A stretch of 64,000 bases of DNA, taken from NCBI RefSeq assembly GCF_015831355.1, contig NZ_JADWYR010000001.1:682001-746000 (forward strand). The letters are read 5' to 3'. Under the pieces are notes generated by a model. That model was not told where the DNA came from. It was given only the letters and a program-made list of their open reading frames with translations, and did not search any database. Source of the DNA: Panacibacter microcysteis (GTDB lineage: Bacteria > Bacteroidota > Bacteroidia > Chitinophagales > Chitinophagaceae). Shown one piece after another: positions 1 to 64,000 of the stretch (its first letter is position 1; each line of letters begins with the position of its first letter). A program made the position numbers and the translations under genes.

Positions 1-1
1 T

Positions 2-745
2 ACACTCTTCTGGCTACTGGAAAGCGGTATCCCGTTGTTCAGGTTTGGCTACAACAAATGGAAACATGCAGGCGTTAATTTTTTCTTTACTGCAACAACC
101 ATTGCTGTAAACTTTGTTTTCGCAATACTCATTGTACTTTCCAGCGATTGGGTGGTACAAAATAACTTCGGCATATTACAATGGATCAGCCTTCCTGTAT
201 GGCTGGAAATGATCCTTGGCCTGCTGCTGCTCGATTTAATTGGTGCATACATTATACACCTGCTTGAACATAAAATAAAATGGCTGTGGAAGTTTCACAT
301 GGTGCATCATGCAGACATTTATGTAGATACAACCACCGCTAACCGTCACCATCCCGGTGAAAGCGTTTTCCGCGCAGTGTTTACTATTGCGGCCGTATGG
401 CTAAGTGGTGCACCCATATGGCTGGTAATGATGTACCAGAGTGTAAGTGTTGTACTCTCGCAATTTAACCATGCGAATATTCATATGCCAATGTGGCTCG
501 ATAATATGCTGCGCGTGGTATTTGTAACGCCCAATATGCATCGCATACATCATCATTACATGCGCCCTCAGACAGACAGTAACTACAGCAATATCTTTTC
601 TTTCTGGGACAGGCTTTTCGGTACTTACAACAACACCCCAATGAAAGATATCCGTTATGGCCTGGATGTATTGGAAGGCCGAAACAACAACATAGGCTCG
701 ATGCTCAAAGTGCCCTTTGATAAAAACATACAAACGGATTATTGA
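2..745 (+). CDS. sterol desaturase / fatty acid hydroxylase family protein (5' truncated)
   Basis: Integral-membrane di-iron hydroxylase of the sterol desaturase superfamily; the substrate cannot be read from sequence. The reading frame is open to the window edge (it reads TLFWLLESGIPLFRFGY from base 2), so the N-terminus lies outside the window. The histidine clusters that bind the two irons are visible: HLLEH, then FHMVHHAD and NRHHPGE, then HRIHHHY near the C-terminus. Hydrophobic segments precede the first cluster and lie between the second and third. A GTG/TTG start inside the window would be artificial. An imperfect hairpin follows the stop at about 761-785. Confidence 0.85.
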   Translation, partial: TLFWLLESGIPLFRFGYNKWKHAGVNFFFTATTIAVNFVFAILIVLSSDWVVQNNFGILQWISLPVWLEMILGLLLLDLIGAYIIHLLEHKIKWLWKFHMVHHADIYVDTTTANRHHPGESVFRAVFTIAAVWLSGAPIWLVMMYQSVSVVLSQFNHANIHMPMWLDNMLRVVFVTPNMHRIHHHYMRPQTDSNYSNIFSFWDRLFGTYNNTPMKDIRYGLDVLEGRNNNIGSMLKVPFDKNIQTDY

Positions 746-826
746 CCATTATTCAACAAGAAAGGGAAGACAATGTCTCCCCTTTCGCCCGCTACACATT
801 CAAATCTTATATGTTGAGTTGTTGTT

Positions 827-1264
827 TTAAATGCCTATATAAAGTTTTTCTGTGCCACTGCCTTTTACCACAAAACCGCTCTGCATCTGGAGTTCGCTGC
901 CTGCAGAGTTGTACGTTAATATATACGAAACCTCGATGTGCTCCCGAGCGTCGAACACGTTAGATATCTTCACGGTTTGCGCAACAGCTTCCTGCAAAGA
1001 AGGATAATCTTTCACGGTAATAGCATCAAAAGTTTTTTGGAACACAACCGAGCGCCTGCCCTTGCTCACTTTTTCAATCTTGATATGTACACTGGCAAGC
1101 GTATTCCTGTAAACGTCAGCAGCATAATCGCTTTCCTTGTAAAAGGCGAACGCAATATTCTTTTCAACAGGTGCCGCTTTCAGGTGCATGTTTTTTGCGG
1201 TAAAGCTTATCAAAAATGCTGCTGCTATAATAAGGACCGGTATTAGAAATTGTATCTTTTTCAT
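827..1264 (-). CDS. hypothetical membrane-anchored or exported protein
   Basis: A protein of 145 residues with a hydrophobic N-terminal segment (residues 5-22) that acts as a signal peptide or membrane anchor. A short mixed alpha/beta periplasmic domain follows, including IKIEKVSKGRRSVVFQKTF. I do not recognise a family. It is transcribed divergently from the GIN-domain gene across a gap of about 290 bp. The opposite-strand open frame at 938-1246 has no signal-peptide logic and is taken as a shadow. Confidence 0.6.
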   Translation of the reverse strand: MKKIQFLIPVLIIAAAFLISFTAKNMHLKAAPVEKNIAFAFYKESDYAADVYRNTLASVHIKIEKVSKGRRSVVFQKTFDAITVKDYPSLQEAVAQTVKISNVFDAREHIEVSYILTYNSAGSELQMQSGFVVKGSGTEKLYIGI

Positions 1265-1423
1265 GATTTGATCGTTTGCTTATACTTTGGCAAACGGCAT
1301 GACGAAAGCCGTTAAAAATTGTTAAGCGCACAGCAAAAGGCACTAATACGCTGATGAACGGTTAAATAACAGGGATGAGCGTTATAAGCAGTTTTATCAC
1401 GTAAAGCCGGCCTATGCAAAACG

Positions 1424-1454
1424 TGTTCGCTTCCGATACAAAAACTGTTCGCTT
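1424..1454 (+). promoter_or_regulatory. pair of 9-bp direct repeats, LytTR-like regulator site
   Basis: The 9-mer TGTTCGCTT occurs at 1424-1432 and again at 1446-1454, separated by 13 bp (22 bp start to start). LytTR-domain regulators are known to bind two 9-bp direct repeats spaced 12-13 bp, usually with GTT in the middle of each half. The site lies about 100 bp upstream of the GIN-domain gene. The role is inferred from geometry only. Confidence 0.4.
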
Positions 1455-1555
1455 TAGTGCTTTTTTACGCGATAAAAATTTCTGTAGACTGCTGTAACAT
1501 AAGCCACGCATGGTGCGTATAACAAACATTCCAACACCAATAAAAATTTTGAAAG

Positions 1556-2272
1556 ATGAAAAGGTTAATTGTTTTTGCTTTGCTGGCTATATCGCTTAAC
1601 AGTTTTGCAATTGGCAAAACCATTAAAGGCAATGGCATTCATAATACCGAAACAAGACCGGCAGGCAATTTTACGAGGCTGTCTGTAGGCGGACCGATGA
1701 ATGTAACAATACGCTATGGCAACAGCACCAACCTCACTATTGACGGAGATGAAAACCTGCTGCCCTACATAGAGACAACTGTAAAAGATGGCACACTTAA
1801 GATCAAGGTCAAAGACCTGAACAATATCAATCCGACACTCAAACTTACAATACAGGTAAGCATGACAACCATTGATGGTATTGCACAGGCAGGCAGCGGC
1901 ACGGTGAGCGGCAGCGGAAACTTTGAAAGCAATGGCAATACCAGCTTCAACATGTCTGGCTCGGGAAAATTGTCTTTATCCTTTGCCTCTTTCAAAGCTT
2001 CTGACATTAGCATGAGCGGCAGCGGATCTATGCAACTAAAAGGAAACATCGAAGGCCAGCTGGAAATCCATCAAAGCGGCAGCGGAAGTATTGATTGCCT
2101 GAATGCACCCTGCCAGTCGGCAACAGCACGCATAAGTGGCAGTGGCAACATGAAACTGAATGCAGCAAAAAATCTGGAGGCGCATATCAGTGGCAGCGGC
2201 GCAATTTATTATTCCGGTTCACCTTCGTTGAATTCGCATATTTCCGGCAGTGGACGTATCAAAAAGATCTAA
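1556..2272 (+). CDS. DUF2807 / GIN-domain (putative auto-transporter adhesin head) protein
   Basis: Exported protein of 238 residues with a signal peptide ending near SFAIG (about residue 20). The rest matches the GIN-domain pattern common in Bacteroidota: a short N-terminal strand region (RLSVGGPMNVTI) followed by a repeating beta-helix in which SGSG turns recur about every 20 residues (GSGTVSGSG, MSGSGK, MSGSGS, QSGSGS, ISGSGN, ISGSGA, ISGSGR). A surface or periplasmic role is usual for the family; the biochemical function is unknown. A strong terminator follows, and LytTR-like direct repeats lie upstream. Monocistronic as far as can be seen. Confidence 0.85.
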   Translation: MKRLIVFALLAISLNSFAIGKTIKGNGIHNTETRPAGNFTRLSVGGPMNVTIRYGNSTNLTIDGDENLLPYIETTVKDGTLKIKVKDLNNINPTLKLTIQVSMTTIDGIAQAGSGTVSGSGNFESNGNTSFNMSGSGKLSLSFASFKASDISMSGSGSMQLKGNIEGQLEIHQSGSGSIDCLNAPCQSATARISGSGNMKLNAAKNLEAHISGSGAIYYSGSPSLNSHISGSGRIKKI

Positions 2273-2296
2273 AACAACAACTATACATATATCGCA

Positions 2297-2326
2297 ATGC
2301 CCCACAAAAATGTGGGGCATTTTTTT
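2297..2326 (+). terminator. Rho-independent terminator after GIN-domain gene
   Basis: A perfect 10-bp stem ATGCCCCACA / TGTGGGGCAT with an AAAA loop is followed by a run of seven T. It starts about 25 bp after the stop codon. Confidence 0.9.
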
Positions 2327-2345
2327 GCAACAATACATGTATGTA

Positions 2346-2420
2346 CCCGGCTGTAGTTTATCTATAATGCTTTGGTTGCGTCGCACTCTTGTGCTTCCTG
2401 TTCTTTATGCGGCATTGGCT
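2346..2420 (+). repeat. dispersed intergenic repeat, type A copy
   Basis: Core GTTGCGTCGCACTC at 2375-2388, preceded by the usual CCCGGCTGTAGT at 2346. It forms a facing pair with the type B copy at 2518-2611. Confidence 0.85.
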
Positions 2421-2517
2421 GCCTTCGCACTCCAACACTTACTGTTTTGTAGCCTGCGTTGAGATTGATGGCTTTACTTTTAAGCAGTCAGACGGCGTAC
2501 CGTAAGACCGGTGTGGC

Positions 2518-2611
2518 TGACAGGCAGCATCGCCACAGTTGCCCAATTTGCGGAACGTACAAGTGAGTGACACAACAGGTGATGCCACAAAGTACAAATG
2601 CCGGCATATAA
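2518..2611 (-). repeat. dispersed intergenic repeat, type B copy
   Basis: Core AAGTGAGTGACACAAC (reverse of GTTGTGTCACTCACTT) at 2561-2576, followed by the typical CAGGTGATGCCA and a GCCGGC end at about 2604. It faces the type A copy upstream. The 375-bp gap 2273-2647 holds only the terminator and these two copies. Confidence 0.85.
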
Positions 2612-2647
2612 ATTATTCAAACCCAATAACTACATTTACGGCTAACA

Positions 2648-3838
2648 ATGCTTTTTATGGAGCCAATGGATATATCGTACATCATTAATGAATACGCAGA
2701 AGAGCGCAACGATTACTTTCGTGCGGTAACACCGCCAATTGTACAAACAAGCAATTTTGCGTTTAGTACGGTAGACGCGCTTAGAAAAAGTTTTGAAGAC
2801 GAATACGGCACATGGTTGTATAGCCGCGGCCTGAACCCAACTGTGGACATATTAAGAAAAAAACTTGCTGCACTGGATGGCGCAGAAGACTGTCTTGTTT
2901 TTAACAGCGGCGCAGCCGCCATATTTGCCGCTGTGCTGGCCAATGTAAAAAGCGGAGATCATATTGTAAGTGTGCGCAACCCGTATACGTGGGCAAAAAA
3001 AATGTTCGATGAGATCCTGGTGCGTTTCAATGTTTCAGTAACATACATCGATGGAACAGACATTGCAAACTTTGTAGCAGCTACTAAAGAAAATACTACC
3101 GTGTATTATCTCGAATCGCCCAATAGCTGGACTTATGAGTTGCAGGATCTGCAGGCAGTGGCTACGCTGGCAAAGCAACACAATATTGTTACCATTTGCG
3201 ATAACAGTTATTGTACGCCATTGTATCAGAGACCAATAGCATTCGGGATAGATCTTGTATTGCAATCTGCAACCAAATATATTGGCGGCCACAGCGACGT
3301 GGTTGCAGGCGTTTTATGCGGCAGTAAACAAATGCTTACAAAAATATTTAACAGTGAATACCTGAATATTGGAAGCGGCATACAACCCTTCAATGCCTGG
3401 CTGCTTATACGTGGGTTGAGAACATTACCACTAAGACTGGAAAAAGTTACTGAAACAACGGGCAAGGTATTGGGCTGGTTGCAGGCGCACCCCCGTATTG
3501 AAAAAGTGATCTTTCCTTTCGATGAGAACTTTCCACAATATGCATTGGCTAAAAGCCAGATGCAGGGAGCCTGTGGCCTGCTTACGTTTATCATAACAGC
3601 CAAAAAGATCGAAACAATAGAGGCTTTCTGTAATGCATTGAAGCATATTTTGATGGCAGTAAGCTGGGGAGGCCATGAGTCTTTGATTATTCCACGCTGT
3701 GCAGGAATAAAACGGGAGCAGTTTATGGCTGCTGCGCCCGAACACAGGATGCTGCGCCTGTATTGCGGGTTGGAAAATGCAGCCTATATTATTGCAGATC
3801 TTGAAAAAGGCTTTGCTGCGATTGAAACAATGGAATAA
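2648..3838 (+). CDS. trans-sulfuration / Cys-Met metabolism PLP-dependent enzyme
   Basis: Cytosolic PLP enzyme of the MetB/MetC/methionine gamma-lyase family, 396 residues (usual 380-400). Visible signatures: YSRGLNPT (residues 58-65, phosphate-binding Tyr and Arg), the CDNSY segment with the pyridine-binding Asp185, and SATKYIGGHSD with Schiff-base Lys210. The normally conserved ESPTNP stretch reads ESPNSWTYEL, so substrate choice (cystathionine synthase, cystathionine beta-lyase or methionine gamma-lyase) cannot be assigned. ATG 2648 is used; ATG 2657 (MEPMDIS) is an alternative. A TACATTTA box lies about 10 bp upstream. No methionine pathway neighbours are present. Confidence 0.88.
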   Translation: MLFMEPMDISYIINEYAEERNDYFRAVTPPIVQTSNFAFSTVDALRKSFEDEYGTWLYSRGLNPTVDILRKKLAALDGAEDCLVFNSGAAAIFAAVLANVKSGDHIVSVRNPYTWAKKMFDEILVRFNVSVTYIDGTDIANFVAATKENTTVYYLESPNSWTYELQDLQAVATLAKQHNIVTICDNSYCTPLYQRPIAFGIDLVLQSATKYIGGHSDVVAGVLCGSKQMLTKIFNSEYLNIGSGIQPFNAWLLIRGLRTLPLRLEKVTETTGKVLGWLQAHPRIEKVIFPFDENFPQYALAKSQMQGACGLLTFIITAKKIETIEAFCNALKHILMAVSWGGHESLIIPRCAGIKREQFMAAAPEHRMLRLYCGLENAAYIIADLEKGFAAIETME

Positions 3839-3920
3839 TCAGCAACCCAATAAACAGCCAAAGTTTCCGCTCATCGAAAAGTAAACAGCATAAAAAAAAG
3901 CTTTCATTTACATTTGTTAT

Positions 3921-5342
3921 ATGCTAAAAAGAGTAATTGGGTTACTGCTTGCGGCAGTTCCCGTATCATTATTTGCACAGGAGAAATGGGACCTCAGGCG
4001 GCTGGTAGACTACGCCATGACCAACAACATCTCCGTAAAACAAGCCGATGTGCAGGCAAGAATAGCTGCTTTACAGCTTGAACAATCTAAACTCAACCGC
4101 TGGCCCACAGCATCTTTCAGTGCCAATGTGGGTGAGCAGTTTGGTCGCTCCATTGACCCTACAACCAACCAGTTTACCACTACCAATTTCTTCTTTAACC
4201 AATACCAGGTACAGGGCGGAATACAGTTGTTTAATTTTGGCAGGTTAAAATACGCGCAGGACGCTGCCAACTTTAATGCGCAGGCAGCGCTGAAAGACAT
4301 AGAGCGTGCCGCTAATGATGTGGCTTTAAATGTGGCATCTTACTATCTCAATGTTTTAGCCGCCAATGAGCAGATAAAAATCAACCAGGTACAGATAGCG
4401 CAAACAAAAGCACAGTACGACGTAACGAAGAAAAAAGTGGATGCAGGTTCATTGCCTGAGCTGAACCTTGCGGAGCTGGAATCTCAGCTTGCAACAGACA
4501 GCGCTAACCTGATTACATCACGAACAACATTTGAACAAAATGTACTTTACCTGAAAGCGCTTTTAAATATTGATATGGCGGCGCCATTTGATGTTGCTAC
4601 GCCTGCAGTTGAAACAATTCCGCTGGAACCACTTGCAGAATTACAGCCTGACTATGTTTACCAGCTGGCACTAACCACGCAGCCACAGCAGAAAGTAAAT
4701 GAACTGCGAATAAAAAGTGCAGAGAAAACGATTAAATCAAACAGGGCGCTGATGTACCCTTCCTTTAGCGGATTTTACTCTTTGGGTACTACGTACAATA
4801 ACCAGAATTTTGGTATTGCCGGTTATAACTTACGCAATGATACCATAGGCAAGGTAAATGTTGGAGGCGTGGACTACGGTGTTGTAGTACCAAATTACAG
4901 CCCCTTGTATACCAAAACAAAATTTTTAAAACAACTTGATAATAACTTTAACCAGAGCGTGGGTCTTGGTATTACTGTACCCATCTTTAATAATGGTAAC
5001 TACAGGCTGGCTTACCAGCGTTCTAAACTGGATCTGAAAAACCTTGAACTTCAGCGTGACCAGAGCAACCAGACACTGCAGTCAAATATTTATAATGCTT
5101 ATGCAAATGCAATGGCATCATTACAAAAATACAATGCCGGTTTGAAGAGTGTGGCAGCCGCGCAAAAGGCATACGATTTTGCCAGCAAACGCTATGAAGT
5201 TGGTTTACTTTCTACGATAGACCTTTTAACAAACCAGAACAACCTGCAACGTGCCAAACTGCAGCAGGTGGCTAACCAGTACGATTATGTTTTTAAAATG
5301 AAAGTGCTGGAATTCTATAAAGGCCAGGGAATAAAATTATAA
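3921..5342 (+). CDS. TolC family outer-membrane efflux protein
   Basis: Outer-membrane channel component of a tripartite efflux or type I secretion system, 473 residues, with a signal peptide ending at SLFAQ (about residue 20). The two OEP repeats typical of TolC are visible as long amphipathic helices: residues about 28-75 and 130-215 (rich in Q/A/L heptads), then about 340-470, each interrupted by beta-strand regions. The C-terminal helix carries YEVGLLSTIDLLTNQNNL, the characteristic TolC G-x-x-x-x-x-D-x-L turn. It is followed after 23 bp by the adaptor gene, so the two are probably one transcript. Confidence 0.93.
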   Translation: MLKRVIGLLLAAVPVSLFAQEKWDLRRLVDYAMTNNISVKQADVQARIAALQLEQSKLNRWPTASFSANVGEQFGRSIDPTTNQFTTTNFFFNQYQVQGGIQLFNFGRLKYAQDAANFNAQAALKDIERAANDVALNVASYYLNVLAANEQIKINQVQIAQTKAQYDVTKKKVDAGSLPELNLAELESQLATDSANLITSRTTFEQNVLYLKALLNIDMAAPFDVATPAVETIPLEPLAELQPDYVYQLALTTQPQQKVNELRIKSAEKTIKSNRALMYPSFSGFYSLGTTYNNQNFGIAGYNLRNDTIGKVNVGGVDYGVVVPNYSPLYTKTKFLKQLDNNFNQSVGLGITVPIFNNGNYRLAYQRSKLDLKNLELQRDQSNQTLQSNIYNAYANAMASLQKYNAGLKSVAAAQKAYDFASKRYEVGLLSTIDLLTNQNNLQRAKLQQVANQYDYVFKMKVLEFYKGQGIKL

Positions 5343-5365
5343 TACCAAAACAAGTACATTTCCAT

Positions 5366-6730
5366 ATGAGCAAGAAACTAAAATGGATCATTATTATTCT
5401 CGTAATACTTGTCGTTGCACTGATCGGTTTAAGCAAGGCAGGCGTACTGGGTGGTAATGATGAAGGCACTAAAGTAACTGCAGAAAAAGCAACGATCAGG
5501 AACATTACAGAAATCGTAACTGCCAGTGGCAAAGTATTTCCGGAGGTGGAAGTAAAGGTTAGCCCGGACATTGCAGGAGAAATTGTAGAGTTGAATGTAA
5601 TTGAGGGAGATACCGTAAAGAAAGGGCAGGTACTTGCCAAAATATATGGAGACATATATGCTTCTCAAAGAGACCAGGCTGCAGCCGTGGTGTCTCAATC
5701 ACAGGCGCAGGTGGCCAACTCCAGTGCCCAGCTTGGTGCATTACAGGCCACACTTGACCAGACGGAAGCTGCATACAAAAGACAAAAAACATTGCTGGAC
5801 CAGAAAGTAATCTCCGCTTCTGAATTTGAGCAGGCACAACAGGCATGGCTTTCTGCAAAAGCAAACTTCGAAGCCGCAAAAGCGGGTATAAAGGCAAACC
5901 AGGCCAATGTACAAAGCGCATCTGCAAGCCTTACCAGGGCACAGAAAGATGTTAGCAGAACAACAATCGTTGCACCAATGGATGGCGTTATAAGCCTGCT
6001 GAGTGTAAAAAAAGGCGAACGCGTTGCGGGCAACAGCTTTAACGTTGGTACCGAAATGATGCGTATTGCAGACCTCGCAAGCATTGAAGTGCAGGTTGAT
6101 GTAGGTGAAAACGATATTCCTAAAGTAAAACTCGGCGATACAGCCCTGGTAGAAATAGATGCCTTCAACAATCGTAAGTTCAAAGGAATTGTATATAAAA
6201 TTGCAAACCCGTCTACCGGTTTGTCTGGTACAGCTTCTTCTTTATCGAGCTCTACACAGGTTACAAATTACCAGGTTCATATAAGGCTCATGCAGGATAG
6301 CTATAAAGACCTTATTGTAAAAGGACAGCCTTTCCCTTTCCGGCCTAACATGAGCGCCAGTGCAGATATTCAGACAAAGACCAACAGGAACGTACTTACC
6401 ATTCCGTTAAATGCTGTAACGACCAGGGATAAAAACGAGGGTAAAAAAGTGGAAGAGAAGAAAGACGAAGACAAAACTGAATCAGCAGCTGCCGACGATG
6501 ATGTGGAAGAGGTAGTATTTATTGTACAAAAAGACGGCATAGTGAGAAAGAAACCTGTGAAGACAGATATACAGGATATAAACTACATACAGATTGTAAA
6601 TGGTATAAATGCCGGAGATGAAGTGGTAACAGCACCATACGATGTGGTAAGCAAGCAATTGAAAGATAGTTCAAAAGTAAAAGTGGTAAGTAAAGACGAG
6701 TTACTCAAAAATTTCAGTACGCCTAAATAA
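5366..6730 (+). CDS. HlyD/RND-type efflux periplasmic adaptor (membrane fusion protein)
   Basis: Periplasmic adaptor of 454 residues that would link the TolC channel to an inner-membrane pump. It has an N-terminal transmembrane anchor (residues 6-25); a split lipoyl/barrel-sandwich domain (VKVSPDIAGEIVELNVIEGD ... TIVAPMDGVISLLSVKKGER); a long coiled-coil hairpin (residues about 95-195, A/Q rich); and a beta-barrel region. A highly charged insert near residues 355-380 (KKVEEKKDEDKTESAAADDD) interrupts the membrane-proximal domain. In the MacAB/YknXYZ layout an ABC permease and ATPase follow; here a terminator follows instead, so the pump must be encoded elsewhere. Confidence 0.92.
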   Translation: MSKKLKWIIIILVILVVALIGLSKAGVLGGNDEGTKVTAEKATIRNITEIVTASGKVFPEVEVKVSPDIAGEIVELNVIEGDTVKKGQVLAKIYGDIYASQRDQAAAVVSQSQAQVANSSAQLGALQATLDQTEAAYKRQKTLLDQKVISASEFEQAQQAWLSAKANFEAAKAGIKANQANVQSASASLTRAQKDVSRTTIVAPMDGVISLLSVKKGERVAGNSFNVGTEMMRIADLASIEVQVDVGENDIPKVKLGDTALVEIDAFNNRKFKGIVYKIANPSTGLSGTASSLSSSTQVTNYQVHIRLMQDSYKDLIVKGQPFPFRPNMSASADIQTKTNRNVLTIPLNAVTTRDKNEGKKVEEKKDEDKTESAAADDDVEEVVFIVQKDGIVRKKPVKTDIQDINYIQIVNGINAGDEVVTAPYDVVSKQLKDSSKVKVVSKDELLKNFSTPK

Positions 6731-6747
6731 TGGCTTAAATGCTGCGA

Positions 6748-6779
6748 AAAAACCTGCCTTTGAAAAGGGCAGGTTTTTT
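6748..6779 (+). terminator. Rho-independent terminator after efflux adaptor
   Basis: The stem AAAACCTGCC / GGGCAGGTTTT with loop TTTGAAAA is followed by T residues. It marks the end of the TolC-adaptor transcript. Confidence 0.88.
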
Positions 6780-6883
6780 GTTTTCTTATAACCTGTGACT
6801 TTTTGATCGCAGATCGGTGAATTTATTTGCGGAGAAATATGAGTTTTAAAGCTTTGTTTAATCATAATTACAAATATTGCCAT

Positions 6884-6960
6884 TACCTTTGGCATGTTAC
6901 GCTTGGAGACCCTGAAGTCCTGCCGGGTGATATGCAAGCCACTTAACCGGCTTAGGCAGG
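6884..6960 (+). other. gap with a promoter-like box and an inverted repeat, possible leader or small RNA
   Basis: The 342-bp gap 6731-7072 contains a perfect TACCTTTG box (6884-6891). It is followed by a GC-richer stretch with the inverted repeat CCTGCC (6919-6924) / GGCAGG (6955-6960) and inner GCCGG / CCGGC. An open frame from ATG 6894 (70 codons) overlaps the DUF4290 promoter and looks non-protein-like. No known riboswitch class was recognised. Confidence 0.25.
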
Positions 6961-7036
6961 GAATGACGAAAACGGTTACGATACATTACCAACGGCCGCA
7001 GTCATACAACACTTCTACACAAGAGAAACCATTAAT

Positions 7037-7044
7037 TACATTTG
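7037..7044 (+). promoter_or_regulatory. -7 promoter box TACATTTG
   Basis: A perfect match to the Bacteroidota TANNTTTG box, 28 bp before ATG 7073. It argues against the upstream TTG at 7058 as the necessary start. Confidence 0.6.
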
Positions 7045-7072
7045 TTTTCATTCAAACTTGCAAAAGACATTT

Positions 7073-7873
7073 ATGGAATATAACACGTCGAGAAGCCACA
7101 TGGTGATGCGTGAATACGGCAGGCATATTCAGAATATGGTTGATTACGTATTAACTATTGAAGACCCCAAAAAACGCCAGCAACAGGCACAGGTAGTGAT
7201 CGAACTGATGGGATTCTTAAACCCACACCTGAAAAATGTAGAAGATTTCAGGCATAAGCTATGGGATCATCTCTTTTTTATGAGCGACTTTAAACTGAAA
7301 GTTGACAGCCCATACCCAATTCCAGAAAAAGCAACGTATAAGGCCAAGCCGGCTCCATTGCCTTATCCAAAACGTTATCCAAAATATTCCCACCTGGGAA
7401 AAAACCTTGAGCTGGTAATTGATAAGGCGCTGAAGGAAGACAATGCTGAAAAGAAAGCTGGTTTTGCGCATGCCATTGCATACTACATGAAACTCTCTTA
7501 CAGCAACTGGCATAAAGAACTGGTGCATGATGACAATATCCGTTCGGAATTGAATGCTATAACAGGTGGCGAGCTGGAATTCAGCAATACACCTTACATA
7601 AAACACCGCAACCAGAATTTTGAGCGCGATGATTATGGAAGAGGCAGTGCACGCAGCAACGACAGAGATCGTGGTGGAAGGCAGCAAAGCTACATGAGCA
7701 ATGGGCGCAACAATAATGGCGGCAGAAACATGGGTGGAAGAGATCGCGACAGAGACAGGGATAACCGCGGCGGTGGTGGCAGAAGTCCGGGTGGCCGGGA
7801 TAACCGTGATAGCCGCGGAGGTGGCGGAAACGGAAATAACAGGAACCAGAATTTTAAGAAGCGTTTTAAATAA
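7073..7873 (+). CDS. DUF4290 domain-containing protein with Arg/Gly-rich tail
   Basis: About 266 residues. The N-terminal 160-170 residues match the Bacteroidota DUF4290 family (MEYNTSRSHMVMREYGRHIQ ... PHLKNVEDFRHKLWDHLFFMS ... SYSNWHKELVHDD), whose function is unknown. From about residue 185 to the end the protein becomes low-complexity Arg/Gly/Asp/Asn (GGRDRDRDRDNRGGGG repeats), resembling RGG-type RNA-binding tails. The start is placed at ATG 7073 (MEYNTSRS), which begins the conserved family sequence and follows a TACATTTG box. It is flanked by its own promoter and terminator. Confidence 0.88.
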   Translation: MEYNTSRSHMVMREYGRHIQNMVDYVLTIEDPKKRQQQAQVVIELMGFLNPHLKNVEDFRHKLWDHLFFMSDFKLKVDSPYPIPEKATYKAKPAPLPYPKRYPKYSHLGKNLELVIDKALKEDNAEKKAGFAHAIAYYMKLSYSNWHKELVHDDNIRSELNAITGGELEFSNTPYIKHRNQNFERDDYGRGSARSNDRDRGGRQQSYMSNGRNNNGGRNMGGRDRDRDRDNRGGGGRSPGGRDNRDSRGGGGNGNNRNQNFKKRFK

Positions 7874-7892
7874 AAAAATACTTAGATATAAA

Positions 7893-7919
7893 GGCTGCTA
7901 AAAATTAGCAGCCTTTTTT
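7893..7919 (+). terminator. Rho-independent terminator after DUF4290 gene
   Basis: The stem GGCTGCTA / TAGCAGCC with a short A-rich loop is followed by seven T. Confidence 0.9.
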
Positions 7920-7943
7920 ATTACAGCAATAACATAAGCAATA

Positions 7944-7951
7944 TACTTTTG
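7944..7951 (+). promoter_or_regulatory. -7 promoter box TACTTTTG abutting a start codon
   Basis: A perfect TANNTTTG match ending 3 bp before ATG 7955. The expected transcription start falls on or next to the ATG, which suggests a leaderless mRNA. Confidence 0.55.
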
Positions 7952-7954
7952 AAG

Positions 7955-8722
7955 ATGCAAATAATCCCGCTGTCAGAAGGTGTCTTCACCATAGATAAAA
8001 CAAAAATCTTTGTACCATTCGACCTGGATAACGACGAACTGCAGCAAAGACCAGTTGGAAGCCTGCTGGTAGAAGTACAGCCATTTGTTGTTGTTACATC
8101 GAAAGATGTACTGCTGCTGGACACGGGGCTTGGCTTTTCCAGGAATGGCACGTTGCAGTTGTATGCAAATCTTAAAGCCGCCAACATAGCCCCGGAAAGT
8201 ATTACCAAAGTATTGATGACACACCTGCATAAAGACCATGCCGGTGGCGTGAGTGTGAAAGACAAGCTTGGTAACTATCAACTCTCTTTTCCCAAAGCCA
8301 CATATTACGTACAAAAGAAAGAGATGGAGTTTGCAATGGAGACCGGTTTTCCATCTTACATGGCTGAGGAAATTTCGATGCTGCAATACGGGCAAAATGT
8401 AGTGTTCCTGGACGGAGATGGAACCATTGATGAATATATCTCTTACCACATTACCGGGGGCCACAGCCCTTACCACCAGGTGTACTGGATAAAAGAAAAA
8501 AATGAAACTATCTTTTTTGGTGGTGATGATGCACCGCAACTGCAACAGATGAAAAATAAATTTATAGCCAAATACGACTACGACGGTAAAAAGTGTATGG
8601 AATTACGCCAGCAGTGGTGGCAAACCGGGCGGGAGGAAAACTGGACCTTCCTGTTTTACCATGATGTAAAAACACCTTACTATAATGCCCAAACGGCCGG
8701 CACCAGCAGCAACGCTGAATAA
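7955..8722 (+). CDS. MBL-fold metallo-hydrolase
   Basis: Metallo-beta-lactamase-fold hydrolase, 255 residues, no signal peptide, so probably cytosolic. The metal-binding motif THLHKDHAGG is intact (His90, His92, Asp94, His95); a second site is TGGHSPYHQ, and FGGDDAP supplies the bridging Asp. Substrate unknown; similar proteins act as lactonases or on thioesters. ATG 7955 is preferred because the upstream TTG (7949) is the end of the -7 box. It is followed by a type B repeat and a convergent gene. Confidence 0.9.
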   Translation: MQIIPLSEGVFTIDKTKIFVPFDLDNDELQQRPVGSLLVEVQPFVVVTSKDVLLLDTGLGFSRNGTLQLYANLKAANIAPESITKVLMTHLHKDHAGGVSVKDKLGNYQLSFPKATYYVQKKEMEFAMETGFPSYMAEEISMLQYGQNVVFLDGDGTIDEYISYHITGGHSPYHQVYWIKEKNETIFFGGDDAPQLQQMKNKFIAKYDYDGKKCMELRQQWWQTGREENWTFLFYHDVKTPYYNAQTAGTSSNAE

Positions 8723-8781
8723 GTGGTCTGCTACATCAATGGCTTACGCCTTACGATTAATTATGGGGGATTTGCACCGCG

Positions 8782-8856
8782 TACTACAGTTGCTATAAAA
8801 GTGGAACGCACAAGTGAGTGACACAACAGGCGATGCCATATTGACCTGTTGCCGGC
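8782..8856 (-). repeat. dispersed intergenic repeat, type B copy
   Basis: Core AAGTGAGTGACACAAC at 8812-8827, continued by CAGGCGATGCCATA and ending in GCCGGC at 8851-8856. It lies between convergent genes. Confidence 0.85.
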
Positions 8857-8901
8857 GCAACAATTCATTTAAATCCTGTTACAGGTAAATAAAAGGCAGG
8901 C

Positions 8902-9546
8902 TTAATCTTTCTTTTTAAAATCACCCCGTTTCCAGGCTTCTATGAACTCAGCCCATGCAAACGGGTTTAGGAGGTTAATAGGTTGCTGCTGACCCTGGTA
9001 ATACAACCTTTGCGATTGCCTGCGTATGTTGGCATTTACTGCCTCGCGGCCATCTGCAGGTAAGGCAGCTATAAGTGCCCTTCGGGTGGCATCATCGGTA
9101 TTTTTTCTTGCTATCTCAATCTGGTCGGCAGGTACTTCCACATTTACAAAGTCGCGTTCAAACTGTGCCCTGGTGGGTCTCGGTTTTAATATGGTAGCAG
9201 GCAAATAGGCTGTATCACTCACCATTAGCTGTATTACGCTGTACTGATTGCCTTCCAGGTTATCGGGGATGCTGATGATCTTATCCTTGAAGCCCACGCA
9301 GGAAAAACGGATATTATCGCCTTTGAGCACAACAATTGAAAATACGCCCTGGTAATTGGTTAGCGTACCGCGACCTTTATTCTCTACAATAACACTGGCA
9401 GATTCAATTGCCCGCAGGCTATCGGCCGTCATAACCACGCCATACAACTGTATTACAGAATCCTGTGCATTGCGGTCCTGCGCGGCAGCATTGAAAGTTG
9501 AAAGAATAGAAAAGGCAATAGTAAAATATTGTAGAAGTCGCTTCAT
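8902..9546 (-). CDS. carboxypeptidase-like regulatory domain protein, exported
   Basis: 214 residues with a signal peptide ending near FNAAAQD (about residue 23). Residues about 32-110 form a CarboxypepD_reg-like beta-sandwich (LYGVVMTADSLRAIESASVI ... GTLTNYQGVFSIVVLKGD ... FSCVGFKDKIISI), the fold that starts many TonB-dependent transporters but also occurs alone. The C-terminal half is charged and helical. Probably periplasmic or outer-membrane associated; the ligand is unknown. Convergent with the MBL gene. Confidence 0.8.
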   Translation of the reverse strand: MKRLLQYFTIAFSILSTFNAAAQDRNAQDSVIQLYGVVMTADSLRAIESASVIVENKGRGTLTNYQGVFSIVVLKGDNIRFSCVGFKDKIISIPDNLEGNQYSVIQLMVSDTAYLPATILKPRPTRAQFERDFVNVEVPADQIEIARKNTDDATRRALIAALPADGREAVNANIRRQSQRLYYQGQQQPINLLNPFAWAEFIEAWKRGDFKKKD

Positions 9547-9618
9547 GCAGCAATTGATTAAAAGAAAAAGTTTTTAAAGGCTTTCCCTCATTCAAAACAA
9601 AATAACCCCTTTGCCAAC

Positions 9619-9626
9619 TAATTTTG
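9619..9626 (+). promoter_or_regulatory. -7 promoter box TAATTTTG
   Basis: A perfect TANNTTTG match 36 bp before ATG 9662. The longer open frame from TTG 9611 would start upstream of the expected transcript. Confidence 0.55.
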
Positions 9627-9661
9627 CTGCAAAATATTCCTTTTTAACAAAATTATGTGCG

Positions 9662-10756
9662 ATGACTGAACAGGACATTCTGAAAGCGCTGAGTAACGTT
9701 CAGGAGCCCGATCTTGGTAAAGATCTGGTGACGCTGAACATGATAAAAGACATAAAAATAGATGGCAACAATGTATCATTTACCATAGTACTTACCACAC
9801 CTGCATGCCCTGTAAAAGACATGATGAAAACGGCTTGTATCAATGCTGTAAAGATTCTTGTAAGCAAAGAGGCGAATGTGCAGGTAGACTTTACATCTAA
9901 TACAACAACCAACCGTAAAGATGCGCAGCAACTTTTGCCGGGCGTTAAAAACATTATTGCGGTGGTAAGTGGTAAAGGTGGCGTGGGTAAAAGTACTGTT
10001 GCAGCCAATCTTGCCCTTGCATTTGCAAAAGAAGGCGCCAGTGTAGGTTTAATGGACGCTGACATTTACGGCCCCAGCGTACCTATTATGTTTGGCGTAA
10101 GGGGCGAAAGACCTATGATGAGAGATGTTGATGGCAAGGGTATGATTATTCCGCTGGAAAAGTATGGCATAAAACTAATGAGCATCGGTTTGCTGGTAGA
10201 TGAAAAAAATGCCGTGGTGTGGCGCGGGCCAATGGCAAGCAGTGCCATACGTCAGTTTGTTACAGATGTAGACTGGGGCGCACTGGATTACCTGGTAATA
10301 GATATGCCACCAGGCACCGGGGATATTCACCTGACCCTTATGCAAACAGTGCCCGTAACCGGCGTGGTGATTGTTACCACGCCACAAAACGTAGCACTGG
10401 CAGATGCTAAGAAAGGGATTGCCATGTTTGGCCAGGCACAGATCAATGTGCCTATCATCGGCCTCGTAGAAAATATGGCATATTTTACCCCACAGGAGTT
10501 GCCCGAAAACAAATATTACATCTTTGGAAAAGAAGGCGGCAAAAGGCTTGCAGACGAATATGATCTGCCTTTTCTCGGCCAGATCCCCATTGTACAAAGC
10601 ATCAGGGAGGGTGGTGATAGCGGTGTTCCCGCAATGATAGGCAATGATGCCCTATCGCTAAAAGCCTTTGAAGATTTTGCGGCAATGGCAGTAAGAAATA
10701 TTGCTATACGCAATGCAAAATTACCTTCCACGCAGATGGTTGAAGTGGTGGAATAA
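9662..10756 (+). CDS. apbC: Mrp/NBP35-type Fe-S cluster carrier ATPase
   Basis: Cytosolic P-loop ATPase implicated in iron-sulfur cluster delivery, 364 residues. The N-terminal MIP18/DUF59 domain (residues 1-85, Cys49 in TTPACPVKD) is followed by the Mrp domain with deviant Walker A GKGGVGKS (104-111), MDADIYGPSVP, and the DMPPGTGD switch. The CxxC normally found after VENMAYF in Mrp is absent (the sequence continues TPQELPENKYY). I believe this is normal for the Bacteroidota subgroup, but it means the bridging cluster ligands differ. A repeat remnant and a long terminator follow. Confidence 0.9.
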   Translation: MTEQDILKALSNVQEPDLGKDLVTLNMIKDIKIDGNNVSFTIVLTTPACPVKDMMKTACINAVKILVSKEANVQVDFTSNTTTNRKDAQQLLPGVKNIIAVVSGKGGVGKSTVAANLALAFAKEGASVGLMDADIYGPSVPIMFGVRGERPMMRDVDGKGMIIPLEKYGIKLMSIGLLVDEKNAVVWRGPMASSAIRQFVTDVDWGALDYLVIDMPPGTGDIHLTLMQTVPVTGVVIVTTPQNVALADAKKGIAMFGQAQINVPIIGLVENMAYFTPQELPENKYYIFGKEGGKRLADEYDLPFLGQIPIVQSIREGGDSGVPAMIGNDALSLKAFEDFAAMAVRNIAIRNAKLPSTQMVEVVE

Positions 10757-10767
10757 TTTTTTGGTAA

Positions 10768-10844
10768 CCGGCAGTAGATTTTTATGGCATCGGCTGTTGC
10801 CACGCTCGGTTCAACGTTCCGTTTTCATGGCAACTGCAGCGATC
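10768..10844 (+). repeat. dispersed intergenic repeat, degenerate type B copy
   Basis: The flanks match type B well (ACCGGCAGTAG, TTTATGGCATCG, CGTTCC, TTTTCATGGCA), but the central core has decayed to GTTGCCACGCTCGG (from 10796). It sits between the mrp stop codon and its terminator. Confidence 0.7.
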
Positions 10845-10873
10845 AATAACTGCGTACTTTCGAAAATGCACAC

Positions 10874-10919
10874 ATCGTGTAGTTACTGGTTTCTTACCGG
10901 TTCACTACACGATTTTTTT
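10874..10919 (+). terminator. Rho-independent terminator after mrp-type gene
   Basis: The long stem ATCGTGTAG / CTACACGAT extends inward through ACTGGT / ACCGGT and is followed by seven T. Confidence 0.85.
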
Positions 10920-10982
10920 ATTCCTGTTTACCCGCCAAAATGCTTTAACAAAACCTGTAGCATATTTTTTTGGAACAAATAG

Positions 10983-10994
10983 ATGTACGTACAT
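10983..10994. promoter_or_regulatory. palindromic operator ATGTACGTACAT at marR promoter
   Basis: A perfect 12-bp palindrome that abuts the -7 box TATATTTG (10994-11001). A related palindrome, ATGTATATACAT, precedes the next gene at 11483-11494. The position fits autorepression by the MarR protein encoded immediately downstream (inference). Confidence 0.65.
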
Positions 10995-11001
10995 ATATTT
11001 G
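10994..11001 (+). promoter_or_regulatory. -7 promoter box TATATTTG for marR gene
   Basis: A perfect TANNTTTG match whose expected transcription start is at about 11006, where a GTG codon in frame with the MarR protein occurs. Confidence 0.55.
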
Positions 11002-11005
11002 CAAA

Positions 11006-11464
11006 GTGAAACTTGAGCAAGCCATACAAAGTACAAAATTCAGGAGCGAAGTGCAGAAAGCAGGATTGAACATTTTATATACAGCGTGGTGGCTGAAAAC
11101 AATGATGAGTAAATCATTAAAAGAGTACGGTCTTACGCATGAGCAGTATAATGTGCTCAGGATATTGAAAGGCCGTTTTCCACAGCAAATGTGTGTAAGA
11201 GATATAGCATGCCGCATGATAGAGAAAAATTCAAACGTGCCGCGTATCATAGACAGGCTAGAGCTGAAAAAACTGGTAAAGCGTAATACCTCTGCAGAAG
11301 ATAAAAGAGAAACAGTAATTACCATTACACAGGCTGGCATGAATATGCTGGAAATAACAACAGAAAAAATTAATAAAATATACGATTCAACAATCTCTAT
11401 GAACAATGAGGATGCAGCAGCGTTAAATGCTTTGCTGGAACAGCTGAGAACAAATGAATCATAA
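11006..11464 (+). CDS. MarR family transcriptional regulator
   Basis: About 152 residues; a winged-helix dimer that normally represses genes and is released by ligands or oxidants. The HTH spans roughly residues 50-100 (THEQYNVLRIL ... CVRDIACRM ... VPRIIDRLELKKLVKR), with the wing at SAEDKRETVITIT. The reading frame is open further to TTG 10970, but the operator and -7 box lie inside that extension, so GTG 11006 is favoured. It heads a redox-like group: YceI, pirin, FMN reductase. The shared palindrome suggests it controls itself and yceI. Confidence 0.88.
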   Translation: MKLEQAIQSTKFRSEVQKAGLNILYTAWWLKTMMSKSLKEYGLTHEQYNVLRILKGRFPQQMCVRDIACRMIEKNSNVPRIIDRLELKKLVKRNTSAEDKRETVITITQAGMNMLEITTEKINKIYDSTISMNNEDAAALNALLEQLRTNES

Positions 11465-11482
11465 ATTTTTTTGGCCCGATAC

Positions 11483-11494
11483 ATGTATATACAT
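11483..11494. promoter_or_regulatory. palindromic operator ATGTATATACAT upstream of yceI
   Basis: A perfect 12-bp palindrome with the same half site (ATGTA/TACAT) as at the marR promoter, 31 bp before the yceI start. This suggests a MarR regulon. Confidence 0.6.
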
Positions 11495-11524
11495 CTATAA
11501 TTTAAATCACATAAACCAAATATT

Positions 11525-12049
11525 ATGGCAACGTACAAAGTAGATCCATCACACTCTGAGGTTACTTTTAAAGTAAAACACCTCATGATTACCAATGTAA
11601 CCGGAACATTTGCAAAATTCGATGCAACCCTTACTGCAGATAAAGAAGATTTTACTGATGCGAAAGTTACGTTCGAAGCTGATATAGACAGCATTAGTAC
11701 CAATAACGAACAGCGAGATGGTCATTTAAAAGGCGATGACTTCTTCAATGCAGAACAGTTTCCAAAAATGACCTTCGAATCAACAGCTATCTCAAAAAAG
11801 AATGATGAAGAATATGAACTGGATGGCAATCTCACCATCCGGGATATTACCAAACCGGTAAAACTTGATGTGGCTTACGGCGGTACAATGACAGACCCGT
11901 GGGGCCAGACAAAGGCAGGATTTGAAATAACAGGCAAAATAAACCGTAAAGAATTTGGCTTAAAGTGGACCGCAGTAACAGAGGCCGGCGGTATAGTGGT
12001 AAGTGATGATGTGCGTTTGAATGTGCAGGTACAGATGGTGAAACAGTAA
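11525..12049 (+). CDS. YceI family lipid-binding protein
   Basis: 174 residues, full-length YceI lipocalin-like barrel that typically binds isoprenoid-type lipids. Signatures: YKVDPSHSEVTFKVKHLMI at the start, DDFFNAEQFPKMTFEST, GNLTIRDITKPVKLDV, and the closing EFGLKW. Unlike most periplasmic YceI proteins it has no signal peptide, so it is probably cytosolic. It follows the MarR gene by 60 bp with its own operator-containing promoter and is closed by a terminator. Confidence 0.93.
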   Translation: MATYKVDPSHSEVTFKVKHLMITNVTGTFAKFDATLTADKEDFTDAKVTFEADIDSISTNNEQRDGHLKGDDFFNAEQFPKMTFESTAISKKNDEEYELDGNLTIRDITKPVKLDVAYGGTMTDPWGQTKAGFEITGKINRKEFGLKWTAVTEAGGIVVSDDVRLNVQVQMVKQ

Positions 12050-12057
12050 CTGCCGGC

Positions 12058-12092
12058 AAAGTACCAGGATTGAGAACCCTGGTACTTTCTTT
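12058..12092 (+). terminator. Rho-independent terminator after yceI
   Basis: Perfect 11-bp stem AAAGTACCAGG / CCTGGTACTTT followed by a T-rich stretch. Confidence 0.85.
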
Positions 12093-12133
12093 TCTTACAC
12101 CTCATGCCTTTTATATTTACAAAAATCCCAAAT

Positions 12134-12844
12134 ATGCAATACATCATTCATCGGAAAGAAGACCGCGGCACCAAAGATATTGGCTGGCTTGTCAGCAAAT
12201 TTTCCTTTAGCTTTTCATCTTACTATAGTCCTGTAAAGAAAGGGTTTGGCCTGCTGCATACATTCAATGACGATGTAGTTAAACCTGGCGGCGGCTTTGG
12301 TTTGCACCCGCATACCAATATGGAAATTGTAAGTATCATGTTGCAGGGTAAAATGAACCACAAAGATTCAATGGGCTTTAGCGATATTGTTGAAAAAGAC
12401 TGGGTGCAGATTATGAGTGCGGGCAGAGGGCTTAAACACGAAGAGTATAATATTGGCGAGGAAGATGTACAGTTCCTGCAAATATGGATTGAACCAAAAC
12501 TGCAGAACATAGAGCCACGCTACCAGCGTAGAAATTTTTCACGGGAAAACCGCAAAAATTTATTGAAAACAGTAGTCAGCAACGAAGAAGGACAGGAGCA
12601 CTGCTGGATCAATCAGAATGCAAAAATTAGCTTGGGCTATTTTGATGCAGGCCATACAATAACCTACACATTAAACCCATTGAACAAATGCGTTTACATC
12701 TTTGTAATGGAAGGCGCTGTATCTGTGGCGAATGAAACCATTGGCAAAAGAGATGCGATTGGTGTATGGGAAACCGGTAATATCTCATTGCAAACTGCTG
12801 AAGCATCATCATTTATTGTAATAGAAATACCCATCAATCATTGA
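12134..12844 (+). CDS. pirin family protein (YhhW-like)
   Basis: Bicupin iron protein of about 236 residues. The N-terminal cupin carries the metal site: LHPHTNMEIVSIMLQG (His-x-His and Glu) and SAGRGLKHEEYN. Some family members have quercetin 2,3-dioxygenase activity; others act as redox-sensitive cofactors. The upstream ATG 12104 would add 10 residues; the family usually begins MQYIIHR, which matches ATG 12134, and a TATATTTA box lies just upstream at 12112-12119. It is in the MarR/YceI/FMN-reductase group, suggesting an oxidative or electrophile response (inference). Confidence 0.9.
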   Translation: MQYIIHRKEDRGTKDIGWLVSKFSFSFSSYYSPVKKGFGLLHTFNDDVVKPGGGFGLHPHTNMEIVSIMLQGKMNHKDSMGFSDIVEKDWVQIMSAGRGLKHEEYNIGEEDVQFLQIWIEPKLQNIEPRYQRRNFSRENRKNLLKTVVSNEEGQEHCWINQNAKISLGYFDAGHTITYTLNPLNKCVYIFVMEGAVSVANETIGKRDAIGVWETGNISLQTAEASSFIVIEIPINH

Positions 12845-12971
12845 GGTGGTAATACGCAATTCACACAAATAGGGTTAAACAGTTCAGTTTTACTTTTACA
12901 GATTACTCCGGGCATGACGCCTGTAGTACTAAAAGGAAAGACGATCATATACAAATAAAAGGAACAGTTTT

Positions 12972-13535
12972 ATGAACATAGAGATTATATCAGGAAGTCC
13001 GAGGCAGGAGAGTTTATCACGCAGGGTAGCGGTCTTCCTCCAGAGATATATGCGTGAGAAAACGGAACATAACATTAACCTGATAGATGTAAGAGAATGG
13101 TCTTTGCCGTTATTGCAGCAGGAAGTCTTTACAAGTGTGGAGCGTACCCCTGAAGCACTGCAACCACTTGCCAAACGCATGTTCGACGCTGATGCGTTTA
13201 TCATGGTTACGCCCGAATACAACGGCAGCTACACCCCGGCACTAAAAAACCTTTTTGATCATTTTCCCAAGCAGACGCATAAAACTTTTGGCATCGTAAC
13301 AGCATCGCCGGGTATTATGGGTGGCATGCGCGCTACACAACAAATGCAATTACTCATCAATGCATTGTTTGGCATAGGATCGCCGCATATGCTGGTTACA
13401 CCTATGGTAGATAAAAAATTTAACGCCGAAGGCAATCTTACAGATTTGTCTTTTCAAAAAAATGTCGATGTCTTCGTAAGTGAATTTCTCTGGCTCGCAG
13501 AAGCACTGGCGCCTGAACTTCAGCCGGCACAATAA
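12972..13535 (+). CDS. NAD(P)H-dependent FMN reductase family protein
   Basis: 187-residue flavodoxin-like oxidoreductase, cytosolic, reducing quinones, azo compounds or FMN. The FMN-phosphate loop is IISGSPRQESLSRRV (residues 5-19); the isoalloxazine loop is VTPEYNGSYTPALKNLFDHF. Length and motifs fit the ArsH/ChrR/azoreductase-like FMN_red family. It lies downstream of the pirin gene on the same strand across a 127-bp gap that has no obvious copy of the ATGTA/TACAT operator. Confidence 0.9.
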   Translation: MNIEIISGSPRQESLSRRVAVFLQRYMREKTEHNINLIDVREWSLPLLQQEVFTSVERTPEALQPLAKRMFDADAFIMVTPEYNGSYTPALKNLFDHFPKQTHKTFGIVTASPGIMGGMRATQQMQLLINALFGIGSPHMLVTPMVDKKFNAEGNLTDLSFQKNVDVFVSEFLWLAEALAPELQPAQ

Positions 13536-13562
13536 ATAACTTTTTTTAACGGCAACTAACCG

Positions 13563-13570
13563 TAAATTTG
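13563..13570 (+). promoter_or_regulatory. -7 promoter box TAAATTTG for purF
   Basis: Perfect TANNTTTG match 20 bp before ATG 13590, leaving a 5' UTR of about 15 nt. Confidence 0.6.
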
Positions 13571-13589
13571 CGGCTTCTTTTCGTAAAAC

Positions 13590-15437
13590 ATGAGCGACGA
13601 AATAAAACATGAATGCGGGTTAGCCTTCATTCGCCTCCGAAAGCCTTTCTCTTATTATCTCCAGAAATATGGAACAGTAATGTACGGTCTAAATAAACTG
13701 TACCTGCTGATGGAAAAACAGCATAACCGTGGCCAGGATGGTGCCGGTATTGCTGCTGTAAAACTAAATGTAGAGCCAGGTCACCCATATTTGTTCAGAA
13801 CCCGTAGCAATGCTCCTCAGCCAATAGCAGACATTTTTTTTAAACTGGGGCAGGAAATAAAAGAGCTGGAAAAATACCAGCCCGATATCAAACAACATCC
13901 CGGCTTAATGAAAGGTCATGTACCTGCACTGGGTGAATTGCTGCTCGGCCATCTCCGTTATGGTACACAGGGTAAGAACAATGTCGAATTCTGTCACCCG
14001 TTTATTAAAAGAAATCTTATCCCCGGCAGAAATATTGCACTTGCAGGCAACTTCAACCTTGTAAATACAGAAGAATTATTTGCGCTCATTAACGTAGACC
14101 CCGGCGAGTTTCAGCGCCAGAGCGATCTTGCAGCAATGATGGAAGTAGTGCATCATTTTCTAAGCAAAGAAGACGACAAAAGTCCCAATGCGCCGGATAT
14201 TGCAACTGTTCTCAGGAAAGCCACACCACTCTTCGATGGTGGTTATACCATCGGTGGTCTTATTGGCAATGGGAACAGCTTTGTTATGCGTGATGCGCAT
14301 GGCATAAGACCGGCTTATTATTACATAGATGACGAAGTAATTGTTGCCGCCAGCGAGCGTGCTTCTATACGCACCTCGTTCAACGTGGGCGAAAATGAAG
14401 TGCTTGAGTTAATGCCTGGCAATGCACTTATCATAGACGATAAAGGAAGCTACAGGGTAGAGCAGATACTCGATCCCAAAGAAAGAAGAGCCTGTAGCTT
14501 CGAGCGTATTTATTTCAGCCGCGGTAGCGATGAAAAAATTTACAGGGAGCGTATTGCACTTGGTCACCATCTTAGTAAAGCCGTGCTTGAATCTGTAGAG
14601 TACGACCTGAAAAATACCATCTTCTCTTACATACCCAATACTGCAGAAGTAGCTTTTTTCGGCCTGGTAAAAGGCATGGAAGACTACCTTAATAAACGCA
14701 AGCTCGAACGTATTTTAAGCTGGGGTAACGAGATTGACTCTGAAAAGCTTGAAGAGATCATCAATCGTAAAATAAGACAGGAGAAAATTGCCATCAAAGA
14801 CGTAAAACTGCGCACCTTCATCACCGAAGATTCCGGCAGAAACGAAATGGTACAACACGTTTACGATATTACCTACGGTACTGTGCGCAGAGACCAGGAT
14901 ACGCTTGTTGTAATAGACGACAGTATTGTGCGTGGCACAACACTCAAAGAAAGCATTGTACGTATGCTGGCAAGGTTAAATCCAAAACGCATCATCGTGG
15001 TTTCTTCGGCACCGCAAATACGCTACCCGGATTGTTATGGCATCGATATGAGTAAACTTGGCGATTTTATCGCATTCCGCGCAGCCATCGAATTACTCAA
15101 AGAAAAAGGCCAGGAAGATGTGTTGCACAGTGTATACGAGAAAATAAAAGAACTGCAGCGCAATAACCAGTTGCATACAGAAAATGTGGTGCGGCAGATT
15201 TATAAGCCATTTTCTACAGAAGAGATCTCGGCAAAAATTGCACAGCTTATCACGCCAAAAGATGTTACACTTCCCGTAGAGGTCATTTACCAAACGATTG
15301 AAGATCTCCACGATAGTTGTCCAACCAATACCGGCGATTGGTATTTCACCGGCAATTATCCAACGCCGGGCGGTAACCGCGTGGTAAATAAAGCGTTTAT
15401 CAATTATTACGAGGGTAAAAATGTAAGGGGTTATTAG
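13590..15437 (+). CDS. purF: amidophosphoribosyltransferase, long Bacteroidota form
   Basis: Class II glutamine amidotransferase plus phosphoribosyltransferase that would make phosphoribosylamine from PRPP, the first step of purine synthesis. 615 residues, longer than the usual 470-500 but typical of a second PurF-type enzyme found across Bacteroidota. The N-terminal nucleophile is Cys9 after an 8-residue leader (MSDEIKHEC), with QHNRGQDGAG and GHLRYGT following. The PRPP motif VVIDDSIVRGTT and SSAPQIRYPDCYGIDM are intact. The C-terminus (GDWYFTGNYPTPGGNRVVNK) is specific to this group. Whether it is the main PurF or a paralogue cannot be told from the window. Confidence 0.9.
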   Translation: MSDEIKHECGLAFIRLRKPFSYYLQKYGTVMYGLNKLYLLMEKQHNRGQDGAGIAAVKLNVEPGHPYLFRTRSNAPQPIADIFFKLGQEIKELEKYQPDIKQHPGLMKGHVPALGELLLGHLRYGTQGKNNVEFCHPFIKRNLIPGRNIALAGNFNLVNTEELFALINVDPGEFQRQSDLAAMMEVVHHFLSKEDDKSPNAPDIATVLRKATPLFDGGYTIGGLIGNGNSFVMRDAHGIRPAYYYIDDEVIVAASERASIRTSFNVGENEVLELMPGNALIIDDKGSYRVEQILDPKERRACSFERIYFSRGSDEKIYRERIALGHHLSKAVLESVEYDLKNTIFSYIPNTAEVAFFGLVKGMEDYLNKRKLERILSWGNEIDSEKLEEIINRKIRQEKIAIKDVKLRTFITEDSGRNEMVQHVYDITYGTVRRDQDTLVVIDDSIVRGTTLKESIVRMLARLNPKRIIVVSSAPQIRYPDCYGIDMSKLGDFIAFRAAIELLKEKGQEDVLHSVYEKIKELQRNNQLHTENVVRQIYKPFSTEEISAKIAQLITPKDVTLPVEVIYQTIEDLHDSCPTNTGDWYFTGNYPTPGGNRVVNKAFINYYEGKNVRGY

Positions 15438-15445
15438 TTTTATGT

Positions 15446-15520
15446 ACCCGGCAGTATTGCTACTATGTAGCTGTGGTTGCGTCGCACTCTTGTACGGTTG
15501 AATCTTTACTGGGCAAGTGC
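15446..15520 (+). repeat. dispersed intergenic repeat, type A copy
   Basis: Core GTTGCGTCGCACTC at 15476-15489, preceded by ACCCGGCAGTATTG and followed by TTGTACGGTTGAATC. It lies between the purF stop and the purF terminator, so it is probably part of the mRNA. Confidence 0.85.
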
Positions 15521-15564
15521 AATGCCGCTGCCCATACAAAAACAAACATCATTGCCAATATTTT

Positions 15565-15591
15565 TCAGCACCACGCGGTGCTGATTTTTTT
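15565..15591 (+). terminator. Rho-independent terminator after purF
   Basis: Stem TCAGCACC / GGTGCTGA with loop ACGC, followed by seven T. Confidence 0.9.
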
Positions 15592-15618
15592 ATCTGCCAG
15601 CTTTTGTAACTTTAAGAA

Positions 15619-16113
15619 ATGAAAACCTTGCTACTTGTACGTCATGCCAAAAGCAGTTGGGATAACCCATCCCAAAAAGACTTTGACCGCCCGCTGAATA
15701 ACCGCGGCAACAAAGACGCTCCTGCAATGGCTGAAAAACTTGCAGAAAAAGGCGTCATACCAGATGCGCTTGTATCAAGTACGGCTGTAAGAGCATTGTC
15801 CACAGCAAAATATTTTGCAAAAGCATTTAATTACCCTGGGCAAAATATTATTAAAACACCAGCGCTATACGAGGCACCGTATGATGTGTATTTTGATGTG
15901 ATCAGTAAGTTCAATAACCAATTTCAGTCTGTGGCCATCTTTGCTCATAACCCGGGCATTACCATGTTTGCGAACAAGCTTACGAATACACAGATCGATA
16001 ACATGCCAACCTGCTGCGTCTTTGCTGTACAAGTTGAAACAGATAACTGGAGCAACTTTGAGCAGGCGAAAAAAACCTTCTGGTTTATTGATTATCCAAA
16101 AAATGGCGACTAA
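15619..16113 (+). CDS. SixA-like histidine phosphatase family protein
   Basis: 164-residue phosphoglycerate-mutase-like phosphatase, similar to phosphohistidine phosphatase SixA. The catalytic LLVRHAKSSW (His8 as the phosphate acceptor) is followed by DFDRPLNNRGNKDAP, and the second catalytic His is in FAHNPGI. The target phosphoprotein is unknown. A TAACTTTA box lies immediately before the ATG. The gene overlaps the convergent DeoR gene by 4 bp at its 3' end. Confidence 0.9.
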   Translation: MKTLLLVRHAKSSWDNPSQKDFDRPLNNRGNKDAPAMAEKLAEKGVIPDALVSSTAVRALSTAKYFAKAFNYPGQNIIKTPALYEAPYDVYFDVISKFNNQFQSVAIFAHNPGITMFANKLTNTQIDNMPTCCVFAVQVETDNWSNFEQAKKTFWFIDYPKNGD

Positions 16114-16862
16114 ACAATTACATGTATTCCCCGCTTTGTATAACGCTGTAAAAGCTTTTTGTCGGCATTACCGTCTGTTACCAGGTAGTTGATCATATTT
16201 AATGATCCAAACTGGAAATACTGATCCTTTTCGAGCTTGCCTGAATCGCAAAGCAGGAATACCTCTCCTGCACCTGAAGCAATTGCCTTTGTAACACCAG
16301 CTTCTTTTTCTGTTTTTGCAGATAACCCTTTGGCAAGAGAGATGCCGTCTACACCAATAAAAGCTTTATCACATTTATACCGCGCTATTTGCTCAAGGGC
16401 CATTACGCCATGTATCGCCCTGCGTTCCTTATCTACCTGCCCTCCTGTAACAGTGAGTTGAACACTGCTGTTCATCAGTTCGTATACAACCGGTAAAGAG
16501 TTGGTCACAACTCTTATTTTTCGATACTTAATGTAAGCGCACAATCTTGATACAGTGCTGCCGCAATCCATAAATATTATATCGCCGTCTTTTATAAACG
16601 TTGCCGCTTTTTTACAGATCACGTCTTTTGCCTGTGCATTAATTATTGATTTATCAATGTAACCTGCGGTTGCAACTGCCTCGTTTACTTTCATGGCGCC
16701 GCCATGGGTTCTGTAGAGCAGGCCGTTCCCGGCCAGTACGGCAAGATCCCGCCTGATCGTAATGGCAGACGTATGCAGGTTTTTCGCAAGCATTGCAACG
16801 CTTACGCTGCTATGCGCTTCGGTAAGTTTTAAAATTTCCCGCTTCCTTTCTTCAAAATTCAT
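16110..16862 (-). CDS. DeoR/GlpR family transcriptional regulator
   Basis: About 250 residues. The N-terminal DeoR HTH (residues 1-57: ERKREILKLTEAHSSVSVAML ... SAITIRRDLAVL) is followed by the sugar-phosphate-sensing DeoRC domain (FMDCGSTVSRLC, VTNSLPVVYELM, KAFIGVDGISLAKGLSA). Such regulators respond to phosphorylated sugars. ATG 16862 is preferred over TTG 16871. Divergent from the NudK-like gene over about 57 bp. That gap contains several AATCAA repeats (ATCAAAAACAATCAATCAAA), which may be its operator. Confidence 0.9.
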   Translation of the reverse strand: MNFEERKREILKLTEAHSSVSVAMLAKNLHTSAITIRRDLAVLAGNGLLYRTHGGAMKVNEAVATAGYIDKSIINAQAKDVICKKAATFIKDGDIIFMDCGSTVSRLCAYIKYRKIRVVTNSLPVVYELMNSSVQLTVTGGQVDKERRAIHGVMALEQIARYKCDKAFIGVDGISLAKGLSAKTEKEAGVTKAIASGAGEVFLLCDSGKLEKDQYFQFGSLNMINYLVTDGNADKKLLQRYTKRGIHVIV

Positions 16863-16919
16863 ATTGAACAATTATATTAATCAGGAAAATTCTAAAATAA
16901 TCAAAAACAATCAATCAAA

Positions 16920-17501
16920 ATGTCAAAAGTGATCATCACAGAAAATAAAGTTTTATCCGATAACTGGTACGTTTTAAGAAAAATTACTTATGAAAAAAAA
17001 AGCCGGAACGGTTCCCTTATTACTGCCACCAGGGAAGCTTATGACCGGGGCAACGGAGCCGTTATTATGCCATACGATGTATACAACGGAACGGTAATAC
17101 TCACGAGGCAATTCCGTTTACCCACGTTTATCAATGGCAACGAGTCGGGGTTGCTAATTGAGGCCTGTGCCGGTTTGTTGGATAAAGACGATGCCGAAAC
17201 ATGCATCAGGCGCGAAGCTGAAGAAGAAATAGGCTATAAGCTGGAAAACGTAACCAGGATATTCGATGCATATATGTCGCCGGGGTCGGTTACTGAAATA
17301 ATATATTTTTTTATCGGCGCTTACAATTCATCAATGAAAGTGCACGAAGGTGGCGGAGTAATTGAAGAACATGAAGACATTGAAGTACTGGAATTACCTT
17401 TCGAAGAAGCTTACGGTATGATCTCAACCGGCGACATAAGAGATGGAAAAACGATCATGCTTTTACAATACCTCAAAGTGAATATTTTTAATACGCAATA
17501 G
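16920..17501 (+). CDS. nudK: NudK-like Nudix hydrolase (GDP-mannose / ADP-ribose pyrophosphatase type)
   Basis: 193-residue Nudix hydrolase close to the NudK/YffH GDP-mannose pyrophosphatase group: the start SDNWYVLRKITYE, the strand LTRQFRLPTFINGN, the Nudix box EACAGLLDKDDAETCIRREA continuing EEEIGY (residues 81-106), and the downstream AYMSPGSVTEIIYFFIGAY are all typical. It probably hydrolyses nucleotide sugars. Divergent from the DeoR regulator, which may control it. Confidence 0.85.
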   Translation: MSKVIITENKVLSDNWYVLRKITYEKKSRNGSLITATREAYDRGNGAVIMPYDVYNGTVILTRQFRLPTFINGNESGLLIEACAGLLDKDDAETCIRREAEEEIGYKLENVTRIFDAYMSPGSVTEIIYFFIGAYNSSMKVHEGGGVIEEHEDIEVLELPFEEAYGMISTGDIRDGKTIMLLQYLKVNIFNTQ

Positions 17502-17513
17502 GCGTGCAATAGT

Positions 17514-18608
17514 TTATTGGGATTTACAATACTTGCCTAAAGATTCCTTCACCACCTTTTCATACAGCGGTTGCTCAAAACCGGGTGACTCAAAGCCAAA
17601 AGTGGTTGCTTGTTGGATGTGCTCTGCAAGATCATCATGCTGGCTGCAGGTATAACACCAGTGTTGTTCCATAAGCCTGTGTGCCAGGTATTCCTGTTCG
17701 GTCTGTCCAGGGGTGGGAACAAGGATTGCTTTTTTCCTCAAAGCCAGCAATTCCATTACGGTTGTATAGCCAGACCTGCTGACAATAAATTCACTTTGCA
17801 AAAATGCCTGTTCAAGTGCAGCAGTATCAAGATGGCTTTTTATAATAACATTTTCAGAAGCAGTATAGGTGTCATTTTTTTCTGGCAGTCCCAAGACTAG
17901 CATTATATTGCCATCAAGCTTTGGCAATATCTCCAGCACGAGGTTTTGCAACATTGTGCGTTGTGGCTCAGGACCTGATATAACAAACAGGTATTTGTAC
18001 AGGTAAACTTCTGCCGGTTTATAACTGAATCTTGAAAGCGGCCCGAGATAACAGGTTTTTATAACAGGCATTTGTTGCGGATGCGATAATATACCGGCAA
18101 TGTTTTTTTCACCTGCAAAATCCGGAACCCAGCATTGCGTAAACCTGTTTATAAAGCGGTAGTTTACCCGTTGCATCAGTTTTTCCATCCAGGCTGCAGG
18201 TGCTTTTATTGTTAGCTGGTGCGTGATGAAAACACAGGGCACTTTTGTACTATACAACCCGTAGCGGTTATCGCTTATGATAAGATCAATCTTCTTTTCT
18301 TCAACGATTTTAGCAATCCATTTATGTTCCTGCCTGATTCTTAGGAGAATTTTTGGAATCTGCCACAATATTTTTGCACTGAAAAAGCGTTTATGTCTGG
18401 TATAACTAACACTATAACCTTTCAATGTTATAAACTCCAGGTTTGGAAATTCTCTTTGAAGCAAATATTGTTGAGCACCTGAAGCCGCTATCACGATGTT
18501 ACATCCCTCTTTTTGGAGGGTACTGATCAAAGGAATACAGCGTGAAGCGTGACCCAGGCCCCAGTCAAGCGGTGCAACCAGCACTTTTTTTGAAAGTTTG
18601 GATGTCAA
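17514..18608 (-). CDS. glycosyltransferase (family 28-like, MurG-type C-terminal domain)
   Basis: 364-residue putative GT-B glycosyltransferase. N-terminal motif VLVAPLDWGLGHASRCIPLI; C-terminal acceptor/donor loops FIVSRSGYTTVMELLALRKK and VPTPGQTEQEYLAHRL as in MurG/UGT-type enzymes. Substrate unknown. The start at TTG 18608 overlaps a TAAGTTTTG promoter-like box; GTG 18584 (giving VLVAPLDWG as the first residues) is an equally good start and would make the transcript nearly leaderless. Convergent with the nudK-like gene (12-bp gap). Confidence 0.83.
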   Translation of the reverse strand: MTSKLSKKVLVAPLDWGLGHASRCIPLISTLQKEGCNIVIAASGAQQYLLQREFPNLEFITLKGYSVSYTRHKRFFSAKILWQIPKILLRIRQEHKWIAKIVEEKKIDLIISDNRYGLYSTKVPCVFITHQLTIKAPAAWMEKLMQRVNYRFINRFTQCWVPDFAGEKNIAGILSHPQQMPVIKTCYLGPLSRFSYKPAEVYLYKYLFVISGPEPQRTMLQNLVLEILPKLDGNIMLVLGLPEKNDTYTASENVIIKSHLDTAALEQAFLQSEFIVSRSGYTTVMELLALRKKAILVPTPGQTEQEYLAHRLMEQHWCYTCSQHDDLAEHIQQATTFGFESPGFEQPLYEKVVKESLGKYCKSQ

Positions 18609-18666
18609 AACTTAATAGAAAGTTGTTATTGTGTAAAAAATACCTAATTTTAAAGACTACAAATCA

Positions 18667-18795
18667 ATGCGTAAGATAAACAAACCGATTCTTTTTTTGT
18701 TGCTTATTGTAGTGACGTTGACGATGGCATCTTGTGGAGCAAGCAAACATAGCAGCAATGTAAATGTTGGTAAATGCAGATGTCCTAAACTTTGA
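18667..18795 (+). CDS. small lipoprotein (42 residues)
   Basis: Short gene read directly from the sequence: MRKINKPILFLLLIVVTLTM continues ASCGASKHSS and ends GKCRCPKL before TGA at 18793-18795. It has a clear lipoprotein signal: positive N-terminus, a hydrophobic core of about 14 residues, and a lipobox (MAS before Cys23). The mature peptide would be only 20 residues, with a C-x-C pair near the end. The function is unknown. A gene for an 82-residue cytosolic protein follows after 48 bp. Confidence 0.6.
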   Translation: MRKINKPILFLLLIVVTLTMASCGASKHSSNVNVGKCRCPKL

Positions 18796-18843
18796 TTGTA
18801 TGAACCGAAATAATTTTTTTAACGATTGTAACCCAGACTTGTT

Positions 18844-19092
18844 ATGAGCCCCCGAAACAGAGACTTGCTGGTACTTACAAAAAAGGAATCGATGAAACCG
18901 GGAGAGCTCGAACATGAAGTTGAGCTACTCGTAGATTTGCTTTACCACGTGGAGCAGATGGATGCGTTTTGTACCGCCAATGAATTAATTGATTTGAACC
19001 GTTACAAGATCATTCAGAAACCTCATTTGATAAAGCAGGCATTACGGGAAAAGAAATTGAAACCGTTTGTTTTTATCAGCAACAACAATTAG
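18844..19092 (+). CDS. small hypothetical protein (82 residues)
   Basis: Charged, mostly helical, no signal peptide or membrane segment; conserved-looking centre LEHEVELLVDLLYHVEQMDA. No family recognised. It follows the small lipoprotein gene on the same strand and ends just before a strong terminator, which supports its being a real gene. Confidence 0.6.
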   Translation: MSPRNRDLLVLTKKESMKPGELEHEVELLVDLLYHVEQMDAFCTANELIDLNRYKIIQKPHLIKQALREKKLKPFVFISNNN

Positions 19093-19116
19093 CAGCACTC
19101 AAACACAAATGCATTG

Positions 19117-19139
19117 AACTCCGGCAACGGAGTTTTTTT
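19117..19139 (+). terminator. Rho-independent terminator
   Basis: Stem AACTCCG / CGGAGTT with loop GCAA, followed by T residues; ends the small-lipoprotein unit. Confidence 0.88.
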
Positions 19140-19249
19140 ATTGCTATACATTTCTATTAAAAAACTGTAGCACTGTAAACACAGGTTGAAGCGGGTAAAC
19201 AATATAGCAGAGAAAATAGAAAAAGCGTTTCTTACAAACCATTAACCAA

Positions 19250-19278
19250 AAATGGAGTTTCCGCAGGAAACTCCATTT
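19250..19278 (-). terminator. hairpin terminator for the iorB-type gene
   Basis: Perfect 13-bp stem AAATGGAGTTTCC / GGAAACTCCATTT with a 3-nt loop; on the minus strand it is followed by a T-rich stretch. It lies about 175 bp downstream of the molybdenum hydroxylase stop codon, with a repeat copy in between. Confidence 0.75.
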
Positions 19279-19300
19279 CATTCAAATAATATTTGCAACG

Positions 19301-19408
19301 GCCGGTTTTACAACAAGACTGCTTGTAACGGATCGCTTCTGCTGCCATAAAATTGGAACGTACAAGTGAGTGACACAACAGGCGATGCCATAAAATACTA
19401 AAGCCGGC
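19301..19408 (-). repeat. dispersed intergenic repeat, type B copy with terminal inverted ends
   Basis: Core AAGTGAGTGACACAAC at 19364-19379. The outer ends are GCCGGTTTTA (19301-19310) and TAAAGCCGGC (to 19408), a 10-bp inverted pair with one mismatch. Inside, TGCCATAAAA occurs twice as a direct repeat on either side of the core. It lies in the probable 3' UTR of the iorB-type gene. The remainder of the gap 19093-19452 is two terminators. Confidence 0.85.
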
Positions 19409-19452
19409 AAAAAAACATTCTTTTTCAAAACCGGCAAATCGTGTGTTGGGCA

Positions 19453-21621
19453 CTACACTTCGTTCAGGCTAAATGGCAACTTCCTGATGCGTTTTCCTGT
19501 AAGATCGTAAACAGCGTTTGCGAGGGCCGGTGCCAAAGGCGGTAAACCGGGCTCTCCTACCCCGCCGGCTTTCTCATCGTTGTCTACAACGTACACTTCA
19601 ATTTCGGGCGTGTCTGTAAAACGCGGCATTTTATACTTATCGAAATTCTTTTGTACCGCCTGTCCATCTTCAAACAATGTTTCGTGTATGGTGGCAGCAC
19701 CGAGTGCCATTACAATGCTGCCTTCTACCTGGGCTTTTATGATGTCCGGGTTTACATACCAGCCGCAATCCATAACAGCGATTACTTTATCAATCTTGAT
19801 GCCGCCATCCGGTTTTTTTGAAACCTTCACCACTTCGCCCACAATACTTTTAAAACATTCTGTAATGGCTACGCCCCATCCTTCATTTTTACCTTTGGTT
19901 TTCCAGCCTGATTTTTCTTCCAGTATGTCAATAAGCGATTGGTAACGTTCGTCGCCGAGGTGCATGCGCCTGAACTCGAGCGGGTCTTTGCCGGCACTTG
20001 CTGCCAGTTCATCCATAAAACTTTCGAAAGCAAAGCCGTTGGTGGATGCATACACCGAGCGCCACCACATTACCGGTACAGTAGATTTCGTGGGAACATC
20101 TCCAAAACTATAATTTGGAATAGATAAAAAGTATGGCTCTAAAAAGCCTTCCGAAGCGCTGCTGTTATAAGCATTTGTATCAGCACCCGGCCACTGGTGA
20201 TCCATATTTTGCGCGGCCATCTTTGTTTGAAAAGCAGCAATATTTCCACCTTCGCCAATAGCGGCTTTACACTGGTAAACTGCGCCCGGTCTAAAGGGTC
20301 CGGCAGCCATATCGTCTTCTCTTGTCCATACTACCTGCACGGGTGCTTTAATATCTTTTGATATCATCACCGCTTCATCGAGATAATCCATAAAAGCCTT
20401 ACGACCGAATCCGCCACCGAGAAATGTCATATTAATAATTACGTTATCAGGCTTTATGCCAAGGTACTGTGCAATCATACCCTGCATCCAATCGGGTGCC
20501 TGTATAGGTCCCCATATTTCGCATTTGTCATCGTATACATGTGCCGTGCAATTGAGCGGCTCCATGCAACTGTGCGACTGGTAAGGCGTTTCATAAACCG
20601 CTTCTATTTTCTTTGTTCCTTTATCGAAAACGCCTTCAAAATTGCCCCCGGTGCGCAAAGACAATGCTTCTTTGTTTACATCTTCTTTCATGCGGTTGTA
20701 TAGAGATGCGGTACTCATATGCTCAAAACCATTATCGTCCCATTCTACCTTTAGCGCTTTGCGACCCTGCATGGCACTCCATAGATTATCTGCCACCACA
20801 GCAACACCTTCCTGCTCTGTGGCAAAAACATGCCTTTTTACTTTTAAAACATGCTTTACGCCTGGTATAGCCTTCGCAGCAGCAGCATCAAAGCTTTTTA
20901 CTTTACCTAAAAAACGTGGGTTTCTTTCTACTACTGCATAGAGCATTCCATCTACACGCTTGTCTATACCAAATATGGCTTTACCATTTACTTTTAATGG
21001 TGCATCCTGCCTTATGAGTGGCTTGCCGATTATTTTGTAGTCTTTCCTGTTTTTTAGGGTAATATTTTTGGGGGGCGCTATTTTAGCGGCTTCTTCCACA
21101 AGCTCGCCATAACCAAATTTTTTGCCTGTGGGCTGGTGAATTACCTGTGCATTTGCTGCATAGCAATCTTTTTGATCAGCATTCCATTTTTTGGCTGCCG
21201 CCATAATGAGCATTTCCCTTGCCGTAGCGCCTATACGCAATAAATGTTTGTATGCGCCTCTTACTGTTGAGCTGCCACCTGTTAACTGGCTGCCATACTT
21301 TTTATTATCGCCGGGCGCAAAAACAATGTTTACATTTTCCGGGTTTACTTCCAGTTCTTCGGCTATCATTTGTGGTACTACCTGGTAAGCACCCTGCCCC
21401 ATTTCTGAACGGTGGTTCATAATGGTTATTTTACCGGAAGTGTCTATTGATACAAACGCATTAAGGGGTATACCCATGGTGTCTGCATCTTCACCTGTTA
21501 AAATTGCGGTTTCATCTTTTGCAGCAGCAGAAAAATTAAAGCCAATGGTAAGTGCAGCGCCGGTGATACTTCCTGCTCTTACAAAATTTCTGCGGGATAT
21601 ATTTTTAGCAATCTTCGTCAT
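19453..21621 (-). CDS. molybdopterin-binding subunit of an IorB/xanthine-dehydrogenase-type oxidoreductase
   Basis: 722-residue large subunit of a periplasmic molybdenum hydroxylase (isoquinoline 1-oxidoreductase beta-like, also called aldehyde dehydrogenase-type). A Tat signal is visible: SRRNFVRAGSITGAALTIG. Cofactor-binding stretches typical of the family follow: MGQGAYQVVPQMIAEEL, GGSSTVRGAYKHL, FLGGGFGRKAFMDYL, PVMWWRSV, and the C-terminal VGEPGLPPLAPALANAV. The substrate is unknown. The 2Fe-2S small subunit is encoded 18 bp upstream on the same strand, forming a two-gene operon; no cytochrome c third subunit is present. Confidence 0.92.
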   Translation of the reverse strand: MTKIAKNISRRNFVRAGSITGAALTIGFNFSAAAKDETAILTGEDADTMGIPLNAFVSIDTSGKITIMNHRSEMGQGAYQVVPQMIAEELEVNPENVNIVFAPGDNKKYGSQLTGGSSTVRGAYKHLLRIGATAREMLIMAAAKKWNADQKDCYAANAQVIHQPTGKKFGYGELVEEAAKIAPPKNITLKNRKDYKIIGKPLIRQDAPLKVNGKAIFGIDKRVDGMLYAVVERNPRFLGKVKSFDAAAAKAIPGVKHVLKVKRHVFATEQEGVAVVADNLWSAMQGRKALKVEWDDNGFEHMSTASLYNRMKEDVNKEALSLRTGGNFEGVFDKGTKKIEAVYETPYQSHSCMEPLNCTAHVYDDKCEIWGPIQAPDWMQGMIAQYLGIKPDNVIINMTFLGGGFGRKAFMDYLDEAVMISKDIKAPVQVVWTREDDMAAGPFRPGAVYQCKAAIGEGGNIAAFQTKMAAQNMDHQWPGADTNAYNSSASEGFLEPYFLSIPNYSFGDVPTKSTVPVMWWRSVYASTNGFAFESFMDELAASAGKDPLEFRRMHLGDERYQSLIDILEEKSGWKTKGKNEGWGVAITECFKSIVGEVVKVSKKPDGGIKIDKVIAVMDCGWYVNPDIIKAQVEGSIVMALGAATIHETLFEDGQAVQKNFDKYKMPRFTDTPEIEVYVVDNDEKAGGVGEPGLPPLAPALANAVYDLTGKRIRKLPFSLNEV

Positions 21622-21639
21622 GGTAATAAAGTTTGGTGG

Positions 21640-22107
21640 TTATGATTTGGCCATTAGCTCAGCGGCAGTATGTATTGCCTTGCGTATACGTGGGTATGTG
21701 CCACAACGGCAAATGTTTCCCTGCATGGCTACTTCTATGTCTTTATCCGTAGGCTTCGGATTTTTTTTCAGCAAGGCAGTAGCTGCCATTATCTGCCCGC
21801 TCTGGCAATAGCCACATTGCGGTACCTGTTCTGCTATCCATGCTTTTTGAACCGGGTGCGAATTGTCGTCTGACAAACCCTCTATAGTGGTTATTTTCTG
21901 AGTGGCCGCTGCTGATACAGGTAGCGAGCAGGAGCGCACCGGCGTGCCATTTAAATGTACGGTGCAGGCACCACACTGTGCAATACCACAACCATATTTT
22001 GTACCTGTTAACCCGGCAAGGTCTCTTATTGCCCATAACAAAGGCATTTTGGGGTCGGCCTCTATGTTATAGGTCTTACCATTGATTTGTAAAGCGTATG
22101 CGGCCAT
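21640..22107 (-). CDS. (2Fe-2S)-binding small subunit, IorA type
   Basis: 155 residues carrying two 2Fe-2S clusters that pass electrons from the molybdenum subunit. A plant-type ferredoxin domain with Cys40, Cys45, Cys48 and Cys60 ([14 protein letters not shown] ... RSC) is followed by the helical cluster domain with CGYC (98-101) and CRC (133-135). The frame is open upstream to 22236, but that extension translates a type B repeat (as SDTTGDA), so ATG 22107 ([10 protein letters not shown]) is the start. First gene of the pair with the molybdopterin subunit. Confidence 0.93.
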
Positions 22108-22194
22108 ATAGATGAGTTTTGATGGGGTGTAAACAACTAAGTTACTAAATAGGTTGTAAGCGCGGTAGTAAATTACAGGAAAGAATATGGGGTG

Positions 22195-22272
22195 GCCGGC
22201 AGTTGTTTTTATGGCATCGCCTGTTGTGTCACTCACTTGTGCATTCTGTTTTCATGGCAGCTGCAGCGCTTC
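22195..22272 (+). repeat. dispersed intergenic repeat, type B copy
   Basis: Core GTTGTGTCACTCACTT at 22223-22238, GCCGGC end at 22195-22200, TTTATGGCATCGCC before and TTTTCATGGCAGC after the core. Confidence 0.87.
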
Positions 22273-22345
22273 ATTTGCCCAAAGCGGGGCCAATGCCACC
22301 GGCGTTTTGCATCATTCCTATGTTTATTCTACCAGGTAAAATATA

Positions 22346-22723
22346 TCAGCGGTGTTGCTTCCTGCGGGCAAACACAAGATCAATTATTAATACTATTACC
22401 AGTATCAGCAGGCCAAAAAATTCACGGCTTTCTTCGATCCAGGGTTTTTCTGCCTTCATTGTTCCTGCTATGTTTTCTGCGTGGTGTTCATTGATCCAGT
22501 CAAGCAGTCCATTACGATCAAAGATTTTATACACTGCATACAGCGTGTATAATACAATGCCTGTAATATATGCTTTGGGATAGTATTTATTCTTATACGC
22601 CAACCAGCATAAAACCGCACCATATAAATAAATTGGTACCCAAACATAAGGGTCAGGATCATTGTATTGCAGCCCTGCAAAAAGCACAAACAAAATGCAA
22701 AAGATAATGTTGAAAAGTTTCAT
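22346..22723 (-). CDS. TMEM220 family membrane protein
   Basis: 125-residue integral membrane protein with about four hydrophobic helices. The family signature FAGLQYNDPDPYVWVPIYLYGA lies in the N-terminal part. Function unknown in bacteria. Confidence 0.8.
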   Translation of the reverse strand: MKLFNIIFCILFVLFAGLQYNDPDPYVWVPIYLYGAVLCWLAYKNKYYPKAYITGIVLYTLYAVYKIFDRNGLLDWINEHHAENIAGTMKAEKPWIEESREFFGLLILVIVLIIDLVFARRKQHR

Positions 22724-22965
22724 ATACTGGTAATTAACGCGCTACATTTTACATAATGAATCAGGACAGGGTATTCTTATGTTAAACAGCCCAAATGCAA
22801 GCCCTGTAACAGTTTCAGAAAATGCACACATATAAAAACGAAGTTTAATATCAAAGATTTTTTTTGCTGCTTTATAAAAAAATGCGCTTGTTAAGTTCCA
22901 TTATGGCATGGTAGTTGGCTATATAGTTTCGATTAATTACTTAACTATTTTTAAAAGCGTTAACC

Positions 22966-23160
22966 ATGAAAAAATTACTATTTGCAGGCATGACTTTAAT
23001 GCTTGTTGCAGCTTACGCATCAAACAAAGACAATAAGACTTCTTATGCATTTGCACAGAGCCATTGGAACAATATAACAGATACCGTTCCGCAGGATACA
23101 TCTGATACAACGCATAAACCAGATTCAATCTTACTTGCAAATTTTCTTGCAAAGAACTAG
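22966..23160 (+). CDS. small exported hypothetical protein
   Basis: 64 residues: a signal peptide (MKKLLFAGMTLMLVAAYA) followed by a short Thr/Asp/Ser-rich mature part. No family recognised. Single gene with its own terminator. The 242-bp gap upstream holds A/T-rich sequence with no recognisable element. Confidence 0.55.
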   Translation: MKKLLFAGMTLMLVAAYASNKDNKTSYAFAQSHWNNITDTVPQDTSDTTHKPDSILLANFLAKN

Positions 23161-23170
23161 CAGCGATAAA

Positions 23171-23217
23171 GGCCTTCACATCTTTTGATTATTATCACCT
23201 GATGTGAGGGTCTTTTT
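23171..23217 (+). terminator. Rho-independent terminator
   Basis: Stem GGCCTTCACATC / GATGTGAGGGTC (with one G-T pair) around an 18-nt loop, then five T. Confidence 0.75.
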
Positions 23218-23220
23218 ATT

Positions 23221-23937
23221 TTACATCTGCAATATAGCTGCTGCAGCTACAGCGGCTATGGCAGTATTCAGCATATTTACAGTATTGTTGCCTATAATTT
23301 TTTTTCTCTCGGCTACTGCACCGATGATAGAATCTGAAACATTACCAGTTAACCCTGCCACAGCAATGATAAGTAATTCTTTGAGACCGTAATTGAACCC
23401 AATCTTTGCAATTGTTGCAATAATTATACTCCCACATATTCCGAAAAACAAGCCTTCCATACTTACCACACCATTGAGACCTCTAGTGTCTTTTTTCAGG
23501 GTACTAATGTTATAAAATTTTTTTCCATAAACATTTCCCAGTTCAGAGGAAAATGTATCACTAAGTGCGGAGGCAAATGATGCGGCAATCATTAGCTGCA
23601 ATGTTTCTTTATAAGCAGGTTGCAGCAAAATTAAAACTGCCAACATGCCCGCTACACCTGCATTTGCGAATACCTGCATTACGCTGCGCTTTCCTTTGTT
23701 TTCTTCCGCTAAATGTTGTTGCTGCTTTAGTTGTAGTTTAAATGAAGTAGCGGCGGAACCCAATATAAAAAATGCAGCAAGCATAACAACGCCTGTATAA
23801 CCTGCAGAAAAAAATAATAAGTATGCAATAGCGCCACCTGTAACAGCTGCAGTTATGGTAAGTTTTTTAAACAGCACACTTCCAAGTATGCCGGCTATGA
23901 TGATTGCTGAAACAATAATAATGTCTGTGGTAGGCAT
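23221..23937 (-). CDS. DUF92 (TMEM19-like) membrane protein
   Basis: 238 residues with about six transmembrane helices; conserved family stretches ASFASALSDTFSSELGNVYG and TRGLNGVVSMEGLFFG and GLTGNVSDSIIGA. Eukaryotic and cyanobacterial relatives include phytyl-phosphate kinases; the bacterial role is not established. Downstream of the MlaF-like ATPase on the same strand (45-bp gap). Confidence 0.88.
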   Translation of the reverse strand: MPTTDIIIVSAIIIAGILGSVLFKKLTITAAVTGGAIAYLLFFSAGYTGVVMLAAFFILGSAATSFKLQLKQQQHLAEENKGKRSVMQVFANAGVAGMLAVLILLQPAYKETLQLMIAASFASALSDTFSSELGNVYGKKFYNISTLKKDTRGLNGVVSMEGLFFGICGSIIIATIAKIGFNYGLKELLIIAVAGLTGNVSDSIIGAVAERKKIIGNNTVNMLNTAIAAVAAAAILQM

Positions 23938-23982
23938 TGCAGTTAATGCAGAAGCGGCTGGCGGGTTAAAATAAGTTTAGCG

Positions 23983-24810
23983 TTACGTAATTGAACCGGG
24001 CATATTTAACAGGTCATCCATATTTCTGTCGTTATCAATTTTTCCTTTCATTTCAAGCATACGCATATCTTTTGCATCCTGCAGAAAGTCTGAAGCAAAT
24101 ATGAAGCTGTTGAGTTTTTCGTTCTTGCTGAAAATAATTTCTTTGTTGGAGCCTTCCCATTCTTTTTTGCCCTGGTAGAGGTATACGATATGATCACCGA
24201 TTTCCATTACACTATTCATATCGTGTGTAACAACAATGGTCGTGGTATTGAATTCGTCTGTTAACTCTTTAATGAGTTTATCGATAACCAGTGATGTTTG
24301 CGGATCAAGACCTGAATTGGGCTCATCGCAAAAAAGATATTTTGGATTTAGCACAATGGAACGTGCGATGCCTACACGTTTTTTCATACCGCCGCTTATT
24401 TCTGCTGGGTATTTTTTATGGGCATCTTTCAATTCTACACGCGCCAGCACTTCATCAACCCTTTTCTTACGTTCTTTATAACCTTCTCTTGAAAACATCT
24501 CCAGCGGGAACATCACGTTTTGCTCTACCGTCATGGAATCGAACAAAGCAGAGCCCTGGAACAGCATGCCTATCTGCTGGCGAAGTTCTTTCCGCTTTTC
24601 ATCATCCATTTTTACAATATCTTCCCCGCTGTACAAAATATCGCCGCTATCCGGTGCAAAAAGGCCAACCATGCATTTGGTTAATACGGTTTTGCCGCTA
24701 CCACTGGAACCGATAATGAGGTTACATTTACCCGCTTCCATTACTGCACTGATATCGTTTAAGATTACCTTTTCACCAAAGGATTTTTTGATATTTTTTA
24801 ATTCGATCAT
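23983..24810 (-). CDS. MlaF-like ABC transporter ATP-binding protein
   Basis: 275-residue ATPase of the Mla/organic-solvent-resistance type, which energises phospholipid transport between the membranes. Walker A GSSGSGKT, signature SGGMKKRVGIARSI (the MlaF-type GGM form), Walker B LFCDEPNSGLD, H-loop VVTHDMNSV. ATG 24810 (MIELKNIKKSF) is the family-typical start; the frame continues to 24903 only because it reads through a type C repeat. The MlaE-type permease and MCE protein that usually accompany it are not adjacent. Confidence 0.9.
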   Translation of the reverse strand: MIELKNIKKSFGEKVILNDISAVMEAGKCNLIIGSSGSGKTVLTKCMVGLFAPDSGDILYSGEDIVKMDDEKRKELRQQIGMLFQGSALFDSMTVEQNVMFPLEMFSREGYKERKKRVDEVLARVELKDAHKKYPAEISGGMKKRVGIARSIVLNPKYLFCDEPNSGLDPQTSLVIDKLIKELTDEFNTTTIVVTHDMNSVMEIGDHIVYLYQGKKEWEGSNKEIIFSKNEKLNSFIFASDFLQDAKDMRMLEMKGKIDNDRNMDDLLNMPGSIT

Positions 24811-24851
24811 TACGCTGAAGCTTAATAAATTTTGAAAACTGTGCCCGCCCT

Positions 24852-24921
24852 GCTGAGTAAAGAACCAACCGATGAACGGATTGCGACGCAACGAAGATGC
24901 CATGAAAAACCGCAGCTGGTA
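24852..24921 (-). repeat. dispersed intergenic repeat, type C copy
   Basis: Core GGATTGCGACGCAAC at 24878-24892 followed by GAAGATGCCATGAAAAACC. It matches the copy at 51706-51770 over about 30 bases of flank and core. Lies between lysA and the MlaF-like gene. Confidence 0.75.
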
Positions 24922-24932
24922 TCACAAAATTC

Positions 24933-26147
24933 CTACAATACTTCTACCTGATTTTTGAGCAGGTCTGCAAACTCATCGCGCTTTCTTATTAAATGTGCCT
25001 GCCCGTTTTTGACCAGCACTTCTGCCGGCTTTAAACGGCTGTTAAAATTACTGCTCATTTCAAAGCCATATGCACCGGCATTGCAGAATACCAGCAAATC
25101 TCCTTCCCGTACTTCGTTTAATTTACGATCCCACGCAAACGTGTCGGTTTCGCAAATATTACCTACTACAGTATAAATTCTCTCCGGGCCGTTTGGGTTG
25201 GAGATATTTTCGATGCGGTGATAGGCCTCATAAAACATGGGGCGTATGAGATGATTAAAACCACTGTTTACACCAACAAAAACGGTGGCAGTGGTTTGCT
25301 TGATAACATTGGCTTTTACCACGAAATAACCCGATTCACTTACCAGGAATTTACCAGGCTCGAACCATACTTCGAGGCTGCGGCCATTTTCATTTTCGTA
25401 TGCGGCAAATGCTTCGCAAACTTTTTTACCGAGTGCTGCCACGTCCGTTTTTACATCATCGTCATGATAAGGCACTTTAAAGCCACTGCCAAGGTCTATA
25501 AATTCAAGCTTTGGAAAATGGCGTGCCATATCAAACATTACTTCAAGACCCTGCAAAAAAACATTGATGTCTTTTATCTCGCTGCCTGTGTGCATGTGGA
25601 GGCCTGCTACGTGTATGCCGGTGGTTTTTACAATGCGTTCTATATGGCGCATCTGGTGTATGGAGATGCCAAACTTACTGTCTATGTGGCCTGTAGATAT
25701 TTTAAAATTACCGCCCGCCATTATATGCGGGTTAAGCCTGATACAAACAGGGTAAGACGATCCGTATTTGTTGCCGAATCTTTCCAGCAAAGAGATATTA
25801 TCGATGTTTACGTTAACACCAAGTTTGATGCCTGCTTCTATTTCTTCAAAGTCTACGCAATTGGGTGTAAACAGTATTTGTTTTGGTTCGAAACCTGCTT
25901 TTAAACCAAGGTGTACTTCATTAATGCTTACGCAATCGAGGTTAGCGCCGTATTGCTTTACCAGCTTAAGAATATTGATATTGGTTAAAGACTTACAGGC
26001 GTAAAAGAACTTAGCCTTACACTTTGCGAACGCATTTTGCAGTTCTTCTAATTGCTCCTGTATTTTTTCTGCATGGTAGATATAAACCGGTGTACCAAAC
26101 TCATTGGCCACACTGATCAATTGCTCTTTTGTTAGTTGCTGCGACAT
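24933..26147 (-). CDS. lysA: diaminopimelate decarboxylase
   Basis: 404-residue PLP enzyme converting meso-diaminopimelate to lysine in the cytosol, the last step of lysine synthesis. Fold III decarboxylase motifs: FFYACKSL with the Schiff-base Lys52, HMHTGSEI, DLGSGFKVPYH, EPGKFLVSESGY, and CNAGAYGFEMSSNFN near the C-terminus. The Lys motif is ACKS rather than the common AxKAN, as in a subgroup of Bacteroidota enzymes. A TATCTTCG box lies just before the ATG. Confidence 0.93.
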   Translation of the reverse strand: MSQQLTKEQLISVANEFGTPVYIYHAEKIQEQLEELQNAFAKCKAKFFYACKSLTNINILKLVKQYGANLDCVSINEVHLGLKAGFEPKQILFTPNCVDFEEIEAGIKLGVNVNIDNISLLERFGNKYGSSYPVCIRLNPHIMAGGNFKISTGHIDSKFGISIHQMRHIERIVKTTGIHVAGLHMHTGSEIKDINVFLQGLEVMFDMARHFPKLEFIDLGSGFKVPYHDDDVKTDVAALGKKVCEAFAAYENENGRSLEVWFEPGKFLVSESGYFVVKANVIKQTTATVFVGVNSGFNHLIRPMFYEAYHRIENISNPNGPERIYTVVGNICETDTFAWDRKLNEVREGDLLVFCNAGAYGFEMSSNFNSRLKPAEVLVKNGQAHLIRKRDEFADLLKNQVEVL

Positions 26148-26195
26148 AATTTCCGAAGATACGATATGAGTTGTTTACAGGTATTATAAAAATAA

Positions 26196-26214
26196 AGCCC
26201 TTCAGTGAAGGGCT
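26196..26214 (-). terminator. terminator after scpB
   Basis: Inverted pair AGCCCTTCA / TGAAGGGCT immediately downstream of the scpB stop, with a TTATTTTTAT stretch following on the minus strand. Confidence 0.7.
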
Positions 26215-26220
26215 ATTATA

Positions 26221-27051
26221 CTAAGCTTTTGTTTCGTTTTCGTTATCCTCATCCTGAGACGTGTTATCTTCATTTTCATTTTGCTCACTGGTTGGTTCAT
26301 CAGGTGCAGCTTCGTCCGTGGCAGCCTTCCCGACTGCGTCTTCATGTTCGCTGGCAGAAGGTTCAACATGGTTTTCATTCTCTTGCTGTTCGTTTCCGTG
26401 TGCAATGAGGTCTCCGTTACTATCCACTGCCAGGATGGTTACCTCTTTTGGTGCAGCTTCTCCAAAGTGCGCTGCGTTGATGATGGTTGGTTCTATCAGT
26501 TGCTCCGCCAGCACCTCTTTTATTTTGGGAAGATCGCTCACCGTATTTAACCCAAAATAGTCCATGAAGTTTTTTGATGTAGCATACACTAAGGGTTTGC
26601 CCGGCATATTTTCGTTGCGGCCCGTAATGATGATCAGTTCTTTTTCCAGCAGCTTTTGAATGCTGTAGTCGCTGTTTACACCACGTATGCTTTCTATCTC
26701 ACCTTTTGTTATGGGTTGCTTGTAAGCGATAATAGCCAGGGTTTCGAGCGCTGCGGTTGACAGTCGCTTTAAAAACTTCTCCCCGTTTAATTGTGCGAGT
26801 GTTTTGTGAAAGTCTTTTTTAGTAAGAAATTGCCAGCCGCCGCCGCTTTCCCTTACTTCAAAGGGATAAAATTCGCTTTGGTATTTTTCACGAATACCTT
26901 CTATACAACTTTCCACCTGGTCGAGCATAATACGCTCTTCCATAAATCCAAAGGCATTATTGATCAGCTCTACGATATCAAGACTGGTCAAAGGCTTTTC
27001 ACTGGCAAAGATCAATGCCTCTATATGTGGTATGATTTGGGAAAGTTCCAT
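26221..27051 (-). CDS. scpB: segregation and condensation protein B
   Basis: 276 residues. Residues 1-185 form the paired winged helices of ScpB (HIEALIFASEKPL ... FLKRLSTAALETLAIIAYKQ ... PITKGEIESIRGVNSD), which bridges ScpA and SMC in chromosome compaction. The C-terminal 70 residues are a disordered, strongly acidic Glu/Asp/Asn-rich tail not needed by the fold. No scpA in the window. Confidence 0.93.
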   Translation of the reverse strand: MELSQIIPHIEALIFASEKPLTSLDIVELINNAFGFMEERIMLDQVESCIEGIREKYQSEFYPFEVRESGGGWQFLTKKDFHKTLAQLNGEKFLKRLSTAALETLAIIAYKQPITKGEIESIRGVNSDYSIQKLLEKELIIITGRNENMPGKPLVYATSKNFMDYFGLNTVSDLPKIKEVLAEQLIEPTIINAAHFGEAAPKEVTILAVDSNGDLIAHGNEQQENENHVEPSASEHEDAVGKAATDEAAPDEPTSEQNENEDNTSQDEDNENETKA

Positions 27052-27067
27052 GTTGTTCAGTTGAAAA

Positions 27068-27140
27068 TTTGAAAATTAGTCAATTTGAAACTCGCAGAAA
27101 AGTAAGCCGTTTTCACTTTCAAATGTCAAATTTTCAAATC
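27068..27140. repeat. local inverted repeat between scpB and atpG
   Basis: ATTTGAAAATT...ATTTGAAA on the left and its near-perfect reverse complement (TTTCAAAT...AATTTTCAAAT) on the right, arms about 23 bp around a 26-nt centre. A/T-rich, no T-run, so a processing or weak terminator structure for the atpG mRNA is possible. Confidence 0.55.
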
Positions 27141-27145
27141 AACAA

Positions 27146-28027
27146 TTATCCCTGCAATGCTGCAGCACCGCTTACGATTTCTGTAAGCTCTGTGGTAATG
27201 GCTGCCTGGCGTGCTCGGTTATATGATATTTTGAGAGACTTGAGCAATTCGTTTGCATTATCGCTTGCTTTATCCATTGCCGTCATACGCGCCCCATGTT
27301 CGCTGGCATTAGCGTCTAATACTGCTTTGTACAATTGTGTATTAAGGATCTTTGGCATCAGCTCTGCAATAAGCTGTTCTTTATTCGGTTCAAATATAAA
27401 GTCGGCCTTTTTCGCACCTGCTTTTTTCTCCACTTTTGGAATAGGCAGAAAACGCTCGCTGTGAAATACCTGGGTTGCAGCGTTTTTGAACTCGCTGTAG
27501 ACAATGTATACTGCATCAAATTCTTTGTTCTCAAAAGCTTTCATGGCAGCAACAGAAGCAGCCTGCACATTCTCGAAACTGAGATTGAGAAAAATATCTT
27601 TGTATGCGGCATCTGTTTTATAACCGCTTTTGGTAAGACTTTCAAAACCTTTTTTACCAATGTTCCAGATAGTTACATTACCTTTTTTTTGTTGATCAGC
27701 ATATTTATCTGCGATCAGTTGTTTGGCGGTTTTGATAACATTGGCATTATAAGCACCCGCAAGGCCCCTGTCGCTCGTTACAACAATCAATAGTAGCTTT
27801 TCTACAGGTCTTTCCTCTGCAAGCTTCATATTTACACCGCCTTCAGTATTGCTGATAATATTGCTCAATACTTCCTGGAGTTTTTGCGCATAAGGTCTCA
27901 TCTGAATGATGGCATCCTGTGCACGACGCAATTTTGCAGCACTTACCATCTTCATTGCTTTGGTTATTTGTTGCGTACTTTGTACTGAACTAATACGGTT
28001 GCGGACTTCTTTTAACTGACCAGGCAT
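27146..28027 (-). CDS. atpG: F-type ATP synthase gamma subunit
   Basis: 293 residues, the central rotor stalk of F1-ATPase. N-terminal coiled coil EVRNRISSVQSTQQITKAMK continuing MVSAAKLRRAQ is diagnostic; the C-terminal helix ends with ALKISYNRARQAAITTEL-like sequence (here SLKISYNRARQAAITTELTE). No other atp gene flanks it: it stands alone between scpB and an unrelated small gene, with its own TAACTTTG promoter box. Confidence 0.95.
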   Translation of the reverse strand: MPGQLKEVRNRISSVQSTQQITKAMKMVSAAKLRRAQDAIIQMRPYAQKLQEVLSNIISNTEGGVNMKLAEERPVEKLLLIVVTSDRGLAGAYNANVIKTAKQLIADKYADQQKKGNVTIWNIGKKGFESLTKSGYKTDAAYKDIFLNLSFENVQAASVAAMKAFENKEFDAVYIVYSEFKNAATQVFHSERFLPIPKVEKKAGAKKADFIFEPNKEQLIAELMPKILNTQLYKAVLDANASEHGARMTAMDKASDNANELLKSLKISYNRARQAAITTELTEIVSGAAALQG

Positions 28028-28103
28028 GTTATAACTTTTTAATTTTCAGGGATTTGCTCATACAGTACCGTTATGCGGCAGTGGACTTTCCCGAAATTGG
28101 CGG

Positions 28104-28111
28104 CAAAGTTA
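28104..28111 (-). promoter_or_regulatory. -7 promoter box TAACTTTG for atpG
   Basis: Perfect TANNTTTG match on the minus strand, giving a 5' UTR of about 70 nt. The rest of the 324-bp gap 28028-28351 shows nothing clear except a TACCTTTA box (28300-28307) on the plus strand for the next small gene. Confidence 0.5.
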
Positions 28112-28351
28112 ACGGAAACAGCTTAAATTTCTGGTATGCCAGCGATAATTATGTTGCCGGCTTTCCCCTTGTGTAAAGCCTGGCTTCACGACCATCGAAT
28201 AAGTCATTTCACGCCGTAAAAAAGAAGCGCTTAGTGTTATCTCATGACGTGTGGGTATAATATTACGGTTTTATGAATTTTTTTTAAACGCGGAATAGCT
28301 ACCTTTATTTTTTGTTGCCCGGCAACACTCTCCTAACGAAATCATTGCTTA

Positions 28352-28600
28352 GTGCAAACAGTAACTTCACTTTTAAAAACCACCACATTATCGCTGCTGA
28401 TATTGTGCCTGGTAATTTCTAACAGGGGCTTAAGCCAGGAGCCCGCCATACAAAAAGCCGCAGGTGTAGAAACAAAACGGTTCTGGAAGAAAAATGAACT
28501 GCTCATTGGCCTTGGGAGTGCATTGCTCTTTACAGGTATTGTCTATGCTTTCTGGCGCAAAAAGAAGAAAGGTTTCGGCAACCTGGATTCTACATTGTAA
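28352..28600 (+). CDS. small membrane protein, hypothetical
   Basis: 82 residues from GTG 28352: signal-like hydrophobic stretch (SLLKTTTLSLLILCLVIS, cleavage near SQ), then a transmembrane helix (LLIGLGSALLFTGIVYAFW) and a basic stop-transfer KKKKG. No family recognised. No in-frame ATG exists, so the GTG start rests on the promoter-like TACCTTTA 45 bp upstream. Confidence 0.5.
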   Translation: MQTVTSLLKTTTLSLLILCLVISNRGLSQEPAIQKAAGVETKRFWKKNELLIGLGSALLFTGIVYAFWRKKKKGFGNLDSTL

Positions 28601-28616
28601 TGCTATTGGTAAGGCG

Positions 28617-30275
28617 TTACTCCTCCGCCTGTTCTCCGATTTCCAGTGAAACAGCATAAGTGCCATCTTTGTCCTTTCTAAGTTTTACCCACACACCCAT
28701 CGTAGTAAAGTCGGCCTTATCCGTATCAAGCTGAAATTTTGTACTATTGATGCGTTTCATCATATCAGGTGCGGTTATAGTGCCTTTAAAGCGCACAGCT
28801 TTTGGCAGAGATTTATTTGCAATGCTTGTTGCAGCTACCTTTTTCACCACTTCTTCATATTTGGCTTTGGCCTTTGCCTGGTCGGCACCGTGGATCATCG
28901 TCACGATGTATAAGTTTGTAAGATCCAGGTCGTCTGCGATTATGTTGGGTCTTGTGCTGCCGGCAAAGTTGATCAGCGTAAGAAAGTAATCATAATAACT
29001 GTCTTTACCCACTTCTGCACCCATCCATTCATTATAATCATAGTCCGTGGTTGCAAACCCCATGATATTGTCAAAAAATTTTGGATAATCTTTTACGACA
29101 GCATTCAACGACTCTTCAAATGTCTTTGGATTGCCTGCAAAGACCTCCCCGTCAGGGCTTAGCACAGATTCAACATTTACGGGCGTGCCATTCTTCCATG
29201 ACGCTATCGTCAGATGTCCGTCATTTTCCAACCTGAATCCCTGCCCGTTTAATGTACCATTGACATAATCTCCATAATACATACTTCCTTTATCATTAAA
29301 GAAATATGCTTTGCCTGTAAACGCGCCGTTGGCAGCCGCACCTATGTAAACCGTTTTCTTCACAAGATCTATGTCGAGAATATCACCATTAATCTTATCG
29401 TTGACATAATAACCCTGCGTGTAAAATTTATTAAATTTAAAATCGAAGCAATAACCTTTTGCACCAACATTATCTGTAGCCCCCACAAATCTTGTACTAT
29501 CGTCCTTTACCTGCAGACCGTCTTTTATAAAACCTTTTTCGTAATAGCCAAAGTACCGTTTGCGTTTGTTAAGATCATAAAAGTAGGCGGTATCTCTCAG
29601 GTATCCTTCAGCAGTCAGTGGACCAATTAGAATATGATCAGCTGTTTTTTCCCCTTTAAAATTGCTTACATTCAAAAAACTATAAAATCCGGCACTTTTT
29701 GCCTCTACCCATTTATCATCTTTCCATTCACCTTCATACAATTTGTTGGTATTAACTTCATATTGAAACCCCGTGCCGTTTCTTAGATCATTTGCATAAA
29801 ATATGTCGCTTACAATATTGCCATCTTTCCATACATTGATACAGCGGCCACTCAGCTTGTCATTCACATAGTTGCCTTTCACAAAACTGTTATCCTTATA
29901 TATAACCTGCCCCATGCCATTACGCATGCCATCTTTAAGCTCGCCGGCAAAAAAAGCACCTTCGGCAGTGGTGTAACCACACTTACCGCTCATTTTTCCT
30001 TTACTCCAGCTACCGGCAGAAAAAGAACCATTTTCAAAAAGCATCACTCCTTTTCCGCTATAAAAACCGTTTTCAAATCCGCCCACGTACCGGCGTACCA
30101 CGCCATTTGAATAAGTTGCCACACCCATTCCTCCAGGCTTGCCGTTTACAATTTCACCGCAATAGGTATAACTTATACCCCATGCATCGGTAAGGTTGTG
30201 AATAATTGCAGTTTTTTGAGCATGCAATACAACAGACAGCATTAGCAGTGCGGAAACAAAAAAAACATTTTTCAT
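28617..30275 (-). CDS. MORN repeat protein, exported
   Basis: 552 residues with a signal peptide ending at VVLHAQ. Residues about 35-380 contain at least eight MORN-type repeats of the form G-x-x-x-N-G-x-x-x-G-x-G (e.g. GGFENGFYSGKGVMLFENG, GELKDGMRNGMGQVIYKD, GDYVNGTLNGQGFRLEND). A C-terminal domain of about 150 residues is unrecognised. MORN proteins often mediate lipid or protein contacts; the role here is unknown. Divergent from secA. Confidence 0.85.
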   Translation of the reverse strand: MKNVFFVSALLMLSVVLHAQKTAIIHNLTDAWGISYTYCGEIVNGKPGGMGVATYSNGVVRRYVGGFENGFYSGKGVMLFENGSFSAGSWSKGKMSGKCGYTTAEGAFFAGELKDGMRNGMGQVIYKDNSFVKGNYVNDKLSGRCINVWKDGNIVSDIFYANDLRNGTGFQYEVNTNKLYEGEWKDDKWVEAKSAGFYSFLNVSNFKGEKTADHILIGPLTAEGYLRDTAYFYDLNKRKRYFGYYEKGFIKDGLQVKDDSTRFVGATDNVGAKGYCFDFKFNKFYTQGYYVNDKINGDILDIDLVKKTVYIGAAANGAFTGKAYFFNDKGSMYYGDYVNGTLNGQGFRLENDGHLTIASWKNGTPVNVESVLSPDGEVFAGNPKTFEESLNAVVKDYPKFFDNIMGFATTDYDYNEWMGAEVGKDSYYDYFLTLINFAGSTRPNIIADDLDLTNLYIVTMIHGADQAKAKAKYEEVVKKVAATSIANKSLPKAVRFKGTITAPDMMKRINSTKFQLDTDKADFTTMGVWVKLRKDKDGTYAVSLEIGEQAEE

Positions 30276-30305
30276 GTTGTAGATATTTGGGGGGTTAATT
30301 TTTTG

Positions 30306-30372
30306 GAGCCGGACTGTAGTACTATTGTCAGCTTTGGTTGCGTCGCACTCTTCAGGGCTTTATTCTCTATTC
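30306..30372 (+). repeat. dispersed intergenic repeat, type A copy
   Basis: Core GTTGCGTCGCACTC at 30337-30350 with the usual GCCGGACTGTAGTA upstream. One of two copies in a divergent (promoter-side) gap. The rest of the 421-bp gap 30276-30696 carries the secA promoter region. Confidence 0.83.
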
Positions 30373-30573
30373 AGCAAAGCGGGTATTATTACAAAAAACA
30401 GTCTTGTTACTACTTAAACATTGCAATCTTCCGAAAGCCACGGTTTAAAACTGCTTTTTCACATTACAAAGGTAAACACAGTTACAATGGTTTTCATAAA
30501 ACGTAGCTTTCGTTAATTATTGTGTAAAGGCTGCTTATAAATATGGTTTTACCTACGCTGATTGCAAATTGAT

Positions 30574-30581
30574 TACCTTTG
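30574..30581 (+). promoter_or_regulatory. -7 promoter box TACCTTTG for secA
   Basis: Perfect TANNTTTG match; predicted 5' UTR of about 110 nt before ATG 30697, unusually long compared with its neighbours. SecA translation is regulated by its leader in other bacteria, but no SecM-like frame was recognised here. Confidence 0.5.
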
Positions 30582-30696
30582 ACGGCTTAAATTGAAAACC
30601 TGCTGCCATTTTGGCCTTACTGTTTCGATAGCATGGTTTTTGGCAACGTGAAGGTCTCTTTAAAACATATAATTATCAATACCCAATAACACGGAT

Positions 30697-33600
30697 ATGT
30701 TGAAGTTTATTTCAAAACTAATAGGCGGAAATAAAAGCGAAAAAGATGTAAAACAGATTGAGCCGGTTGTCGTTAAGATCAATCAGCACTTTCAGCAATA
30801 CCAGTCTCTTTCCAACGATGCCCTTAGAAACAAAACCCTTGAATTCAGGCAGCGTATCAAGGACCAGCTAAAAGATATAGATAACGAGATCGAATCAAAA
30901 AAACAACAGGCTGAGGCACTGGCTGCGTCTGACATTCAGTCAAAAGATACAATTTATACGGAGATAGATAATCTCAAAAAGGACCGGGACAAAGAAATAG
31001 AAAAAGCTCTTGAAGCAATATTGCCGGAAGCCTTTGCTGTAGTAAAAGAAACAGCCCGCCGTTTCAAAGAAAACCCTCAAATGATTGCAACGGCTACACA
31101 ACTTGACAGGGAATTAAGTGTAAAGCCCAATAAATCTTACATCAAGATTGAAGGTGAGCAGTCCGTTTTCAATAATACCTGGACAGCCGCCGGCGGCCAG
31201 GTTACATGGAACATGGTTCACTACGATGTGCAACTTATCGGTGGTATCGTTTTGCACCAGGGAAAGATCGCAGAAATGGCAACCGGTGAAGGTAAAACGC
31301 TGGTTTCTACACTGCCTGCTTACCTGAACGCTTTGGCAGGAGAAGGTGTACACATTGTAACGGTGAACGATTATCTTGCCCGTCGCGACTCTGAGTGGAA
31401 CGGAACGATTTATGAATGGCTTGGATTAACAGTTGATTGCATTGACAAGCATCAACCCAATACGCAACAACGCAGAAATGCTTACCTGGCAGATATAACC
31501 TACGGAACCAATAACGAATTTGGCTTTGATTACCTGCGCGATAACATGGTACACAATCCTGATGAAATGGTTCAGCGTAAACACCATTTTGCAATGGTAG
31601 ATGAGGTTGACTCCGTGTTAATCGACGATGCAAGAACGCCGTTAATTATTTCAGGCCCGGTTGGTCACAGCGACAATACACAACAGTTTTTCGACCTTAA
31701 GCCAAGGATAGAAAAACTGGTAGATGCACAAAAACGTGCCGTGAACCAGTTTTTGAACGAGGCAAAGAAAAAAATCGCGGAAGGCAATGATGATCCGAAA
31801 GATGGTGGCCTGGCACTTTTCCGTGCGCATCGTGGCTTGCCAAAAAGCACTGCCTTAATTAAGTTTTTGAGCGAGCCTGGTATACGTCAGAAATTACAAC
31901 GTTCGGAAAATTACTACCTCGCAGACCAGCAAAAAGAAATGCCCAAGGCAGATGAAGAACTTTACTTCTATATAGACGAGAAAAATAATTCTGTTGAACT
32001 TACTGATAAAGGTATTCAACTGATTACCCGTTCCGGAGAAGATGTAAACTTTTTCGTAATTCCTGATATTGGTGTCGACCTTGCTTCGATTGATAATAAT
32101 ACTACGTTACAACAGGAAGAAAAGATAAAACAAAAAGAAGTTTTGCTAAATGAATACGGTATAAAAACAGACCGCATACATACCGTGCAACAGCTTCTGA
32201 AAGCATATACCCTTTTTGATAAGGATGTTGAGTACGTTGTAATGGATGGGGCAGTGAAAATCGTTGACGAGCAGACAGGCCGTATTCTCGATGGCCGCCG
32301 CTACAGTGATGGTTTACACCAGGCAATCGAAGCCAAAGAAAACGTAAAGATTGAAGCTGCTACACAAACTTATGCAACAGTAACCTTGCAAAATTACTTC
32401 CGCATGTACCACAAGCTTTGCGGCATGACCGGTACTGCGGAAACAGAAGCAGGCGAATTCTGGAGCATTTACAAGCTGGATGTTGTGTCTATACCTACCA
32501 ATATTCCCATAGTGCGTGTGGATGAACATGACCTTGTATACAAGACCAAGAGAGAAAAATACGGTTCTGTAATTGAAAAAATTGAAGAACTCCGTAATGC
32601 CGGAAGACCGGTACTTGTTGGTACTACCTCAATCGAAGTGAGTGAATTGCTTAGCCGTATGCTTAAGCAAAAACAAGTTCCGCATAATGTGCTTAATGCA
32701 AAGCAGCATGCAAGAGAAGCTCAGGTTGTGGCAGAAGCCGGCCTGGCGGGTGCTGTAACGATTGCGACCAACATGGCCGGTCGTGGTACAGATATTAAGC
32801 TGGGACCAGGTGTAAAAGATGCGGGTGGCTTGGCAATCATTGGTACAGAGCGCCACGAAAGCCGGCGTGTAGACAGGCAGTTACGCGGCCGTGCAGGCCG
32901 CCAGGGAGACCCGGGTTCTTCCCAGTTTTATGTTTCGCTGGAGGATGACCTGATGCGCATGTTTGGCAGTGAACGTATTGCCAAAGTAATGGATTTTGCA
33001 GGCTATAAAGAAGGCGAGGTAATACAGCATAGTATGATTACCAAAAGCATTGAACGTGCACAAAAGAAAGTAGAGGAAAACAACTTTGGTATTCGTAAAC
33101 GTTTGCTGGAATATGATGATGTAATGAACAAGCAACGTACTGTGGTTTATACAAAACGCAACCACGCATTATTTGGCGAGCGTCTGGCGCTTGACCTTGA
33201 CAATGCATTTTATGATGTTGCTGAAGGACTGGTAAATACGTTTAAAGAGAACAATGATTTTGAGGGTTTTCGCCTTGAAGTAATTGTAAACTTTGGTATT
33301 GATACAGCTATTACACCGGAAGATTTTAATAAAGGCAATGAGAATGACCTGGCACTAAGATTATACAATGAAGCTGCTGCAAATTACCAGGCCAAAAGAA
33401 ATGAATTGGGTAAACGCGTTATACCGGTTTTTAGCAATATCCGCCAAAGCCAGGGACAACACATACAGAACGTAGTGGTACCGTTTACTGATGGTAAAAA
33501 AGGCTTACAGGTACTTGCCAATCTGGATAAAACAATAGCCACAGAAGGTGCGGAAATGAGCAATGCAGTGGAAAAAACCATTACCCTTGCTTTTATAGAT

Positions 33601-34029
33601 GATGCGTGGAAAGAGCACCTCCGTTCTATGGATGACCTTAAGCAAAGTGTACAAACAGCGCACTATGAGCAGAAAGATCCGTTGGTTATCTATAAGCAGG
33701 AAGCCTACCTTTTGTTTAAGCAAATGGATAGTGCGATAAACCGGGATATAGTGAATTTCCTGTGCCATGCCGATATACCGATGGAACAGCGCCCTGCCGA
33801 TATTAAAGAAGGCCGCGAACAAAAGACTGATATGAGCCGCATGCAGTCTAACAAAGCAGAGGTTGAAGCTGCGGGTGAAGATTATGCAGCCAATGAGAAA
33901 GACCAATACCAGGAGCAATCTGCGGTAAGGCAGGAGCCGGTGAAAGTGGGCCCAAAGATCGGGCGTAACGATCCCTGCCCTTGTGGTAGCGGAAAGAAAT
34001 ACAAGAACTGCCACGGAAGAGACTTATAA
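30697..34029 (+). CDS. secA: preprotein translocase ATPase SecA
   Basis: Motor ATPase that drives preproteins through SecYEG. 1110 residues, versus about 900 in Proteobacteria; the extra length is typical of Bacteroidota SecA. Walker [10 protein letters not shown] (residues 194-202), [17 protein letters not shown], Walker [34 protein letters not shown] and [10 protein letters not shown] are intact. The C-terminal zinc motif is complete: Cys1094, Cys1096, Cys1105, His1106 in [16 protein letters not shown] charged insert lies early in NBD1 (residues 55-105). Own promoter and terminator. Confidence 0.97.
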
Positions 34030-34039
34030 CATAAAAAAA

Positions 34040-34067
34040 AATCCCGCCGGACAAAGCGGGATTTTTT
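34040..34067 (+). terminator. Rho-independent terminator after secA
   Basis: Stem AATCCCGC / GCGGGATT with an 8-nt loop, followed by T residues. Confidence 0.9.
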
Positions 34068-34111
34068 ACGTACTAATATTTTAATTTATCGAACCGAAAC
34101 CTGTATAACAA

Positions 34112-34204
34112 ACGCTTCGGTCTTCGCGCTTGCTCAATAGTATTGTTGCTGTTGAAGAGTGCGACGCAACGAAAGCTTCATAGCAATACAAAAGCCTGGT
34201 TCAT
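34112..34204 (-). repeat. dispersed intergenic repeat, type A copy
   Basis: Core GAGTGCGACGCAAC at 34157-34170 with GAAAGCTTCATAG after it and the CTTCGCGCTTGCTCAATA arm before it. Located between the secA terminator and the terminator of the convergent gene. Confidence 0.85.
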
Positions 34205-34209
34205 AATAA

Positions 34210-34234
34210 AATTCCGCTGCTGCACAGCGGAATT
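34210..34234 (-). terminator. terminator after PorP/SprF-like gene
   Basis: Perfect 10-bp stem AATTCCGCTG / CAGCGGAATT with a 5-nt loop; T-rich on the minus strand. Confidence 0.82.
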
Positions 34235-34239
34235 GTTAT

Positions 34240-35271
34240 TTAAAATGACACGGTAGGACACTTGATATTTTTACCCCCCGGACTGAAAAAACCACTCTTT
34301 ACAATTGAAAGTTCATAGGCCCCTCTTGTTTGATTGTAGGTGCCAAGCGAGGAGCTGGTAGCATCATAACTTACAGTGGCTGCGATATTATTCCATTGGT
34401 ATCCAAACATGGGTATGAATGAATCCTTAAGCCTTACATAAATGCCGCCGATAAGCCTGGAGCTGCCATCTCCACTGAGGTTGTAGTGTGCATTTAAACC
34501 GGCAACCGTTTCCCATGCATTCGCCATCTTACTAACATATACATTTGGGTTTACGATCCATTGTTCATTAACGCGGAAACTGCCATTTAAAAACAGGGTG
34601 TAACGCGGATCGATTCTCACATCTGTAATATTGTTGGCAAAAAAAGATTCTCGTGGCCTGTTGATATGCATTGCGCTAAACCCGGCGTTGAAATACGCGT
34701 AATCACCCGCGAAATAAGCGTAATTAAGCCCGAGCTGAAGATCGAGATAGGTGACTGAATTGTAAGCAAAAGCTTCGCCGCTTGGAATGTTGGAATCGAA
34801 GAATTTGTTATTCCATTGGTTATCGAAGGTGAGCTTACCAATATCTATTCGTTTATTGGCAAAGCCGACATTAAAGCCACCACTCAGCAGACTGTTCATA
34901 CCCAGTAACTGGTGGTATGCGATTGATGCAAAACCTTTGGTAGAAACGAGCCCGCCACTGCCAGCCTGGTCTCTCAACAACGAACCGCCGAGACCCACCC
35001 AGCCATTATCAAAACGATTGTTGAAGAGCTGCACATCGCCCCATGCACTCATCGTTTTGTATGGGTTGGGCGTAACGCTGGCCCACTGGTTTCTGTAATT
35101 TATACCCACGCGGTAATCTACATCCGGCGCGAAGCCGGTATTGGCAGGGTTTATAAGCAGCGGCGAATTGTAATACTGCGAAAAATGCAAATCCTGCGCA
35201 CGAAGTGATTGTATGCCCGCTAACAAGCAGGTTATGGCAACATAGATATATTTTTTCTTCATCCTCATCAT
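34240..35271 (-). CDS. PorP/SprF family type IX secretion membrane protein
   Basis: 343-residue outer-membrane beta-barrel of the PorP/SprF family, partners of T9SS-exported surface proteins. Signal peptide ends near SLRAQD; the family opening HFSQYYNSPLLINPANTGF is clear, and the C-terminus follows the usual GAYELSIVKSGFF-like pattern ending ...CPTVSF. The gene lies 8 bp downstream of the giant PKD protein gene, so the two are surely cotranscribed; SprF-type proteins are known to be needed for export of such neighbours. Confidence 0.92.
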   Translation of the reverse strand: MMRMKKKYIYVAITCLLAGIQSLRAQDLHFSQYYNSPLLINPANTGFAPDVDYRVGINYRNQWASVTPNPYKTMSAWGDVQLFNNRFDNGWVGLGGSLLRDQAGSGGLVSTKGFASIAYHQLLGMNSLLSGGFNVGFANKRIDIGKLTFDNQWNNKFFDSNIPSGEAFAYNSVTYLDLQLGLNYAYFAGDYAYFNAGFSAMHINRPRESFFANNITDVRIDPRYTLFLNGSFRVNEQWIVNPNVYVSKMANAWETVAGLNAHYNLSGDGSSRLIGGIYVRLKDSFIPMFGYQWNNIAATVSYDATSSSLGTYNQTRGAYELSIVKSGFFSPGGKNIKCPTVSF

Positions 35272-35278
35272 TCTTTAG

Positions 35279-38200
35279 CTATCTCAATAGGGTAATATCA
35301 CCCGATTTTCTGTATTTGGTACCGTCTGAATATGTTATATCAAGCACATACACGTAGACTTCCTGTGGTTGTAAAACGCCGTTATATTTGCCATCCCACG
35401 CTTGTTTTACAGTGGTACCCCTGAATACCATTGTACCCCAACGGTTGTAAATGCGCCAATCCATTTTAGCTATACCAAAACCACGCACCCTTACAATATC
35501 ATTAGTTCCGTCGCCATTAGGTGTAAAGGCATTTGGCACATCAACAAGTGGAACAATGATTGCGCTGATGGGGGCACAAACTGTGCTATCGCACCCGTAC
35601 TGGTTGGTTGCCGTAAGGCAAACGTTGAATGTGCCAGTTGCACTGTATGTGTGTTTGATGGTAGTATCAATCCTTGTGGTGACAATTGTGTCGCCATCTC
35701 CAAAATCCCATTTATATTTTACTGCACCAAGAGAAGAATTGGTAAATGTATATTCCTGGTTTTCTTTGGGTACCTGTGGTGAAAATGTAAATGCAGCAGC
35801 AGGAGAAGCACTGACGATGATCGTCTGTAGTGTACTATCAATTTTGTTACAGGTATTAGGGTCACTGGCAATCATACGCACTGTATACGTTCCGGGTGTG
35901 GTAAATACATGTACCGGGTTCTCTTCTGTTGAAGTTGTACCGTCACCAAAATCCCAGGTAAACTGGGCCCCGCCGATTGATGTATTGGTAAATACGGCCG
36001 TATACGGAGCACAGCCCGATGCCGGTGTTTCAAAAAGTGCATCTACGTTTACGGCAACCCTTAGAGTAATAGCGATAGAATCCGGGTAATTGCAATACGA
36101 TGTATCAATAAGTCTTAATACAACTTTATAGGTCCCCGGAGCGGCATAACTGTGGGTCAGTGATGTTTGATCGCTGATCAGCGTTATGCCATCGCCAAAA
36201 CTCCATTCAAAACTTTGTGCCCCAAAAGGAAATGATGGTGGTGCAACGGAGTTGTTGTTAAACTGGTAAAGTAATGCTTCGCAAGGATCGAGCTTTTGTA
36301 CATTAATAGCAAGATCTGCTTTATTAGCGCCAACCTTAATGGTCAGGTAAGAAGTATCTGCAATGTTACAGGTGTTCGAATCTATTGATATTAACCTTAC
36401 CCTGAATTTACCGATGGAATTGAATGTGTGACTTACATTGGCCGTAGGTGTGGTGGTATCAGCAGAGCCATCTCCAAAATTCCAGATATACTTCTGTGCA
36501 TTACCAATGGTGTCTGTAAAGTCTACAGTTAAGGGAACGCATCCGGCAGTATCTCTTGGCACGCCAGCAATAGAGGAACGGATGGCTGAGCCAACACCGG
36601 CAAATTCGAAAGCTATTTTTACCATGGCCAGGTTACACTCTGCGCCACCCTGAGCAGGATTTACGCGCCCCCACACACTTGCCGGCGCTGTGGGGAACGT
36701 TCCTTCTTTTCGACAGTTGGCACAAAGCGCTTCGTATATGATACCTTCACTATCAAACCGGCTGGTGCCACCATCTACATGGTCTCCTACATCGGCTATC
36801 GGGTCAATATTTCCAAAGAATGTTCCGTACAACTGGCTTAAAGCATTTTTTTCGAGGATAAAAAAGTAGAAATCACTGCCATCTGACGTAGGCCTGATGG
36901 CATCGGGTGTTGTTATCAATCCCTGTGTACCGGCATTAGCAAAGCGAAGGTTTAAACCTCCACCCCAACCCGCCACATACACATTTTCACACCGGTCTAC
37001 CAGGAATGCTGTGGGCGAAATATCCGGCACACTGCTACCTGCTTTACCAAAATTTGTAGAGTATACCACACCGTTGAGTGTTGGCTGCATTTTGGTTATA
37101 AACTGTTTTCCTGACGATTGCGAATTAAACGCCGGGTTACCTGCTAAAGGAAAAGCAACAGTGGTTGTACCTGTTATGTACGGAAAACCTTTCCTGTCAA
37201 ACTGAATTCCGTACACTACATCATCGCTGCCTGCATTGGCTGACGCTACATATACCGTCTTTATCAGAGAACTTCCGGCATTGTTTAAAATAGAAACAAA
37301 ACCATCACAGGCGCCGCCGCTGAATGCGCTAAACAATACAGGCCCGTTTACTCCGCCCGTGCCCCTTAAGTTATTACTGGTTGTGCCACCTGCCACGTAA
37401 ATATTATTATTGGTAGGGTTAATGGATAGTACAAAGGCTGCATCATCACCACTGCCGCCGAGATAAGTACTAAAAAGTATATTGGATAGATTGGGTGAAG
37501 CTTTTATAACCACTCCATCCTGGCCACCGCCGCTGCTGCCCTGTGCGGCACCAGCCGTAACAGGAAAATTGGTGGATTGTGTACACGATGCAAGGTATAT
37601 ATTGTTGTTTCTGTCTACAATAACCTCACTTCGTGCATCATCTCCATAGTTGCGAAAAAGACTCTTGATTGAACCAGAGCTATTCTGCTGGATATTTAAA
37701 CCATCTGAACCAGAGCCACCAATTTTTCTTGAACCTACCAATGCTGTACCTGTGGGGTTTAGAATAGTAAGAATAATGTCAAAACCGCCACCTGGCCCAA
37801 AGGTGGAGGCTGTTGTGGGGTAATTGGGAGAGCTTGTTCTTCCTGCGATTACCAAGTCTCCTGCATTGTCTACTATAAGGCTATGTGGCTGCTCATTGCC
37901 AGAGCCGCCAATATAGGTAGCATAAATGCGGTTAAAACCGTTAGGCGTGAGTTTAATAAGCGCAATATCGTAACCGCTTGTATTTTCAAATTCCTGACCA
38001 CCCCCAAATGTTTCCTGGAAAGCACCGGGTGATACAGGAAATCCTGTGGCAAATGAAATACCACCACCATAAAAATTACCTGCACCATCGTACGTAGCCG
38101 TAAAACCCCAGTTATCGCTGATACTTGCCGAAAAACTGGAAAAGATAAGTGTAGGGTCTATAACCAACGTAGCATTTTTCGAATAATTACCAAGCTTGAA

Positions 38201-38971
38201 ACGTACGATATTTCCATCCACCACATATTTTGCATCTACTTCTGTTTTTCCTTTTGCGTCAAACTGGTAAGAGTAAGGGCTTAGTTCCGAAACATCACCC
38301 AACGATGTTTTGATAACCAGGTTACCATTTTTTACAGCCAACCCATTTACACCATCAAATTTCAGGGCCAGTTTGCTGATATCTGCGTTTGGATTTACAA
38401 TGATGTCGTATTTAAGATTACCTCTGTCTGAGTAATACCGCACATCTATACCAGGATACATGTTTTTGTATGTAATGCCATAATAAATGCTGCAACCCGA
38501 CGCCCATTTCGAAGGATCATTGCCTATAAAATAATTGTTGTACGTATCTAGCGGTTTATCTGGAATGGCGACAGCATTGGCTGATGCATTGAGAAAATTT
38601 ACTTCGTAAGCATGTGAATGTAAAACAACAGGGCTTTGTGTGCCGCCATTATTCTCATGATTGGTTTTATTGTCTGGCGCCCCGGCAGTGGTGAGCGACA
38701 GGGCAGCACTGCTAACCATCTTATCATTTTTACCGTGCACATGGCCGGAATAACTTGCAGCTATTTTCTCCAGATCTTCTTTTTTGTTTAGCCTTACACG
38801 ATAACCCGTTTGTTGTAAAAAGAATACACTGCCGCCCATATCACTTTTAAATTTCACTTTCTCATCCCACTGACCCTTGTTCTGTATAAACTCAAGGGCC
38901 TGCGAATATGATGGCGAAGCAAAAGCAAGCAACACAATAAATACGAAGCAAAATCTGGTCATCAGGTTCAA
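35279..38971 (-). CDS. giant T9SS type B (gliding-motility-type) secreted PKD/beta-propeller protein
   Basis: 1230 residues. Signal peptide (to about residue 24); DUF7948-like N-terminal domain (LEFIQNKGQWDEKVKFKSDM); an SBBP-type repeat region in which STYLGGSGDD / YIGGSGNEQPHS-like units with NNIYVAGGT recur (about 270-760); then at least four PKD domains (WNFGDGSADTTTPT, WSFGDGITLISDQ, WDFGDGTTSTEENP, WDFGDGDTIVTT) between about 820 and 1140; and a C-terminal CHU_C/T9SS type B sorting domain (VPNAFTPNGDGTNDIVRVRG ... YNRWGTMVF ... AWDGKYNG). Exposed on the cell surface, probably adhesive. First gene of the operon with the SprF-like protein. Confidence 0.92.
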   Translation of the reverse strand: MNLMTRFCFVFIVLLAFASPSYSQALEFIQNKGQWDEKVKFKSDMGGSVFFLQQTGYRVRLNKKEDLEKIAASYSGHVHGKNDKMVSSAALSLTTAGAPDNKTNHENNGGTQSPVVLHSHAYEVNFLNASANAVAIPDKPLDTYNNYFIGNDPSKWASGCSIYYGITYKNMYPGIDVRYYSDRGNLKYDIIVNPNADISKLALKFDGVNGLAVKNGNLVIKTSLGDVSELSPYSYQFDAKGKTEVDAKYVVDGNIVRFKLGNYSKNATLVIDPTLIFSSFSASISDNWGFTATYDGAGNFYGGGISFATGFPVSPGAFQETFGGGQEFENTSGYDIALIKLTPNGFNRIYATYIGGSGNEQPHSLIVDNAGDLVIAGRTSSPNYPTTASTFGPGGGFDIILTILNPTGTALVGSRKIGGSGSDGLNIQQNSSGSIKSLFRNYGDDARSEVIVDRNNNIYLASCTQSTNFPVTAGAAQGSSGGGQDGVVIKASPNLSNILFSTYLGGSGDDAAFVLSINPTNNNIYVAGGTTSNNLRGTGGVNGPVLFSAFSGGACDGFVSILNNAGSSLIKTVYVASANAGSDDVVYGIQFDRKGFPYITGTTTVAFPLAGNPAFNSQSSGKQFITKMQPTLNGVVYSTNFGKAGSSVPDISPTAFLVDRCENVYVAGWGGGLNLRFANAGTQGLITTPDAIRPTSDGSDFYFFILEKNALSQLYGTFFGNIDPIADVGDHVDGGTSRFDSEGIIYEALCANCRKEGTFPTAPASVWGRVNPAQGGAECNLAMVKIAFEFAGVGSAIRSSIAGVPRDTAGCVPLTVDFTDTIGNAQKYIWNFGDGSADTTTPTANVSHTFNSIGKFRVRLISIDSNTCNIADTSYLTIKVGANKADLAINVQKLDPCEALLYQFNNNSVAPPSFPFGAQSFEWSFGDGITLISDQTSLTHSYAAPGTYKVVLRLIDTSYCNYPDSIAITLRVAVNVDALFETPASGCAPYTAVFTNTSIGGAQFTWDFGDGTTSTEENPVHVFTTPGTYTVRMIASDPNTCNKIDSTLQTIIVSASPAAAFTFSPQVPKENQEYTFTNSSLGAVKYKWDFGDGDTIVTTRIDTTIKHTYSATGTFNVCLTATNQYGCDSTVCAPISAIIVPLVDVPNAFTPNGDGTNDIVRVRGFGIAKMDWRIYNRWGTMVFRGTTVKQAWDGKYNGVLQPQEVYVYVLDITYSDGTKYRKSGDITLLR

Positions 38972-39049
38972 TTGAATTTATTTAAAAGTTACGAATATTC
39001 TAACAGTTACGATTCATATTGCCGGCGGAAACGTATTAATTTATTTATG

Positions 39050-39150
39050 AGCCAGGCTGTATTACTGCTTTCATCGCCTGTTGCGTCGCACTCTTGTACG
39101 TTCAGATCATTCCGGGGCATTTGGTACGTACACGAAAAACGGCGCTACAG
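39050..39150 (+). repeat. dispersed intergenic repeat, hybrid B-flank / A-core copy
   Basis: Type B left flank (TTTCATCGCCT) joined to the type A core GTTGCGTCGCACTC at 39080-39093 and TTGTACGTTC. Faces the copy at 39190-39245. Together they account for most of the 337-bp gap 38972-39308. Confidence 0.82.
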
Positions 39151-39189
39151 GCTACTATTGTTTGTGTAACGGCGCTGCACATGCTGAGT

Positions 39190-39245
39190 TATTTGTTGCA
39201 GTACAAGTGAGTGACACAACCAAAGCTTAATAGTAAAGAAAAGCT
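39190..39245 (-). repeat. dispersed intergenic repeat, hybrid B-core copy
   Basis: Type B core AAGTGAGTGACACAAC at 39205-39220, followed by CAAAGCTTAATAG, which is the type A flank. Inverted relative to the copy at 39080. Confidence 0.8.
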
Positions 39246-39308
39246 GATCTAAAAAAAGATATTGGAGGGAATGTTTTGAATAACGCCTTAGCTATTTCAT
39301 TTGTTGCC

Positions 39309-41369
39309 TCATGAAATAAGGCTCCATGCAGTTTTTCCCTTCTGCGATACCAGGAAATGCCTTAGCGGTGCATTGGTCTCATGAACCAGTTCCTCATCTG
39401 CCTGTAATACTGCTGCTGCATAATGTTTTGCCAAATCTAACAAGCCTTTGTCATTGACTAAACTTGCCAGCTTAAAGTTTAACACTCCACTTTGTTTTGT
39501 ACCCTCAATATCGCCGGGACCACGCAATTCGAGATCTTTTTCGGCAATGGCAAAACCATCGTTGGTAGCGCACATGATCTTTATACGTTCCCGGGCATCG
39601 TTGCTTACTTTGCTGCCTGTTAAAAGAATGCAATAGCTTTTTTCGCTGCCACGCCCCACACGGCCACGCAACTGGTGTAATTGCGAAAGACCAAATTTTT
39701 CGGCACTTTCTATTACCATTACGCTTGCATTGGGCACATTTACGCCAACTTCAATTACGGTTGTACTAACCATAATGTTTGTATCATGGTTTATGAACCG
39801 TTGCATATTAACATCTTTTTGCCCGGCGGGCATACGGCCATGCACCATGCTGATGCTGTAACGGGGTTCGGGAAAATAGCTCTTCACCTGGTCATACCCC
39901 TGCATAAGATCTTCGTAGCTTAATTTTTCGCTCTCCTCTATCAACGGGTAAATAATGTAAGCCTGTCTTCCTTTTTCTAATTCTGTTTTAACAAAATCCA
40001 TTACGGACGCCCGTTGCATTTCGTTTCGCTGTACGGTAAGAATGGGTTTTCTGCCGGGCGGCAATTCATCCATTACACTGTAATCAAGGTCTCCATAGGC
40101 CGTCATGGCAAGTGTGCGTGGTATGGGTGTTGCGGTCATGACCAATATATGTGGTGGTATTACGGCTTTTTTCCAAAGCTGCGCCCGTTGCGCCACACCA
40201 AAGCGATGTTGTTCATCAACAATAGCAAAACCAAGGTTTTTAAACTGCACCGCATCTTCAATAACGGCATGTGTACCTACCAGCATGTGGATACTGCCAT
40301 CGGCAAGGCCTGCGTGCATCTTTCTGCGCTCTGCTATTTTTGTGCTGCCTGTCAGCAGCCTTACCTGCACCGGCATATCTTTCAGCAGCTCCTGCAGGCC
40401 GTTGTAATGCTGCTGGGCAAGAATTTCTGTTGGCGCCATCATGCAGCTTTGATAGCCGTTGTCTGCAGCAAGCAGCATACACAATAACGCCACAATGGTT
40501 TTACCGCTGCCTACGTCGCCCTGCAAAAGACGGTTCATCTGGTGGCCCTGCGCAGTATCTGCCCTTATTTCTTTTATGACTCTTTTTTGAGCACCGGTTA
40601 GTTCAAAAGGCAGGTAATGATTATAAAAAGCGTTGAAGAGGTTGCCCACTTTTTCAAATACAACGCCTTTGCTGCTTTTATGCCGCCGGAGCTTAGTAAG
40701 TTCCAGCCTTACCTGGGCTATAAAAAACTCTTCAAACTTTAACCGGTTTACTGCGGCTTCGTAATCGAGCAATGTGCGGGGTATGTGTATGTCACAAAAA
40801 GCTTTATAGCGGCTTACCAGCTTTAATTTATCCAGTATGTGAAATGGAATGTTTTCCGGTATGTCTCTCTCTGCAACCTGTGCAAGCATTGCAGACGTAA
40901 GCTTACCAATCTGCCTGCCATTTAAGGCTCTTGCCTTTAATTTTTCGGTGCTGGGATAGATGGGTTCCAGGAAATTTTTGCCTTCCAGTATTGCCGTTGT
41001 TTTTGGCTCAATCTCGGGGTGACTTATCTGCGGTTTACCATTAAAAAAACTCACTTTCCCATACACGAGGTACTCACCGCCGACATGCAATATTTTTTGC
41101 ACCCAGTTTATACCCTGGAACCATACCAACTCAAGATATCCTGTACTGTCTCTGATTTCTGCAACAAGACGTTTTGCCCTTTTTTCCCCGATCATTTCTA
41201 CACTGGTTGCTGTGCCTGCCACCTGTATGAAGTCTGTCTGTAAAGAGATGGATGAAATGGTATTTACAGCAGTTTTATCAATATGCCTTAACGGGAAATG
41301 TTCGAGCAAATCCCGGTAGGTAAAAATGCCTAGTTCTTTCTTCAACATATCTCCGCGTAATGGCCCCAC
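39309..41369 (-). CDS. recG: ATP-dependent DNA helicase RecG
   Basis: Branch-migration helicase for stalled forks and recombination. OB wedge domain (about 40-140), then helicase motifs: LLQGDVGSGKTIVALLCM (Walker A), VDEQHRFGVAQRA (DEQH box), MTATPIPRTLAMTAYGDLD, VSTTVIEVGVNVPNA and the QLRGRVGRG motif VI. 686 residues from GTG 41369, but the conserved RecG N-terminus (ILDSPIEYLKGVGPLRG) continues in frame upstream to about 41423 with no ATG/GTG/TTG before a stop; the true start may be a rare ATA/ATT codon near 41418-41423. Downstream gap holds two repeat copies. Confidence 0.95.
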   Translation of the reverse strand: MGPLRGDMLKKELGIFTYRDLLEHFPLRHIDKTAVNTISSISLQTDFIQVAGTATSVEMIGEKRAKRLVAEIRDSTGYLELVWFQGINWVQKILHVGGEYLVYGKVSFFNGKPQISHPEIEPKTTAILEGKNFLEPIYPSTEKLKARALNGRQIGKLTSAMLAQVAERDIPENIPFHILDKLKLVSRYKAFCDIHIPRTLLDYEAAVNRLKFEEFFIAQVRLELTKLRRHKSSKGVVFEKVGNLFNAFYNHYLPFELTGAQKRVIKEIRADTAQGHQMNRLLQGDVGSGKTIVALLCMLLAADNGYQSCMMAPTEILAQQHYNGLQELLKDMPVQVRLLTGSTKIAERRKMHAGLADGSIHMLVGTHAVIEDAVQFKNLGFAIVDEQHRFGVAQRAQLWKKAVIPPHILVMTATPIPRTLAMTAYGDLDYSVMDELPPGRKPILTVQRNEMQRASVMDFVKTELEKGRQAYIIYPLIEESEKLSYEDLMQGYDQVKSYFPEPRYSISMVHGRMPAGQKDVNMQRFINHDTNIMVSTTVIEVGVNVPNASVMVIESAEKFGLSQLHQLRGRVGRGSEKSYCILLTGSKVSNDARERIKIMCATNDGFAIAEKDLELRGPGDIEGTKQSGVLNFKLASLVNDKGLLDLAKHYAAAVLQADEELVHETNAPLRHFLVSQKGKTAWSLIS

Positions 41370-41514
41370 ACCTTTAAGATATTCTATCGGAGAATCAAGT
41401 ATGGAATGTCTTATTTCTATTATACCTGTTTTGCGGTAAAAATAATGAATGCAAACAAGTAACAGTTAACGCATATAAATTGTAAACATTGATTTACCAA
41501 AATGATCGCCAGAC

Positions 41515-41522
41515 TATCTTTG
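41515..41522 (+). promoter_or_regulatory. -7 promoter box TATCTTTG for pdeM
   Basis: Perfect TANNTTTG match lying downstream of ATG 41502, so the transcript should begin near 41527 and cannot include that ATG. Confidence 0.5.
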
Positions 41523-41540
41523 TGCGAAAACTATACTTTT

Positions 41541-42197
41541 TTGACGCCGGTAAAATTTGAGATTAGAAAAGAGGAGTTCTGGCTTTCACCTGGCAGAATG
41601 ATCTGGTATCCGAAAGAACGGGCCCTCATTATTGCTGACCTGCATTTGGGCAAAACCGGGCATTTCCGGAAATCCGGTATTCCGGTGCCGCAAAATGTAT
41701 ATAAACAGGACCTGCACACTTTGTTTACAGGTATTCAACATTACAAGCCTGAAAAATTATTGATCGTGGGTGATATGTTCCACAGCAAGGCCAATAAAGA
41801 ACTGGATCTTTTTTTTAAGTGGCGCAACGATGTTTCCCAACTTCACATCAGGCTGGTCAAGGGCAATCACGATATACTCCATCAACAGTATTATACCGAT
41901 GCTGCAATAGAAACGGTAAACCATTTTACAACGGGCTCGTTTTGTTTTATTCATGATATTTCAGATGCCGCGATAGATGATGCCGCGGAGCAATTTTATT
42001 TCAGCGGACACATGCACCCCGGCATAAGCCTGTATGGAGGAAGCAGGCAATCTCTGCGATTTCCCTGTTTTTACTTTACGAAGCAATACGCGGTACTACC
42101 GGCCTTTAGCGCTTTCAGCGGGCATTACATGATCAAACCCAAAAAAGGCGAGCACGTTTTCGCTATCGTAAACCAGTCAATCATACAGGTACATTGA
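41541..42197 (+). CDS. pdeM: ligase-associated DNA damage response endonuclease PdeM (metallophosphoesterase)
   Basis: Calcineurin-like phosphoesterase of about 218 residues. Metal ligands visible: LIIADLHLGKTGHFRKSG (DxH), IVGDMFHS (GD), VKGNHDI (GNHD), FIHD and FSGHMHP (GHxH). This family usually sits with a DNA ligase and a Lhr-type helicase; neither is here. The frame is open to ATG 41502, but a perfect promoter box lies between, so TTG 41541 (reading TPVKFEIRKEEFWLS) is favoured. Its stop overlaps the next start by 4 bp. Confidence 0.87.
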   Translation: MTPVKFEIRKEEFWLSPGRMIWYPKERALIIADLHLGKTGHFRKSGIPVPQNVYKQDLHTLFTGIQHYKPEKLLIVGDMFHSKANKELDLFFKWRNDVSQLHIRLVKGNHDILHQQYYTDAAIETVNHFTTGSFCFIHDISDAAIDDAAEQFYFSGHMHPGISLYGGSRQSLRFPCFYFTKQYAVLPAFSAFSGHYMIKPKKGEHVFAIVNQSIIQVH

Positions 42198-43096
42198 TAA
42201 AAATAGCCTACGACAAAATATTTGCGCATACATTACCCGAAGGCCACCGCTTTCCAATGCTAAAGTATGAACTGATCCCTGAGCAACTGATGCACGAAGG
42301 AACTATTACCACAGCAAATATTTTTACACCCGCAGCATGTAGTGAAGATGTAGTACTGCTTACACATGATAAAGCTTACCTGGATAAACTGCTAAACCAA
42401 ACACTTTCTGCCGGTGAACAAAGACGAATCGGATTTCCCCAAACCCCGGAGTTGACACAGCGTGAATTAATGATAACACAGGGCACGATTGATTGCTGCT
42501 TTTATGCAATGGAAAACGGGGCCGCTATGAATGTGGCAGGTGGCACGCATCATGCTTTTGCAGACAGGGGCGAGGGCTTTTGTTTATTGAATGATATGGC
42601 CATTGCTTCAAACTACCTGCTGCGGCAAAATCTTGCAGGGCAAATATTAATTATTGATCTAGATGTGCACCAGGGCAATGGCACAGCAAAGTTATTTGAA
42701 CACAACCCCCGTGTTTTTACTTTTAGCATGCACGGTGCACATAATTACCCGTTTCATAAAGAGCACAGTGATCTTGATGTGCCATTGGCTGATAATACTG
42801 ATGATGAAACTTACCTGGCATTATTGCAAACGCATTTACCAAAACTGCTTACCGACCTAAAACCTGACTTTGCATTTTTCCTTTCCGGCGTAGATATATT
42901 GAATACAGATAAATACGGTAAGCTGAAGGTGAGTATGGAAGGCTGTAAACAGCGCGATGCAATAGTGTTTTCCCTGTTAAAACAACACGGAATACCCGTA
43001 ACTGTTGCTATGGGGGGTGGTTACTCGCCTCATATAAGAACTATTGTAGAAGCTCACTGCAATACTTTCAGGATGGCGGTAAACATCTACGGATAG
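42194..43096 (+). CDS. histone deacetylase family protein
   Basis: 300-residue class of bacterial HDAC/acetylpolyamine-amidohydrolase fold enzymes, zinc-dependent, removing acetyl groups from lysine or polyamines (substrate unknown). Opening IKIAYDKIFAHTLPEGHRFP is family-typical and demands the TTG start at 42194, whose TG overlaps the pdeM stop TGA. Active-site stretches: GGTHHAFADRGEGFCLLND, IIDLDVHQGNGTA (zinc D-x-H), FLSGVDIL (third zinc Asp), MGGGYSPH. Translationally coupled to pdeM. Confidence 0.9.
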   Translation: MIKIAYDKIFAHTLPEGHRFPMLKYELIPEQLMHEGTITTANIFTPAACSEDVVLLTHDKAYLDKLLNQTLSAGEQRRIGFPQTPELTQRELMITQGTIDCCFYAMENGAAMNVAGGTHHAFADRGEGFCLLNDMAIASNYLLRQNLAGQILIIDLDVHQGNGTAKLFEHNPRVFTFSMHGAHNYPFHKEHSDLDVPLADNTDDETYLALLQTHLPKLLTDLKPDFAFFLSGVDILNTDKYGKLKVSMEGCKQRDAIVFSLLKQHGIPVTVAMGGGYSPHIRTIVEAHCNTFRMAVNIYG

Positions 43097-43108
43097 CCAA
43101 CAATGACT

Positions 43109-43194
43109 AATCTTCGCGTTTGCTGCATATTGGTACAGCGGTACAAGAGTGCGACGCAACGATGCTTAATTGAAATACAAAAGCCGGGTTCATA
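43109..43194 (-). repeat. dispersed intergenic repeat, type A copy
   Basis: Core GAGTGCGACGCAAC at 43147-43160. Its CAAAAGCCGGGTTCATAA end supplies one arm of the terminator at 43179-43210. Confidence 0.85.
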
Positions 43195-43210
43195 AAAAAC
43201 CCCGGCTTTT
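43179..43210. terminator. bidirectional terminator between HDAC-family gene and fabF
   Basis: Perfect stem AAAAGCCGGG / CCCGGCTTTT between convergent genes, with A/T runs on both sides. The left arm is the end of a repeat copy. Confidence 0.85.
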
Positions 43211-43230
43211 ATGATAACGTGCTATAAAGC

Positions 43231-44475
43231 TTATGCTGTATACTTTTTAAACACCACTGTAGCTATGTGGCCACCGAATCCAAAGGTATTACTCATTGCA
43301 CAGTTTACCTCCCGCTTCACTGCTTTGCCCAGCGTAAGATCAAACCTGCCTGCAAACTCAGGCTCTATATCTACAGAATTAATGGTAGGTGGAATAATGC
43401 CTTCGGTGATTGCTTTTACAGAAGCAATGCCTTCTATAGCGCCTGCTGCGCCAAGCAAATGGCCGGTCATAGATTTGGTGGCGCTGATATTTAGTTTTGC
43501 GTTGTTCCCAAATACCCGTTCAATGGCTTTTAATTCACTAATGTCCCCCACCGGTGTAGAGGTAGCATGTGCATTCATATAATCTACATCTTCCGGCGTA
43601 AGGCCTGCATCATCAAGCGCTGCCATCATTCCAAGATAGGCTCCTGTTCCTTCGGGGTGGGTTCCGGTCATATGGTAAGCATCTGATGCCATACCGCCAC
43701 CTGCAACTTCAGCAATAATGTTTGCACCACGTGCCAATGCATGATCAAGGCTTTCCAATACCAGTGCACCGGCACCTTCGCCAATTACAAAACCATCCCG
43801 GTTTACATCAAACGGGCGAGATGCAAGTTGCGGATTATCGTTCAGGCTGGATAATGCTTTCATAACACTAAAGCCACCCACGCAGCCAATAATAATCGGG
43901 TTTTCTGCGCCACCCGTAACAATCATGTCCGCTTTTCCCCAGCGTATCTGGTGCAGTGCATCTACCATAGCCGTATTTGACGAAGCACATGCTGTAGCAG
44001 TAACATAGTTTACGCCACGCAGGCCATGACGTATTGAAATAATGCCAGATGCAATATTCATCAGCATTTTGGGTATAATAAACGGGTTAAATCTTGGCGT
44101 ACCGTCTCCTTTGGCAAATTCAAACATCTGGTCCTGGTACGTTTGAATACCACCATTACCAGAACCCCATATAACACCTACCCGATCTTTATTCAGCGTT
44201 TCAAAATCGATGTTCGCATGTTTAATAGCCTCGTCCGAGGCTGCTATAGAATATTGCGTATAGAGGTCGTATTTTCTTGCTTCTGCTTTTTCTACATAAT
44301 TAAGCGGGTCGAAGCCTTTTACTTCACACGCAAATCTTGTTTTAAACTTGCCCGCGTCGAAGCGTGTTATAGGGCCTGCGCCACTCACGCCATTGATCAG
44401 GTTGTTCCAGTAATCATTTACATTATTGCCGAGAGGGGTTATTGCGCCCATCCCTGTTATTACAACTCGTTTCAT
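43231..44475 (-). CDS. fabF: beta-ketoacyl-ACP synthase II
   Basis: 414-residue condensing enzyme of fatty acid elongation. Catalytic Cys163 in TATACASSN, His in NAHATSTPVGD and His in SMTGHLLGAAGA, with Lys in SATKS. Start placed at ATG 44475 (MKRVVITGMGAITPLG); the upstream in-frame extension would precede the promoter box at 44524-44531. No other fab genes adjacent. Confidence 0.96.
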   Translation of the reverse strand: MKRVVITGMGAITPLGNNVNDYWNNLINGVSGAGPITRFDAGKFKTRFACEVKGFDPLNYVEKAEARKYDLYTQYSIAASDEAIKHANIDFETLNKDRVGVIWGSGNGGIQTYQDQMFEFAKGDGTPRFNPFIIPKMLMNIASGIISIRHGLRGVNYVTATACASSNTAMVDALHQIRWGKADMIVTGGAENPIIIGCVGGFSVMKALSSLNDNPQLASRPFDVNRDGFVIGEGAGALVLESLDHALARGANIIAEVAGGGMASDAYHMTGTHPEGTGAYLGMMAALDDAGLTPEDVDYMNAHATSTPVGDISELKAIERVFGNNAKLNISATKSMTGHLLGAAGAIEGIASVKAITEGIIPPTINSVDIEPEFAGRFDLTLGKAVKREVNCAMSNTFGFGGHIATVVFKKYTA

Positions 44476-44523
44476 AAGTTTTTTACGTTTAGTTCCAGCG
44501 GGGTTACTAAATATTTTGAGCCG

Positions 44524-44531
44524 CAAAATTA
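44524..44531 (-). promoter_or_regulatory. -7 promoter box TAATTTTG for fabF
   Basis: Perfect TANNTTTG match on the minus strand, 5' UTR of about 44 nt to ATG 44475. Confidence 0.55.
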
Positions 44532-44630
44532 AGGCATAGCAGCCCATAAAAGATTAAATACCAATAAACGCACTGCATACAAGCGTTTATAATCAGCAAA
44601 CACGCTTAAACTAACGGTGATTATTGTGAA

Positions 44631-44705
44631 TCCGGCAGTAGTGCTTATGGCATCGCCTGTTGTGTCACTCACTTGTGCGTTAGGTTCTTTACTGAGCTGT
44701 TGCCG
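44631..44705 (+). repeat. dispersed intergenic repeat, type B copy
   Basis: Core GTTGTGTCACTCACTT at 44659-44674; TCCGGCAGTAGTGC and TTATGGCATCGCC precede it. Fills much of the 341-bp gap 44476-44816. Confidence 0.85.
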
Positions 44706-44816
44706 CGCGGCTGATTATTGCACAACCAGGTTTTACGCAAGCACCAATACAAAAAAGAGCCCCGGAGAACCGGAACCCTTCTTAATGCACAAACGAGAAA
44801 ACATTGTTGCAGTATT

Positions 44817-45719
44817 TTACCAGTTACTAAACCTTATACCAACCGCGTAAGGGTATTGCTTTAAACCCTGTTCATGCAAAGGATTGGTACTGTAACTGCC
44901 GTAAATTCTTATTGGCCCTAACCCTGCTTCAGCTATATACGCAAGGCGCCATGGGTCAAGATCAAAATCGCCTTTTACTTTTTGTTTGCCACGCTCATCG
45001 CTTATTTGTTTGCTGCGGCTGGCATAGCGATAGCCGGCACTTACACCTACGCTAAAACTTAAACCATGTCTTTTATTTGGTGTAGGGTCAATATTCAGCA
45101 TAAGTGGCACTGTTACATAATCCACTGCCAGTTTATTTTTCGAAAAGCTAATGGTATCACGGTAAATATATGCATCAGGACTTTTCTTATAAGAAATGTT
45201 GGTTGAATAACGGTAGTTGTACAGTTCAATACCAATACCATACTTCAGGTTTACCACATGGCTCACCAGGTTCAACTTTTGCATAAACAGCCAGATATTT
45301 ACGTTGGACGATTTTGCGTTTCGCAAATCAAGATCACCGCTTGTAAAATCCGCACCGCCCTGTGCATTGAGGTAAGCGTTTGCCTCCGGGGAGCCATATA
45401 CGGTCTTATCCCTCCAATTGGCAAAGCCAAGGTCAAATATCAGCCAGTTGGTACTAACATTCTTTCTTTTCCACGAACTTGTATAACTGGTAGAACCCAT
45501 GTTGCTTTCATCGCCGATCGTGATATCTATCGAATACTTTTTTACCGGTATTGTGTCCGAAGCAGAAGATGTAGAAGTTGCTCTCGATTTATTCTTTTTT
45601 ACGATGATGAAATTGCCAACCTTAATTGTATCGGGTTCATTTTGTCTGGCCGTGTCTGACTGGGCAAATCCTGGTAGTGTCAGCAGGAAAAATGCTGCTG
45701 AGTAAATAACGCGCTTCAT
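44817..45719 (-). CDS. outer-membrane beta-barrel protein, hypothetical
   Basis: 300 residues; signal peptide ends near PGFAQ. The mature N-terminus is polar and low-complexity (KKNKSRATSTSSASD); the rest alternates as beta strands and ends in an aromatic residue (GIRFSNW), as expected of an outer-membrane barrel. Last gene of the ECF sigma / putative anti-sigma group (25-bp gap), hence probably part of an envelope-stress unit. Confidence 0.75.
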   Translation of the reverse strand: MKRVIYSAAFFLLTLPGFAQSDTARQNEPDTIKVGNFIIVKKNKSRATSTSSASDTIPVKKYSIDITIGDESNMGSTSYTSSWKRKNVSTNWLIFDLGFANWRDKTVYGSPEANAYLNAQGGADFTSGDLDLRNAKSSNVNIWLFMQKLNLVSHVVNLKYGIGIELYNYRYSTNISYKKSPDAYIYRDTISFSKNKLAVDYVTVPLMLNIDPTPNKRHGLSFSVGVSAGYRYASRSKQISDERGKQKVKGDFDLDPWRLAYIAEAGLGPIRIYGSYSTNPLHEQGLKQYPYAVGIRFSNW

Positions 45720-45743
45720 ATCTGTTTTTGGTTAAAATTTGTA

Positions 45744-46886
45744 CTAATTGGTATTTAATTCGAGATTGGCAATCTGCAGTTTACCATCTTCGCTTGCTGC
45801 CGCCTCTTTAGCCTTTCCGGCAAACAGGCCGCCCACTTTCTTAACTAATCCGCGGACTTTATTTTTATTTATCTGTAACGAGCCTACATAAAGTGCTTCC
45901 CTGTTTTCATCTTCATCCGTATTCAACTCTTTGTAAACCGCGTGAGATACATAGTTTTTACTGGTTTCTGGTTTGGTATTTTTTGCAGTTACAACATTAT
46001 TGTCATTGTCCTGCTTTGTGTTGTTTTTTGCTACAGCGTAACCAGGCTTATCTGTTGATGTAATATCTGTATTTTCTACTGGTTGTGTTATTGTGGTTTC
46101 AACAGGTTTCTTAACAGCAACAACTGCAACTTGATCATTACGCTTTACTGCAGCCACATTGTTTTCTAAAGCATTTTTGTTACCGGCAGTTGTTTTTGTT
46201 TTAACGCTATTGTGCGTGGCCTGCTTATCTGCAAACACCGTTTCATTTTTTTGTTCCGGTTGCTGTGGTGCTACGACCACTTCAGGTAGTGTATTGTTTT
46301 GCTTTTTTCCGCCTGCAGCTATATCATCTACCCTATCTGTTGTTACGGAATCAATGTTTTGAGCTACCTGGTTATTTGCTATCTCAGCATTACCTCCTGC
46401 AGACCACCACAGCAGTGCAATTACACCTGCCACGGCAGCAGCAATTGCAAAGCGTATAAATAAAGGTATTATGCTGCCATCCCTATCTTTGCGCAATAAA
46501 GTGTCTTTATCCTTAAAAATGATCGTTTCCGCTTCCAGCTTTGTTTGCTTCAACAGCGTAAACTCATCCTGGAATTGTGGATTTTGTAAAACAAATTTCT
46601 CTACATCGTTCTTCGAATCATTGGAAAGTTCATTGTCTACATACAATAAAAATTGTTCCTCGTAATTGTCTGCACCAATGCTGTTAATTTTTTGAAGCAA
46701 CTCATTTTTATGCATAAATACCTGCGACTCATCAACAGGCAGTTTAGTTTGGTTCAGCATTTCCAGTTCAGGTAAAAGATCCGGGTTCTGGCTGGCAAAC
46801 AATTCTACCGCTGCACGTTCCTCTGTTGTCAACTCGTCGTCAACATACATTAAAAAGAACTCTTCATAATTATGCCTTGTAATCAT
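45744..46886 (-). CDS. putative membrane anti-sigma factor with duplicated N-terminal domain
   Basis: 380 residues. Two similar cytosolic units of about 45 residues, NYEEFFLMYVDDELTTEE (from 6) and NYEEQFLLYVDNELSND (from 74), precede one transmembrane helix (about 140-161). The periplasmic part is long, Asn/Lys/Val/Thr-rich and probably disordered. Each unit ends in L-x-Q-T-K-L. The zinc-finger Cys/His of classical ZAS anti-sigma factors are absent. Position directly downstream of an ECF sigma gene makes an anti-sigma role likely, but this is inference. Confidence 0.7.
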   Translation of the reverse strand: MITRHNYEEFFLMYVDDELTTEERAAVELFASQNPDLLPELEMLNQTKLPVDESQVFMHKNELLQKINSIGADNYEEQFLLYVDNELSNDSKNDVEKFVLQNPQFQDEFTLLKQTKLEAETIIFKDKDTLLRKDRDGSIIPLFIRFAIAAAVAGVIALLWWSAGGNAEIANNQVAQNIDSVTTDRVDDIAAGGKKQNNTLPEVVVAPQQPEQKNETVFADKQATHNSVKTKTTAGNKNALENNVAAVKRNDQVAVVAVKKPVETTITQPVENTDITSTDKPGYAVAKNNTKQDNDNNVVTAKNTKPETSKNYVSHAVYKELNTDEDENREALYVGSLQINKNKVRGLVKKVGGLFAGKAKEAAASEDGKLQIANLELNTN

Positions 46887-46938
46887 CTTTTCAAAATTTC
46901 AAGTTTCGGGCCAAAGGCCGTTCACTTAGTTTAGTTTC

Positions 46939-47424
46939 TTACATTACATTTTCAGGACTTACCAGGTAATTCCTTAATGCCAGCCTCGCCCTGTGTAAAT
47001 ATACTTTGACCTGTCCTTCATTAAGCCCAGTAATCTGTGCTATTTCATCGTAGCTGTACCCTTCATAATCTTTCAGCATTACCAGGCTTTTTTGCACCTC
47101 GTTCAACCGGTTAAGCGCATCCTGCAATGTTTTTTTCATATTGTTTACAGGCTGGTGGTGTACCTTCAGCTCCGCCGGAAATTCTTCCTGCAGGTGTACC
47201 CGTTTTGCTTTCCGCAAATGATCAATCATCTGGTTGTAGGCAACAGTAAACAGGTAAGATTTACTCTTGCCGTTTTCAACTGCATCCCTGTTGCGCCAAA
47301 GTTTTTCGAAAGCACTCTGCACCACATCCCTCGCATCTTCTTCGTGCCGTAAATTTTTTACGATGAAGCGAAAAACATTATCCGCATATTGATGTACACA
47401 TTCGTTGTATTCCCGTTCCGTCAT
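46939..47424 (-). CDS. ECF-type RNA polymerase sigma factor
   Basis: 161 residues: region 2 (DNVFRFIVKNLRHEEDARDV continuing VQSAFEKLWRNRD ... SYLFTVAYNQMIDHLRK) and region 4 (LNEVQKSLVMLKDYEGYSYD, EIAQITGLNEGQVKVYLHRA). First gene of a unit with a putative anti-sigma factor and an outer-membrane barrel. A TACTTTTA box at 47450-47457 (minus) lies about 26 bp upstream. Confidence 0.93.
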   Translation of the reverse strand: MTEREYNECVHQYADNVFRFIVKNLRHEEDARDVVQSAFEKLWRNRDAVENGKSKSYLFTVAYNQMIDHLRKAKRVHLQEEFPAELKVHHQPVNNMKKTLQDALNRLNEVQKSLVMLKDYEGYSYDEIAQITGLNEGQVKVYLHRARLALRNYLVSPENVM

Positions 47425-47449
47425 AAACAGTGTTTCCTGATTCGTGCAT

Positions 47450-47457
47450 TAAAAGTA
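47450..47457 (-). promoter_or_regulatory. -7-like box TACTTTTA upstream of ECF sigma gene
   Basis: Seven of eight bases match TANNTTTG on the minus strand; predicted 5' UTR of about 20 nt. Confidence 0.4.
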
Positions 47458-47527
47458 CACTTGTTATACGTGCCTGCCTTTTGAATGTTACAGTAACGGA
47501 GAGATTTTTTTGTGACCGGGCGGCAAC

Positions 47528-47600
47528 GCATGGTGGCATCACCTGTTGCGTCGCACTCTTGTACGTTTGGAGCTTCATTGGGCAAGTGCGTAGAACGAAG
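47528..47600 (+). repeat. dispersed intergenic repeat, hybrid B-flank / A-core copy
   Basis: GGTGGCATCACCT (type B flank) leads into the type A core GTTGCGTCGCACTC at 47545-47558, then TTGTACGTTTGGAGC. Confidence 0.83.
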
Positions 47601-47669
47601 AGAAGATCATCAGAACCAGGGCTTTTACTGTGGTCCTTTTATCGCTTTATGCCATTAAAGTTTTTTAGG

Positions 47670-48359
47670 TTACAGGTACAAAGGCAGGCTGAATGTGGCA
47701 AGTACATGTTCGTCAAGGTGGCGCTGGTACCAGTCGTTGAAAACAAAACTTACTTCTTGCACCTCGGTTACGCCAAAATGAAAATTGCGGTAGTACTTCA
47801 ATCGCTCCACAAACTTTTGCGGTTGTTGCAGTGCATGCCTGAACCGAATAACGGTAGCATGTGCCGTGTGTATCTGGTACCGCTTATCAATTGAAGATTC
47901 CAGGTCTGTATTTTTGAAATTAGAGCGAAGGTTATTGCGCAGGTTTTCTATTTCGTTTCCGGCAAAGCCTTGCACCATAATACAGGATGGAGATGCAGTA
48001 ATTCCCTCAAAAAAAACAGGAAAAGATGTAATGCCATGCAGGCTTTTTTTGATAATGGCAATATAATCCCGGGCATGAATACTGGCCAGTTTAAAGCCAT
48101 TATAACAGGAAATAATGGAAAGAACCGTAACATGAATATCAGGGGTTGGATAATAATACTGGCCCGGTTCAATGGCCCGAAGATCGAGCAGCATTTGATG
48201 TATATTCTTTTTTACATTCCCGGATGGCTTGGCAACCAGCGTTACACCAAACCTGTGGTCTTTTACCGAATCTATTAATGTATCAAATTCGAATGCATTT
48301 GCCTCAAATTTTGACAATGCATTATTCCACAGGTTTGTATAATGCTCTTTTAGCTGCAT
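47670..48359 (-). CDS. 2H phosphoesterase (2'-5' RNA ligase superfamily)
   Basis: About 229 residues. The two catalytic H-x-T-x motifs are HVTVLS and HATVIR, about 100 residues apart, defining the 2H superfamily (2',3'-cyclic phosphodiesterases, ligases). RNA substrate unknown. ATG 48359 is preferred over TTG 48401. Flanked on both sides by repeat copies. Confidence 0.82.
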   Translation of the reverse strand: MQLKEHYTNLWNNALSKFEANAFEFDTLIDSVKDHRFGVTLVAKPSGNVKKNIHQMLLDLRAIEPGQYYYPTPDIHVTVLSIISCYNGFKLASIHARDYIAIIKKSLHGITSFPVFFEGITASPSCIMVQGFAGNEIENLRNNLRSNFKNTDLESSIDKRYQIHTAHATVIRFRHALQQPQKFVERLKYYRNFHFGVTEVQEVSFVFNDWYQRHLDEHVLATFSLPLYL

Positions 48360-48429
48360 CTGGTAAAACAATTTAGTGATATTATCTATATTGTTTGGCA
48401 ACTGTACATTACTGACGTAATTAAGAAAA

Positions 48430-48534
48430 GCCGGTTACAGTCTTCGCACATGTTCAATAAAGCTTCAGCCGTACAAGAGTGCGACGCAACAAAAGCTTCA
48501 TGCTTATTCTTTTGCCTGGCTCATAAGTCTTCTT
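48430..48534 (-). repeat. dispersed intergenic repeat, type A copy
   Basis: Core GAGTGCGACGCAAC at 48477-48490 followed by AAAAGCTTCATGC and TTTTGCCTGGCTCATAA. The last bases reach into the 3' end of the GroES-like gene. Confidence 0.82.
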
Positions 48535-48892
48535 CTCTTTCGAGCATTAGTATGGCGCTTTGAGGAACAATGAAATACTTCTCTCCTTCGTACATTACCT
48601 CTGTTGCGCCGCTTAAAAGAAATATTGCCAGGTCTCCTTCTCTGGCCTGCAGCGGCACATATTTTACCTGCTCTTCCTCACCTTTCCAGGACTCACTTTC
48701 TACCGGTATTGGTATGGCGTAACCCGGACCTGTTTTGATAACATACCCCTGTTGTACTTTTTCTTTTTCCTGCACACCGGGTGGCAGGTAGAGGCCACTG
48801 GCTGTTTGCTCACTTGGTTTTGACGGCCTTATCAATAACCGGTCACCTATTACGATCAGCTTCTTCAGCTTATTGTCGGGCGTTAATAACAT
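48521..48892 (-). CDS. divergent GroES-like co-chaperonin
   Basis: 123 residues, longer than GroES (about 95). The Cpn10 start (LIVIGDRLLIRPSKPSEQTA SGLYLPPG region) with the mobile loop, and GYVIKTGPG, VKYVPLQAREGDLAIF, EGEKYFIVPQSAIL are recognisable; the insert ESESWKGEEEQ is extra. No groEL adjacent, so this is the second, orphan GroES of Bacteroidota rather than the main one. ATG 48892 is preferred over TTG 48898. Confidence 0.83.
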   Translation of the reverse strand: MLLTPDNKLKKLIVIGDRLLIRPSKPSEQTASGLYLPPGVQEKEKVQQGYVIKTGPGYAIPIPVESESWKGEEEQVKYVPLQAREGDLAIFLLSGATEVMYEGEKYFIVPQSAILMLEREEDL

Positions 48893-49002
48893 ATACAATG
48901 AATTGTTCTACAAAATTAAACACAACAATTAAAGCAGCGCTAACACATACATTCAAAAAAGCGCTAATAATTGGAAATGCTTTAACAAAAAAATGCCCGA
49001 TG

Positions 49003-49034
49003 TTTGTCTTACCTTGTTAAAAGCGTTACATTTA
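49003..49034 (+). promoter_or_regulatory. promoter of response-regulator gene (TTTG - N20 - TACATTTA)
   Basis: A -33 TTTG at 49003-49006 and a -7 TACATTTA at 49027-49034 separated by 20 bp, about 20 bp before ATG 49055. Confidence 0.5.
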
Positions 49035-49054
49035 TTTGAAAAAATTTTACAATT

Positions 49055-49750
49055 ATGGAAGGAAATAAATACAAAATTTTGTTGTGTGAAGATGATCAGA
49101 ATCTTGGAATGGTCTTAAAGAATTATCTTGAACTGAGCGATTATGATGTAACGCTGGAAAGAGATGGCCGCCTTGGACTGGCAGCTTTTCAGCGTGAAAA
49201 ATTTGATATATGCCTGCTGGATGTTATGATGCCAAATATGGATGGCTTTACACTGGCAGAAGAGATCCGCGATATTGACCCTGAAGTTCCGCTGTTTTTT
49301 TTAAGTGCGAAAACGATGAAAGAGGACATTATACAGGGTTATAAACTGGGTGCAGACGATTATATAACCAAGCCTTTTGACAGTGAAGTATTACTGCTGA
49401 AAATAAAAGCTATTCTAAAACGTAACGAGGAGTTGAACAAGGAAAGTGAAAACATGCAGTTTGATCTTGGCCGTTACCACTTTAACCCAAAATTGCGTGA
49501 GCTGATACATGATGGTAAAACACAAACACTGTCGCCAAAAGAAAATGAATTGCTGAAGATGCTGGCAGAACACAAAAATGACCTTTTACCAAGAGAGCGT
49601 GCGTTGAAAAAAATATGGGGCAGCGACACTTATTTTAACGGCCGCAGTATGGATGTTTACATTGCCAAATTGCGCAAATACCTGAAGGATGATGAGCAGA
49701 TTGAAATCGTAAATATTCATGGCAACGGTTTTAGACTTGTAGCGCCTTAG
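49055..49750 (+). CDS. OmpR-family response regulator (RprY-like)
   Basis: 231 residues: receiver domain with acidic pocket CEDD, phosphoacceptor Asp56 (LLDVMMPNMDG) and Lys106 (TKPFD), then a winged-helix DNA-binding domain (TLSPKENELLKMLAEH ... GRSMDVYIAKLRKYL ... IVNIHGNGFRLV). Close to the RprY group of Bacteroidota. No histidine kinase gene is present nearby, so it is an orphan within this window. Confidence 0.92.
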   Translation: MEGNKYKILLCEDDQNLGMVLKNYLELSDYDVTLERDGRLGLAAFQREKFDICLLDVMMPNMDGFTLAEEIRDIDPEVPLFFLSAKTMKEDIIQGYKLGADDYITKPFDSEVLLLKIKAILKRNEELNKESENMQFDLGRYHFNPKLRELIHDGKTQTLSPKENELLKMLAEHKNDLLPRERALKKIWGSDTYFNGRSMDVYIAKLRKYLKDDEQIEIVNIHGNGFRLVAP

Positions 49751-49768
49751 CCAGATATATTTTTGATA

Positions 49769-49796
49769 AAAAAGGGATGCAGTGCATCCCTTTTTT
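49769..49796. terminator. bidirectional terminator
   Basis: AAAAGGGATGC / GCATCCCTTTT stem with A run before and T run after, between convergent genes. Confidence 0.88.
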
Positions 49797-49802
49797 GTTT
49801 GC

Positions 49803-51380
49803 TTATTGCAGCATGATCATTTTTTTAGAAGCGATCAATTTACCATCTATGAGTAATGAGTAAGTGTATGAACCAGACCTTAGTTCACCCGCATTTACCT
49901 GTACCTGGCCACTGTTATTGGCCCGCATAGTTTTAACCAGTACACCGGTAGCATCGTAGATATTGATCTGGCCGTTGGCCCCGGCCGGAATGCTGTAGCG
50001 TATTGTAGTTGACTGGTTAAACGGATTAGGTTTATTCTGCTCCAGTACTGCAGAAGAAGATGCCATTAAACCAGATGTGTTTAAAGAAGATGCGGCCACA
50101 CTGCCTGATTCTACTTTTACCAGGCGCTCCTGCAGCTCATTAATGATTTTTTGCTGCTCCTGCATGCCTTTGATAAGCACCGGGATAATATCAGCATACA
50201 TTACACCCATTCTTGCAGCAGGCACTTTTTCTCTTGCACCTGTTTCTTCGTTTATTTTATACTCATAATCGCGCACTACCTGGGGCAACACTTTTTGAAT
50301 TTCCTGGGCTATTACGCCAAACTTGTCGCCACTTACGCTGGCAGTAGCACTGTTCCACTGGAATTTGACGGGTCGAAGCTGCATGATTTCTTTAAGACCA
50401 TATTTGAGCTCTTCAACATTCTTTTTATCACGCAGGTCTGAGGTATTGATTGTTCCGTCAACAGCCCATACTTCATTCCACCTGAGTAATGATGTACCAA
50501 GATCTCGTACATTATCTGTGCTGGGAACAAATGTAGAGTTAGCGCTGATTGTATTAGCACCCGCATCAGCGAGTGTTTCAACAGAACCAAAACTGAGTGT
50601 CCCGCCTGCTATATCAAGATTGCCTGCATCAGATAAACTCATCCTCGTAATGTTACCATTGGTTCTGAATTGCAGCGTATTGGAAGTTCCAACGTAAATA
50701 ATTCCGCCGTCTGCTGCATTAAGATTATCCCCAAATAAAATCCCTCTTTCGCTGGCGCTTGGCGTGAGCAGGTTTATATAATTGTTTGTTGAGTTTTCAA
50801 TAACCAGCGGCGCATTACTGTTAGCGGTAACGGCCCCGGCACTTCCTCTTAATACATGCAAATTACCTTCAGGAAGCGTAGTGCCAATACCAGCATTTCC
50901 TGACACATATAAGCCATTGGCCGGTGGTATTGCCGAACTGCCCACTGACACACCGCCACCAGCATCTACATACAATTTAGATAATCCGGCAACCTGTACC
51001 CTGAACGGGTTTTCACCTGCATCGCTGTTTATATGAAGCCTGGTGTTTGGCAACGTGGTTCCAATACCAACCTGGCCGTTTGAGTTAACGATCATCCGGG
51101 CAACATTCACTACATCTATCTGGAAGGGGTTGGTGCCCGCTGCAGTAGCATTGATGTGCACCTGCGCATTTGGTGCTACCAGGCCAAAGCCCCAGAAACC
51201 ACTGGTACTAAGTAAACGTGCTCGTTCTATATTATTGGTTTCGAAAATTACGGGGCGGTTATTGTTGGAACCAAGTGCCCCACCACCTACCGGTAAGTTG
51301 TTTCCACCTACCGTCCATTGTGAAAATGATGATGTGCCTGCAAGTAGAACGACCAAAGAGAGATACAAAGACTTTTTCAT
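49803..51380 (-). CDS. secreted tail-fibre-like protein with S74 chaperone domain and T9SS type A sorting domain
   Basis: 525 residues with a signal peptide ending near SSFSQ. A low-complexity beta-rich region with repeated VGIGTTLPN / AGIGTTLPE units is followed by an endosialidase-type intramolecular chaperone domain (NTSDLRDKKNVEELKYGL, LRPVKFQWN, FGVIAQEIQKVLPQVV, residues about 310-410). A coiled coil (EQQKIINELQERLVKVES) and a C-terminal T9SS type A domain (KPNPFNQSTTIRYSIPAGAN ... GSYTYSLLIDGKLIASKKM) follow. Surface protein, probably trimeric. Not phage: no phage genes flank it. Confidence 0.9.
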   Translation of the reverse strand: MKKSLYLSLVVLLAGTSSFSQWTVGGNNLPVGGGALGSNNNRPVIFETNNIERARLLSTSGFWGFGLVAPNAQVHINATAAGTNPFQIDVVNVARMIVNSNGQVGIGTTLPNTRLHINSDAGENPFRVQVAGLSKLYVDAGGGVSVGSSAIPPANGLYVSGNAGIGTTLPEGNLHVLRGSAGAVTANSNAPLVIENSTNNYINLLTPSASERGILFGDNLNAADGGIIYVGTSNTLQFRTNGNITRMSLSDAGNLDIAGGTLSFGSVETLADAGANTISANSTFVPSTDNVRDLGTSLLRWNEVWAVDGTINTSDLRDKKNVEELKYGLKEIMQLRPVKFQWNSATASVSGDKFGVIAQEIQKVLPQVVRDYEYKINEETGAREKVPAARMGVMYADIIPVLIKGMQEQQKIINELQERLVKVESGSVAASSLNTSGLMASSSAVLEQNKPNPFNQSTTIRYSIPAGANGQINIYDATGVLVKTMRANNSGQVQVNAGELRSGSYTYSLLIDGKLIASKKMIMLQ

Positions 51381-51705
51381 AAGTTGATGTTTAAAAATTA
51401 ATAAAATAGTTAGCGTTGGCTGGCAACAGGGTTACGGCGGTATATCGCAACCCGTAAAATATTTATAGCACACAGCAACGTGCCTTACTGTAATGTGTAC
51501 ACTACAATTCATGATAATTGATTTAGGTTGCTGCAATAAAAGTGTAGTAAAAGGGTGCCTGCCTCGTGTGCTTAAGAATTCGTTTTGGTATCCGGTTTTG
51601 CCTTGATTTTGAAAAAGCAGTTTATCGTTAGCTTGTAGTAAAATATAAACTTAAACCGACAAATGCAAGTGTTCGATAAATTATTTTTTAATATGAGAAT
51701 GGTAC

Positions 51706-51770
51706 CAGCTATAGTTTTTCATGGCATCTTCGTTGCGTCGCAATCCTTTCATCTGCAGAATAAATATTAA
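51706..51770 (+). repeat. dispersed intergenic repeat, type C copy
   Basis: Core GTTGCGTCGCAATCC at 51733-51747 preceded by TTTTTCATGGCATCTTC; the flank and core match the reverse of the copy at 24852-24921. The rest of the 451-bp gap 51381-51831 is A/T-rich with the promoter of the next gene. Confidence 0.75.
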
Positions 51771-51785
51771 ACATTGAAAGAAATA

Positions 51786-51815
51786 TTTGACAAACTAAAA
51801 AAATTAGTATATTGC
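51786..51815 (+). promoter_or_regulatory. promoter with embedded dyad ACTAA-N5-TTAGT
   Basis: -33 TTTG (51786-51789), 18-bp spacer and -7 TATATTGC (51808-51815). The spacer contains the perfect dyad ACTAA AAAAA TTAGT (51794-51808). An additional TTAGT half site precedes the ATG. Suggests autorepression by the LexA-like protein (inference). Confidence 0.55.
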
Positions 51816-51831
51816 GCTAAATGCGTTAGTT

Positions 51832-52587
51832 ATGAGTTATGCCGGAAAAAATCTTCGTTACCTGCGCAAGCTGCGTGGATGGACACAGGAAGAATTTGCG
51901 AACAAACTAAAAATTAAACGTTCTCTTATCGGGGCTTATGAAGAAGAACGTGCCGAACCAAGACTGGATGTATTAGAGAACTTATGCGCCCTGTTTAAAC
52001 TCAGTCTTGATGATCTGTTGTTGAAAGATCTTTCAGCAACAAAGAACACAGATAATTATCTCGAAAAAAGAAGGCAGCTAAAGATGTCTGCTGAAACGCA
52101 GGTTATTCAATTTGTGCCTGTAAAAGCTGCGGCCGGTTATTTGGCGGGTTATGCAGATCCTGAGTTTATTGATGAGCTCAACACATTTACGTTGCCAATG
52201 CTCGGTTCGGGAAACTTCAGGGCATTTGAAATTGTGGGTGACAGTATGCTGCCTACACCAAGCGGCAGTGTAATTGTGGGTGAGAAAGTAGAAGATATTG
52301 AAGATATAAAAGCAAATAATACCTACATAGTTGTTTCCAAGGGAGAAGGAATCGTTTACAAACGTATTATGAAGAATAACCGTTTGAAAGATAAGCTTAC
52401 GCTGGTGAGTGACAACCCTCAGTATACACCTTATAACGTAAGTACCACAGACATCATAGAAATGTGGAAAGCGCAAATGGTTATTACAAAGGCCAATACT
52501 GTACAACGCTGGGATGTAAATCAACTTGCCGGGCTTGTAAGTAATTTGCAGGAGCAGGTGTCAAGCCTGAAGAAAAAACTGAATTAA
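51832..52587 (+). CDS. LexA-like HTH/S24 transcriptional regulator
   Basis: 251 residues. An XRE-type HTH (residues 4-65: LRYLRKLRGWTQEEFANKLK ... RSLIGAYEEERAEP) is fused to an S24 peptidase domain with a potential self-cleavage site AAAGYLAG (Ala101-Gly102) and a Ser138/Lys177 dyad (VGDSMLP, VYKR). The C-terminus is a short coiled coil (LVSNLQEQVSSLKKKL). This is the Bacteroidota cI/LexA-like type and may respond to DNA damage; no SOS genes are adjacent apart from convergent recQ. Confidence 0.9.
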   Translation: MSYAGKNLRYLRKLRGWTQEEFANKLKIKRSLIGAYEEERAEPRLDVLENLCALFKLSLDDLLLKDLSATKNTDNYLEKRRQLKMSAETQVIQFVPVKAAAGYLAGYADPEFIDELNTFTLPMLGSGNFRAFEIVGDSMLPTPSGSVIVGEKVEDIEDIKANNTYIVVSKGEGIVYKRIMKNNRLKDKLTLVSDNPQYTPYNVSTTDIIEMWKAQMVITKANTVQRWDVNQLAGLVSNLQEQVSSLKKKLN

Positions 52588-52624
52588 GGATGTGTGTGTT
52601 ATAAGCATACATAAAATGAGGAAT

Positions 52625-52726
52625 AGCCTTTCGCTTCGTTCTTCGCTTTGCTCAATATAGTTTCATCAGTTGAAGAGTGCGACGCAACAGTTGCCTGATT
52701 GAAAAGCTAAAAGCCGGCTTCAAAAA
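52625..52726 (-). repeat. dispersed intergenic repeat, type A copy
   Basis: Core GAGTGCGACGCAAC at 52675-52688, with the arm CTTCGTTCTTCGCTTTGCTC before it and AAAAGCCGGCTTC at its end. Lies between the stop codon and the terminator. Confidence 0.87.
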
Positions 52727-52738
52727 ACTTTTACTAAA

Positions 52739-52765
52739 AAACCCATTTGCAATGCAAATGGGTTT
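52739..52765. terminator. bidirectional terminator between LexA-like gene and recQ
   Basis: Perfect 13-bp stem AAACCCATTTGCA / TGCAAATGGGTTT with one-base loop centre, A-rich before and T-rich after. Confidence 0.88.
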
Positions 52766-52786
52766 ACTTTTTTACCATGGTATATG

Positions 52787-55078
52787 TTAGTTTCCATATT
52801 CACTTAAAAACCTGATACGCATTATTTTTAACTGCTCCCAATCATAACCACCATCGGCAAGTTCTTCCTGCGCTACCTGTAGAGAAGATGTCTGGCAGCT
52901 TTTAAAATAATCCATTATTTCGTCCTGCTCATCTTCATCAAGCATCTCTTCAATGGCATAATTCAGGTTAAGCTTTGTTCCGCTTGCAACAATTGTTTCC
53001 ATTTCTTCGAGCAGTGCATCCAGCCTGAGGTCTTTGTTACGGGCTATTGTCTCCAGCGGTATTTTTTTGTCAACATTTTGAATGATATAGATCTTGTTGT
53101 TGCTTTTATTGGCAACACTTTTCATTACAAAATCGTCTGGTTTTTCTACATCATTTTCATCTACATATTTTGCAATCAGCTCAACAAATGGTTTGCCGTA
53201 CTTGATTGCTTTGCCTTTGCTTACACCCTGGCATTTCTCCAGTTCCTGCAATGTTGTGGGAAACATGGTAGCCATGTCCTGCAATGATGATTCGAGGAAA
53301 ATAACAAACGGCGGTAATCCTTTTTTCCGTGCTTCTTTCTGGCGCAGATCTTTCAGCATTTCGAAAAGCTTATCATCTGCGGCAGCACTGGCTGCACCGC
53401 CGGATTCTCCTTCATCATCATCTGCATTAGCTTCTTCAAAGAGATTATTCAGTACAATTTTAAAGCTGGAAGGCTTTTTAAGGAATTTTGCACCACCATC
53501 TGTAAATTTCAGTAATCCGTATTCTTCAATATCTTTTCTTATCAGGTTTTCCAGTAGCATTTGCCTGATAAGACTGTTCCATAAGTGTTCATCTTTGTCT
53601 TTCCCAATTCCAAATTCAGCAATTTTTTCGTGCCGGAACATGGTAACCTGCGGTGTGAGTTTACCAATCAGCACGTTTACTACATATTCAGCAGGGAAAC
53701 GTTCATCCAAAGCTTTCACCACTTTGAGTACTTTAACGGCTTCTTCTTTTGCTTCTATTTTTTCTTTCGGATGCAGGCAATTATCGCAGTTCTGACAGTT
53801 TTCGTCGTGCCTGTCTTCCCCAAAATAGTGTAACAAAATCTTGCGCCTGCACACAGAACTTTCAGCATAAGCTACTGTTTCGTTAATAAGCTGTGCGCCG
53901 ATCTCCCGCTCACTGAGCGGTTTATCGCGCATCAGGTGTTCGAGCTTTAAAACATCTTTGTGAGAGTAGTAAAGAATACATTTTCCTTCCATACCATCCC
54001 GACCTGCGCGGCCTGTTTCCTGGTAATAATTTTCGATAGATTTTGGAATGTTATAATGTATTACAAACCTGATATCGGGCTTATCTATTCCCATTCCAAA
54101 GGCAATGGTTGCAACAATTACCTGCACATCTTCATTTAAAAACTGATCTTGCCTGTCGGCCCGCAGTTTAGCATCGAGACCGGCATGGTAAGCAACCGCC
54201 TTAATATTATTTGCCACCAGTACCTCTGCAAGTTCTTCTGTTGTTTTACGGTTAAGTGTATAGATTATACCGCTTTTACCCATGTTTTGGGATATAAAGC
54301 GGACTATATTTTTCACCGTTTGATCTTTTTTTACTTTCGGTTGAATCTCGTAGTAAAGATTAGGGCGGTTAAAGGACGAGATGAAAATATTGGGCTGCCT
54401 TAAGCCAAGATTTTTTACAATATCACTCTGCACTTTAGGAGTAGCCGTTGCGGTAAGAGCTACTACTGGAATATCAGGATTTATAATATCCATCATTTCC
54501 CTGAGCCTTCTGTATTCCGGCCGGAAGTCGTGGCCCCACTCAGATATACAGTGTGCTTCGTCTACAGCAAAAAATGAAATGGTAAGATCACTAAAAAAAT
54601 CGAGGTTTTCCTGCTTGGTAAGCGTTTCAGGCGCTACATACAGCAGCTTTGTTTTGCCTGCAGTAAGATCATCTTTTACTTCTTTAATCTGGCCTTTGTT
54701 AAGAGACGAATTTAAAAAGTGCGCTACATTATCGTTTTCGCTGTAACCACGCACCAGGTCTACCTGGTTTTTCATGAGCGCAATTAAAGGGCTCACAATA
54801 ATGGCACAACCTTCCAAAATCATAGCGGGTAGCTGGTAACACAAACTTTTACCTCCCCCGGTTGGCATAATTACAAATGTGTCGTTACCATCCAGCAAAC
54901 TGTTGATGGCTTCTTCCTGCCTGCCTTTAAACTGATCAAACCCGAAGTGTTCTCTAAGCCCTTCGAGAATATCATGATTATGTGCAATGTTGCTTAGTGA
55001 TTTTTTTGATACTGGTTTTGTAGCTGCTGGTTTTGCTACAGCTTTCTTTGAAGTTGACTTTTTACTAACGGTTCCCAT
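52787..55078 (-). CDS. recQ: ATP-dependent DNA helicase RecQ
   Basis: 763 residues, 3'-5' repair helicase. Walker [20 protein letters not shown] box [31 protein letters not shown], and motif [12 protein letters not shown] are intact. The RQC zinc site has the Cys residues [12 protein letters not shown] ... CQNCDNC. An HRDC domain ([20 protein letters not shown] region, about 600-670) is followed by an extra Bacteroidota-type C-terminal region. The N-terminal 30 residues are Lys/Ser/Ala-rich. Divergent from kdsD, a conserved Bacteroidota pairing. Confidence 0.95.
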
Positions 55079-55289
55079 TGTTCACGTAATTTCCATCCCC
55101 GCTCATATTCCGGGATGTTTAAATTTAACTGATAAGATACTACATTTCGATCGGAATGGTCAATTAAATAGTTACCTTTTTTAGCTATTACTATGTGATA
55201 GCAGAGATAAATATTATTGAAAAATAATATAGATTCTGACGAAGTTAGTTTGCAAATATATTACTAAAATGAGCATTCTTGTTAAAGTT

Positions 55290-55297
55290 TACCTTTG
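55290..55297 (+). promoter_or_regulatory. -7 promoter box TACCTTTG abutting kdsD start
   Basis: Perfect TANNTTTG match ending 5 bp before ATG 55303; the expected transcript starts at or beside the ATG. Confidence 0.55.
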
Positions 55298-55302
55298 CGG
55301 CA

Positions 55303-56268
55303 ATGAATAAGGAGATAAAAGATATTGCTTTGCGCACTATTGATATTGAGACCAAATCGCTTAGTGGTTTAAAATCCTTTATTGATGATACGTTCACAAA
55401 AGTTGTTGAACTTATCCATGCATCTAAAGGCAGACTGGTAGTAACGGGCATTGGTAAAAGTGCCATTGTTGGTCATAAGATTGTAGCTACACTTAACTCA
55501 ACCGGCACGCCTGCCTTATTCATGCATGCTGCAGATGCTATACATGGAGACCTGGGCATGATTCAGCAGGATGATGTTGTGATTGTGATTAGTAAAAGCG
55601 GCGAAAGCCCCGAGATAAAGGTGCTGGTACCATTGATAAAGAATTTTGGCAATACATTGATAGGCATGATTGGCAGCAAGCAATCGTTTCTTGCCAAAGA
55701 AGCCGATCATATTTTAAACACCAGTGTGGAGCAGGAGGCTTGTCCAAATAACCTTGCGCCAACCTCCAGTACAACAGCGCAAATGGTTATGGGAGATGCA
55801 TTGGCTATTTGCCTGATGCATTTAAACGAATTCAGTGGTAAGGATTTTGCTAAGTATCATCCCGGTGGCAACCTTGGCAAACGCCTTTACCTGAAAGTAG
55901 ATGACCTATATAAACAAAATGAAAAGCCTTTTGTGTATGGCCATGCTACCCTTAAGGATGTAATCATCTCAATCAGCAAAGGCAGACTGGGCGCAACCGC
56001 TGTTGTAGACAACAACCATGCATTATTGGCTGTGGTTACAGACGGAGATGTACGCCGCATGCTGGAAACAACAAGTGATGTAAAAAACCTGTTGGTTACA
56101 GACATTTACAATAAACACCCCAAAACCGTAATGGAAGGTGTTTTGGCCATAGAGGCGCTTGAATTACTGAAGCAGTACGATATAAGCCAGTTAATTGTTA
56201 CCAGTAAAGACAATATTTATCTTGGAATACTACATTTGCACGATCTTATAAGGGAAGGCATCATTTAA
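55303..56268 (+). CDS. kdsD: arabinose-5-phosphate isomerase (KpsF/GutQ family)
   Basis: 321-residue isomerase making arabinose 5-phosphate for Kdo/LPS synthesis. An SIS domain (VTGIGKSAIVGHKIVATLNS, SKSGESPEIKVL, PTSSTTAQMVMGDALAICLM, YHPGGNLGKRL) is followed by two CBS domains. Upstream TTG 55279 lies before the promoter box, so ATG 55303 is used. Followed after 11 bp by the mannose-1-phosphate guanylyltransferase gene, forming a surface-polysaccharide unit. Confidence 0.93.
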   Translation: MNKEIKDIALRTIDIETKSLSGLKSFIDDTFTKVVELIHASKGRLVVTGIGKSAIVGHKIVATLNSTGTPALFMHAADAIHGDLGMIQQDDVVIVISKSGESPEIKVLVPLIKNFGNTLIGMIGSKQSFLAKEADHILNTSVEQEACPNNLAPTSSTTAQMVMGDALAICLMHLNEFSGKDFAKYHPGGNLGKRLYLKVDDLYKQNEKPFVYGHATLKDVIISISKGRLGATAVVDNNHALLAVVTDGDVRRMLETTSDVKNLLVTDIYNKHPKTVMEGVLAIEALELLKQYDISQLIVTSKDNIYLGILHLHDLIREGII

Positions 56269-56279
56269 ACCAATATTAG

Positions 56280-57362
56280 ATGAACAATCACAATTATGTT
56301 GCAATACTTGCAGGAGGCATAGGAAGCAGATTTTGGCCAAAGAGCAGAACACCGTTTCCAAAACAATTCCTCGATATTTTAAATACGGGCAAAACGCTTA
56401 TCCAGTCTACGTTTGACAGGTATGCAGGTTTTATTCCCAAAGAAAACATTTTTATTATCACATCTGCTGATTATACGGATATTGTAAAAAAACAATTGCC
56501 GCAGGTTAGCGACGAAAATATTTTATCTGAACCCAGCCGCAAAAACACAGCACCGTGTATTGCGTATATTGCTTTCAAGCTGATGCAAAAAGATCCGGAA
56601 GCTGCACTTATTGTTGCACCCAGCGATCACCTGGTGCTGGATAATGCTGAGTTTGAGCGTGTTGCCACAATAGCTTTGGATTTTGCCTTGCATATGAAAG
56701 CATTCGTTACACTCGGCATCAAGCCAACGTATCCAAATACAGGTTACGGCTATATTCAGCACGAGGCAATGTCAGTTGCAGATAACATTTATAAGGTTAA
56801 AACATTTACCGAAAAGCCAAATACAGAACTTGCAAAAGCTTTTATAGCCAGTGGTGATTTTCTGTGGAATGCCGGCATTTTTATATGGAGGGCCAAACAG
56901 GTAGTAGAAGCCTTTGAAAGGCACCAGCCAGAAATGTACGAAGTGTTTGCCGCAGAAATACCACACTACAATACCCCGCAGGAACAAGAAGCACTGGAGC
57001 GTATTTACCCTTTATGTACCAATATATCCATTGATTACGCCATCATGGAGCAGGCAAACAATGTGTATGTTATACCATCATCATTTGGCTGGAGCGATTT
57101 GGGTACCTGGAACAGTGCGTATGACAACTTAGAAAAAGATTACCTGGGTAATGCTGTAGCAGGCGACCATGTAATGATCATCGATGCAACAAAATGCATG
57201 GTTTCTGCGCCAAATGATAAGCTGGTGGTACTGCAGGGCCTTGATGATTTTATAGTGGTAGATACAAAAGATGTGTTGCTGATCTGTAAAAAGGACAAAG
57301 AGCAACAAATAAAAGATTACGTGGCAGAAGTAAAAAGAAATATTGGAGACCAATATTTATAA
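56280..57362 (+). CDS. mannose-1-phosphate guanylyltransferase
   Basis: 360 residues, makes GDP-mannose from mannose 1-phosphate and GTP for polysaccharide and glycan synthesis. Nucleotidyltransferase signature AILAGGIGSRFWPKSRTPFP (residues 8-27), EPSRKNTAPCIAY, APSDHLV, TGYGYIQ, FTEKP and WNAGIFIW. Lacks the C-terminal isomerase domain of bifunctional ManC/AlgA enzymes. Cotranscribed with kdsD. Confidence 0.93.
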   Translation: MNNHNYVAILAGGIGSRFWPKSRTPFPKQFLDILNTGKTLIQSTFDRYAGFIPKENIFIITSADYTDIVKKQLPQVSDENILSEPSRKNTAPCIAYIAFKLMQKDPEAALIVAPSDHLVLDNAEFERVATIALDFALHMKAFVTLGIKPTYPNTGYGYIQHEAMSVADNIYKVKTFTEKPNTELAKAFIASGDFLWNAGIFIWRAKQVVEAFERHQPEMYEVFAAEIPHYNTPQEQEALERIYPLCTNISIDYAIMEQANNVYVIPSSFGWSDLGTWNSAYDNLEKDYLGNAVAGDHVMIIDATKCMVSAPNDKLVVLQGLDDFIVVDTKDVLLICKKDKEQQIKDYVAEVKRNIGDQYL

Positions 57363-57371
57363 TTTTTGTAA

Positions 57372-57460
57372 CCCGGCTGTTGAATATGCATGTAGCTTTC
57401 GTTGCGTCGCACTCTTGTACTGTTGAAGCATTAATGAGCAAAGCGAAGACAAGTGCGAAG
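57372..57460 (+). repeat. dispersed intergenic repeat, type A copy
   Basis: Core GTTGCGTCGCACTC at 57401-57414; ACCCGGCTGTTG before it and the arm AATGAGCAAAGCGAAG after it. Faces the type B copy at 57560-57610. Confidence 0.87.
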
Positions 57461-57559
57461 CATCATCTGGCACATTTTATTGCCGGCTGCCTGGTGTTAA
57501 TAAACAAATTACGCCGCTTTGCCAATATACAAGATTGTAATAAAGGCACGCACAGCTGA

Positions 57560-57610
57560 TCAATGTTCTGAACGTACAAGTGAGTGACACAACAGGCGAT
57601 GAGTAATGAG
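57560..57610 (-). repeat. dispersed intergenic repeat, type B copy
   Basis: Core AAGTGAGTGACACAAC at 57578-57593, then AGGCGATGAG. Together with the type A copy it fills most of the 285-bp gap before coaX. Confidence 0.84.
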
Positions 57611-57647
57611 TTGAAGCCTGTCAACAAAAATCTAACTGCAACTATTC

Positions 57648-58373
57648 ATGCGCATTACCCTTTGTTTCGATTTTGGCAACACCAGGCTTAAATGTGCGGT
57701 ATTTGAAAATGATACATTGATTACTGTCGATGTATTGGCAGATGCAAATCCGCAAACCATTGCAGATCTGATACTGCAACACAAAGCCACGCACAGCATT
57801 CTTTCTTCTGTTGTTCATCATGACGTGGCTATTGAAAATATACTGCAGCAGCAAACAGTTTTTCATAAGTTGGATCATACAAGCAGGCTGCCATTTACAA
57901 CGCCGGTGGGCAAACCGGAGACAATCGGTGCAGACCGCCTGGCACTTATAGCAGCAGCCGTACAACTACACCCGCAAATGCATAGCCTCGTTATCGGGCT
58001 TGGTTCGTGCATTACCTACAACTTTGTTAACCGCTTTCATGAATTTCTTGGCGGTGGCATTTCGCCCGGTCTTGAGATGCGCATGAAAGCTATGAACCAG
58101 TTTACGGCAAAACTGCCGTTAATAAAGGCCGACTGGAACTTTCCGCTGGTTGGGTATGATACGAGGACCAACATGCTCAGCGGGGTTATTTTAGGCATGG
58201 CCAAAGAAATAGAAGGCATTGCAGATGAATATGCAGCAAGATATGCCAACTTTAACGTGCTTTTAACCGGGGGGGATATGGCCTTTTTTGCCCCTCATTT
58301 CAAAAAGAAGATATTTGCAGACCCACACTTAATCTATAAAGGTTTATATGCGATCAGTAAAAGCAACAGTTGA
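57648..58373 (+). CDS. coaX: type III pantothenate kinase
   Basis: 241 residues, first step of CoA synthesis. ASKHA-fold phosphate loop FDFGNTRLK (residues 7-15), GADRLALIAAAV (about 87-98), and the middle GGGISPGLEMR motif. Its last 26 bp overlap the start of the following outer-membrane gene, a conserved arrangement in Bacteroidota. Confidence 0.93.
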   Translation: MRITLCFDFGNTRLKCAVFENDTLITVDVLADANPQTIADLILQHKATHSILSSVVHHDVAIENILQQQTVFHKLDHTSRLPFTTPVGKPETIGADRLALIAAAVQLHPQMHSLVIGLGSCITYNFVNRFHEFLGGGISPGLEMRMKAMNQFTAKLPLIKADWNFPLVGYDTRTNMLSGVILGMAKEIEGIADEYAARYANFNVLLTGGDMAFFAPHFKKKIFADPHLIYKGLYAISKSNS

Positions 58374-59757
58374 GTTTAGTGCCTTTTTAGCAATTGGTTT
58401 AATTTTCTCCGCACACCTATCAGCACAGGAAAACTCACCTTTTTCAAGATATGGTTTGGGTGATCTTTATCCTTCCCAAAATATTGCAACCCGTGGTATG
58501 GGTGGTGTTTCTGCCGCATACAGTAATGAGCAGGCACTCAATACCGCCAACCCTGCATCTTATAGCGCCTTGAAGTATGTGCGCTATGCAAATGGTACAA
58601 ACGGCGGCCTTATAACATATGATCTTGGCTTCTCCATCGATAACAGAACATTGAGAAGTGTTTCGCTGGGACAAACCTATAAGTCTACCAATCTTCTGCC
58701 TTCTTATATACAGGTCGGCATACCACTCAGCAGCAAAGCTGATGCAAGGCAGAGAAATGCAGGACTTGTATTTGGCCTGAAACCTGCTACAAGAATTCAT
58801 TACAATATACAGGACACTGTAACGGAAAGCACTTACCTGAAACAGACCTTATACGAAGGCAATGGTGGCCTTAACCAGGTTTTTGTAGGTCTGGCCAAAC
58901 GCTTCAATAACCTTAGTATTGGTGTAAATGCAGGTTACGAGTTTGGCAGAAAAGATGTAAATACCCGTGTTATACTTACAGATACCGGAAGTTTTTTCAA
59001 CTATTACCCTTCTAACTCCGCTCAAAATACAAGTTTTTGGGGTCTTTATGTAATGCCTGGTATTTCTTACAATGTTAAATTAAGCGAAAGCAAGAAAGAA
59101 GGCAATGCGTACAGTGAAGCATACTTTTTAAAGTTTGGAGCTGCTGCAACACTTGCACACACGTTAAAGAGTTCTACAGATACCTTGAGAGAAACATTCA
59201 GTTATAATTCCAGCGGCGGCACCGTACCTATTGACACTGTGCACAGCGTGTCTCATGTAAATGGCAATATTGAAATACCAATGACCTACAATGCCGGTTT
59301 CATGCTTAGCAAGAAATATGTAATTGGCCAGAATGCTGTCGCCACCAAATGGGCCATTGGCGCAGATTACAGCGCAGGCAAATGGTCTGGTTTTAGTTAT
59401 TATGGTGCAAAAGACAGGGTAATAGATAACTGGATGTTAAGGGTTGGCGGCGAGTTTGTGCCTTCACTAACAAGCCCAAGACTTTTCAGCCGCTCTACTT
59501 ACAGGCTTGGTTTTTATACCGGTAAAGATTATATAAATGCTGATGGCAATACTTACAACCTGAGAGCCCTTACTTTTGGGTTTGGTTTTTTTGTAAAAAA
59601 GTTTACGAGCTATGATAATAACTCCACGTTCATTAATACAGCCTTTGAAATTGGTAAAAGAGGCAGTAACGTTAATAATGTAACAGAAAACTTTTTCAAA
59701 TTTTCATTGGGGTTATCTTTAGCCGACCTTTGGTTTATAAAGCGTAAGTATGACTAA
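58348..59757 (+). CDS. outer-membrane beta-barrel protein, conserved in coaX-lptC unit
   Basis: 469 residues; signal peptide ends near HLSAQE. The mature start NSPFSRYGLGDLYPSQNIAT RGMGG region resembles FadL-like barrel proteins of Bacteroidota, and the rest is strand-rich with Gly/Asn/Tyr turns. Function unknown; the position between coaX and lptC suggests a role in outer-membrane biogenesis. The 26-bp overlap with coaX and 8-bp overlap with lptC imply translational coupling. Confidence 0.85.
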   Translation: MRSVKATVEFSAFLAIGLIFSAHLSAQENSPFSRYGLGDLYPSQNIATRGMGGVSAAYSNEQALNTANPASYSALKYVRYANGTNGGLITYDLGFSIDNRTLRSVSLGQTYKSTNLLPSYIQVGIPLSSKADARQRNAGLVFGLKPATRIHYNIQDTVTESTYLKQTLYEGNGGLNQVFVGLAKRFNNLSIGVNAGYEFGRKDVNTRVILTDTGSFFNYYPSNSAQNTSFWGLYVMPGISYNVKLSESKKEGNAYSEAYFLKFGAAATLAHTLKSSTDTLRETFSYNSSGGTVPIDTVHSVSHVNGNIEIPMTYNAGFMLSKKYVIGQNAVATKWAIGADYSAGKWSGFSYYGAKDRVIDNWMLRVGGEFVPSLTSPRLFSRSTYRLGFYTGKDYINADGNTYNLRALTFGFGFFVKKFTSYDNNSTFINTAFEIGKRGSNVNNVTENFFKFSLGLSLADLWFIKRKYD

Positions 59758-60325
59758 AACTTTTTCTTCCGCAAGAATATTTACAGCAGCCTTTTTATCG
59801 GGCTGCTTTTTTATATGCAGTTGTGAAAACAGCATGGAAGAAGTAAACAGTCTTAATGTAAAACGTGCCAGCGTAGACGTAGTTGACAGTGTAACCAGCT
59901 ATATGAGCCAGGCTGGCATCGTTAAGGCAAAACTTACAGCACCTGTAATGACAAGAACAGATGCCGACACACCCCTTGTAGAGTTTCCCAAAAGCCTGCA
60001 GGTAGAGTTTTATGATGACAGTACAAAACCGGAAAGCCATCTCTTTGCACGTTATGGAAAGTACCTGGAGAAACAGGGCAAAGTTTTTCTGCGGGATAGT
60101 GTATTTGTTTTCAATATGAAAAAAGGTGACACTATGCTTACCAATGAATTGTGGTGGGATAAGAATAAAGAAATTTTTTACAACAGTAAGCCGGTTATCA
60201 TAAAGCAGGCTGGCAACCAAAATATGCGGGGAGACAGTATTATTGCAGACCAGAACTTCAACAGCTATACACTTTTCAACGGCTCAGGGCTACGAAATAT
60301 TCCCGATAGTTCGCTTCCTAAATAG
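59750..60325 (+). CDS. lptC: LPS export periplasmic protein LptC
   Basis: 191 residues. Lipoprotein-type N-terminus (lipobox FICSC, Cys about 25) instead of the transmembrane anchor of E. coli LptC. The beta-jellyroll of the LptC/OstA fold follows (GIVKAKLTAPVMTRTD, HLFARYGKYLEKQGKVFLRD, ELWWDKNKEIFYNSKPVIIK, MRGDSIIADQNFNSYTL). Conveys LPS from the inner-membrane complex to LptA. Overlaps the upstream OMP gene by 8 bp (ATGACTAA). Confidence 0.9.
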   Translation: MTKTFSSARIFTAAFLSGCFFICSCENSMEEVNSLNVKRASVDVVDSVTSYMSQAGIVKAKLTAPVMTRTDADTPLVEFPKSLQVEFYDDSTKPESHLFARYGKYLEKQGKVFLRDSVFVFNMKKGDTMLTNELWWDKNKEIFYNSKPVIIKQAGNQNMRGDSIIADQNFNSYTLFNGSGLRNIPDSSLPK

Positions 60326-60335
60326 AACAGTATAT

Positions 60336-60602
60336 TTAGATCGCAAGCTCAAAAAATTTTATAATGCAGTAAACAGGTACCAGCAGGTAAAACGCATAGG
60401 TGATCCTGTTGCTCGCCCGCATATACCTTGTTACAGGTTTATAAAAACTGTTTTTTATCTCTGCCCTCGAAAAAAGGAACAGGAGCGAGTGCTCAATGAG
60501 TTGATTATTTCTCCTCAATCCATAATGAAGAATAAATGCCATCTTCAACAGAAATGTTACCAGCATTAGTGCAAGCGTTATAGAAGAAAAAAGGGATAAC
60601 AT
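60336..60602 (-). CDS. small membrane protein, hypothetical
   Basis: 88 residues from ATG 60602 with two hydrophobic helices (SLFSSITLALMLVTFLLKMA and ITYAFYLLVPVYCIIKFF) around a basic loop. No family recognised. Convergent with lptC (10-bp gap). The opposite-strand open frame at 60243-60569 overlaps lptC and is a shadow. Confidence 0.55.
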   Translation of the reverse strand: MLSLFSSITLALMLVTFLLKMAFILHYGLRRNNQLIEHSLLFLFSRAEIKNSFYKPVTRYMRASNRITYAFYLLVPVYCIIKFFELAI

Positions 60603-60678
60603 GGTTTTACAAATGTTTCAGAAAATAGCTGTTAGTTCACAGAATACATAATATGTAAACGTTAAACATGCTATTTTA

Positions 60679-61086
60679 TTATTTTCTCAGCGCTTTTACG
60701 TCAGCCGGGGTTACGGCAGCACCTTTATTGCCAAAAGAATTGCGTATGTAATTAAGAACATCGCTCACCTGTTCGTCTCTCAGGTCGCTTTCCGGCATTT
60801 CACCATTGTATATTACACCATTTACTTTCATTTCACCTTTTACGCCATATATAACCTGCTCAACAGAACGCTTTTTATCAGCCATCAGGTAATCCGATTT
60901 TGCCAACGGAGGAAACGCGCCTTCCACACCCTGCCCTTCATCCATGTGGCAAGCCTGGCAATAAGCACTGTACACATCCTTCCCTCTTTCAATGCTGGCC
61001 TTTAAATCAAAGGTTTGTTGGCGAAAAGAACTGAATAGTACCGTGCAAGCCAGGCATATAGCACTTATAAACATTATTGCTTTCAT
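60679..61086 (-). CDS. c-type cytochrome, monohaem, exported
   Basis: 135 residues; hydrophobic N-terminus acts as signal peptide or anchor. Haem site CQACH (Cys43, Cys46, His47) in GKDVYSAYCQACHMDEGQGVE, probable sixth ligand Met97 in NGEMPESDLRDEQVSDVLNY, as in class I cytochromes. Periplasmic electron carrier; partner unknown. Confidence 0.92.
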   Translation of the reverse strand: MKAIMFISAICLACTVLFSSFRQQTFDLKASIERGKDVYSAYCQACHMDEGQGVEGAFPPLAKSDYLMADKKRSVEQVIYGVKGEMKVNGVIYNGEMPESDLRDEQVSDVLNYIRNSFGNKGAAVTPADVKALRK

Positions 61087-61174
61087 TATTATCAGGCGGT
61101 TGTGTATGCGGCTAAAGTAAGAAAAAGGAATATTGAATCAATAACCCGCGGCATGTTTTATAGTAATGTTTGTG

Positions 61175-61257
61175 CACCAACTGCTGTACATTGGGCATCG
61201 CCTGTTGTGTCACTCACTTCAGGGTTCCTCTTTTATGGCAGCAGAGGGCGTGGTTAT
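61175..61257 (+). repeat. dispersed intergenic repeat, type B copy
   Basis: Core GTTGTGTCACTCACTT at 61204-61219, preceded by TGGGCATCGCCT and followed by TTTTATGGCAGCAG. Sits in the 394-bp gap 61087-61480 with the terminator below. Confidence 0.85.
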
Positions 61258-61321
61258 ACATACGGTTGTTTTAAGAGTAGCTGTCCTGCCGGTTATACTT
61301 TAAAGATTGTATAACGGTTAC

Positions 61322-61356
61322 AAAATAAGCGCCCGGCAACGCCGGGCGCTTATTTT
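61322..61356 (-). terminator. strong hairpin terminator
   Basis: 16-bp stem AAAATAAGCGCCCGGC / GCCGGGCGCTTATTTT with loop AAC. Lies about 125 bp downstream of the minus-strand coiled-coil gene. Confidence 0.82.
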
Positions 61357-61480
61357 AATAGTACGCAGAACGGTTATCCAGGCTTTCAAACATTCGTACA
61401 GCAACACAATCCATCTTCCGGCGCTAACGATCTGCCTGAGATATTAATACTAAATGATAAGTATCAGGTGGCCTGTTATT

Positions 61481-62287
61481 TTATAAACCATCAATTTCAA
61501 GATCATCATCCGGTCTTATCTTAATTTTGTAGCCATCTTTTTTATAAAAACGGCGGTATTTATCAGCCACTTCTTTTGGCTGAAGTTTACCGTTAATGAT
61601 CAAATCTCCGTCTTTCGTCCACTCAACCGTATAACCTTTTTTGCGGTCAATCAGTCCATCGTTCTCCAGTGCCGATGTAAATGATTTTAAGTCCTTAATT
61701 TCCTGTTTTGCCTTTTCAATCTCTTTTCGCGCATCCTGCATTGCTTTGTCAATGTCGGCTTTTAATTCATTTTTATTCAAGGTGATCTGAAGTTCTTTCA
61801 TTTCATTTTGAAGTTTTTGCTTGTCAATTTTTTTGATTTCGTTTTGAGCTTCTTTTAAAGATTTTTGTACCTCGATCTTTATTTCCCCGAGGTTAATATT
61901 CTTAAGTTCTCTCTCAACTTCTTTTTCAATCTCCTGAAAATCTACTTTGGATAACCCGATCTCTACATCCCGGCTTATTTTATCCAGGTCTATCGAAGCC
62001 ATAGCTTCCTTTACCGTTTTGGCAATATCTATATGCAGATCTTTTAAACCGTCATTCAATTCCTTCAGGCCAATATCAAGATTGTCCAGCGCAATATCAA
62101 GATCTTTTATTCTAAATTCATTCGAATCATAATCATATCGCCGGGGTATAATAGTGTCTCGTTGTATTTTGTTTGCGGAGCCTTTATTTTTTTTCTTATC
62201 ATCTGTCTGCCATGCAAGAGCACCAATAACAGTGATAAGCAGGCAAGCCACCAGCAAGCTTTTCGAATAAATGGATGCATTTCTCAT
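61481..62287 (-). CDS. exported coiled-coil protein, hypothetical
   Basis: 268 residues: N-terminal hydrophobic segment (LLVACLLITVIGALAW), then about 150 residues of nearly uninterrupted amphipathic helix with Leu/Ile heptads (LDIALDNLDIGLKELNDGLK ... VERELKNINLGEIKIEVQ ... KEIEKAKQEIKDLKSF), then a small C-terminal domain (GYTVEWTKDGDLIINGKLQP). No family assigned. Two tandem TetR-like operator dyads lie in its upstream gap, so its expression is probably controlled. Confidence 0.75.
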   Translation of the reverse strand: MRNASIYSKSLLVACLLITVIGALAWQTDDKKKNKGSANKIQRDTIIPRRYDYDSNEFRIKDLDIALDNLDIGLKELNDGLKDLHIDIAKTVKEAMASIDLDKISRDVEIGLSKVDFQEIEKEVERELKNINLGEIKIEVQKSLKEAQNEIKKIDKQKLQNEMKELQITLNKNELKADIDKAMQDARKEIEKAKQEIKDLKSFTSALENDGLIDRKKGYTVEWTKDGDLIINGKLQPKEVADKYRRFYKKDGYKIKIRPDDDLEIDGL

Positions 62288-62313
62288 TCTTTTGGTTTTA
62301 TAGTTTATTATAT

Positions 62314-62329
62314 TACGAATTCGTTCGTA
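62314..62329. promoter_or_regulatory. TetR-like operator dyad TACGAA-N4-TTCGTA
   Basis: Perfect dyad with a 4-bp centre, 27 bp upstream of ATG 62287 (minus-strand gene). A second copy lies 22 bp away. Confidence 0.55.
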
Positions 62330-62335
62330 TAAAAC

Positions 62336-62351
62336 TACGATGATATTCGTA
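62336..62351. promoter_or_regulatory. second TetR-like operator dyad TACGAT-N4-TTCGTA
   Basis: Same layout as 62314-62329 with one mismatch; centre-to-centre distance 22 bp, about two helical turns. Confidence 0.5.
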
Positions 62352-62410
62352 AACCACTGTGGTTTGCCTGCACGTTTTTTATAATTTTAACATTTGCATA
62401 CCGGTAACAA

Positions 62411-62437
62411 AAACGCCCTGCAAAGTGCAGGGCGTTT
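62411..62437 (-). terminator. terminator after OmpA-like lipoprotein gene
   Basis: Stem AAACGCCCTGCA / TGCAGGGCGTTT with loop AAG immediately downstream of the stop at 62440. Confidence 0.88.
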
Positions 62438-62439
62438 CT

Positions 62440-63354
62440 TTAATCAGGAATAACACTCCAGTATACCAGTACTATTCTTCGGCGCTCATCATCTTCACGG
62501 TAGTTTGATATTTTTTTACTGGGGTACGTTTCCCCCTGTCCGTAGCCATAAAAATTAAAGTTGATCGTATTATGATTTACAAAAGCTGACTTTTTCTTTT
62601 CCAGCAATTGCTCCATTACCTTGCTGATTTCGGCGGCCCGCAATTCTGAAAGTGCCAGGTTTAGCTCCCACCTGCCCGCATCGGGTTTACCAAGATACCT
62701 AAGTAAGGTTGCGTATAAGGCAGAAGAAGTATCTATTGCCTGCCCGTCTGCATAACCATTTACCACAAGTGTAGACGTGCGGGGCATATCTGCATACTTA
62801 TTGGAAAAATGGATCAGTGAATCAATTGCAGGTGCAAACAGACTGATGGCCTGTTTGTATTTTTCCTGTGGTATAGTATATTTTCCTGAACCAAAGAAAG
62901 CTGCAAGGTCGAAGGGATTTTGCCTTGAAATATCCAGCGCTTCATTCAGCATTTTAAAGCGTTTTAGCCTTAGTGCATTTTCCTTTTTACGCAGCTCAAG
63001 ATGTTCGAGCTTTAATTTAATGCTATCGCTATACGTTCTTCTGAAAGTCTTTTTATTGTTTAAAGTTTTTTCGAGCGCAATTATTTCACTGTTGATTGAA
63101 TCCATTTCAGCAATATACCGGCGAAGGCGCAAGTTTACCCTGTTGCTAATAGTCGTATCAATTCGTTCCTCTCCCATTGCACGGTCTCTTTTCCTGAACG
63201 TTTCTTTTAAAAGATCTGATTCTTCAAAAAGGTTTTGCCTTGCGTCTTTGACAGCATTTTCCACTGCTACCCGCCTGGCACTATAACAAGACGTAAAATA
63301 AATACACGCGCAGACAATACATGCCTGCCTTATAATACTTGCAAAATTGGTCAT
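62440..63354 (-). CDS. lipoprotein with coiled coil and degenerate OmpA-like C-terminal domain
   Basis: 304 residues. Lipobox YFTSC gives a lipoprotein (Cys about 23). Long charged coiled coil (residues about 30-150, with KTLNNKKTFRRTYSDSIKLK), then a C-terminal domain with the OmpA/MotB layout: LVVNGYADGQA, LSELRAAEISKVMEQLL, YGYGQGETYP, DDERRRIVLVYW. May contact peptidoglycan (inference). Its start overlaps the upstream gene's stop by 4 bp (ATGA). Confidence 0.75.
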   Translation of the reverse strand: MTNFASIIRQACIVCACIYFTSCYSARRVAVENAVKDARQNLFEESDLLKETFRKRDRAMGEERIDTTISNRVNLRLRRYIAEMDSINSEIIALEKTLNNKKTFRRTYSDSIKLKLEHLELRKKENALRLKRFKMLNEALDISRQNPFDLAAFFGSGKYTIPQEKYKQAISLFAPAIDSLIHFSNKYADMPRTSTLVVNGYADGQAIDTSSALYATLLRYLGKPDAGRWELNLALSELRAAEISKVMEQLLEKKKSAFVNHNTINFNFYGYGQGETYPSKKISNYREDDERRRIVLVYWSVIPD

Positions 63355-63785
63355 TGGAATGGAACTCTTTTTACTGAGAAATCTGATTCTTTCTCTTCAA
63401 TGTTTTTGTTGTTGCTTTGGTCTGTATCTATTTCAGAAGGTGAGGATTCATTAGGGTTACCGGTCGTAACATTGTTTTTTCTATCGCCCTGATTTTTGTC
63501 AACATAAGCGGTATAACGGGTGAGGGTTAGTTTTTTATTGCGCACAACCAATACAAATGCTCCTTTATTATTTTTTTCCTGTTGCCCTGTTGTTATAGCT
63601 TCTACCTTGCTTAGTTTAAACCTTTTCTTTGTGAGGATGGCCCAGCCGTTATTGGTTAATAATAAAAAGATGCTGCCTGCGATAAAGGCTGTCCAGATAA
63701 GCCAGAGAGATATAAAGATTTTACTGCTGATTACTTTTCCAGCTTTACTAAGAGAGACACTGGTTATGTTTGAGCGTGATATCAT
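63351..63785 (-). CDS. single-pass membrane protein, hypothetical
   Basis: 144 residues: basic N-terminus, one transmembrane helix (FISLWLIWTAFIAGSIFLLL), a short soluble strand region (LVVRNKKLTLTRYTAYV) and an acidic Asn/Ser-rich tail. No family recognised. Translationally coupled (ATGA) to the OmpA-like lipoprotein gene, so the two probably act together at the envelope. Confidence 0.6.
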   Translation of the reverse strand: MISRSNITSVSLSKAGKVISSKIFISLWLIWTAFIAGSIFLLLTNNGWAILTKKRFKLSKVEAITTGQQEKNNKGAFVLVVRNKKLTLTRYTAYVDKNQGDRKNNVTTGNPNESSPSEIDTDQSNNKNIEEKESDFSVKRVPFQ

Positions 63786-63984
63786 TTAGCAGCTTTATAA
63801 GATCGGTCATTGCAAAAGAAGTCATTTTTTTTAGGATATAAAATATTTTTTTATAATATGTAGTGCCTTTTTTTATCATTTTTCTAAAAGGCTTCGCTTT
63901 TATATGAAACCTGCTTTGTTTTTCGAATTCTGGTGTTGTTTTCCTGTATACAGTTCTCATTTTTTTGCGAGGCTGTGAATACAT
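63748..63984 (-). CDS. doubtful small basic ORF at the window end
   Basis: 78 codons, very Lys-rich, no recognisable domain, overlapping the following gene by 38 bp. It may be a real small upstream gene of the envelope unit, or noncoding leader sequence. The basic composition largely follows the A/T richness here. Confidence 0.25.
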   Translation of the reverse strand: MYSQPRKKMRTVYRKTTPEFEKQSRFHIKAKPFRKMIKKGTTYYKKIFYILKKMTSFAMTDLIKLLNDITLKHNQCLS

Positions 63985-64000
63985 GCCCGTGACTGTTGCC

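Follow-up and report, generated by a model that had tools for sequence, protein, structure and literature searches.

The window, that is the whole 64-kb stretch analysed here (G000:C1:682001-746000), contains 18 cores at up to four mismatches in 20 positions. They are listed in Table 1, together with the longer units to which the paired cores belong and with their counterparts in the genome of a sister species, G001. The core occurs mainly in two forms, A (GTTGCGTCGCACTCTTGTAC) and B (GTTGTGTCACTCACTTGTAC). A preliminary description had proposed that a forward A core faces a reverse B core in one gap at three loci, and that the two cores are related. Both proposals are borne out: the coordinates are correct, the cores were located at all three loci, and A and B are alike at 16 of 20 positions. 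The A core of copy 1 carries a single mismatch, close to its 3' end.

Table 1. Paired units and solitary cores in the window, with remarks on the corresponding gaps in G001.
Feature	Position	Strand	Remarks
Copy 1, left unit	2344-2394	+	outer arm with CCCGGC at 2346-2351; A core 2375-2394
Copy 1, right unit	2557-2606	-	B core 2557-2576; GCCGGC outer arm, 2600-2605
Solitary B core	8808-8827	-	
Solitary A core	15476-15495	+	A+ in G001 too
Solitary B core	19360-19379	-	G001 gap: A+/A- pair
Solitary B core	22223-22242	+	
Solitary A core	30337-30356	+	exact 16-mer, deviating tail; G001: A+/B-
Solitary A core	34151-34170	-	synteny breakpoint
Copy 2, left unit	39047-39099	+	A core 39080-39099 plus outer arm; kept in G001
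Copy 2, right unit	39201-39256	-	B core 39201-39220 plus outer arm; kept in G001
Solitary A core	43141-43160	-	synteny breakpoint
Solitary B core	44659-44678	+	G001: B+/A-
Solitary A core	47545-47564	+	G001: A+, equal offset
Solitary A core	48471-48490	-	G001: A-
Solitary A core	52669-52688	-	synteny breakpoint
Copy 3, left unit	57363-57420	+	stop codon, directly followed by T-run, CCCGGC arm and A core 57401-57420; kept in G001
Copy 3, right unit	57574-57628	-	B core 57574-57593 plus outer arm; kept in G001
Solitary B core	61204-61223	+	exact 16-mer, deviating tail

CCCGGC and GCCGGC, which had been taken for the outer ends of the pairs, occur together in copy 1 only. In copy 2, the left end is GCCAGGC and the right end, reading inwards, GATCAGC; in copy 3, CCCGGC on the left is combined with a GACAGGC-like right end. 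An end-to-end alignment of the three loci shows agreement in 19 of 20 columns of the A core and in all 20 of the B core, and a CC.GGCTGT common to the left arms; the stretch between the cores and the right arm agree at scattered columns only. Similarity among the pairs is thus confined to the two cores and a portion of the left arm. Of the two findings named beforehand as speaking against the composite pair, the first, interiors with no common sequence, therefore applies. As to the second, an outer boundary is present but degenerate, consisting of a T-run followed by approximately CC.GC, about 24-28 nt outside the core. The window also contains two 54-bp degenerate units (24871-24924 and 51700-51753) that are 91% complementary to each other. 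Their core ends in GTTGCGTCGCAATCC instead of CACTCTT, possibly a third core form, and G001 has similar cores.

Copy number and conservation of the core

Copy 1, with its facing cores, is a single visible instance of a signal found throughout the genome. In the 5.2-Mb G000 genome, the 16-bp pattern GTTGYGTCRCWCWCTT is present in 1,427 exact copies, 733 on the forward and 694 on the reverse strand, compared with none for the reversed control pattern; the number of cores is therefore far above chance. Exact cores in 464 kb comprise three words, A (65 copies), B (58) and A2 (GTTGCGTCGCACACTT; 13), and the strongest covariation is the one distinguishing A from B within the core, C/T at position 5 with G/A at position 9. 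The mismatch spectrum in 664 kb of G000 falls from 199 exact cores to 31 with one mismatch and five with two, beyond which the control level is reached. Cores of G001 are less uniform (224 exact, 67 with one and 18 with two mismatches).

Only the core is invariant within a longer, otherwise degenerate unit, which runs from a T-run at approximately -36 to -33 through CC.GC at approximately -28 to -24 and a weak AT..AGC.TC arm to the core and a GTAC. Units often start immediately after the stop codon of a gene or the T-tract of a terminator, and the distance from stop codon to core peaks at 37-40 nt. Cores are mainly intergenic: those inside ORFs number only 13 of 192 (G000) and 13 of 168 (G001), with genes predicted by a simple codon-usage script. 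By eye, TACTATTgaGC-like words flank the core at unit positions -14 to -5 and +28 to +38, suggesting a direct repeat. A coding reading of the unit was rejected by eye; the arm varies in length by 1-2 nt. No signal was found for A/B domains or for core types linked to one strand.

Comparison of 664 kb of G000 with 590 kb of G001 yielded 73 syntenic gaps and 28 aligned cores. Both species have cores in 24 of these gaps, G000 alone in none and G001 alone in eight; 19 more, of at least 60 bp in both species, are core-free. Every core-bearing syntenic gap of G000 (24 of 24) thus has a core in G001, and in the eight G001-only gaps (of 32 with a core) gain and loss are ambiguous. The number of cores differs in five of the 24 shared gaps. 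The two species are highly diverged, with 40.6% identity at fourfold degenerate sites in 106 orthologous genes (saturation expectation, 26.1%). Nevertheless, aligned cores of the same type are identical at 326 of 330 positions 2-16, a count that covers 22 of the 28 cores and omits the six of differing type. Over all 28 aligned 16-mers, 418 of 448 positions agree; four cores have switched between A and B, and two more between A2 and A. The upstream arms are as similar between non-orthologues of equal type (75.0% identity) as between orthologues (74.9%).

All three pairs of the window persist in G001 next to a matching gene, and the sequence between the cores is unrelated. The core starts of copy 2 are 125 bp apart in the window and 139 bp apart in G001; for copy 3, the values are 177 and 80 bp. 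In G001, copy 1 corresponds to a 70-bp A/B facing pair, with one mismatch in the A core, that precedes the gene lying downstream of copy 1 in the window. The former upstream neighbour of this gene is found elsewhere in G001, followed by a terminator without a core. Some gaps differ in size between the species in an insertion-like manner. The two genomes belong to one genus; several short inversions scramble the gene order between positions 10,000-64,000 of the window and G001 C1 2.05-2.30 Mb, while the neighbourhood is kept.

Orientation along the chromosome and within close pairs

Neighbouring solitary cores usually lie on opposite strands. When solitary cores in neighbouring groups are considered, usually with genes between them, this is the case for 120 of 155 in G000 and 104 of 127 in G001. 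Among solitary neighbours less than 2 kb apart, 48 of 49 and 74 of 83, respectively, are opposite, a bias reached by 0 of 2000 permutations in each species. The alternation fades with distance (28 of 47 and 7 of 13 at 3-5 kb), is independent of gene direction and core identity, and is weaker beside intact pairs (78 of 121). Facing neighbours are closer to each other than back-to-back ones, with medians of 1.8 vs 2.8 kb in G000 and 1.2 vs 1.8 kb in G001. In two other core-bearing genomes, 11 of 13 neighbours less than 3 kb apart alternate in G025, which is of another genus (p = 0.02), and 9 of 12 in G026 (not significant), among the matches listed and omitting contigs with a single hit. For gene insertion into pairs as a source of alternation, the cases are too few: genes bracketed by cores were present in two cases and absent in one, and four and one, respectively.

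Cores occupy 49-86% of gaps of at least 100 bp, depending on gap class and species. Convergent gaps are the most occupied class in both species (45 of 53 in G000, 37 of 43 in G001); the counts are 111 of 176 and 129 of 167 for tandem gaps, and 34 of 70 and 35 of 63 for divergent gaps. Solitary cores in tandem gaps show no clear tie to transcription, with 52 sense and 42 antisense in G000, and 47 and 37 in G001.

Cores less than 300 bp apart almost always face each other: 19 of 20 such neighbours do so in 544 kb of G000 and 36 of 39 in 320 kb of G001, as do 14 of 14 close pairs in G026 and 5 of 5 in G025 among the matches listed. A-B combinations are enriched among close pairs, with 19 of 25 in G000 (p = 0.009; approximately 50% expected) and 44 of 65 in G001 (p = 0.0004; approximately 45% expected). 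This enrichment is absent at 300-2000 bp, where 43 facing neighbours are of the same class and 40 are A/B.

Folding of the whole pair, calculated with DNA parameters, is no better than that of shuffled sequences for the three loci in the window (z = 0.35, -1.0 and -1.0). In the full set of 90 close pairs, 64 fold better than dinucleotide shuffles (z < -2), as expected of two facing copies; these include 26 of 27 homotypic and 38 of 63 heterotypic pairs. Long core-core stems were seen in compact G001 pairs (no control). Eight single units fold no better than shuffles (z = -0.75 to 1.49), and the unit has no consensus fold for B and one of only three base pairs for A.

The pairs had been described as imperfect terminal inverted repeats. 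When sides are shuffled among pairs, keeping to one genome and to the given core types, their complementarity exceeds that of the two sides of an actual close pair (own value, -32.9; permuted value, -34.4; 0 of 300 permutations as weak). For facing neighbours 400-3000 bp apart, the deficit is gone (arm identity, 0.375 vs 0.374). Because mismatched arms are more complementary to each other than the two arms of one pair, the arrangement of A facing B looks like avoidance of palindromes, and the inverted repeat appears to be tolerated rather than built. The imperfection of close inverted repeats looks selected, presumably against hairpins.

Possible explanations

We favour, with a probability of about 0.4, an ancient intergenic repeat whose cores are now selected as double-stranded binding sites of a chromosomal protein and used in opposite orientation. 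The repeat would provide approximately 1,400 copies of a long asymmetric recognition site, consisting of the T-run, CC.GC, a degenerate arm and a near-invariant core of 16-20 bp, mainly in the forms A (with its variant A2) and B. These sites would have spread long ago as an intergenic repeat, and the cores would be maintained today by selection (or drive) as predicted sites for a chromosomal DNA-binding protein of the family. Neighbouring sites within approximately 2-3 kb point in opposite directions: they either face each other within a single gap, at distances of mostly 48-200 bp, or lie on both sides of one gene or a few. Oppositely oriented sites may pair or bridge at the boundaries of transcription units, with a topological or insulating role such as that proposed for BIMEs. 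Cores in opposite orientation, commonest where transcription units converge, are what site pairs similar to gyrase- or IHF-binding BIMEs would show. The data show that the core is constrained, that its sites are conserved and occupy many gaps, that neighbours are oppositely oriented and that close pairs are less complementary; the protein, the bridging and the benefit are inferred. Speaking against this reading are the family genomes lacking an exact core, the eight G001-only gaps, and an alternation that is weaker beside intact pairs and not significant in G026. The variable core number at shared gaps, the switches between A and B and the less uniform cores of G001 further argue that a single core is not indispensable. 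Selection on some 1,400 sites is a large claim, and drive could imitate selection.

A more specific model, which we regard as unlikely, is that a family-specific protein bridges opposite 20-bp cores that are 50 bp to approximately 3 kb apart and thereby delimits small loops around one or a few genes. By analogy, this logic would resemble that of convergent CTCF sites, and the A/B dimorphism would serve to make perfect palindromes rare among close facing sites.

A common view of dense extragenic repeats is that they are selfish relics; here, the core is nearly unchanged at matched sites, whereas neutral positions are far diverged, and a simple orientation rule holds over thousands of bases. Whether REP/BIME-like repeats organise chromosomes becomes directly testable, with the core-free relatives in the family as natural controls.

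The preliminary description had instead seen a complete non-autonomous element in each facing pair and half-elements in the solitary copies. A relic of such a MITE- or REPIN-like mobile element, with A and B as its ends and with gene-bracketing cores as old composite or split copies, seems to us rather unlikely, although the idea is partly supported. The recurring facing unit, the A-B enrichment among close pairs and the folding of most of them are as this explanation predicts. The extended outer arm with its T-run boundary, the mainly intergenic location, the insertion-like differences in gap size and the patchy occurrence within the family also speak for it. However, no excess of shared 4-8-nt words was found in the flanks of the 90 close pairs, which, unlike MITEs, thus lack target-site duplications. 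Nor is there support for solitary copies as decaying halves: positions 2-16 are preserved in 316 of 352 solitary cores and in 162 of 192 paired ones, at a detection limit of two or three mismatches that strongly decayed sites escape. Mobility is not supported by the 24 syntenic G000 sites, all of which are old and yet have intact cores, though eight gaps are G001-only. The reduced complementarity within pairs, the loss of A-B enrichment beyond 300 bp and the failure of any of three Y1 transposase queries to track the copies (see below) also argue against a mobile relic.

DNA uptake sequences of Neisseriaceae and Pasteurellaceae are very numerous near-exact copies on both strands. The core resembles these: it is a short, nearly exact word that occurs on both strands, and its sites are conserved. 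If only core-bearing DNA were imported, transformation would restore decayed cores, and molecular drive of this type could account for the steep exact-match spectrum, the balanced strands, the facing pairs and the conservation of sites without their flanks. We consider it quite unlikely, as the core is longer than an uptake sequence (16-20 bp), is mainly intergenic and has two forms per genome, and as drive alone does not predict alternating orientation.

We also considered that the cores are sites of site-specific recombination, at which direct repeats are deleted and inverted repeats flip the genes between them, so that alternation remains. The decay of alternation with distance and the many local inversions between G000 and G001 are consistent with this, and a core is present at 10 of 15 synteny breakpoints vs 30 of 83 kept adjacencies. 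The difference is weak when genes are directly adjacent and their gaps measure 60 bp or more (7 of 10 vs 25 of 53), so that recombination at the cores is no more than a possibility. Same-orientation neighbours at 300-2000 bp are equally rare for identical cores (10 of 62) and A-B combinations (7 of 72), which argues that alternation is no by-product of recombination between identical cores. We consider this explanation very unlikely. An element acting at the level of the transcript, be it a terminator, a 3'-UTR signal or a small RNA, would fit the location of units behind stop codons and terminator T-tracts and the high occupancy of convergent gaps, but is hardly credible given that core orientation is barely linked to transcription, that single units lack a fold and a consensus structure, and that no Rfam match covers a core in the window.

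Known repeat families and distribution among genomes

The palindromic units of BIMEs are of types Y and Z. Like the BIME and REP sequences of enterobacteria, the repeat described here is extragenic, is present in hundreds of copies and has two unit types in inverted pairs. The comparison with BIMEs and REPs made in the preliminary description is therefore apt for the architecture, but the palindromic unit that defines a REP is missing: our unit is not palindromic and has no fold. In further contrast to BIMEs, alternation spans genes over kilobases, beyond single clusters, and complementarity is reduced in close pairs. The passages on BIMEs in PMC2817692 describe regularly spaced REPs of alternating orientation within BIMEs, and binding of BIMEs to gyrase or IHF.

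REPINs of Pseudomonas SBW25, which occur with RAYT, are described in the relevant part of PMC3116915 as over-represented 16-mers that are mainly extragenic and form inverted doublets. On that account our repeat is similar in 16-mer numbers, extragenic location and inverted doublets, and many close pairs are foldable. According to the same part of PMC3116915, diversity is higher among REPIN singlets than among doublets, and the distances between next neighbours are random above 200 bp. In our repeat, singlets are as intact as paired cores, orientation follows an order up to approximately 3 kb, and the presence of RAYT does not track the repeat. For CGTC-tagged REPs, the sections concerned in PMC3733652 describe a stem of 8-9 bp beside the tag, families dominated by heterodimers, and no dedicated transposase. 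Our A core has a CGTC tag and the B core a TGTC variant of it, as far as the tag is defined in those sections, but the unit has no 8-9 bp stem after the tag. The CGTC/GTAG survey in PMC3733652, in the passage on REP dimers, finds no obvious explanation for their heterotypy and then discusses hairpin instability. Our results bear on this frequent heterotypy, as complementarity is reduced in close facing copies and not in distant ones. The repeat is not described in the open-licence literature searched; the word GTTGCGTCGCAC is present in one plant paper. A scan of the 64-kb window against Rfam gave two matches, both below the gathering score and neither over a listed core.

Exact cores are found in 20 of 59 genomes examined (including that of the host): 20 of 36 in the host's family and none of the 23 from the order's other families. 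The counts range from 1 to 1,921 per genome, the maximum being in the sister species G001; G025 has 271 and G026 has 521. As 16 of the 36 family genomes have no exact core, the role of the repeat must be dispensable. Across the phylum, the 20-bp pattern has matches in six of 395 genomes, all of the host's family. None of the manC loci scanned in named relatives (27 of 29) contains a core; this set may omit close relatives. Stretches of 80 kb from four genomes, G019 and G022 (both without an exact core), G023 (one) and G010 (11), revealed no substitute word of comparable density. Short repeats of the AATTAGGAATTAGG type are abundant in the core-poor G010 (L173-L176), and the core-free G022 (L161-L164) has other repeated words such as TCACGTCTCACG, with at most nine copies.

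Tyrosine transposases of the Y1/RAYT type were rejected as the agent, as none of three queries tracks copy number in the 59 genomes; this leaves room for a different transposase. The two RAYT-type queries have no match in G025 and G026, despite the 271 and 521 cores of these genomes. The third Y1 query has none in G001 (1,921 cores) or G025 and a single match of 36% in G026. Conversely, Y1/RAYT matches are present in core-free genomes such as G003, G004 and G022. In G000 itself, a RAYT-type gene lies between two repeats near position 1,546,000 of contig C2 (L032, 900-1250 and 1857-1870), with a different repeat, GCATACTTGCGCCAGTAGCTTTG..., seen twice, on one side and a truncated B-like core, GTACAAGTGAGTGA, on the other.
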